From NCBI GenBank assembly GCA_027013185.1, contig JALUXS010000098.1:1-37454 (forward strand): 37,454 bases of DNA, given 5' to 3'. Of the stretch, positions 1-37,454 are shown piece by piece; the stretch's first letter is position 1; each line of letters begins with the position of its first letter. The DNA is from Sulfurimonas sp. GTDB lineage: Bacteria > Campylobacterota > Campylobacteria > Campylobacterales > Sulfurimonadaceae. The notes beneath the pieces were generated by a model. That model made no database searches, had not been told where the DNA came from, and saw only the letters and a program-made list of their open reading frames with translations. Position numbers and translations under genes: made by a program.

Positions 1-1
1 T

Positions 2-253
2 GAAATTCGTGATGCAATTGAAGCAGGAAAAGAACATTATAAATCGCAAAGTTTTGATCAATCTATTTTAGATTTATACAATGAAGGAATTATTTCCAAA
101 GAACAGGCTCTTGATAATGCAACAAGTGCTTCAGATTTAGAATTAAAAATGAATGGATTGATGAGTGGTATGTCATCTGATACTGTAGAAGAAAGTGCTA
201 TAACTACGCCTGAAATTTCGCCTGATGATGATGATGTTTTTGATTTAAAGTAA
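2..253 (+). CDS. C-terminal fragment of a PilT/PilU-like twitching-motility ATPase (5' truncated)
   Basis: Open frame from base 2: EIRDAIEAGKEHYKSQSFDQSILDLYNEGIISKEQALDNATSASDLELKMNGL...DDDDVFDLK*, matching the C-terminal pattern of PilT-family ATPases. Not in the ORF track because it is truncated. Confidence 0.7.
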   Translation, partial: EIRDAIEAGKEHYKSQSFDQSILDLYNEGIISKEQALDNATSASDLELKMNGLMSGMSSDTVEESAITTPEISPDDDDVFDLK

Positions 254-272
254 AATTTAATGCATAAAAGGG

Positions 273-278
273 TATAAT
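273..278 (+). promoter_or_regulatory. candidate -10 element (TATAAT) for rplY
   Basis: TATAAT 31 nt upstream of the rplY ATG; no clear -35, as is common in Campylobacterota. Confidence 0.4.
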
Positions 279-308
279 TCGGCCATTTTAAAACACAAAG
301 GACTTCGT

Positions 309-845
309 ATGTTAGAAGGTATAGTTAGAGAGAGTATTGGCAAAAAAGGCACAAAAGAGCTTCGCCGTGATGGTTATCTAATTGCAAACATTTATGGAAA
401 AGGGCTTGAAAATATCAATGCTGCATTTAAAGAAAATGAATATATCCGTACTGTTCGTAATAAAGATACATTAGCATTCCCAGTAAAAATTGGTGCAAAT
501 GAAATGAATGTAGTTGTTCAATCATATGAGTCACATGCAGTAACTGGTAAACTTTTACATGTAGATTTAATGGTGGCACAACCAAATATTGTAACGCACT
601 ATATGGTTCCTGTTGAGCCTGTTGGTGAAGCAATTGGTCTTAAAAACAAAGGGCTTGTAAACCTTTCTAAAAGACGTTTACGTGTAAAAGCAAAAATCGA
701 AGATTTACCAAAAGCAATTGTTATAGATATGACTGATATGGATATTGGTGATGCAAAACTTATTCGTGATATCGATGCACCTGAAAATGTAAAATTTACA
801 GATTCTGATCGTGTTGCTATCATAAGTATTATCAAAGCTAAGTAG
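309..845 (+). CDS. rplY: 50S ribosomal protein L25/general stress protein Ctc
   Basis: 178 aa with L25/TL5-type sequence (MLEGIVRESIGKKGTKELRRDGYLIANIYGKG; HVDLMVAQPN; C-terminal beta domain). Directly upstream of pth. Confidence 0.92.
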   Translation: MLEGIVRESIGKKGTKELRRDGYLIANIYGKGLENINAAFKENEYIRTVRNKDTLAFPVKIGANEMNVVVQSYESHAVTGKLLHVDLMVAQPNIVTHYMVPVEPVGEAIGLKNKGLVNLSKRRLRVKAKIEDLPKAIVIDMTDMDIGDAKLIRDIDAPENVKFTDSDRVAIISIIKAK

Positions 846-853
846 TAAGTAAT

Positions 854-1408
854 ATGCTTATAGTTGGACTAGGGAACCCTGGATCTGACTATGCACAAAC
901 ACGCCATAATATAGGTTTTATGGTCATTGATGCCCTTATTTGTCGGCATCATGCCACAAAACTTTCTTCTTCTTCATTTTCTGGAGAACTTTATAAATTC
1001 AAAAATCATTTTTTATTAAAACCCTTAACATATATGAATCTCTCAGGAGAATCTGTAACTAAAGTTAAACAATTTTACAAAATAGAAGAGACTGTTGTAA
1101 TACATGATGATTTAGATTTACCTTTTGGTGCACTTCGTTTTAAAAAAGGTGGAGGGCATGGTGGACATAATGGTTTGAAATCAATAGACTCCAAAATTTC
1201 TCGTGAGTATATTAGAATACGAGTAGGTATAGGAAAACCTGAACATAAAGGGGAAGTTGCTTCTTATGTTTTAAGCCCATTTTTTGAGGATGAGCAAAAA
1301 AATTTGAAAGATCTAATAGAAAAAGTATGTGACGCAGTAGAATTTTTACTAACACATCCATTGGATGAAACAAGTTCAAAATACACACAAAAGAGATTAC
1401 AATGCTAG
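854..1408 (+). CDS. pth: peptidyl-tRNA hydrolase
   Basis: LIVGLGNPGSDYAQTRHNIGFMV, KPLTYMNLSGESV, HDDLDLPFGALRFKKGGGHGGHNGLKSI are hallmark Pth motifs. Confidence 0.97.
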   Translation: MLIVGLGNPGSDYAQTRHNIGFMVIDALICRHHATKLSSSSFSGELYKFKNHFLLKPLTYMNLSGESVTKVKQFYKIEETVVIHDDLDLPFGALRFKKGGGHGGHNGLKSIDSKISREYIRIRVGIGKPEHKGEVASYVLSPFFEDEQKNLKDLIEKVCDAVEFLLTHPLDETSSKYTQKRLQC

Positions 1409-2478
1409 CTTTTAGATATATATCTTTTCATTATTTAAAATATTTTTTGATTATACTCTCAGCATTGGTGTTATTTGTAATTGGATTTGATTACATGGGG
1501 AGTGCAGAAGAGTTATCAAAATCTTCTGCCAATCTTATTTTAATTTATTTAGTATATAAAGCGTTTTCGGCAATTGACATACTTCTTCCTGTCTCTTTGG
1601 TTTTTGCTATGATTTCTACAAAAATATATTTAATTCGTTCCAATGCTCTCGTTTCATTTTTTTCTTTGGGCTATTCAAGAGTTGATGTATTGCGTCCATT
1701 TGTATTTGTTTCTACTGCAGTGATTATACTTTTTATCTCACTGCATTCTTGGTCAAATTTTGCAAGATCTGAAGAATTTTCTAGAAATATTAAGAAAAAT
1801 TCACAATATTTAAGCCCAACACGAGATCTCTTTTTTGCATATAAAGGCCAATATATCTATTTCTCAAAACTTTTGCCTTTACAAGAAACAGCTAAAAATG
1901 TCCGTGTTTTCACTATTGTAAATAACTCACTCAAAGAGGTGTTAATGGCAAAAAGTGCAAGATATATCGGTCATTATTGGTTTATTAAAAAAGCAGATAT
2001 TATAACAAAACCTGATGACCTGACACTGGCATCATCAGGTATAACCGTGACACAGGAAAAAGATTTAAAAATACTCGAGGGTTTCCGTCCTAAAATGCTT
2101 GATCAAGTTTATGAAGGCAAGGTGAACTTCACCATCAAAGATGCCATAGATGCATTACTTTTGCTAAATAAGCAAAATATAAATACCGATAATATTCAAG
2201 CAGCATTGTATAAAATATTTATATATCCTCTTTTTGTGCCTTGTTTAATTGTTATTATTTTCTTTTTTGTTCCAATGAGTGTAAGATTTTTAAATGTTTC
2301 ATTATTCACTTTTGGAGCTGTACTTGCTACACTTTTGACATGGGGTATCCTTTTTTTCCTTATTAAGCTTGCAAATAATAAAGTAATATCGAGTGAGGTT
2401 GGAATTGTTGCACCAATTATTATACTTGTGATATTAGCATTTATTCAATGGAGACGACACAGGTCTTTAACTTCTTAG
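1402..2478 (+). CDS. LptF/LptG (YjgP/YjgQ) family LPS-export permease
   Basis: 358 aa, N-terminal TM helices, periplasmic domain, C-terminal TM helices; overlaps pth by 7 nt; position matches the permease after pth in Campylobacter. Confidence 0.85.
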   Translation: MLAFRYISFHYLKYFLIILSALVLFVIGFDYMGSAEELSKSSANLILIYLVYKAFSAIDILLPVSLVFAMISTKIYLIRSNALVSFFSLGYSRVDVLRPFVFVSTAVIILFISLHSWSNFARSEEFSRNIKKNSQYLSPTRDLFFAYKGQYIYFSKLLPLQETAKNVRVFTIVNNSLKEVLMAKSARYIGHYWFIKKADIITKPDDLTLASSGITVTQEKDLKILEGFRPKMLDQVYEGKVNFTIKDAIDALLLLNKQNINTDNIQAALYKIFIYPLFVPCLIVIIFFFVPMSVRFLNVSLFTFGAVLATLLTWGILFFLIKLANNKVISSEVGIVAPIIILVILAFIQWRRHRSLTS

Positions 2479-2531
2479 GCACTTATAAGCACATTTTAGA
2501 TAAAATCACTTAAAAAATATTTGGAATTTTT

Positions 2532-3743
2532 ATGATTGATTTTAAAGCTTTAGCCAAACAATACGGCACTCCACTTTATGTTTATGATTTTGACTATATG
2601 TCGGCACAGTATACCCAACTAAAAGAGGCTTTTAGAGGGCGAAAATCTATTATTGCCTATGCAGTAAAAGCAAACTCAAATTTAAGTGTGGTTCAACATT
2701 TTGCAAAAATGGGAAGTGGGGCAGATTGTGTCTCCATCGGTGAGGTTCGTCGTGCATTTTTAGCCGGTATTCCTGCATATAAAATTATTTTTTCTGGTGT
2801 TGGGAAAAATGATGATGAAATTCGTGAAGCAATTGAAAAAGATATTTTATATATTAATGTTGAGAGCGAAGCAGAACTACAGCGTGTTGAGGCAATTGCA
2901 AAAGAACTTGGAAAAGTTTCTCGTATAAGCATCAGAGTAAATCCAAATATTGACCCTCAAACACATCCTTACATTTCAACAGGCTTACATGACAATAAAT
3001 TTGGTGTTGATCTTTTAAGTGCCAAACGTATGTATATTCAAGCAAACAATTCAGAGTATTTAGACCCTGTAGGTATTCATTTTCATATCGGCTCACAGCT
3101 TACACAGTTGCAGCCTATTCGTGAAGCAGCAGAAATAGTAGCAGATTTAATTCGTTCTCTACAAGCCATTGATATTGAACTTAAATTTTTCGATATTGGT
3201 GGTGGACTCGGTATAAAATATGATGATGAAGTCACTATAGAACCTTATGATTATGCACAAGCAATTTTAGGGACGCTGAGGGCACTTGACTTAACAATTC
3301 TTTGTGAGCCAGGTCGATTTTTAACGGCAAATGCAGGCTATTTTCTTACAAAAGTTTTGTATGAAAAACAAAATGGAGATAAAAAATTTGTGGTTGTTGA
3401 TGGGGGTATGAATGATTTGCTCCGTCCGTCACTCTACAATGCATATCATAAAATAGAAGCTATTACTGAAAATAATGGACAAACACGAGAGGTAGATATT
3501 GTAGGCCCTGTATGTGAAAGTGGAGATTTCTTTGCTAAAAATTACCCGCTTCCCGCGTTAAATAGAAATGATTTATTGGTAGTTCACAGTGCCGGAGCCT
3601 ATGGATTTGGTATGGGAAGTAACTATAATACACGTGGCAGAAGTGCAGAAATATGCGTTGAAGATTCTAAAGCGAGATTGATTCGCCGACGTGAATCTTT
3701 TGAAGATTTGATTTGTTTAGAACAAGAATTTTTAGTAGAATAA
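2532..3743 (+). CDS. lysA: diaminopimelate decarboxylase
   Basis: YAVKANSN (PLP Lys), HFHIGSQ, FDIGGGLG, CEPGRFL, GPVCESGDFF, GAYGFGMGSNYNTR motifs. Confidence 0.97.
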   Translation: MIDFKALAKQYGTPLYVYDFDYMSAQYTQLKEAFRGRKSIIAYAVKANSNLSVVQHFAKMGSGADCVSIGEVRRAFLAGIPAYKIIFSGVGKNDDEIREAIEKDILYINVESEAELQRVEAIAKELGKVSRISIRVNPNIDPQTHPYISTGLHDNKFGVDLLSAKRMYIQANNSEYLDPVGIHFHIGSQLTQLQPIREAAEIVADLIRSLQAIDIELKFFDIGGGLGIKYDDEVTIEPYDYAQAILGTLRALDLTILCEPGRFLTANAGYFLTKVLYEKQNGDKKFVVVDGGMNDLLRPSLYNAYHKIEAITENNGQTREVDIVGPVCESGDFFAKNYPLPALNRNDLLVVHSAGAYGFGMGSNYNTRGRSAEICVEDSKARLIRRRESFEDLICLEQEFLVE

Positions 3744-3744
3744 A

Positions 3745-4533
3745 ATGTATTTTATAGATGTTCAGGGCACTTTAATCAGCGATAAAGATAAATCTCCAAT
3801 AGCAGGAAGTAGAGAGTTTATACAAATGCTCAATACACAAAATATTCCGTATATGGTTGTTACAAACAATACAAAAAAAGCATCGCAAGATTTTTTAGCA
3901 TATTTAAATAAAATAGGCTTTGATTTTGATAAAACAAAATACCTTGATCCCTTAATGCTTTTAGACGCAAAAGTTTCAAAAGAAGCTGTGGCAGCATATG
4001 GGGCAACAGAGTTTTTACAAACTTTGCAAGAAATGGGTTACAAACTTGATTATACACATCCAAAAACAGTTCTGATTGCCACAAAAGAAAATTTTACAGC
4101 AGATGAATATGCACAAATGATAGATTTCTTACTCAGCGGAGCTAAATTGGTAGGTATGCATGAAACATCAATTTATGCAAAAAACAATAAACGTTACCCT
4201 GGGGTTGGAGCTGTTTTAAAAATGCTTGAATTTGCAACAAGCAGTTCTTATGATATAGTGGGAAAACCAAGTACAATATTTTATGGTGAAGCACTTGCAA
4301 GATTGAAAAAACAAAATCCAGAGGCTAAATTTACAGACATTACAATTATTAGTGATGATGTAAAAGGTGATTTGGGTGGTGCAAAAGAGCTTGAAATGCA
4401 AACAATATTTGTAACAAGCGGAAAATATAAAAATGCCGATGAAATAGTGCCTTTTTTGGATGAAAATCTTAAACCTGATTTTATATATAAAAATATGCAA
4501 GATATTTTAATCCGCCATAAGATGGAGAAGTAA
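3745..4533 (+). CDS. HAD-IIA family hydrolase-like protein with variant motif I (DVQGT)
   Basis: MYFIDVQGTLIS, VVTNNTKK, GKPSTIFYGEAL, ISDDVKGDLGGAKELEMQTIFVTSGK give the HAD-IIA motif series. Confidence 0.85.
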   Translation: MYFIDVQGTLISDKDKSPIAGSREFIQMLNTQNIPYMVVTNNTKKASQDFLAYLNKIGFDFDKTKYLDPLMLLDAKVSKEAVAAYGATEFLQTLQEMGYKLDYTHPKTVLIATKENFTADEYAQMIDFLLSGAKLVGMHETSIYAKNNKRYPGVGAVLKMLEFATSSSYDIVGKPSTIFYGEALARLKKQNPEAKFTDITIISDDVKGDLGGAKELEMQTIFVTSGKYKNADEIVPFLDENLKPDFIYKNMQDILIRHKMEK

Positions 4534-5615
4534 TGAAAACTTTAGATGACTGCAGGGTAGCTATAGATGTAATAGACAATGAAATGTTAGAGCTTTTGAA
4601 CAAACGTATGCAAGTGGTTCAAAGAGTTGGTGAAATAAAAAAAGATACAGACAGTGCTATTTACAGACCAGAGAGAGAAAAGGCGATTTTGGATAGACTG
4701 GTTATTCTAAACAAAGAGAGTAAAGGTTTGCTTAACAGAAGTGCAATAGAAGCGATTTTTTTAGAAATTTTTGCTGTTGCAAGAAATCTTGAGTTACCAG
4801 AACGTATTGCATACCTCGGTCCAGAGGGAAGTTTTACTCATCAGGCAGCAGAAAGCCGTTTTGGAGCTATGAGTAATTATCTTTCGCTAAATTCTATTGC
4901 TTCAGTTTTTAAAACACTTGAGGCTGGACGTGCAAAATTTGGTGTGGTGCCAATTGAAAATTCTCGTGATGGTATAGTCGGTGAAACACTTGATTTACTT
5001 GCTAAAAGTTCTGTGAAAATTGTAGCAGAACTATATATGCCTATACATATATCATTTGCAACAAAGGCGGAAAAGCTTGAAAATATTGAAAAAATATATT
5101 CAAAAGACAAAGGTTTTGGTCAGTGTCGTGAATTTTTAAGTGAACATGGGCTTGTCAATGTGGAACAGATTCCAGTAGAGTCGACTGCTAAGGCAGCAAT
5201 TTTAGCAGCAAAAGAGCCTAACTCTGCCGCTATTTGTTCGCATATAGCAGCAAAATTGTATGATGTGCCCACAATGTTTGAAAATATAGAAGACGCCATA
5301 GACAATACCACTCGTTTTGTGATTTTGAGTGATTTTAAAAATGCCATCAGCAAAGAGGATAAAACTTCTATTTTAGTACGCTTGAAAGATGCCGTGGAAG
5401 CTGGTTCTTTAGTGCATTTTTTACAAGACTTTGATGCTCAAAAGATAAATCTTTCAAAAATAGAATCACGTCCTTCAAAAGACAAAGGCGGATTTGGATA
5501 TTGGTTTTATATAGACTTTTATGGTCATATAGATGAAGAAAAAATTCAAAAAGTAATACAAAAACATAAAAATGAAGTCACATGGCTGGGAAGTTATGTA
5601 AAGGGTGAAGATTGA
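4533..5615 (+). CDS. pheA: bifunctional chorismate mutase/prephenate dehydratase
   Basis: N-terminal chorismate mutase domain; YLGPEGSFTHQAA, VPIENSRDGIVGETLDLL, TTRFVIL; C-terminal ACT-like domain with ESRPSK. Confidence 0.95.
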   Translation: MKTLDDCRVAIDVIDNEMLELLNKRMQVVQRVGEIKKDTDSAIYRPEREKAILDRLVILNKESKGLLNRSAIEAIFLEIFAVARNLELPERIAYLGPEGSFTHQAAESRFGAMSNYLSLNSIASVFKTLEAGRAKFGVVPIENSRDGIVGETLDLLAKSSVKIVAELYMPIHISFATKAEKLENIEKIYSKDKGFGQCREFLSEHGLVNVEQIPVESTAKAAILAAKEPNSAAICSHIAAKLYDVPTMFENIEDAIDNTTRFVILSDFKNAISKEDKTSILVRLKDAVEAGSLVHFLQDFDAQKINLSKIESRPSKDKGGFGYWFYIDFYGHIDEEKIQKVIQKHKNEVTWLGSYVKGED

Positions 5616-6706
5616 AATTTAATAAAACATTAGAAAATATAAATACCTATGAAGCAGGTAAACCAATAGAGCTAGTTGTACGCGAATTTGGTATAGAACC
5701 AAAAAATATTGTAAAACTTGCATCAAATGAAAATCCTTATGGATGTTCACCAAAAGTACAAAAGGCAGTATGTGATATTGTCTCAAATATGGCACTTTAT
5801 CCTGATGACAGCATGATGAAATTGCAAAATGCCTTATGCTCAAAGTATGAAATAAAAGAAGAAAACCTCATTATCGGCAGTGGAAGTGATCAGGTTATAG
5901 AATTTATTATGCATGCCAAGGCAAATACAAATGCTAAGATACTTATAAATAGTGTTACTTTTGCAATGTATGAAATTTATGCAAAACATGTAGGCGCACA
6001 AATAATTCGTACAGCATCACAAGAACATAATTTAAATGAATTTTATGAGTTATATACACAAGAGCGTCCTGATATTATCTTTTTATGTACACCAAATAAC
6101 CCGACAGGTGATGCAATAGATACCCAGAGTATGATGGAATTTTTACGAAAAATCGATAAAGATACTTTGGTTGTTGTGGATTGTGCGTATATGGAATATG
6201 GTGCGTATAAAGACAAAAGTAAAAAAGTCACTCCAAAAGAACTTGTAGAAGAATTTGAAAATGTAATTTACCTCGGTACTTTTTCAAAGGCATATGGACT
6301 TGGCGGTATGCGAGTGGGTTATGGAATTTCACAAAGTAATATCATAAAAGAGTTGTATAAACTTCGACCACCTTTTAATATTACAACACTCTCTCTTGAA
6401 GCGGCAAGTGTTGCTCTTAAAGATGAAGAATTTGTAAATAATTGTATCGCTTTAAATTTTGATGAGATGAAACGTTATGTGGAGTTTGCAAACGAGCAAA
6501 AAATAGATATAATAGAGAGTTATACAAATTTTGTTACTTTATGCTTAAATAACACACAAAACTCAAGCTTTATTTCTAATGCTTTATTGCAAAAAGGGAT
6601 GATTGTAAGAGATTTAAGTAGTTATAAAATGAATGCTATTCGTGTAACAGTTGGAACAAAAGAACAAAATAGCCGTTTTTTTGAGCTTGCATCAGAACTA
6701 TTATAA
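5612..6706 (+). CDS. hisC: histidinol-phosphate aminotransferase
   Basis: KLASNENPYG, CTPNNPTGD, TFSKAYGLGGMRVGYG; TTG start overlapping the pheA stop by 4 nt. Confidence 0.95.
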   Translation: MKFNKTLENINTYEAGKPIELVVREFGIEPKNIVKLASNENPYGCSPKVQKAVCDIVSNMALYPDDSMMKLQNALCSKYEIKEENLIIGSGSDQVIEFIMHAKANTNAKILINSVTFAMYEIYAKHVGAQIIRTASQEHNLNEFYELYTQERPDIIFLCTPNNPTGDAIDTQSMMEFLRKIDKDTLVVVDCAYMEYGAYKDKSKKVTPKELVEEFENVIYLGTFSKAYGLGGMRVGYGISQSNIIKELYKLRPPFNITTLSLEAASVALKDEEFVNNCIALNFDEMKRYVEFANEQKIDIIESYTNFVTLCLNNTQNSSFISNALLQKGMIVRDLSSYKMNAIRVTVGTKEQNSRFFELASELL

Positions 6707-6725
6707 AAATTAAAATGAGAAGTTA

Positions 6726-8435
6726 ATGGATTTTAAGGTACTTTTTTCGCAATTATCTGTTTTGTATGCAAAACTGACAAAACAACAAAAAATTATTATA
6801 GCGACAGCCATTGTGGGAATTGTTGCTTTTTTGATATTTTTAGTTGTTTTTACAGCAAAAAAGAGTTCGGGCAGTGCTTATGAAGTACTATTTGATACAT
6901 TGGCACCTGCTGATGCTGCAAAAGTGGTTACACAACTGGAAAAAGATAATATTCCGTATAAAATTGGAGCCAATAATGTTATTAGCGTGCCAAAAGATAT
7001 TGTTTATAAAGAAAGAATTTCTATTGCTTCTTTAGGTATACCGAAAAATAGTGGTGTAGGTTTTGAACTTTTTGATAAGCAAGAATTTGGTGCAACTAAT
7101 TTTGATCAAAAAATTAAACACCTTCGTGCTTTAGAAGGAGAACTCTCTCGTACTATTACTGCTCTTTCTCCTGTTGAAAAGGCAAAGGTTAATCTTGCTT
7201 TACCAAAAGATACACTCTTTGTTTCTAAACAAGTTGAACCTACAGCTTCTGTTATGGTAACTCTTATAGATGGTAGAAGACTCACTCCAAAACAAATAAG
7301 AGGAATTAAAAATCTTGTTGCAGCAGCTGTATCAAAATTAAAACCTTCAAATGTTATGCTTATAGACAGTGATGGTGTTACCCTAGGTGATGAAGATGAA
7401 ATGGCACAAATGGGTGAACTCTCTGTCGTAGAACAAAAATACAAAACAAAAGAAGAAAAAAAATTACAAAACAAAATAATTGATGTTGTAGCTCCTTTTG
7501 TAGGTGGTAGAGATAAAGTCGTTGCACAAGTAACTATTGAATTTGATTTTTCACAACAAAAATCTACTTCAGAAAAATATGATCCTGAAAATGTTGTGAG
7601 AAGTGAGCAGACATCAGAAGAAAAAAGAGAAGGGAGTAGTCCAAAACAAGTCGGTGGCGTGCCTGGAACAGTAAGTAATATTGGACCGGTTCAAGGTGTT
7701 ACTTCAAATACAACAAAAAATAAATTTTCGAAAACTTCCGGTACTACTAATTATGAAGTTGGAAAAACAGTAAGCACGACAAAAAGCCAGTTTGCCCGTA
7801 TTAAACGTATAACTGCTGCTGTTGTAGTAGATGGAAAATATAAAGTCAAAAAAGATAAAAATGCAAAGCCAACAGATGAAATGCAATATGTTCCACTAGA
7901 TAATGCTGATATCAGTGCATTGACATCTCTTGCAAGCCGTTCTATAGGTATTGATACACAAAGAGGCGATCAAATTAGTGTGCAAAACTTACAATTTGAA
8001 AGAACTAAAACAGATACAGGTTCTAAAGGTGTAAATGAAGCAATTTCGTTTACTCAAACATATCTTGCACCATTTTCTGGATTGTTTAAGTATCTTTTTG
8101 TGCTTATTTTACTATTTATATTATATAAAAAAGTCATTGCTCCATTTGCAGATAAAATGCTTGAAGTTTCAAAAGAAGATGAAGAACTTGTTGCTCCTTC
8201 GCTGGAATTAGATGAAGAAGAAGGTGAAGATTTAGTCGGAAAAGTACAGGCAATGCGTAAAAAAGTTGAAGATCAGTTAGGCGTAAGTAGTAACTTTAAT
8301 GAAGATGATCTTAAGCACGAAGTTATCCTAGAAAAAGTGAAAAATATGGCAGAAGAAGCACCTGAAGAAGTTGCTTCCATACTAGAAGCACTCCTTAGTG
8401 AAGAATCTGAAATCCCTAGTAGAGAGAGGAAATAA
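6726..8435 (+). CDS. fliF: flagellar M-ring protein FliF
   Basis: 569 aa, N- and C-terminal TM segments, YKIGANNVISVPKDIVYKERISIASLGIPKNSGVGFELFD; followed by fliG and fliH. Confidence 0.97.
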   Translation: MDFKVLFSQLSVLYAKLTKQQKIIIATAIVGIVAFLIFLVVFTAKKSSGSAYEVLFDTLAPADAAKVVTQLEKDNIPYKIGANNVISVPKDIVYKERISIASLGIPKNSGVGFELFDKQEFGATNFDQKIKHLRALEGELSRTITALSPVEKAKVNLALPKDTLFVSKQVEPTASVMVTLIDGRRLTPKQIRGIKNLVAAAVSKLKPSNVMLIDSDGVTLGDEDEMAQMGELSVVEQKYKTKEEKKLQNKIIDVVAPFVGGRDKVVAQVTIEFDFSQQKSTSEKYDPENVVRSEQTSEEKREGSSPKQVGGVPGTVSNIGPVQGVTSNTTKNKFSKTSGTTNYEVGKTVSTTKSQFARIKRITAAVVVDGKYKVKKDKNAKPTDEMQYVPLDNADISALTSLASRSIGIDTQRGDQISVQNLQFERTKTDTGSKGVNEAISFTQTYLAPFSGLFKYLFVLILLFILYKKVIAPFADKMLEVSKEDEELVAPSLELDEEEGEDLVGKVQAMRKKVEDQLGVSSNFNEDDLKHEVILEKVKNMAEEAPEEVASILEALLSEESEIPSRERK

Positions 8436-8437
8436 AG

Positions 8438-9466
8438 ATGTCGTCTTTAACACAACAACAACAAGCTGCCTTAGATGAAATGAGTATGGCAGAAAGAATT
8501 GCTATTATGCTTTTACAGCTTGGTGAAGATGCGACTGCTGCAATATTTTCTCATATAGGTGTGGAAGCAATTACTGAAATTTCAAAATATATTGCAGCAA
8601 ATAAAACCATAGATAGAGCTATGGCAACTGCTGTTTTAGAAGAATTTCATGCTATTTTTCAATCTGGTCAGTTTATGACTTCTGGCGGTATGGAGTATGC
8701 TAGAGAATTATTATATAGAACACTTGGTGCTGAAGAAGCGAAAAAAGTTTTAGACAAGCTCTCAAAAAGTATGCAAAATACACAAAACTTCGCATATCTT
8801 TCAAAAATCAAGCCACAACAGCTTTCTGACTTTATTATTAATGAACATCCACAAACAATTGCACTTATACTGGCACATATGGATCCAACAGAAGCGGCAG
8901 ACACAATCCAATACTTTCCAGATGATTTACGAAGTGAAGTTGCAATGCGTATGGCAAAACTTGGAGATATCTCTCCTTCTGTCATCAAACGTGTTTCAGC
9001 CGTTTTAGAATCAAAACTCGAATCATTGGCATCGTACAAAGTAGAAGTTGGTGGAACCCGAGCAGTGGCAGATATATTTAACCGCCTTGGTGTTAAAAAT
9101 TCTAAATCGACACTAGCAAATATTGAACAGGTTGATGAAGAGTTAGCTACACAGATTAAAGAAATGATGTTTACTTTTGAAGATATTGTAACGCTTGATA
9201 AAAATGCTATTGCTGAGATCTTAAAAGCTGTTGATAAAGCAGAATTAATGCTTGCTCTAAAATCATCTCCAGAAGAGCTAAAAGAGAAATTCTTTTCTGC
9301 TATGAGTGAGAGAGCCCGCGAGGCATTTGAAGAAGAAATGCAGTTCCTAGGGGCCGTAAAAATGAAAGATGTTGAGAATGCTCAGAGAAAAATAGTTGAA
9401 GTTGTAAATCAGCTTGCAGAATCGGGTACAATTCAAATGGGTTCAACCGAAGAGATGATAGAGTAA
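8438..9466 (+). CDS. fliG: flagellar motor switch protein FliG
   Basis: EHPQTIALILAHMDPTEAADTIQYFPDDLRSEVAMRMAKLG; C-terminal FliG domain. Confidence 0.97.
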   Translation: MSSLTQQQQAALDEMSMAERIAIMLLQLGEDATAAIFSHIGVEAITEISKYIAANKTIDRAMATAVLEEFHAIFQSGQFMTSGGMEYARELLYRTLGAEEAKKVLDKLSKSMQNTQNFAYLSKIKPQQLSDFIINEHPQTIALILAHMDPTEAADTIQYFPDDLRSEVAMRMAKLGDISPSVIKRVSAVLESKLESLASYKVEVGGTRAVADIFNRLGVKNSKSTLANIEQVDEELATQIKEMMFTFEDIVTLDKNAIAEILKAVDKAELMLALKSSPEELKEKFFSAMSERAREAFEEEMQFLGAVKMKDVENAQRKIVEVVNQLAESGTIQMGSTEEMIE

Positions 9467-9470
9467 TATT

Positions 9471-10244
9471 ATGGCAACACTAATATCAAGCAATGACGTT
9501 ACCGAGCATAATGTTAATAAATACAGTTTTAAAGTTATTGCTCTTGGAGGAGCAGATGCAAAAGGAACAACAACCGCAGTAAGCCAAGAGAATGTAGAAG
9601 GTAAAGAAGAAAGTATTGATTCGAGTGCATTAAGCACAAGTTCTAAAGATTCACTGATAGAATCTTTGATGAAAAAAACAGATGACATGTCTTCTAATTT
9701 TATAAAACTTCAAATGAAACTTGAAGCAAAAGAAGAAGAGTTTCAAGAAGAACTTAAAAAAGCAAAAGAAGATACTTTTCATGAAGGTTTAGAAGCCGGA
9801 AAAGCAAAAGCACAAGAAGAAATAGATACAACACTCAATAGCAAAATTGAGCTTTTTGATACTTCAATAAAAAAGCTTGAAGAGAGTGCTGGTGAGTTTG
9901 AAAAAGCATTAGAAGATATTAAAAATGATCTGATTACTGCTGCTTTAGATATTGCTAAAGAAGTTGTACAGGTTGAGTTGAGTGAACATTCTGCAGAAGT
10001 AGCAAAAACTTTAGGAGATGCTTTGGTAAAAGAGTTACAAAATGCTTCCAAAATCACCTTGAAGGTAAATCCAAAAGATCATACGGCTGTAGTTGAACAT
10101 TTAGGACAGCTAGCCCATGTAGAAGTGCTGCCAGACAGTGCTGTGAATGAAGGTGGTGTTGTTGTTCTTAGTGATGTTGGAAACAGAGATGCGCAAATAA
10201 CAAAAAGATTCCAAAGAGTAAAAAAGGCCGCTTTAAGTGAGTAG
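9471..10244 (+). CDS. fliH: flagellar assembly protein FliH
   Basis: Coiled-coil E/K-rich N-terminus, FliH-type C-terminus (VNPKDHTAVVEHL...EVLPDSAVNEGGVVVLSDVG), position after fliG. Confidence 0.9.
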   Translation: MATLISSNDVTEHNVNKYSFKVIALGGADAKGTTTAVSQENVEGKEESIDSSALSTSSKDSLIESLMKKTDDMSSNFIKLQMKLEAKEEEFQEELKKAKEDTFHEGLEAGKAKAQEEIDTTLNSKIELFDTSIKKLEESAGEFEKALEDIKNDLITAALDIAKEVVQVELSEHSAEVAKTLGDALVKELQNASKITLKVNPKDHTAVVEHLGQLAHVEVLPDSAVNEGGVVVLSDVGNRDAQITKRFQRVKKAALSE

Positions 10245-12069
10245 AATAAACGTAAAAGAAAAAAATATTCAAGAATTAGAAACTCTTAGTGATGATATAC
10301 GAAAAAGAATTTTAGAAGTCGTGAGTAAGAACGGCGGACATTTGAGCTCAACACTAGGAGCGACTGAAATAATTGTTGCCATGCATAAGGTATTTGATTC
10401 TCAAAAAGATCCTTTTATTTTTGATGTTTCTCATCAAGCGTATGCACATAAATTGATTACCGGACGATGGGAAGCATTTGATACACTCAGACAATTTAAC
10501 GGGTTATGTGGATACACAAAACCCAGTGAAAGTTCTGATGATTATTTTGTAGCAGGACATAGTTCAACTTCTATTTCTTTGGGTGTGGGTGCTGCTAAAG
10601 CAATTGCACTTAAAGGAGAGGAGGGGAGTAGAATTCCTGTGGCTCTTATAGGTGATGGCTCTATGACAGCCGGTATGGTATACGAAGCTTTAAATGAGCT
10701 AGGGGACAGAAAATACCCAATGGTGATTATTTTAAATGATAATGAGATGAGTATAGCAAAACCTATTGGTGCTTTAAGTAGGATATTGAGTTCTGCTATG
10801 GCTTCTCCTTTTTATCAAAGATTTAAAAAAAATACAGAAAATTTTGTAGATAATTTTGGTGAGGGTGCCCGTTATATTGCAAAACGGATGGAAGAATCAT
10901 TAAAACTTGTAACACCTGGAATGCTTTTTGAAGAGATGGGTATTAATTATATTGGACCGGTTGATGGACATAATCTTGTGCAGCTCGTCGATATTATGCA
11001 GACGGCTAAAAATTTACATAAGCCTGTTATTATTCATGTTCAAACTGTAAAAGGTAAGGGATATGAAATTGCAGAAGGAAAAGAAGAAAAATGGCATGGT
11101 GTTGGCCCATTTGATCTTGCTAACGGTCATGCTTCAAAAAAATCAGTTACAAAAAGTGCTACGAAAATATATACAGAAGCATTGCTTCATTTATGTGAAA
11201 AAAACGATAAAATTGTAGGTGTTACGGCAGCTATGCCGAGCGGTACAGGACTGAATGAACTTATAGAGAAATACCCAACACGTTTTTGGGATGTTGCAAT
11301 TGCCGAACAGCATGCTGTTACTTCCATGGCAGCACTTGCAAAAGAGGGTTTTAAGCCATTTTGTACAATTTACTCAACATTTTTACAGCGTGCGTATGAT
11401 CAGGTGATTCATGACACATGTTTAATGGATTTACCTGTAGTATTTGCACTTGATCGTGCAGGTATAGTCGGTGAAGATGGTGAAACACATCAGGGTGCTT
11501 TTGATGTGAGTTTTTTAAGAGCTATTCCTAATATGACACTTTTTGCACCAAGAGATGAAAAAAGTTTTCATCAAGCGATGGCTTTTGCGGCACAGTATGA
11601 GCATCCGTGTTCCCTGCGTTATCCGAGAGGCTCTTTTATTGCAACAAATTTTCCTGAATCCGGACCTTTCGAACTGGCAAAGTCACAGCTTCTTCAGACA
11701 GGTGAAAATGATATTTTACTTATTGGATATGGTAATGGTGTGGGTCGTGCATACGAAACATCTAAACTACTTGATAAAAAAGTCACAATTTTAGATTTGC
11801 GTTTTGTAAAACCGCTCGATGAAGAAATGCTGAGAGAGTTATCAAAGAAATATACAAAATGGTTTGTATTTTCTGATAGTGCAAAGTGTGGCGGTGTCGG
11901 TTCTGCAATTTTGGAATTTTTAGCAAAAGAAAATATCTTAGGTATTTCACTCCATTCATTTGAATATGATGATAAATTTATAACACATGGAAATACAAAG
12001 GTTGTAGAAGAATCTCTACATCTTTTACCTGAACAATTAGCACAAAAAATTAAAGAGTTTAATCCTTAG
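10237..12069 (+). CDS. dxs: 1-deoxy-D-xylulose-5-phosphate synthase
   Basis: GHLSSTLGATEI, GDGSMTAGMVYEALN, GPVDGHN, AEQHAVTSMAALA, DRAGIVGEDGETHQGAFD. GTG start overlaps fliH by 8 nt. Confidence 0.97.
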   Translation: MSRINVKEKNIQELETLSDDIRKRILEVVSKNGGHLSSTLGATEIIVAMHKVFDSQKDPFIFDVSHQAYAHKLITGRWEAFDTLRQFNGLCGYTKPSESSDDYFVAGHSSTSISLGVGAAKAIALKGEEGSRIPVALIGDGSMTAGMVYEALNELGDRKYPMVIILNDNEMSIAKPIGALSRILSSAMASPFYQRFKKNTENFVDNFGEGARYIAKRMEESLKLVTPGMLFEEMGINYIGPVDGHNLVQLVDIMQTAKNLHKPVIIHVQTVKGKGYEIAEGKEEKWHGVGPFDLANGHASKKSVTKSATKIYTEALLHLCEKNDKIVGVTAAMPSGTGLNELIEKYPTRFWDVAIAEQHAVTSMAALAKEGFKPFCTIYSTFLQRAYDQVIHDTCLMDLPVVFALDRAGIVGEDGETHQGAFDVSFLRAIPNMTLFAPRDEKSFHQAMAFAAQYEHPCSLRYPRGSFIATNFPESGPFELAKSQLLQTGENDILLIGYGNGVGRAYETSKLLDKKVTILDLRFVKPLDEEMLRELSKKYTKWFVFSDSAKCGGVGSAILEFLAKENILGISLHSFEYDDKFITHGNTKVVEESLHLLPEQLAQKIKEFNP

Positions 12070-12086
12070 TAATAGAGTATGTTTAC

Positions 12087-12113
12087 TTGACATTATGAAG
12101 CTTCTTTTATAAT
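12087..12113 (+). promoter_or_regulatory. candidate promoter (TTGACA-15 nt-TATAAT) with GAAGCTTC palindrome in the spacer
   Basis: TTGACA 12087-12092 and TATAAT 12108-12113, with the 8-bp palindrome GAAGCTTC (12097-12104) between them; upstream of the DUF4395-like gene. Confidence 0.5.
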
Positions 12114-12142
12114 ATTACGATAATTTATATAAGGGAGCCAAT

Positions 12143-12577
12143 ATGAGTCAACACTCTTGTCCTGTATCATTCATTAAAGTAGATGCGAATATTATAAGAA
12201 TAAATGCATTTTATATTGCTGTGCTGTTTAGTTTATATCTGCTAACATTAAATAAGTTTATTATTCTATTTTTAATAAGTGATTTCGTAATTAGACTTTT
12301 TATCAATAAAAATTACAGTCCTCTTTTTACCCTTTCAACAATTACGAAAACATTTCTACATGTAAAAACAAAATTAGAGGATATTGCACCGAAAACTTTG
12401 GCAACATATTTTGGATTTATGTTCTTAAATTTAATATTTTTATTACAACTTTTTCATTTAAACACATTTTTTTATGTAATAAGTTCAATATTGCTTCTAT
12501 GTCTTTTTTTAGAAATTTTCTTTGATTATTGTTTAGGTTGTAAAATGTATTATCTTTATAAACGTTTTATCGTTTAA
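12143..12577 (+). CDS. DUF4395-like membrane protein
   Basis: 144 aa with several hydrophobic helices, N-terminal SQHSCPVSFIKVDANIIRINA and C-terminal FDYCLGCKMYYL; pattern resembles DUF4395. RBS AAGGGAG upstream. Confidence 0.6.
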   Translation: MSQHSCPVSFIKVDANIIRINAFYIAVLFSLYLLTLNKFIILFLISDFVIRLFINKNYSPLFTLSTITKTFLHVKTKLEDIAPKTLATYFGFMFLNLIFLLQLFHLNTFFYVISSILLLCLFLEIFFDYCLGCKMYYLYKRFIV

Positions 12578-12636
12578 TACCTATTTAATAAGTTGCTTTG
12601 ATAAAATTTCATATAATGATTAATACGTTTATAAAG
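12554..12636. repeat. perfect 12-bp inverted repeat flanking the DUF4395/ovoA junction
   Basis: CTTTATAAACGT at 12554-12565 and its reverse complement ACGTTTATAAAG at 12625-12636; the right arm runs into the ovoA RBS (AAAGGTGG). Confidence 0.7.
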
Positions 12637-12643
12637 GTGGAAA

Positions 12644-14740
12644 ATGAGCAAACTGAGTATGTATCCGATAACATTAGATGGCACAAATATTGAGGAAAAA
12701 CGTAAAGAAGTGCGAGAGTATTTTCATAATACTTTTGATTTATTTGAAAAAGTATTTGAACTTTTAAAAGATGAGAGTGTTTTTTACAAAAAGAGTGAGC
12801 CGACTCGTCATCCTATGATTTTTTATTTTGGGCATACAGCTACGTTTTTTATTAATAAACTCATTAATATGAAAATTATAGATAAACGGATAAATCCGGA
12901 ATTTGAATCTATATTTGCTGTGGGCGTTGATGAAATGAGTTGGGATGATACAGAAGAATCTCGTTATAAATGGCCTAAAGTTGCACCAGTGAGAGCTTAT
13001 AGAGATGCAGTTCGAAGAGAAGTTGATGATTTAATTATGCATTTAAATTTTACTCTGCCTATAGATGCTGATTCTCCTATGTGGATTATACTTATGGGCA
13101 TAGAACATGAGCGTATTCATATAGAAACATCTCTTGTACTGCATCGTCAAATGCCTATAAAATTCATAAAAGAGGTTCTGGAATTTCATTTATGTACGCA
13201 TTCTACATCTGCACCAAAAAATGAGATGATTGCACTCAAGGGTGACAAAATTACATTAGGCAAAGACAAAAGCAGTAATTTATATGGTTGGGATAATGAA
13301 TATGGTTCTTACAGCGAGATTGTAGAAGATTTTCAGGTTTCTAAATACCTTGTCAGTAATGGTGAATTTATGGAATTTGTTACTGAGGGGTGTTATGAAA
13401 AAGAAGAATTCTGGGATACTGAGGGAAAAGAATTTTTAAACATCTCTCAAGCCAAGCACCCTCATTTTTGGGTAAAAGAAAATGGAAAGTTTAGATACAG
13501 GGCACTGAGTAAAATTATAGACATGCCTCTGGATTGGCCGGTAGATGTTAATACACTTGAGGCAGAGGCTTTTTGCAGATATAAAAGCCAAAAAGAAAAT
13601 TGTAATTATACTTTGCCCAGTGAAGCAGAATATGAGCTTGTATATAAATACTCACATCTCAAAGATATTCCGGCATTACATGAAAGCCGTGCAAATATTA
13701 ATTTTTATCATTATGCATCTTCATGTCCGGTGAATGAATTTAGCTTTCATGGTATATATGATGTGATAGGGAATGTTTGGCAGTGGAGTAGAACACCGAT
13801 ACGGGGATTTGAAGGTTTTGAAGTGCATGAGGCGTATGATGATTTTTCTGTACCTACTTTTGATGATAAACATGCTCTTATATTGGGCTCTTCTTGGGCA
13901 AGTAGTGGCAACCTCATGATGCATCATTCTCGTTATGCTTTTCGAAGACACTTTTTTCAACATGCAGGATTTCGTTATGTCATTAGTTCAAATATAAAAG
14001 AAAGAGATACTGATATTTATGAAAGTGATGCTTTAGTATCTCAATATTGTGAATTTCAGTATGGTGATACACACTTCGGTGTTGAAAATTTTGCTATTGC
14101 CTGTGCAAAAATTGCTTCTAAGTTTGCAATAAATAAGACAAAGGCACTTGATTTGGGTTGTGCAACAGGAAGGGCAAGTTTTGAACTTGCAAAAACTTTT
14201 GAGAGTGTTGAAGGCATAGATTTTTCAGTGCGTTTTGTTGGAGTGGGTTCAAAATTAAAAGATGAAGCTTATGTGGCATATATCTCAAAAGAAGAGGGTG
14301 ACTTAAGTGTAAACAAGAAAGTAACCCTGCAAGATTTGGGTTATGAAGAGGTCTCTCAAAAAGTATCGTTTTGGCAGGGAGATGCATGTAATCTTAAGCC
14401 GAATTTTTGTGGATATGATTTGATAATGGCAACAAATCTTATTGATAGACTTTATAATCCAAAACTTTTTTTGGAGACTATAGATACAAGGTTAAACGAT
14501 GAAGGAATTTTAATGTTGACTTCTCCTTATACCTGGCAGGAAGAATCTACAAAAAAAGAGTTTTGGCTTGGTGGATATAAAGAGAATGGAAAAGAAATTA
14601 GAACAATTGAAGCTCTCAAAAATATTTTACATGTAAAGTTTGAATTAATACATTTGCAAGATGTAGAATTTGTTATTAAAGAGACGGCAAGAAAATATCA
14701 ACATACTATTTCGCAGGTGAGTGTATGGAAAAAACGTTAA
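12644..14740 (+). CDS. ovoA: 5-histidylcysteine sulfoxide synthase/4-mercaptohistidine N-methyltransferase (ovothiol biosynthesis OvoA)
   Basis: DinB-like domain with HX3HXE iron motif (GIEHERIHIETS), formylglycine-generating-enzyme-like domain (GNVWQWSRTPIRGFEGF, GSSWASSGNLMMHHSRYAFRRHFFQHAGFRYV), and C-terminal SAM methyltransferase (ALDLGCATGRASFELAKTFESVEGIDFS). Confidence 0.93.
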   Translation: MSKLSMYPITLDGTNIEEKRKEVREYFHNTFDLFEKVFELLKDESVFYKKSEPTRHPMIFYFGHTATFFINKLINMKIIDKRINPEFESIFAVGVDEMSWDDTEESRYKWPKVAPVRAYRDAVRREVDDLIMHLNFTLPIDADSPMWIILMGIEHERIHIETSLVLHRQMPIKFIKEVLEFHLCTHSTSAPKNEMIALKGDKITLGKDKSSNLYGWDNEYGSYSEIVEDFQVSKYLVSNGEFMEFVTEGCYEKEEFWDTEGKEFLNISQAKHPHFWVKENGKFRYRALSKIIDMPLDWPVDVNTLEAEAFCRYKSQKENCNYTLPSEAEYELVYKYSHLKDIPALHESRANINFYHYASSCPVNEFSFHGIYDVIGNVWQWSRTPIRGFEGFEVHEAYDDFSVPTFDDKHALILGSSWASSGNLMMHHSRYAFRRHFFQHAGFRYVISSNIKERDTDIYESDALVSQYCEFQYGDTHFGVENFAIACAKIASKFAINKTKALDLGCATGRASFELAKTFESVEGIDFSVRFVGVGSKLKDEAYVAYISKEEGDLSVNKKVTLQDLGYEEVSQKVSFWQGDACNLKPNFCGYDLIMATNLIDRLYNPKLFLETIDTRLNDEGILMLTSPYTWQEESTKKEFWLGGYKENGKEIRTIEALKNILHVKFELIHLQDVEFVIKETARKYQHTISQVSVWKKR

Positions 14741-15921
14741 CGTACAGTTTTGCATCAGCAAGTGAGCGTGAGGGAACAAATGCGGAAAAATATGTTCTAA
14801 GAAAAGAACTTTTTGGTACAGATGATGTCTTGCCAGCTTGGGTCGCTGATATGGATATAGATACACCGCAATGTGTTCTTAATGCAGTAAAAAAACGCCT
14901 GCAACATCCTGTGATTGGCTATGAAGAAGTACCTTCTTCTGCATTTATGGCACAAATTGAGTGGATGCAAAAAGAGCATGGGGTTACTTTTTGTTTGGAT
15001 GATATGCTCTATTCTCATTCGGTTGTGGCTTCTATGCACACAGCTATTGAAGCTTTTACAGAGGAGGGTGAAGGGGTAATTGTTCAAACTCCGGTGTACC
15101 CTCCTTTTTTTCATAGTGTCTTAAAACTGAAAAGAAAACTGGTAAAAAATCCCTTACATGTTGATGAGCATGGAGTATATACATTTGATATAGAAGATTT
15201 GAAAGCAAAAATAGATAAAAATACAAAACTTTTGTTGCTCTGCTCCCCGCATAATCCGGTTGGAAGAGTATGGAGGAGAGAAGAGTTAGATGAAATTTTA
15301 GAAATTTGCTTAAAGCATAATATTGTGATATTTGCAGATGAAATACATTCTGATTTAGTATATAAACCTAACAAGCATATACCTTTTGCCTCCCTCAATG
15401 AAAAAGCAAAGAATATAACAATAACTGCAATTGGTGTGGGTAAAACTTTTAATATGGCAGGATTTGCTATAAGCAGTGTGGCTATACAAAATAAAGAGCT
15501 CAAAGAAAAATTTACAAGAGCTTATGAACGTGTACATTTTGCACAAGGATCTTCTCTTTCTCATATTGCTTTTGAAACAGCATACAAAGAGGGCAAAGAG
15601 TGGTTAAAAGCATTAAAAGTACATTTATATAACAATTATTTAATGCTTAAAGTTGCAGCAGAAAAATATCCGCAGTTTATAAGCGTGACACCTATAGAAG
15701 CGACATATTTGGCATGGATTGATTGCAGAGGGATGCAATTAAAAGATAAAGAGTTGCGTCACTTTTTTATTAATGAAGCAAAGCTGGGATTAAATCCCGG
15801 TATAAGTTTTGGCAGAGAGGGCAGTGGTTTTATGCGCTTGAATTTTGCAGTTAGCTCTGCTAAAATGACAGAAGTGGTTAAACGACTTGAAAATGCTTTA
15901 CAAAGGAAAGAAATTGGCTGA
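14725..15921 (+). CDS. ovoB: PLP-dependent C-S lyase, PatB/MalY-like, probable OvoB
   Basis: LPAWVADMDIDTP, CSPHNPVGRVW, FADEIHSDLVY, GVGKTFNMAGFAISS are PatB/MalY-type aminotransferase I/II motifs; overlaps ovoA by 16 nt. OvoB role inferred from linkage. Confidence 0.8.
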   Translation: MEKTLTYSFASASEREGTNAEKYVLRKELFGTDDVLPAWVADMDIDTPQCVLNAVKKRLQHPVIGYEEVPSSAFMAQIEWMQKEHGVTFCLDDMLYSHSVVASMHTAIEAFTEEGEGVIVQTPVYPPFFHSVLKLKRKLVKNPLHVDEHGVYTFDIEDLKAKIDKNTKLLLLCSPHNPVGRVWRREELDEILEICLKHNIVIFADEIHSDLVYKPNKHIPFASLNEKAKNITITAIGVGKTFNMAGFAISSVAIQNKELKEKFTRAYERVHFAQGSSLSHIAFETAYKEGKEWLKALKVHLYNNYLMLKVAAEKYPQFISVTPIEATYLAWIDCRGMQLKDKELRHFFINEAKLGLNPGISFGREGSGFMRLNFAVSSAKMTEVVKRLENALQRKEIG

Positions 15922-16135
15922 CATAAACTGGAATGAATACAAAGAGTATAAAAAATATACAAGTAAAAACGATAATTTTGTAATATTACTTGATTTTATA
16001 AAAAGTTATTACAATATGAACAATACTTTTGATGTTTTTGATATGTTACATGAAGATGAAACAGCACAAATGATGCTTGAAAAACGGAATATTACTGATG
16101 CTGAAAAATTAGAAAGTTATATAAATAAATTATAA
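15914..16135 (+). CDS. small hypothetical protein in the ovothiol cluster
   Basis: 73-aa ORF. TTG start at 15914 preferred because AAGGAAAG precedes it; the track start at 15887 lies deeper in ovoB. Stop overlaps the next ATG (TAATG). Confidence 0.6.
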   Translation: MADINWNEYKEYKKYTSKNDNFVILLDFIKSYYNMNNTFDVFDMLHEDETAQMMLEKRNITDAEKLESYINKL

Positions 16136-16554
16136 TGGATTCTAATTTAGAAAAAATTTCTCTTTTTATTTCTAAGCATCATGTAATGAGTATGGCGACT
16201 ACAAATAACGCGGAATTAAGTGTCTGCAGCCTTTTTTATGCGTATGATGCAGATAAACTTTGTTTTGTCGTTGCAAGTAGTGATGAGACCTTACATGTAA
16301 AGCATGTTTTACAAAACTCTGCCGTTGCTGGTAATATTTTACTTGAAACGGATGAGGTGGGAAGAATACAAGGGTTGCAATTTAGAGCTGTGATGCAAGA
16401 GGTACATGATGATGCGTTAAAAAAATTATATTTTAAAACTTTTCCTTACGCTTTGGTAATGCTACCTAAATTATGGCAGATAAAAGTTAATTATTTTAAA
16501 CTCACAGATAACAGACTTGGATTTGGCAAAAAAATTATTTACTCCCCTGTTTAG
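16135..16554 (+). CDS. pyridoxamine 5'-phosphate oxidase-like (YhbP-type) split-barrel protein
   Basis: 139 aa: HHVMSMATTNNAELSVCSLFYAYDADKLCFVVASSDETLHVKHVLQNSAVAGNI is the PNPOx-like N-terminal pattern. Confidence 0.7.
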   Translation: MDSNLEKISLFISKHHVMSMATTNNAELSVCSLFYAYDADKLCFVVASSDETLHVKHVLQNSAVAGNILLETDEVGRIQGLQFRAVMQEVHDDALKKLYFKTFPYALVMLPKLWQIKVNYFKLTDNRLGFGKKIIYSPV

Positions 16555-16708
16555 GCTGAAATAAAGAGCATTCAGCTCCGCTACTGTTAAAAACGACCCT
16601 TGAAGGAATTTGTGCTGATTTAAATCCATAGGCTTTGCAGCCATGTGGTTTACCTGCTTCCCATGTGACAAAATAATATGCGCATTTTCTACAATTAATT
16701 CTTTTCAT
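16535..16708 (-). CDS. small four-cysteine protein (57 aa), not in the supplied ORF track
   Basis: Reverse translation: MKRINCRKCAYYFVTWEAGKPHGCKAYGFKSAQIPSRVVFNSSGAECSLFQPKQGSK*. Resembles a conserved small bacterial family with CxxC...GC.AYGFK...SSG.EC.LF; AGAGAG-type RBS upstream. Confidence 0.75.
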   Translation of the reverse strand: MKRINCRKCAYYFVTWEAGKPHGCKAYGFKSAQIPSRVVFNSSGAECSLFQPKQGSK

Positions 16709-16786
16709 AAATCTCTCTTTTTAAGTAGGGAATTCTAGCATATTAGATAAAATATACAAATAAATATTTGCTGAAAAACAAAAAGG

Positions 16787-17491
16787 ATGATGATGATGGA
16801 TAATAAAATTTTGCTAATGCTACAATTGCAAAATCAATTAAATGATGCAACCAATGGTGAAGATTGGCCAAAAGGTATAACAAAAAATGGAAAAAAAATT
16901 AATTGGCAGCGTTGTATTTATATGGAATGTGCAGAGATGGTGGATAGTTTCGGATGGAAGCATTGGAAAAATATAGATATAGAACCTGATTGGCATAATC
17001 ATCAGATAGAAGTGGTCGATGTATGGCATTTTATTATGAGTTTAGCGATTGAAGATTATGTAAAAAATTTAAAAGGTGGTATTGAAGATATTGCTGTTGA
17101 TATTTCTGCATTGGAGACGTTAAGTAAAATACAAATACAAAAAGTAAATTTTGCCTCTCAAGACAAAGTGATTGATAAAGTTGAAAATATTATTAGAATT
17201 GCTGTTTCAAAAGATGAATTTGATTTAGGTGAATTGGTATCAGAGTTTTTTGATTTGGTAAGCATGAGTGGTTTGAACTTAGATACATTATACCGTTTGT
17301 ATGTTGGAAAAAATATCTTAAATCTATTTCGTCAAGATAATGGCTATAAAGATGGTAGCTATATTAAAATATGGAATGGGGATGAAGATAATGTTGTTAT
17401 GAAAAGAATTTGGGAAAATAATGATGATATTACACCTGATTCTTTGTATAAACAATTACAAAAAGCATATTTAGCACTAACAAAGAGTTGA
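16787..17491 (+). CDS. dimeric dUTPase (all-alpha NTP pyrophosphatase superfamily)
   Basis: LLMLQLQNQLNDATNGEDW...NWQRCIYMECAEMVDSFGWKHWK...DWHNHQIEVVDVWHFIMS: ExxE and ExxD metal motifs typical of Campylobacter-type dimeric dUTPase. Confidence 0.85.
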   Translation: MMMMDNKILLMLQLQNQLNDATNGEDWPKGITKNGKKINWQRCIYMECAEMVDSFGWKHWKNIDIEPDWHNHQIEVVDVWHFIMSLAIEDYVKNLKGGIEDIAVDISALETLSKIQIQKVNFASQDKVIDKVENIIRIAVSKDEFDLGELVSEFFDLVSMSGLNLDTLYRLYVGKNILNLFRQDNGYKDGSYIKIWNGDEDNVVMKRIWENNDDITPDSLYKQLQKAYLALTKS

Positions 17492-17494
17492 TTT

Positions 17495-18067
17495 TTGAAA
17501 ACTAGTGTATTGGAAATAAAAAATTTAACTTTTGGCTATAGCAAGCAAAAATTACTTTTTAAAAATTTTTCTATTTCTGTACAGCAGGGTGAATTAAAAG
17601 CCATTGTAGGGGAAAGTGGAGTAGGTAAAAGTACTCTTTTTGAATTAATACTCAAAAACTTAAAACCGCATAGCGGAACTATTAAAGTGTTACGCTCATC
17701 AGAGATTTTCCAAGATCCCTATAGCTCTTTTCATCCAAGCTATAGTTTATTGCAGCAAATTAAAGATGTTGCAGCTATGGATAATTTTGAGGCGATACTC
17801 CATAAAATGAACCTTGAATATGATTTACTATTAAAATTACCGCATGAGCTTTCCGGTGGGCAACTACAGCGTGCCTCAATACTTAGAGCAATACTTATGA
17901 AACCTAAACTACTTTTATTGGATGAACCAACATCTGCTTTAGATAATGTTATTCAACTTGAAGTAATGAAAATGCTTATAAAAAATTTGGATTCTATGGG
18001 AATGCTCCTTATCACACACGATATGGATCTAGCATCTTGGTGTGCAGATGAAGTAATATCGCTTTAA
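17495..18067 (+). CDS. ABC transporter ATP-binding protein (peptide/nickel-type), no permease nearby
   Basis: Walker A GESGVGKST, Q-loop FQDPYSSF, signature LSGGQLQRASILRA, Walker B LLLLDEPTSALD, H-loop ITHD; 190 aa. Confidence 0.9.
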   Translation: MKTSVLEIKNLTFGYSKQKLLFKNFSISVQQGELKAIVGESGVGKSTLFELILKNLKPHSGTIKVLRSSEIFQDPYSSFHPSYSLLQQIKDVAAMDNFEAILHKMNLEYDLLLKLPHELSGGQLQRASILRAILMKPKLLLLDEPTSALDNVIQLEVMKMLIKNLDSMGMLLITHDMDLASWCADEVISL

Positions 18068-18444
18068 GTATAAAGCTTTTTAAAGAGCATTATTGCTAAA
18101 AGTGTAGCGGTAATTGTTAAGGTTACATTTAAAAAAATATTGATTGAAAAGCTTGTAAATTCTCCATCTTGAAGCATATTTACATTTTCAAGAGAAAAGG
18201 TTGAAAATGTTGTCAATGCTCCTAAAAATCCGGTAATTATAAATGCTTTATATTCAGGCTGTGTAATTTGCGTAAAGTACATTGCCGCAAAACCAATGAT
18301 GAAACTTCCTAAAATATTGACACTGAGTGTTCCAAGAGGAAAAAAAGAACCTGAAAATTTTTGAATACCCGTAGCTATCAAAAATCTTGAAATAGCACCA
18401 AAAAATCCACCAAGTCCGATAAAAAATAAAAGTGTTACATTCAT
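18064..18444 (-). CDS. crcB: fluoride channel CrcB/FluC
   Basis: GLGGFFGAISRF, PLGTLSVNILGSFIIGF, TGFLGALTTFSTFSLE. Confidence 0.95.
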   Translation of the reverse strand: MNVTLLFFIGLGGFFGAISRFLIATGIQKFSGSFFPLGTLSVNILGSFIIGFAAMYFTQITQPEYKAFIITGFLGALTTFSTFSLENVNMLQDGEFTSFSINIFLNVTLTITATLLAIMLFKKLYT

Positions 18445-18800
18445 TTGTTTTCTTGCTCATTAAAGTTTTTATGTTTATATTTTATTACTTCTGTATCTGT
18501 AAGAGTTATAAGCCCATTGTCAATCATAGTATCTATATGTTCTATGAAATCCTGTATCTTGGTCTCATTATCTATGATTTCTATAATCAATGGAAGTTCT
18601 TGGGCAAGAGCCCATGTCTTAAAACTTCTGAGTTGTGCAAAAGCTCCCAGTCCGGCAACTGCTTTTATAACAGTGGCACCAGCAAGTTTTTCACTCTTTG
18701 TCTCTTGTAAAATTTCTTCCCAAAGAGGTTTATCATTATATTTATCCAGAGTATTTATATAAATTCGTAAAATTTTTTTCTTTCCTAAAAATCGTTTCAT
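18441..18800 (-). CDS. DUF190 family protein
   Basis: 119 aa: GKKKILRIYINTLDKYNDKPLWEEIL...GATVIKAVAGLGA...LPLIIEIIDNETKI is the DUF190 pattern; overlaps crcB by 4 nt. Confidence 0.9.
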   Translation of the reverse strand: MKRFLGKKKILRIYINTLDKYNDKPLWEEILQETKSEKLAGATVIKAVAGLGAFAQLRSFKTWALAQELPLIIEIIDNETKIQDFIEHIDTMIDNGLITLTDTEVIKYKHKNFNEQENK

Positions 18801-19489
18801 TACTTTTCTCCTTTTAATTCAATATCGTAGATTTTTTGCATTTTTTCTCTTAATTGTTTTAACCAGTCTGGATTATTTTTATCTGCGACAAAAGAGTCTA
18901 AAAAGACAACTTTTATACTTTTAGGCATATAATAAAAACGTTTAATATCATAACATTGTGCTGTTTGAACAAGTACAATGGGTTGTACTTTGAGTTTATA
19001 TTGATTAGCTATAACTTTTGCACCAGATTTAAATGGTAACATCTTCCCCGAGCGAGAGCGGGTACCCTCCGGAAAAATTGTAATAACCCTTTTCTTTTTG
19101 AGTCTATCTTTTGCTGCACGGAGTAGTTTAATTAATGATGTTTTACTCTCTCTTTCTACTTCAATATCTTCAGGCATACTCATAGCAAGCCCAAAAAAAG
19201 GTATTTCAAAGAGTGCTTTTTTTGCAACCCATGTAATGTCTTTATTTGTAATTGTTTCGATGACACAAATATCTAAATCACTTTGATGATTGACAAGAAA
19301 CATTTGTGCATCAGGGTCTTCGCTTCCTTTAATAGTCGTTGAAAAAAATATACTCAGTCGTATGAACCAAGCAGAAAATTTTCTTGCATATGGGCGTGGA
19401 AGAATCGGGTACATTATGATAGAAAACGTTAATCCTATAAATATTATGACAGTAGCATATGCCCAGTTAATATGTGCAAGTATCTTCAT
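18800..19489 (-). CDS. plsC: 1-acyl-sn-glycerol-3-phosphate acyltransferase
   Basis: NHQSDLDI (HX4D) and FPEGTRSRSGKMLPFKSGA motifs. Confidence 0.93.
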   Translation of the reverse strand: MKILAHINWAYATVIIFIGLTFSIIMYPILPRPYARKFSAWFIRLSIFFSTTIKGSEDPDAQMFLVNHQSDLDICVIETITNKDITWVAKKALFEIPFFGLAMSMPEDIEVERESKTSLIKLLRAAKDRLKKKRVITIFPEGTRSRSGKMLPFKSGAKVIANQYKLKVQPIVLVQTAQCYDIKRFYYMPKSIKVVFLDSFVADKNNPDWLKQLREKMQKIYDIELKGEK

Positions 19490-20513
19490 TCTTTACCCAG
19501 CCTATTTTATTATTGTTTAGTTTTACTTTTATAAAGTTTTGCACTTGTCCTTCTTTCTCTAAGTGATATTGTGTTTGTGTTGTTTCAAAGATAGTTCCAT
19601 TTTCTACTGGTAATAAATGAATTTTAGCTCCTTGCTTTATGCATATTTTTTCTGCTGGTATTGCCAAATAGGTGATGTATATAAGTGGTATGAGTATAAA
19701 TAGCAAATAAAGGTATTTCCGTCTTATAATAATGAGAAAAAAGCCAATAAGTGCAACAGCTGCAGCTATATACATTTTAATGGTATCATGTGACTGATCT
19801 CTCGGTTTTAAATCACTTTGCGTACTAACACTGTCATCACTTAAAATGATAGGAATGGTTAAAGTTACATAATCATTTTTAAGTAGATTAAAATAAGAAA
19901 ATGAAAAATTTTCTATTTTTTTATCAATAAGCACAAAGTAAGTGATTTTTGCATCTTTATATGAGCCACTTTGTGATTCAATACCTTGTTTGTAAACATT
20001 GTTAAAATGCATTTTTGTAATATCGCAGTTTTGTGCAGAGGCTACAAATATAACAATATTATGTTTATTGTCATAAACTGTCGTTTTGTACTCATAAAGT
20101 GTTACGCTGTTTGCTATGATATTTGAAAATTTCTGATTAGGGTTAAGTGTAATGACATTAAGTTTTGGTCCCTTAAGCAGGGTTCCATTATAATCATGAG
20201 GAGCCATTAAAAAAGCGGTAACATCAGGAATTTTTGCGTTATTCTTTGTAACTTGCATATGAAAAGTATCGTAATAATACTTTCCGGTTCGTATTCTTTG
20301 TGGTACATCATCTAAAATATTTAAACCGGGGTAGTTTGAAAATTCATAAGATATATCATCAAAGTGTTTAACAGTTGAAAGTGCCTTGTATGTTACAGAA
20401 AATATTTCACCTTTAATTACTCTTTTTGGAATCTGATCATAACTCAGGTATATCACTTTATTTGCAAAAAGTGATGTAACAAGAAGAAGAGTAAATAAAA
20501 GTGTTTTTATCAC
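19467..20513 (-). CDS. exported membrane protein with BatD-like N-terminal region, TM segments and C-terminal SH3-like domain
   Basis: Signal peptide [17 protein letters not shown]; beta-rich exoplasmic part; TM helices; C-terminal [24 protein letters not shown]...[16 protein letters not shown] resembles bacterial SH3 (SH3_3). Confidence 0.55.
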
Positions 20514-21184
20514 GATACTAAAAACCCTTGTAACATTTTAATACCGTCATCACTGCCTAAAATTGCTTCCATTGCACGTTCCGGGTGTGGCATAAGACCA
20601 AAAACATTTCTTTCTTTATTACAAACACCGGCAATACTTGCAACACTTCCGTTTGGATTTTTTATCGTCCCGTTCTTATCAGTATACCGAAGTAAAATTT
20701 GTTCATGCTTTTCAAGATTAGCAAGTCCATCTTCATTAATGTAATAATTTCCATCATGATGGGCAATAGGGATATTGACAATATCATTATTGTTAAGTTC
20801 TTTTAAAAATATATTGTTATTATTTTCTACTTTTAAATGATGGTATTTTGAGATAAAATGTAAACCTTCATTTCGTTTTAAAGCACCGGGTAGAAGACCT
20901 ACCTCTGTTAAAACTTGAAAACCATTGCATATACCTAAAATTTTACCGCCTTTTGAAGCATACTCTTGAACCGCAGCCATTATGGGACTAAATTTTGCAA
21001 TAGCACCACTTCTAAGATAATCGCCATATGAAAATCCACCGGCGACTACCAGTAAATCAGTATTTTGTGGAATGCTTGTTGTTTTATGCCATACTATTTC
21101 TGTTTGTGCACCAAGTTTCTCAAAAGCATACTGTGTATCATATTCACAGTTTGTTCCAGGAAATTGTAAAATTGAAACTTTCAT
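20510..21184 (-). CDS. purQ: phosphoribosylformylglycinamidine synthase subunit PurQ
   Basis: [51 protein letters not shown]. Confidence 0.97.
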
Positions 21185-21423
21185 TATACAAGCTCTATAG
21201 TATAATCTTCAATGACTGTATTGGCTAAAAGTTCTTCACACATTTTTGTAGCATCAGTCATAGCTTTTTCTCTGTTTGTTTCATCTAATTGAAGTACAAT
21301 TTGTTTTCCGATGCGTACATCTTCAACGCTGTTAAAACCAAGAGAATCAAGTGCATGATGCACAGCTTTTCCTTGAGAATCTAATACGCCTGCTTTTAAA
21401 AATACATTTACTATTGCTTTCAT
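21184..21423 (-). CDS. purS: phosphoribosylformylglycinamidine synthase subunit PurS
   Basis: 79 aa: VNVFLKAGVLDSQGKAVHHALDSLGF..VEDVRIGKQI; adjacent to purQ. Confidence 0.95.
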   Translation of the reverse strand: MKAIVNVFLKAGVLDSQGKAVHHALDSLGFNSVEDVRIGKQIVLQLDETNREKAMTDATKMCEELLANTVIEDYTIELV

Positions 21424-21427
21424 GTTA

Positions 21428-22141
21428 CTACTTTCCTAAAATTCTATTTAATACTTGCTCGTAGGCTACTGTTAATCCGCCAAGGCCTTGACGAAATCTG
21501 TCTTTATCCATTTTTTCACCACTTTTTATATCCCAGAAACGACAATTGTCTGGTGAAATTTCATCAATAAGAATGATATTTCCGTCCTTGTCTTTTCCAA
21601 ATTCAAGTTTAAAATCAACTAGATTAAGACCTTTTTGTGCAAAATAAGGCTTGAGTATATCATTGATTTGTCTTGCCATACGACGAAGCTTGTCAAGCTC
21701 ATCTTGAAAATCAACAAGTCCAAGAATAAGAGCATGCTGATCATTAAGCTTAGGGTCACCGAGTGCATCATTTTTATAATCAAACTCTACTAGAGTAAAA
21801 GGTAACACTGTGCCATCTTCAATACCAAGATTACGAGTAAGACTTCCTGTGGCGATATTACGAACAATAACTTCAATCATAATAACATCAACTTTTTTAT
21901 GAAGCATATGGTTGTCATCTAACATTTTAACAAAGTGAGTCGGAATACCGTTTTCTTCTAAAAGCTTAAATAACTCCGTTGAAATTTTATTGTTTAGTGC
22001 ACCTTTACCGGCTTCACTTGACTTTTTTTCACCATTAAACGCTGTTAAATCATCTTTAAACTCAGAAATAACCAAGTTTTCATCTTCTGTTAAAAATAAT
22101 TTTTTTGCCTTGCCTTCGTAAAGTAAATCCCTTTTTTCCAT
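21428..22141 (-). CDS. purC: phosphoribosylaminoimidazole-succinocarboxamide synthase
   Basis: [16 protein letters not shown]..., [34 protein letters not shown]. Start moved from 22189 to the internal Met at 22141, outside the ctpA gene. Confidence 0.95.
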
Positions 22142-22148
22142 TGACTTT

Positions 22149-23459
22149 TTATCCTTTTGTAATAATAAGAGCTTTGATAATATCAACACCCTCTTTAAGC
22201 TGAAGATCTTTGTCCAGCATTTTTGGTGTAATTATATCTTTTTTATCTTTTTTATCTTCTTTAGTCTTTGCTTTTTTTCCATCAACTTTTGCAAGTTCTT
22301 TTTTGAGATGTGCTTTTAAATCTGCTTCTTTAATTGCAAATTCATTTTTATATGTTTTTAATTCACCCGGAAGTACTTTGATGTCAGGTTTAACACCAAC
22401 TGCTTGAATGGTACGTCCGCTAGGCAAATAATATCTTGCAATAGTAAGTTTTATAGCTTCTGTTTTCGTGATAGGAAGAACAACTTGAACACTTCCTTTT
22501 CCAAAAGTATTTTCTCCAACAAGGACAGCACGTTTATGGTCTTGTAAGGAACCGCTTACAATTTCACTCGCACTTGCACTTCCTCCATTGACTAAAACAA
22601 CCATAGGAACCTTTGTAAGAGTATTGCCAGGATGTGCAGAGTATGTTTTTGTCTCTGCTGCACGTCTTCCTTTTTGCGAAACTATTATGCCTTTATCGAC
22701 AAAAGTATCAACTAAACCAACTGCCTGATCAAGAAGACCGCCTGGGTTATTTCTTAGATCTAAAATAATACCTTTTGTACTGCCTTTTCTTTTTTTAATC
22801 TCTTTTTGCACATCTTCAACTACTTTTTTATCAAAACTTGCAACTCTAATATATAAGATATTTTTATCTATTGTTTTTGCTTTGACGGAATCAATAGTAA
22901 TAACACCACGAACAATATGAAATGCAAGAGGTTTCATTTCTCCTTTTCTAACAATCATTACGTTTATTGGATCACCAACTTTGCCTCGCATAAGTGAGAC
23001 AGCTTCATCAATGGTCATACCAATTGTTGATTTATTATCTATTTTTAAAATAATATCACCTGCTTTTAATCCGGCTTTATCTGCGGGCGTCCCATCAATA
23101 GGAGAAATTACTGTAAGTGCGCCCTCTTTCATGCCAACTGTTATACCAAGGCCACCAAATTCACCATTTGTTTGTACTTTAAGTCGTTTATAATCTTTTT
23201 GTGTCAAGTAGTTCGAATGTGCATCAAGATTTTTCATCATACCATCAAGTGCTTTGTTTATGAGTTCATTAATAGTGACTTTATCAACATCATATTGTTC
23301 TACAATACTAACGACTTTTGTAAATTTTTCTAAAGCTTGGAGCCTAGAGACTTGGGCATCTTTTACTGAACTTTGTGCAAACAAAGATGAAGAGAATAAG
23401 AGTGCTATAGAAGCAGCAGTAGATGCAAATCCAAGGGTGATAATTTTTTTATTTTTCAT
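22149..23459 (-). CDS. ctpA: S41 family C-terminal processing peptidase
   Basis: Signal peptide, PDZ ([40 protein letters not shown]), [52 protein letters not shown] (Ser/Lys dyad). Confidence 0.95.
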
Positions 23460-23592
23460 ACGAAACCTACTCTATTATTATTTTGAAAGATATTATACCA
23501 ATTGTAGATAAATAGCATATAAATGAAAGCTTTGTAGTATACTTTTATATGAAGTATGTTAAAATTACAGCTAATTATATATTGGAAGAGGA

Positions 23593-24108
23593 ATGAAAAA
23601 TATTGTACTTATAGGCTTTATGGGCGTGGGCAAAGGCAGTGTAGCTAGAGAAGTTGTCAAACATTCTGATTATATTGCCATAGATACGGATGATCTTATA
23701 GAAAGTATGGAAAATAGAAAGATTAAGGCTTTATTTGAAGCAGAAGGCGAAAAGTATTTTCGTAAATTAGAAAGACATGTTGCAAAATGGCTTGAAAAAA
23801 GTGTGCACAATACGCTTGTTTCTACCGGCGGTGGTTTTTATAAACAGGAAAATTTAAAAAAAATAGGTACAATTGTGCTTTTAGATTCTCCTTTTGATGC
23901 AATCATTAAAAGAATTAAAGAGCATCCCAATGCTGCTAAAAAATTAAAAAAAAGACCGCTTCTCAAAAATTTAAAAAAAGCAAAAGAGCTTTATAATGAA
24001 AGACGTTCAGGATATTTGGAACTTGCAGATATCGTTATAAATGTAACAAATAAAAATCCTGAGATGTGTGCAAAAGAATTATTAAAAAAGGTAAAAAAAT
24101 ATGCGTAA
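23593..24108 (+). CDS. aroK: shikimate kinase
   Basis: IGFMGVGKGSVA, DTDDLIE, FRKLE, VSTGGGFY, LKKRPLL. Confidence 0.9.
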   Translation: MKNIVLIGFMGVGKGSVAREVVKHSDYIAIDTDDLIESMENRKIKALFEAEGEKYFRKLERHVAKWLEKSVHNTLVSTGGGFYKQENLKKIGTIVLLDSPFDAIIKRIKEHPNAAKKLKKRPLLKNLKKAKELYNERRSGYLELADIVINVTNKNPEMCAKELLKKVKKYA

Positions 24109-24538
24109 AATAGTACTAACCATAGCTTTGTTATTTACAACAACACTTATGGCAGATGGAATCCATTGGGCGAAAGATTATAATAGTGGAATAGAATTAG
24201 CGAAAAAAGAGAATAAACCTGTAATGTTTATAATTTCTAGTCACTCATGCAAATACTGTCTTCTTTTAGATAGAACAACATTTCATGATTCAAAAGTAAT
24301 AAAAGCAGTAAACAGAGATTTCATAGCTATTCGTTCATGGACAGATCAGAGAGATTATATTCCTGCTACTCTTGCACGAAATACTCCTGGTCTTCCGGGT
24401 ATTTGGTTCTTATTTCCTGATGGAAGTCCAATGTACCAGCCTTTGTTGGGGTATATTCAGGCACCTAACTTTGTGGGTGCATTAGCTACTGTAAAAACAG
24501 ATTTTGAAAAATCTAAAAAGAGAGTAATGAAAAAATGA
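24101..24538 (+). CDS. exported thioredoxin-fold protein (CKYC)
   Basis: Signal peptide MRKIVLTIALLFTTTLMA, KPVMFIISSHSCKYCLLLDRTTF, TPGLPGIWFL (cis-Pro region). Confidence 0.85.
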   Translation: MRKIVLTIALLFTTTLMADGIHWAKDYNSGIELAKKENKPVMFIISSHSCKYCLLLDRTTFHDSKVIKAVNRDFIAIRSWTDQRDYIPATLARNTPGLPGIWFLFPDGSPMYQPLLGYIQAPNFVGALATVKTDFEKSKKRVMKK

Positions 24539-25824
24539 TATTTGTAAAGTCAACTGATAGCAATTTTAGTCAAAAATTCGATGAACTTTTAACCCGTGGA
24601 AAGATGGATATTGCTCATGTGAGTGGTATTGTTGGCGGTATTATTGAAGATATTAAAACAGATAAAAATTCGGCACTCAAATTGCATATTGCAAAATTTG
24701 ACAATTGGACGCCGAAGAGTGATGAAGATTTAAAAATAACAACAGCTTCTATGCAAAAAGCTTATGAAAATATTGATAAAACTTTAAAAGACTCTCTGCA
24801 TTTAGCCTATGATAGAATTAAAACATATCATGAAAAACAAAAACCAAAGTCTTGGTTTGATACAGAAGCAAACGGGACGATATTAGGACAAAAAGTAACA
24901 CCTGTGGATAGTGCTGGACTTTATATTCCGGGAGGTAAAGCTGCTTATCCATCTTCACTACTTATGAATGTAATTCCTGCACAAGTTGCCGGTGTAGAAA
25001 ATATTATAGTTTGTACACCGACACCTGATAACGAACCAAATGAATTACTTTTAGCAGCATGTCATCTTTGCGGCGTAAGTGAAGTATATAAAGTCGGAGG
25101 AGCAAGTGCTATTGCTGCTCTTGCTTATGGAACAGAGACAATACCTAAGGTAGATGTTATTACGGGACCGGGAAATATTTTTGTTGCAACAGCAAAAAAA
25201 ATGGTTTTTGGTGAAGTTAACATAGATATGATAGCCGGACCGAGTGAAATCGGTATTTTGGCGGATGAGAGTGCAAATGCAAATCATTTAGCTATAGATT
25301 TACTTTCTCAAGCAGAACATGATGAGATGGCAAGTTCTATTTTAATTACGCCATCACAAAAACTGGCTGACGCGGTGAAAATCGAAATAGAAAAATGGTT
25401 GCTCAAACTTCCTCGTCAGGAGATAGCAAGAAAGTCAATCGAAGAACGTGGTGCAATAATAGTAAGTGAAAATATGCAAGAAGCAATTAGCTTGATGAAT
25501 AAAATTGCTCCTGAACATTTAGAAGTGGCAACAATGAGCCCCTTTGAACTTTTGCCATACATTAAACATGCCGGAGCCATATTTTTAGGTCATAATACAC
25601 CTGAGGCTATTGGTGACTATGTTGCTGGACCAAATCATACTTTACCAACAGGAGGAACAGCAAAATTTTATTCACCCTTAGGTGTTGAGAATTTTATGAA
25701 AAAAAGCTCTATCATCTCATTTAGTTCTAAAGCTATCAATGAAATAGGAAAAGAATGTGCACTTATAGCTCATACCGAAGGTTTAACTGCACATGAAGCA
25801 TCTGTTCGCGTTCGTATGAAATAA
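24535..25824 (+). CDS. hisD: histidinol dehydrogenase
   Basis: PVDSAGLYIPGGKAAYPSS, VGGASAIAALAYGTETIPKVDVITGPGNIFVATAKK, AGPSEIGILAD, SQAEHDEMAS, GPNHTLPTGG. Confidence 0.97.
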   Translation: MIFVKSTDSNFSQKFDELLTRGKMDIAHVSGIVGGIIEDIKTDKNSALKLHIAKFDNWTPKSDEDLKITTASMQKAYENIDKTLKDSLHLAYDRIKTYHEKQKPKSWFDTEANGTILGQKVTPVDSAGLYIPGGKAAYPSSLLMNVIPAQVAGVENIIVCTPTPDNEPNELLLAACHLCGVSEVYKVGGASAIAALAYGTETIPKVDVITGPGNIFVATAKKMVFGEVNIDMIAGPSEIGILADESANANHLAIDLLSQAEHDEMASSILITPSQKLADAVKIEIEKWLLKLPRQEIARKSIEERGAIIVSENMQEAISLMNKIAPEHLEVATMSPFELLPYIKHAGAIFLGHNTPEAIGDYVAGPNHTLPTGGTAKFYSPLGVENFMKKSSIISFSSKAINEIGKECALIAHTEGLTAHEASVRVRMK

Positions 25825-25830
25825 ATATTC

Positions 25831-25875
25831 TTTATAATTACTGCATATATTTTAAATATTTATGGTAATTATAAA
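25831..25875 (+). promoter_or_regulatory. 11-bp perfect inverted repeat downstream of hisD/upstream of the molybdoenzyme operon
   Basis: TTTATAATTAC (25831-25841) ... GTAATTATAAA (25865-25875). Could be an AT-rich terminator of hisD or an operator. Confidence 0.45.
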
Positions 25876-26079
25876 TATTAAGAATATTAATAATTCTAAA
25901 ATACACACATTCCAAAAATAATCAAATTCTTATCACTAATTTATAACTTATTTAAGCAAACTTGGCTAAGATTGTTGTAGTAAAAAAAGCTTGAAATGCC
26001 GTGCATAAGGGCTTCTTTTAATGTTAATAAGTCGTAGTTATAAATCTTAATTAAGCCGTAATTGGCCAAAGGAGAATAT

Positions 26080-26718
26080 ATGCAATTAGGTTTCCTAGTT
26101 GATTTACACCTGTGTATGGGTTGTAAAGGTTGTGAGATCGCATGTAAAGTGGAGAATGAAGTTCCACTTAGTACATGGAGACTTCGTGTTAAGTATGTGG
26201 ATGTGGGAACTTTCCCAGAAACTAAGAGAACATTTACTCCTCTTAGATGTAATCACTGTGAAAATGCACCATGTGAAAGAATATGTCCGGTATCGGCTCT
26301 TCATTATATAGAGAACGGTATTGTAAATATTGATAAAGAGAGATGTATAGGTTGTGCAGGTTGTGTTATGGCTTGCCCTTATGGTGCTATTTATATAGAC
26401 CCAGAAACACAAACAGCAGATAAGTGTACATATTGTGCACACCGTATTGCATCAAGTATGATGCCTGCTTGTGTTGTTGCATGTCCTGTTGAAGCAAATA
26501 TTTTTGGTGATCTTGACGATCCAGCTTCAAATATTTCTAAGTATATTCAAGATCATAGAGATGTGCGAGTACGTAAACCTGAGAAGGGTACAAATCCTCA
26601 TCACTTTTATGTTGGAGGTGGAGACGTAAATCTTAATCCTCTTGCATCACAAAGAATTGAAGGTTTTAACTTATTTGATAAAATTACAACACTTCCTTTA
26701 GGAGGGCACCACGAATGA
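26080..26718 (+). CDS. 4Fe-4S electron-transfer subunit (DmsB/PsrB-like) of a molybdoenzyme complex
   Basis: CMGCKGCEIAC, CNHCENAPCERICP, CIGCAGCVMACPYGAI, CTYCAHR...PACVVACP give four cluster motifs. ATG at 26080 preferred over TTG 26062 (GGAG at 26071). Confidence 0.92.
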   Translation: MQLGFLVDLHLCMGCKGCEIACKVENEVPLSTWRLRVKYVDVGTFPETKRTFTPLRCNHCENAPCERICPVSALHYIENGIVNIDKERCIGCAGCVMACPYGAIYIDPETQTADKCTYCAHRIASSMMPACVVACPVEANIFGDLDDPASNISKYIQDHRDVRVRKPEKGTNPHHFYVGGGDVNLNPLASQRIEGFNLFDKITTLPLGGHHE

Positions 26719-27638
26719 TACATGAATCTTTGGCTGCAACACATGCAGTAGTGACTTTGGACGTACCGTTACCAGACATATTTTGGGGCTGGTTTGTTAC
26801 AATGAATATGTGGGCGAAAAGTATAGGTACAGGTTTAATCTTTATGCTTTTCTTATTACTTAGAAAAAATTCTAGTGAAATGAAAGGACTAAGGACTTTA
26901 ACACTTATAGTTTCATTTATATTTATGAATGTTTTCTTATTGTTTACATTGGCTGATTTACATCAACCATTTAGAATGTGGCATATATTTTTCTATCCTC
27001 ATTGGACGTCAGCTATTACAGTTGGTGCATGGATGGCAACACTATTTGTTGCTATGGAATTCATTATGATAGTCGTAATGATTAGAAAAGAAAACTGTTT
27101 ACTTACAAAAAATCCTGTAGGTTTTTTTGATAAGATGCTTTTTTGGTTAACACTTCTTGCTATTCCTGTTACACTCTATACTGCTGGTATTATGGCAGAG
27201 GCAAGTGCACGTGAATTGTGGCAAATGTCAACAGAATCAGTACAAATGATTTTAGCAGCAACTCTTTCTGGTTCAGCAGCTATTATTTTACTTGGTGGTT
27301 CAAAACTTAGTGATGAAACAAAACAATTTTTCGGAGCGATTTTAGGTTTAAGTGCTTTACTGGCATTTATAATTTACATGTCAGAATACATCTTCGGTGG
27401 AATGAAATCAGAAGAAGTAACAGCTATTTTAGCACATGTAAAAGGGAATGGTGAGTATTCAACTATGTTCTGGATAGGACAATGGGTTGCGTATATCTTA
27501 CCAATGTTACTTGTTGCTCTTTCAAGAGTCAGCAAAAGTAACAGTCTTTTAAGTCTTGCGGCTATTCTAGCAATCGTAGGTCTATGGGTAGTAAAACATG
27601 TTTGGCTAGTTATTCCACAATTATTACCAATGAGTTAA
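26715..27638 (+). CDS. NrfD/PsrC-like integral membrane subunit
   Basis: 307 aa, multiple TM helices; ADLHQPFRMWHIFFYPHWTSAITVGAWM typical of NrfD/PsrC; overlaps the FeS subunit gene by 4 nt. Confidence 0.88.
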   Translation: MIHESLAATHAVVTLDVPLPDIFWGWFVTMNMWAKSIGTGLIFMLFLLLRKNSSEMKGLRTLTLIVSFIFMNVFLLFTLADLHQPFRMWHIFFYPHWTSAITVGAWMATLFVAMEFIMIVVMIRKENCLLTKNPVGFFDKMLFWLTLLAIPVTLYTAGIMAEASARELWQMSTESVQMILAATLSGSAAIILLGGSKLSDETKQFFGAILGLSALLAFIIYMSEYIFGGMKSEEVTAILAHVKGNGEYSTMFWIGQWVAYILPMLLVALSRVSKSNSLLSLAAILAIVGLWVVKHVWLVIPQLLPMS

Positions 27639-27651
27639 GGAGAAAATATAA

Positions 27652-30600
27652 ATGTATTTACAAAGTAGAAGAACATTTTTAAAAGGTGCTGCATTTAGTG
27701 TTGCTGGTGTGGCTATAGCAAAGGGTGTATTTGCAACTGATGCAAAGGCAGAGTCTGTAACTGATTCTAAGTTTACAAATACACCTAAAACGCTTTCATT
27801 TTATCCTGATCAATCTGAATGGGATAGTTTTAAAGAGTTAGATGGAACGGATTGGAAACGTGGTGGTATTGAGCGTCATGGTGTAAGAAGTGCTGAAAAT
27901 CCAGATGGTATTCAAGTAAATGATTACACAATCGTGCCTACAGTTTGTTCAAACTGTGAGGCTGGTTGTGGGTTAACTGCATGGGTTAACAAGAACGATT
28001 TTGATAAAGGAGTACTTACTGTACGTAAATATATGGGTAATCCATTACATACAGGTTCTCGTGGTCGTAACTGTGCAAAAGGGTATGCTGTAACATCCCA
28101 AATGTACGATCCAGATCGTATACCTTTTCCAATCAAAAGAGCTCCAGGTTCTAAACGTGGTGAAGGGAAGTGGGTTCGTGTAACTTGGGATGAAGCAATG
28201 GCTGCAATCGGTAAGAAAATGCACGATACTCTAAAAGTTGGTGATGAAGTTTCTAAAAAATCTATTATGTACCATGTTGGTCGTCCAAATGAAAATGGTT
28301 TTGGCCCACGTGTTCCACAATCTTTAGGTATTGACGGATATAACTCACATACAAATATCTGTTCTGCAGGTGCTCGTGAAGGTACAATTCAATGGGCAAA
28401 TGATGATAGAAATTCACCAGATTGGGCAAATGCTGATCTTATTTTCTTACAATCATCACATGCTGCAGATGCAGGTCACTACTTCCAACAATCAGCAGGT
28501 TATATTGCTGATGCTAGAAAGCGTGGTGCTAAGATGGTTGTTATTGACCCTCGTATGTCAAACTCAGCTGGTATGGCTGACCTTTGGATTCCAACTTGGC
28601 CAGGAACAGAAGCAGCTCTTTATCTTTATTTAGCAAATCGTGTTTTACATGAAAAGAAAAAAGATGGTTCGGATGTAGTAAATCATGAATATGTAAAAAA
28701 CTGGATGAACTGGGACAGATTGATGGCAAATAAAGATTATCTTAAAAAGATGATTGGTTATGGCTATATTTCTAAAATGCCAAAAGATGATTCTTATGAA
28801 TCATTTATTGAGTTAGCGAAAGAACTTTATGCTCCATATACAAAAGAGTTTGTAGTAAAAGAATGTCGTCTTGAAGGCATGGAATATAAACTTGACGAAT
28901 TATGGGAACTTTTTGTTCCAGCCGGTGCTAAAATAGCATCTTACCTTTGGCGTGGGGGAGCAATTGGTCACCGTGGTGGTTGGATGAATACTCGTGCTGG
29001 TTTCTTACCTCTTGCTCTTGTTGGAGCAATGCGTGGAGATATTGGTGGAATAGGTATGCACCATTGGCATGAAATTTCAGTTGCCGGTAAAGGTGACAAA
29101 GCTACAGTGGCTGGTGTTCACCCACCAAAAACTGATGCATGGAATGAAATTGCTTGGCCACCGGAATATCCTATAGCAACATATGAAATGGGATTTATGA
29201 TGCCGCAACTTATGATGGATGAAGAATGGCATGAAAAGTGGACAAAAAAAGGTCTTAAGATTCCTAAGTCTATGGCTGTATATGTTCCAAGAATGCACAA
29301 TCCACTCTGGATTAATCCGGATGGTTTCAGATGGATGGAAGCATTAAAGCGTGAAGATAAATTTGAATTAACATTTAACTTGTCTCCAACATGGTCTGAG
29401 ACAAACTGGTATTGTGATTATGTACTTCCTGTTGGACTTGCTGGTGAGAGAAATGATCAACAATCTACTCCATCTAAACCAGAACAACGTATTGAATTCC
29501 GTCAAGCGGTACTTCGTGTTGCTGCTGAAAAAGCTGGTTGGAAACCAAAAGATCCAACTCGTGCTACACTAGAAGCACACATGAAATTTGGTCTTGGTGA
29601 AGTTTGGGAAGAGAGCGAATTCTGGCCAAACCTTATTATGCATCATGTTGACCCTGATGGTTCTCTTGGTATTGCAAAATACTGGGCAAGTAAAAAAGAT
29701 CCGTCTCGTTGTGTTACTGTACCTGAGTATTTTGATGAAGCATTTAAGTTATTACCAAAACTAAAAGCAGAAGCTACAAAACTTTATAAAGGTGAAGAGT
29801 ATCCAATCTATAGCTATATGAGAGATCATGGTGCTTGGACTGAGAAAACTGATGTGTATAAACCTCAAGAGGAAGAGCTTGAATTTGATGGAACACATTA
29901 CCATGCACATGGTCATAAATATGCTAAAAATGAAGTAACTAAAGATGAGTTTGGTGCATTATGGGTTGATGATGGTAATTTCAAAAAATCTATAGGCGTT
30001 GATGTAGACGGTAAGCTTCATGAAGGTTTCCATACATTAAGTAAGAAACTTGAGTTCTTTTCTGAGTGGTTAGCTGATGAATGGAAGTGGCCTGAGTATG
30101 CGGTGCCTATTTATCCAAGAAATGATGCAGAGAGTGAAAAAATGATTCACCTTGTCACACAGGTACACCATAAGCATATGAAAGGAGATAATGAATTTGC
30201 ACTAAATAATATCTATCGTCTACCATATAATATTCATACGCGTTCTGTGAACTCTAAACATTTAATGGAAATTTCACAAAACCATAACCCTGTATGGATT
30301 TATACAAAAGATGCTGAGAAACTTGGTATCAAACGTGGTGATGCTGTAAAAGTACAGATTCAAGATACTTTAACTGGCATTAAAAGTGGTTATTTTATTG
30401 CTATGGCTGTACCAACTGAAGCAACTCGTCCGGGTGTACTTGCATGTTCACACCATGCTGGTCGATGGAAACTTCAAGACTCTGTAAAAATCCCTGGATT
30501 TGAGCATACTCTTGGTATCATGAGTTTAGGTTCTCCAAAAGTTTCTATGACAAATGATGGAAAAATTGGAACTATGACAACTACTGAGGGTATTCATCCT

Positions 30601-30942
30601 CATAAAGCATGGCAGTTTAAAGAGTACAATAGAGACCTTGAAGATATCTGGTGGAATGGACTTAGTGGTGCATGGCAAAATGCTGTATCTCCTTGTCATC
30701 CAGACCCTATTGCCGGAAATCATGGTTGGCATCAAAAAGTTATTCTTTCTAAGGCTGGAGCTGATGAGAAAATAGGTAATATTTATGTAAATTATGAAAG
30801 TAACTTCAAAGTTTACAAAGCATGGAGAGATCAATTATCTCGTCCATTAACAGCGGCAGATAAATTACGTCGTCCATATCACATTAAACGTCCTGTAAAA
30901 CCAAGCCAAAAAGCTTACGAGTTTAATATTAAAGACGTTTAA
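27652..30942 (+). CDS. molybdopterin (bis-MGD) oxidoreductase catalytic subunit, Tat-exported, 1096 aa; substrate unknown
   Basis: Tat signal SRRTFLKGAAFSVAGVAIA; FeS motif CSNCEAGCGL...GRNCAKG; TWDEAMAAIG; candidate Mo ligand Cys237 (HTNICSAGAREG); VVIDPRMSNSAGMADLWIPTWPGTEAALYLYLAN; C-terminal MopB domain (GIKRGDAVKVQI). Confidence 0.93.
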   Translation: MYLQSRRTFLKGAAFSVAGVAIAKGVFATDAKAESVTDSKFTNTPKTLSFYPDQSEWDSFKELDGTDWKRGGIERHGVRSAENPDGIQVNDYTIVPTVCSNCEAGCGLTAWVNKNDFDKGVLTVRKYMGNPLHTGSRGRNCAKGYAVTSQMYDPDRIPFPIKRAPGSKRGEGKWVRVTWDEAMAAIGKKMHDTLKVGDEVSKKSIMYHVGRPNENGFGPRVPQSLGIDGYNSHTNICSAGAREGTIQWANDDRNSPDWANADLIFLQSSHAADAGHYFQQSAGYIADARKRGAKMVVIDPRMSNSAGMADLWIPTWPGTEAALYLYLANRVLHEKKKDGSDVVNHEYVKNWMNWDRLMANKDYLKKMIGYGYISKMPKDDSYESFIELAKELYAPYTKEFVVKECRLEGMEYKLDELWELFVPAGAKIASYLWRGGAIGHRGGWMNTRAGFLPLALVGAMRGDIGGIGMHHWHEISVAGKGDKATVAGVHPPKTDAWNEIAWPPEYPIATYEMGFMMPQLMMDEEWHEKWTKKGLKIPKSMAVYVPRMHNPLWINPDGFRWMEALKREDKFELTFNLSPTWSETNWYCDYVLPVGLAGERNDQQSTPSKPEQRIEFRQAVLRVAAEKAGWKPKDPTRATLEAHMKFGLGEVWEESEFWPNLIMHHVDPDGSLGIAKYWASKKDPSRCVTVPEYFDEAFKLLPKLKAEATKLYKGEEYPIYSYMRDHGAWTEKTDVYKPQEEELEFDGTHYHAHGHKYAKNEVTKDEFGALWVDDGNFKKSIGVDVDGKLHEGFHTLSKKLEFFSEWLADEWKWPEYAVPIYPRNDAESEKMIHLVTQVHHKHMKGDNEFALNNIYRLPYNIHTRSVNSKHLMEISQNHNPVWIYTKDAEKLGIKRGDAVKVQIQDTLTGIKSGYFIAMAVPTEATRPGVLACSHHAGRWKLQDSVKIPGFEHTLGIMSLGSPKVSMTNDGKIGTMTTTEGIHPHKAWQFKEYNRDLEDIWWNGLSGAWQNAVSPCHPDPIAGNHGWHQKVILSKAGADEKIGNIYVNYESNFKVYKAWRDQLSRPLTAADKLRRPYHIKRPVKPSQKAYEFNIKDV

Positions 30943-30952
30943 CAATAAAGTT

Positions 30953-30976
30953 AAAGCCCACTTCAAGTGTGGCTTT
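30953..30976 (+). terminator. intra-operon GC-containing hairpin (weak terminator or processing/stability element)
   Basis: AAAGCC-CAC TTCAA GTGTGGCTTT forms a stem with one bulge/mismatch between the catalytic-subunit and TorD-like genes; no long U-tract follows. Confidence 0.5.
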
Positions 30977-31017
30977 ACTATACTTCTAAGAAAAATTTCC
31001 AATAAGGTACATTGTTT

Positions 31018-31668
31018 ATGAATAATGATTTAAAACAAGAGCAGATTGCAAGAATAAATATATATGCACTCATTTCAAGAATTATGATAGGTGAAATTGA
31101 TGAAGGGCTATTAAAATCAATAGAAGAAGATGAAAATATACTCTCTTTTTTTCCAACATTTAAAGATTGGAAAAGAAGAAAAGAACATAGTTCAAAAGAT
31201 TTGATAGAACGATATTTGAATGTTGATTTTACTAACCTTTTTTTACTTCATTTAATTCCTTACGAATCTTTTTATATGCGAGAAGATCAGATGTTGGAGA
31301 CTGGCGGCGAGAATCCAGTGCAAGCAATTTTTAATGCTTTTGAATTTAAAGTTGAGCTAGATAAAGCTCGTGTAATGGCATCTGATCATATAGGTGTTGA
31401 GTTAGAATTTATGTATGAATTGTGCAAAGCAGAGCTCAAAGCACTAGAAGATGATAATATGGAAATGGCAAAACAACTTTCACAGCTTCAATATGGATTT
31501 ATGAAAGATCATATTTTAGAGTGGGCTCCAATGTACCTTCTCAATGTCAAAAGTGAGGCAGGGACAGCATTTTACTTTGATGCTGCTGATTTGGGTTTAG
31601 AATTTATGATGAGTGATTTTGAATATTTAACAGAATTAAAAAATAATGGATATAACTACCCAGTATGA
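31018..31668 (+). CDS. TorD/DmsD-like molybdoenzyme maturation chaperone
   Basis: ASDHIGVELEFMYELCKAE and WAPMYLLNVKSEAGTAFYFDAADLGLEFM pattern; adjacent to a Tat-exported molybdoenzyme. ATG at 31018 (alternative TTG 31012). Confidence 0.85.
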   Translation: MNNDLKQEQIARINIYALISRIMIGEIDEGLLKSIEEDENILSFFPTFKDWKRRKEHSSKDLIERYLNVDFTNLFLLHLIPYESFYMREDQMLETGGENPVQAIFNAFEFKVELDKARVMASDHIGVELEFMYELCKAELKALEDDNMEMAKQLSQLQYGFMKDHILEWAPMYLLNVKSEAGTAFYFDAADLGLEFMMSDFEYLTELKNNGYNYPV

Positions 31669-32765
31669 GTCTTTTAACCTTAGATGTCAGCAAATGTGTT
31701 CATACTTCAAATAAATTTGCGATTTGTAATAGTTGTGTAGAGGCATGTCCTGTTGAAACTATAAAGTTGGAAAACTCCGCTATATCCTTTACCCCCAGTG
31801 AATGTGTTGGGTGTGGCGGCTGTGATGCTGTTTGTCCAACGGCTGCATACACATTAGATGATTTTAAACCGATAAATTATGTTTTTAAATTTTTAGAAGA
31901 TGAAGAAAGCGTTCTTACATGTAATGATGAAAATTTTCCATGTATAGCATCATTAAGTGTTGAAGAATTACTAAGTATTGCTTTAATATCGTCCGAAGAA
32001 GTTACTTTAGATATAGGACCATGTAGTAATTGTGAGATTGCAAAAACAAACCTTAGTATTATAAAGAACAGGGCAGAAGAAGTAAATTTTCTCCTAGAAG
32101 CAATGGTGCAGAAAAAATCTTTACATGTAGAAAAATTAAATTATGAAGTTACAAAAGAAATAGACGCTTTAAGTAGACGTAAATTACTTTCTAAAGAAGG
32201 TGTTAAAACTGCCATAAGCATAAAGCAGCAATTGCAAAATGAAGTTAATGCCAGTGACAAAAATGTAAAAACACATAAAGTTACCGCACAAGACATAATG
32301 AAGATAAAAGAGAAAAATATTCCTCAAAGACGTAGTTTATTGCTTATGGCTATGAAACGTGCAAAAGTGCCAGAAGTTTTTCATACAATTGATATAGAAG
32401 ATATTTCATTTATTTCACAAAAAGATTTAGATGAAACTACATGTACAAATTGTCAAATGTGTTATAGAATCTGTCCGACAGGGGCACTGAGTTCAGACCA
32501 TAGAGGGAGTAAGATTAATTTCAATCCACTTAGTTGTGTTCAGTGTCACAGTTGTCATGATGTATGTGAACCAAACTCTTTAACATTGAGAAATACATTT
32601 TCTCTTGCAAGCTTTTTTGAGCCAAAAATTGAAACTTTAGTTCATTTTGATATAAAAAGATGTGATGAATGCGGGAATTTCTTTGCATATAAGGGTGGAG
32701 AAAAACTGTGTAACAGATGTAGAATTGAAGAAGAAGAAGCAAAAGAATTGTGGGGGATCAAATGA
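31665..32765 (+). CDS. poly-ferredoxin-like 4Fe-4S protein with C-terminal zinc-ribbon-like Cys motifs
   Basis: CNSCVEACP, CVGCGGCDAVCP, CTNCQMCYRICP, CVQCHSCHDVCEP and terminal CDECGNFF...KLCNRC. Confidence 0.88.
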   Translation: MSLLTLDVSKCVHTSNKFAICNSCVEACPVETIKLENSAISFTPSECVGCGGCDAVCPTAAYTLDDFKPINYVFKFLEDEESVLTCNDENFPCIASLSVEELLSIALISSEEVTLDIGPCSNCEIAKTNLSIIKNRAEEVNFLLEAMVQKKSLHVEKLNYEVTKEIDALSRRKLLSKEGVKTAISIKQQLQNEVNASDKNVKTHKVTAQDIMKIKEKNIPQRRSLLLMAMKRAKVPEVFHTIDIEDISFISQKDLDETTCTNCQMCYRICPTGALSSDHRGSKINFNPLSCVQCHSCHDVCEPNSLTLRNTFSLASFFEPKIETLVHFDIKRCDECGNFFAYKGGEKLCNRCRIEEEEAKELWGIK

Positions 32766-33187
32766 GTGAACATATGAATACTATAGATACGATGAATGCT
32801 GCTGATGATATTAAAAAAGAGACAAAACTCTTTGGCCTTATTGCTGAACATGCTAGTCCAAATAGACTGTTTGTAATGCTCAATAAAGAAATAAAAGCAA
32901 ACAATGTCGATGCAATGATGATACCTATGAATATACGTGAAGACGATTTTTATTTTACGCTTTCAAATATGAAAAAATCACATGTAAACGGGGCATATAT
33001 AGCTCCTGAATATCAAGCAAATGCAGTTGAACTTTTAGATGAAGCCGATGAATTTGTACAAGTTTATAATAAATGCGATTTTGTCCTTAGGGATGGAGAA
33101 AAATTGATTGGGACATATCTAGAAAAGAATAATACTTTGCTTGGCGAAGCTTTAGCAAAAGAAATATTTGAAAAATACATAAGATAG
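32762..33187 (+). CDS. stand-alone protein resembling the shikimate dehydrogenase (AroE) substrate-binding N-domain, catalytic residues not conserved
   Basis: KLFGLIAEHASPNRLFVMLNKEIKANNVDAMMIPMNIREDDFYFTLSNMKKSHVNGAYIAPEYQANAVELLDEADEFVQVYNKCDFVLRDGEKLIGTYL aligns by eye along the AroE N-domain pattern. Start moved from 32750 to ATG 32762 (ATGA overlap). Confidence 0.65.
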   Translation: MSEHMNTIDTMNAADDIKKETKLFGLIAEHASPNRLFVMLNKEIKANNVDAMMIPMNIREDDFYFTLSNMKKSHVNGAYIAPEYQANAVELLDEADEFVQVYNKCDFVLRDGEKLIGTYLEKNNTLLGEALAKEIFEKYIR

Positions 33188-33197
33188 GAAGATTACT

Positions 33198-33659
33198 ATG
33201 GATATAAAAGATTTAAATGAATTAAGAAGTGAATTTGAAGTGATGCAAAAACAGGCAATGCAAGATGCTTGTGTTGATGGAAGCTGTGTTGAAGATGAGG
33301 ATTATGAAGATTATCCTGATTATTTACGTGCAATTTATGCAGAGATCATACCTCCTGCTAAGAGTGGTATTTACTTTTCAAGATGGGATTTAAAACGTAT
33401 GGCTGCGGAATTAGATGAATCTTTTGCTATAGATGTTCGAGAAAGAATGTTCAAAAATTTTATGCAGTGGATTGCAACACCAGAAGATATGTTGGCAGTT
33501 GTAGATCAATTTAAAAGTCATATAGATATGAAATGTGATTTGTATAAAGAGTACTCAGAAAAATATCCTGCAATGCAAGAGCTTTTTGAACCAAAAATAC
33601 AAAAAGCCGAGAAAGCAAAAAAATATCTTGATAAGGTTTATGTAGAATTTTTTACATAA
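33198..33659 (+). CDS. uncharacterised acidic protein, last gene of the molybdoenzyme operon
   Basis: 153 aa, CVDGSCVEDEDYEDYPDYLRAIYAEIIPPAKSGIYFSRWDLKRMA; 10 nt after the previous gene; GGAAG-type RBS. No family recognised. Confidence 0.75.
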   Translation: MDIKDLNELRSEFEVMQKQAMQDACVDGSCVEDEDYEDYPDYLRAIYAEIIPPAKSGIYFSRWDLKRMAAELDESFAIDVRERMFKNFMQWIATPEDMLAVVDQFKSHIDMKCDLYKEYSEKYPAMQELFEPKIQKAEKAKKYLDKVYVEFFT

Positions 33660-34803
33660 GTTTATTGAGTATATCTTTTTTTATTTTATTAAGATTGAGC
33701 GAATGTCCATCATTGGCGTTTGCTTCAAGCTTTGAAATATATGTGTCTAAACCTCTCTCTTGATAATGCATTACTAAGAGCATAAGCAATTCTTTAACTG
33801 TTTTTGCATTTTGAATATCTTCAAATTTTCTCTTTTTATTTTTATTAAAAAATGATTTTTGGCTTATTTTGGCAGTTGAAAATCCAGCTAAAAAGAGCAA
33901 AGCATAGATGAAAAACTCTTTTATTGCTTGAGTATTTATAAAATTTTCTGTTTTAGGTGCATCTGTTTTGTCTATTAATGTTGTAGTATCCATCTTTTGC
34001 ACTTTTATATTATATGTTTTTGCATGCAGTGTGTAGTATTTATTTTTACTGGGAGAGTATACATGTAAAGAGAATGCGGGAATTGTAAAGTTGTTTTTTG
34101 AAGTCATAGCATATATGTATTCTGTCTTAATAATAAAACCACTTTGTGTAAGTTTTGATAAATCATTATTGATTTTTGAAAATATTGTTACATTTTTAAT
34201 AGCTTTGTTCAGTATATTTAAGTGAGAATTTTTGTACCCTGTGCCGCTTAGTATATAATGAAGATTCACTGCACCATATTGATTGATTTGTGTCGTATCT
34301 ATTTTTGAGTGAAGCGTAAAATCTCCTACCAAATCTACGGGCTGTAGCAATTTTTTTACTTTTATTGTTAATGGCTTTAGAACTACTTTTGTATTTGAAG
34401 TACTAATACCTACACTATTATCATGATCGTCCACATAACTTTGCTTTACAGCTTTATCACTGGCTGTTCGTATAATAAAATTAAATTTTATATGCAACGT
34501 TTTTTCTTTTAATGCAAAAAGTACATATTGAAAAATTGTTGTAGTATTGTGAAAGCTATTATCGTGTATAGTTTTATGCAGAAGTTTTACCTCATAATCA
34601 GGACTTTTTTGTATAGTAAATTCAAAAAACATATTGTCATTATGATCTTTTTGTTTGGCTGTAAAGGTAAGAAGGAGAGGCTCTTTTATATGAACACTTT
34701 TTTTATTGGTTTGTAGCTTATATGTTGCCAATTGGGTGTTTCCAAAAAGTGACACACAAAAGAGTATAATCAATAAAGTAATTTTACCAAGGGTGTTTTT
34801 CAT
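33652..34803 (-). CDS. BatD-like exported membrane protein
   Basis: Signal peptide, beta-rich exoplasmic region with repeated TIKVKK-type strands, one late TM helix; downstream of vWA Bat genes. Low primary-sequence identity expected. Confidence 0.65.
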   Translation of the reverse strand: MKNTLGKITLLIILFCVSLFGNTQLATYKLQTNKKSVHIKEPLLLTFTAKQKDHNDNMFFEFTIQKSPDYEVKLLHKTIHDNSFHNTTTIFQYVLFALKEKTLHIKFNFIIRTASDKAVKQSYVDDHDNSVGISTSNTKVVLKPLTIKVKKLLQPVDLVGDFTLHSKIDTTQINQYGAVNLHYILSGTGYKNSHLNILNKAIKNVTIFSKINNDLSKLTQSGFIIKTEYIYAMTSKNNFTIPAFSLHVYSPSKNKYYTLHAKTYNIKVQKMDTTTLIDKTDAPKTENFINTQAIKEFFIYALLFLAGFSTAKISQKSFFNKNKKRKFEDIQNAKTVKELLMLLVMHYQERGLDTYISKLEANANDGHSLNLNKIKKDILNKLM

Positions 34804-36346
34804 TTGTATATCCTTTGTTTATAAGTTCATAGGCTTTATAGCCCAGTTTATATTTTGATTTATTTTTATGTTTTGTGAGCTGTAAATTTTGATTTTGTTT
34901 TTTCTTTTTTTTGTTTTTACCACTCCCATTACTTTTTTGTGAAGCTTTTTGATTTGACTTGGATGAGGCACTTTTACTTGTACTTTTTTTCTGATTTTGT
35001 TTTGTTACCTCTTTTTTTTGTTTTCTTTTTTTAGGAAGCATATCAGAGAGATTTTTTTGCTCTTTTACTCCTAATTTATATAAAAGTGAAAGATTGTAAA
35101 AAGCATCTTTATCAAATCCAAGTGCCAAAGCTTTTTGATAATAACGTTTAGCTCGCTTATATTTTTTTAATTTTACAGCACAGTTTGCGAGATTATAAAA
35201 AATATTTTGTTTTAATTTCGGATTTGTAGATTGTATTTGAGAAAAAAGTTCTATAGCTTTTTTATAATTTTTTGCTTTGTAGTAGGCAGTTGCACTGTTA
35301 TAGTAGCTTTTTGGTGAGGGTGAAATCTTTTTAAACTCTTTTGCAGCTACAATAAATTTTTTACTTTTATATGCTTGATTTGCTTTGTTGTTATGGTAAA
35401 AATCAAAGAGTGATGCCGCATGACTTTGATAGGGTAAAAGAAATAAGGGAATAAATATAAAAAATTGCTGCAGTTTTGTGACAGAAATAAAAAAACTTAA
35501 AAGTGCTATAACAAGAGGGAACATGAAAAGTTCTTTATAGCTAAGTACTTTTATGGTTGATTTTATGTCGCTATTTTTATTTTTTATATCTGCAATAATT
35601 TCTTTGGCTATATCTTTATTTGTATGTAATTCATAATATTCTCCGTTGCACTCTTTAGCTAAAGGTTCAAGAAGAGGATTTATTTTAGAAATCACAAGGT
35701 TTTTATTCGTATCTAAGATGGGCTTATTTTCTTTTTTGAGTGTTGCTCCGCTGTTTGAACCTGTAGCAACTATATAAGGAATAATGGAATTTTTTTTACA
35801 TAGTTGGACAAGTTCATTGAGGTCTCTATCCTCGCCTCCATCAGTAAAAATAATAAGATTTTTTTGTTTGTAAGATGTTTTTGCAATACTTTTAAATAAA
35901 GAGAGCAGGGAAGTGCCTTTTGTCAGTATATATTTTGGTTCAAGGGAATTGAGTGCCATCATGCTTATTGTACTATCTGTTGTCGGCGGTGATATAAGCA
36001 TAGTATTGGATGTAAAAGCAAATATACTAAATCTGTCTTTACTCAAGCTTTTTAAAATACGCTTTATATTTTTTTTTGCCGCGTCATACCGTGTCGGTTT
36101 TAAGTCATCTGCTTGCATTGAAAATGAGGCATCAAGAGCTATAATGTAATCTTTGGCATCAAATTTTTGCTCACTGGGTGTATTAATCATCACAGGTCTG
36201 CTTAAAGCCAGTAATGCGAAAAAAAGTGTTATGTAAAGTAAATATTTTTGTCGTTTTTTCTCTTTTTCTTTTGGACTTGCATCGCTTTTATATAAAAAAT
36301 ATAGGGGTATAAATCCAAATAGAACCCAAGGATATAAAAGAGTCAT
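34784..36346 (-). CDS. BatB/BatC-type fusion: vWA domain plus TPR repeats and a basic low-complexity tail
   Basis: vWA MIDAS (ALDASFSMQADD), IIFTDGGEDRD, TM, TPR (SYYNSATAYYKAKNYKKAIELF; NCAVKLKKYKRAKRYYQKALALGFD), then a K/Q/S/N-rich tail. Confidence 0.85.
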   Translation of the reverse strand: MTLLYPWVLFGFIPLYFLYKSDASPKEKEKKRQKYLLYITLFFALLALSRPVMINTPSEQKFDAKDYIIALDASFSMQADDLKPTRYDAAKKNIKRILKSLSKDRFSIFAFTSNTMLISPPTTDSTISMMALNSLEPKYILTKGTSLLSLFKSIAKTSYKQKNLIIFTDGGEDRDLNELVQLCKKNSIIPYIVATGSNSGATLKKENKPILDTNKNLVISKINPLLEPLAKECNGEYYELHTNKDIAKEIIADIKNKNSDIKSTIKVLSYKELFMFPLVIALLSFFISVTKLQQFFIFIPLFLLPYQSHAASLFDFYHNNKANQAYKSKKFIVAAKEFKKISPSPKSYYNSATAYYKAKNYKKAIELFSQIQSTNPKLKQNIFYNLANCAVKLKKYKRAKRYYQKALALGFDKDAFYNLSLLYKLGVKEQKNLSDMLPKKRKQKKEVTKQNQKKSTSKSASSKSNQKASQKSNGSGKNKKKKKQNQNLQLTKHKNKSKYKLGYKAYELINKGYTNEKHPW

Positions 36347-37254
36347 AGTTGCTCTTCTTTTTGCTTGAATGCAAGGAAAAGAAGTAATAAAAATGCTAAA
36401 GAAAGAGGGTACATGTAAAGATTTTGTTTGTTGAGATAATGTTTAGAACGTATGGCACTCGGTTCGAGTTTATCTATCTCTTTATAAACATCTTGTAATG
36501 CTTCTGCATTTTTAGCTGCAAACATTTTAGACTTTGTATTCTTTGCTATAAGTTTGAGAAGATTCGCATCAAATGTAGTACTATCTCCTATCCCTATAGT
36601 GTAAATTTTTACATGTAACTTGTTTGCTCTTTTTACTGCTTCTTTTACAGAAATAGAACCGCTATTTTCAAAGCCATCTGTAATAAGAATAATAACTTTT
36701 TCTTTCGCTTCTCCTTTTTTAAGTATTTTGAGTGCTGTTGCTAATCCTTCTCCTATGGCAGTACTATCTCCTGCAATGCCAACATCAAAAAAATTAAGTA
36801 AAAAGGCAACACTATTCATATCATAACTCAAAGGAATAGCAGGGTAGGCATAGGTACCAAAAATACTTACTCCGACATTATCATTAAAACGTTTTGTTAT
36901 AAAAGATTTTAGAAGTTCTCTGAGTGCATCAAATTTTCTTTTTTGTGGATTTTTTGTATCAAACCCACTCTCTGCCATAGAACCACTGGTGTCAAGTGCA
37001 AAGACAAGGTCTCGTCCTTTTCGTTTGCTTGAAGTTTTTTGATCATACGTTATAGGAGATGCAAGAGCGAGAATCATTGATGCCAATATAAGAGAATAAA
37101 GAAGTTTTTCTTTATTTATTAAAGAAGTTTTTTTTGAAAAAAGCTGTATATGTGGAAATATAATCTGTTTAAGCGTTTGTGGACATTTGTAGATACAAAT
37201 TACCAAAAGTAAAAGTATTAAAATAGAAGGGTATTCAAACGTAAAATTATTCAA
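36343..37254 (-). CDS. BatA-like vWA domain membrane protein
   Basis: LVFALDTSGSMAESGF (MIDAS), VIILITDGFENSGSISVKEAV, IYTIGIGD, TM helices at both ends. Confidence 0.88.
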   Translation of the reverse strand: MNNFTFEYPSILILLLLVICIYKCPQTLKQIIFPHIQLFSKKTSLINKEKLLYSLILASMILALASPITYDQKTSSKRKGRDLVFALDTSGSMAESGFDTKNPQKRKFDALRELLKSFITKRFNDNVGVSIFGTYAYPAIPLSYDMNSVAFLLNFFDVGIAGDSTAIGEGLATALKILKKGEAKEKVIILITDGFENSGSISVKEAVKRANKLHVKIYTIGIGDSTTFDANLLKLIAKNTKSKMFAAKNAEALQDVYKEIDKLEPSAIRSKHYLNKQNLYMYPLSLAFLLLLFLAFKQKEEQL

Positions 37255-37293
37255 TTTGTGACTACTTTTTGATACAATTATAGCAAAGAGGAG

Positions 37294-37454
37294 ATGAGAG
37301 TGAGATTTATTTTATTATTTATTATTCTAATAACAAAAATATACGCAAATGATGGCATGTATAACCGGGGCGAGATGCTTTTTTTTGCTAATGGTTGTTC
37401 TGGTTGTCATGGTCCATCTGCTGAAGGAAGCAGTACATATCCTCGGCTTGCAAA
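37294..37454 (+). CDS. class I c-type cytochrome (3' truncated by the window end)
   Basis: MRVRFILLFIILITKIYANDGMYNRGEMLFFANGCSGCHGPSAEGSSTYPRLA: signal peptide plus CXXCH heme motif. Confidence 0.85.
   Translation, partial: MRVRFILLFIILITKIYANDGMYNRGEMLFFANGCSGCHGPSAEGSSTYPRLA

Follow-up and report, generated by a model that had tools for sequence, protein, structure and literature searches.

The stretch of DNA analysed here, referred to below as the window, comprises 37,454 nucleotides of a Sulfurimonas sp. contig (JALUXS010000098.1, assembly GCA_027013185.1), and its forward strand carries an operon encoding a complex iron-sulfur molybdoenzyme of the kind represented by PsrABC, PhsABC and TtrABC. 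A TtrB/NrfC-like 4Fe-4S ferredoxin subunit (26080..26718; NCBIfam TtrB, E 1e-60, under the cut-off of that model) is followed by an NrfD/PsrC-type membrane anchor (26715..27638; Pfam NrfD, E 2e-16) and by a PsrA/PhsA-like molybdopterin oxidoreductase of 1096 aa bearing the Tat-type leader SRRTFLK (27652..30942), which we call MoA. The nearest PDB sequence to MoA is the Thermus thermophilus thiosulfate reductase 2vpw (E 3e-33), matched over MoA residues 95-340 only. Since Sulfurimonas was reported to use periplasmic as well as cytoplasmic Psr (PMC10045233), polysulfide is one candidate for the MoA substrate.

Further along the same strand lie genes for a TorD/NarJ-type molybdoenzyme chaperone (31018..31668; Pfam Nitrate_red_del, E 2.3e-15; NCBIfam TorD, E 2.9e-15), a polyferredoxin with repeated 4Fe-4S motifs (31665..32765), a 141-aa AroE-like protein (32762..33187) and P7, an all-helical protein of 153 aa (33198..33659) that is nearly always next in the cassette. 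The ATG of the AroE-like gene at 32762 overlaps the polyferredoxin stop codon within the sequence ATGA, and its own stop codon ends at 33187. No family was assigned to P7, and a structure search found no PDB fold match for it; a reading as RhoGEF was rejected, the Pfam match (E 0.0024) being under the cut-off. The families of the neighbouring genes bear out the molybdoenzyme operon context that had been proposed originally, and the AroE-like gene and P7 are accessories additional to those of PsrABC, PhsABC and TtrABC.

Two flanking regions recur at related loci. Upstream, three conserved neighbours (23593-25824) accompany the operon wherever it is linked, namely hisD and genes for shikimate kinase-like and thioredoxin-like proteins; a functional link to the shikimate kinase-like gene (23593-24108) was rejected and its proximity taken as coincidence, because the cassette occurs elsewhere without that gene, for instance at L028. 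A Bat-type cluster of BatD-like and von Willebrand domain proteins (33652-37254, minus strand) often lies downstream, in most cases on the opposite strand, and is probably unrelated to the cassette.

Predicted fold and active site

Judged by sequence alone, the resemblance of the 141-aa protein to AroE (shikimate dehydrogenase) appears real, or at least suggestive, yet it stays under every curated cut-off. Pfam Shikimate_dh_N (PF08501) gave a sub-threshold match with E=0.0017 (19 bits, cut-off 27 bits), NCBIfam shikimate dehydrogenase (TIGR00507) matched residues 16-118 with E=1.4e-5 (17.4 bits against a cut-off of 200), and the top phmmer match in the PDB, AroE 1nvt, reached only E=0.45. It is the predicted structure that decides the question. 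The AF2 model has a mean pLDDT of 87.8, with about 95 over the core (from residue 21), and its best Foldseek match in the PDB is AroE 3t4e (E 8.6e-9, probability 1.00, TM (query) 0.66). Among the matches listed, 50 of 50 were shikimate dehydrogenase-family enzymes, many of them aligned over about 97-106 columns at 1.4-2.1 A. In the model, a disordered N-terminal tail (residues 1-17) precedes the alpha/beta fold of the AroE substrate-binding, N-terminal domain (about 21-118), which is followed by a short linker and a C-terminal helix (128-140). The likeness to this domain that had been claimed in the original prediction was thus upheld by the structural comparison it had proposed, in which the AroE N-domain fold, and not another one, was found. 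No Nitrate_red_del match of the NarJ/TorD kind was found in Pfam for the protein. The protein contains no Rossmann (NADP-binding) domain, as had also been noticed originally, the next gene being P7 at 33198. No signal peptide is evident in the 141 aa, which suggests a cytosolic location.

Sixteen members of the AroE-like family were aligned with eight canonical AroEs of Campylobacterota, and the residues that we take, from general knowledge of the family, to be catalytic were compared. The NVTVPHK signature of the canonical enzymes reads YIAPEYQ in the window protein (Lys to Gln85, Thr to Ala81, Asn to Tyr79), the substrate-binding serines of SxS are replaced by N34 and L36, VNT reads CDF, and NTD reads YLE, with the catalytic Asp changed to Glu121 at a position that is not conserved in the family. 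The predicted loss of catalytic signatures therefore holds, and it extends beyond the window: the active-site residues are gone from all 16 aligned members, two-domain forms included, and none of those compared keeps the catalytic Lys and Asp. These losses suggest that the window protein is a non-catalytic derivative of AroE, that is, a single-domain pseudoenzyme. Other N-domain residues have become conserved across the family, N41, I54, N57 and I58 being invariant and L23, S73 and E83 nearly so, and they are a place to look for a candidate binding site. A stretch reading MNIREDDF...SHVNG is conserved as well. A separate match to canonical aroE, with its first part missing, was found on contig C32 of the host genome, and canonical aroE was present in 31 of 31 genomes tested; the idea that the AroE-like gene is the shikimate dehydrogenase of the host was rejected on the strength of the C32 copy.

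In comparison with the AroE/SDH superfamily (PF08501 plus PF01488; TIGR00507), the window protein shares the fold of the substrate-binding domain, and its two-domain relatives align with AroE from end to end, whereas the window form lacks the catalytic Lys and Asp, SxS, NxTxPxK and the NADP domain, and its gene is tied to a molybdoenzyme and coexists with canonical aroE.

Short and long forms and their descent

From the genome collection 80 related loci (L001-L080) were fetched. In every one of them the AroE-like gene occupies the same place, after the polyferredoxin gene, and in nearly all contigs that reach far enough it stands before P7, the order TorD, polyferredoxin, AroE-like gene, P7 being fixed nearly everywhere the contig permits. 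The protein occurs in two sizes, about 140 aa in L001-L024 (the only interrupted copy, that of L019, comes from a low-coverage contig and breaks off close to its end) and 250-275 aa in L025-L080. The long forms carry a second, Rossmann-like and partly degenerate domain, whose glycine motif is recognisable in some of them (GAGATARA in L107, GAGALARG in L027) and degraded in others (GTTPHAKAF).

A profile of the long forms aligned with canonical AroE over both domains in hhalign (97.8%, E 1.2e-12), against 0.6% for a column-shuffled control, and the long form L107 matched TIGR00507 over residues 13-272 (E 1.3e-12). The family therefore descends from a whole, two-domain AroE. Forms of family f8 showed no direct link to AroE (hhalign, 1.6%) and are connected to it through other family members and through their position. 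Families f4 and f8, which belong to the same order, have the short form.

In a tree inferred from TorD, polyferredoxin and P7, built with a quick search and containing three rows that form long branches, the short or long state changes at least five times, as forced by the starred branches. The tree itself does not separate gain of the domain from its loss; we read the change as loss, because AroE itself has two domains. Lack of the NADP domain is a derived condition that belongs to particular lineages and is seen several times. The original prediction of an orphan N-domain does not survive this comparison, since most Sulfurimonas relatives carry the longer version, and neither does the notion that the protein was an isolated N-domain by origin. 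Catalytic residues were lost in two-domain members too. The C-terminal helix of the short form could be the old C-terminus of the long form, joined to the N-domain by an internal deletion. This is supported only in comparison with the nearest relatives, L025-L027, three near-copies whose tails score 21-23 against about 9 (SD 4) for permuted tails; comparison with the other long forms gave no support.

Relative to its nearest relatives, the window gene shows dN of 0.05-0.16, dS of at least 0.9 (the larger values being near saturation) and dN/dS of 0.06-0.09, and the short form is under strong purifying selection, with dN/dS about 0.06. This value, together with the place conserved in 80 of 80 loci, argues that the gene is no product of chance. 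The short form is also present in a single-contig genome (G129) and so is not an artefact of assembly. An aroE gene that was truncated, or broken by sequencing, was rejected on these grounds and on the occurrence of the short form throughout L001-L024.

Co-occurrence with the molybdoenzyme

The survey suggested in the original prediction covered 298 genomes of Campylobacterota, 52 with MoA and 246 without it; the relatedness of the genomes inflates co-occurrence counts of this kind. The AroE-like gene was found in 48 of the 52 MoA genomes (43 by a single query and a further 5 by the family profile), and a confirmed intact copy in none of the 246 others; the homologs are thus not random truncations unlinked to the molybdoenzyme. 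Four single-query matches did appear among the MoA-less genomes. Those of G006 and G159 are canonical AroE, that of G086 did not reappear with the family profile, and that of G199 lies on a contig fragment beside a piece of polyferredoxin, so MoA may be present there and unassembled. Across the whole order the AroE-like gene is tightly associated with the MoA-type molybdoenzyme. In many long-form Sulfurimonas the cassette is not beside MoA or lies on another contig (in G252 both are on one contig, at 1377 kb and 389 kb), and the two still co-occur, which argues that more than hitch-hiking within one operon underlies their association. At most of the loci L028-L080 the TorD-polyferredoxin-AroE-P7 cassette is detached from the molybdoenzyme genes. 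The original proposal of a repurposed fold is supported, as is a genuine tie to the molybdoenzyme.

The MoA genomes without the AroE-like gene are G047, in which the polyferredoxin match runs to the contig end, and three of genus g40 in family f4 (G139, G250, G251; loci L134, L135, L139). The latter have kept MoA, TorD, polyferredoxin and P7, which starts there 32-93 bases after the polyferredoxin gene, and have lost the AroE-like gene, which is therefore not strictly required everywhere. P7 is retained in the cassette even at loci from which the AroE-like gene has gone.

A paralogous TorD-polyferredoxin pair (L127, L128, L131) adjoins a second molybdoenzyme operon, which encodes an enzyme of about 958 aa and an iron-sulfur subunit of 366-376 aa and is, by its arrangement, putatively type II DMSO-reductase-like. 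Neither the AroE-like gene nor P7 accompanies this pair, so that both appear tied specifically to the MoA system, and TorD-polyferredoxin pairs can evidently work without an AroE-like protein. In family f7 (L129, L130) a lone polyferredoxin paralogue stands between a queuosine-type gene set and a fabG-like gene; no molybdoenzyme structural gene was found among the neighbours listed at these two loci.

Possible roles of the AroE-like protein

Of the two roles suggested in the original prediction, assembly factor or ligand sensor, both the co-occurrence with MoA and the position in the operon favour assembly or maturation, and maturation is also what the neighbouring chaperone and polyferredoxin genes point to. 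The best explanation, to which we give roughly even chances, would be that the AroE-like protein derives from a duplicated two-domain AroE and, having no catalytic activity of its own, serves in the cytosol as a dedicated factor that assembles or proofreads the Tat-exported, PsrA/PhsA-like MoA. It would share this task with TorD, the polyferredoxin and P7. The AroE N-domain would then most likely serve as a protein-binding module, docking on the polyferredoxin, P7 or the apo-enzyme during insertion of the iron-sulfur clusters and the molybdenum cofactor, a step that precedes Tat export. Such a factor would need neither the Rossmann domain nor the shikimate site, and both may have decayed for this reason.

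The conserved new residues of the N-domain, and its retention alone while the Rossmann domain disappears, could also be accommodated by a sensor of a ligand or redox state. In such a sensor the AroE pocket would have been adapted to bind a small compound, be it a substrate, nucleotide or cofactor precursor, and the protein would act by way of P7 or the polyferredoxin to control how the molybdoenzyme matures or how active it is. A precedent for AROM-type domains as regulators is offered by the fungal repressors QutR, Qa-1S and GaaX (PMC6528562), but the AroE-like protein has no DNA-binding or signalling domain and the cassette contains no regulator gene, and we consider a sensor unlikely. Constant adjacency to the polyferredoxin gene, with overlapping start and stop codons, would likewise be expected of a stoichiometric structural subunit of an electron-transfer complex in the cytosol that also contains the polyferredoxin and P7 and whose task is to supply or withdraw electrons, not to assemble the enzyme. 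Such a relay would have no evident route to the molybdoenzyme, because MoA carries a Tat leader and is served by NrfD and ferredoxin subunits of its own; moreover, TorD in the same cassette points to maturation, and a similar polyferredoxin occurs in a TorD pair without the AroE-like gene. A structural subunit is thus also rather improbable.

The recognisable glycine motif of L107 and L027 might be taken as a sign of a divergent, active enzyme with new chemistry, NADP-dependent in the long forms; with the catalytic Lys and Asp kept in no member compared, the motif degraded in other long forms and the NADP domain missing from several separate branches, this is very unlikely. Least probable, and in our opinion hardly credible, is the view that the gene now has no function, being what is left of a decaying aroE paralogue or a chance truncation of one. 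Although the second domain is present in some lineages and absent from others, and one genus has lost the whole gene, dN/dS is still about 0.06 long after truncation, and the short form is maintained throughout L001-L024, apart from the break in L019, and in single-contig G129. This is the opposite of the relaxed selection or frequent frameshifts to be expected of a remnant.

An assembly factor of the proposed kind would resemble the NarJ/TorD/DmsD maturation proteins in role and setting, as a soluble accessory of a Tat-exported molybdoenzyme with TorD encoded two genes upstream. NarJ/TorD proteins are all-helical, and the alpha/beta fold of the AroE-like protein is unrelated to theirs. Molybdoenzyme chaperones with other folds are known, according to the accessible part of a NarJ-subfamily survey (PMC4464133), which makes no mention of an AroE-like partner. 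In QutR, Qa-1S and GaaX, domains of shikimate-pathway enzymes are considered to work through protein interaction, their catalytic activity having been lost (PMC6528562); these are multidomain fungal transcriptional repressors, though, with no link to molybdoenzymes. In a literature search that took in few subscription papers, we found no description of an AroE-derived protein in a molybdoenzyme system. No paper was found that links shikimate dehydrogenase to redox enzyme maturation, or to Sulfurimonas together with molybdopterin, and the two pairing it with 'molybdoenzyme' were unrelated, as judged by title.

Genes of this family are likely to be mistaken in annotation for shikimate dehydrogenase or for its fragments. 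The series of two-domain, one-domain and lost states provides a natural set in which to trace the new function to one part or another of a pseudoenzyme. Maturation of complex iron-sulfur molybdoenzymes is usually described with a small set of accessory folds, those of NarJ/TorD, NapD, FdhE and FdhD. It is possible, if somewhat short of an even bet, that the AroE N-domain represents a new dedicated class of molybdoenzyme maturation factor in Campylobacterota, a pseudoenzyme taken from aromatic amino-acid biosynthesis that repeatedly shed its cofactor domain after recruitment as a chaperone or cofactor-insertion adaptor of a single respiratory complex. If this is true, the recruited dead AroE domain would add a new fold to the accessories of molybdoenzyme maturation.
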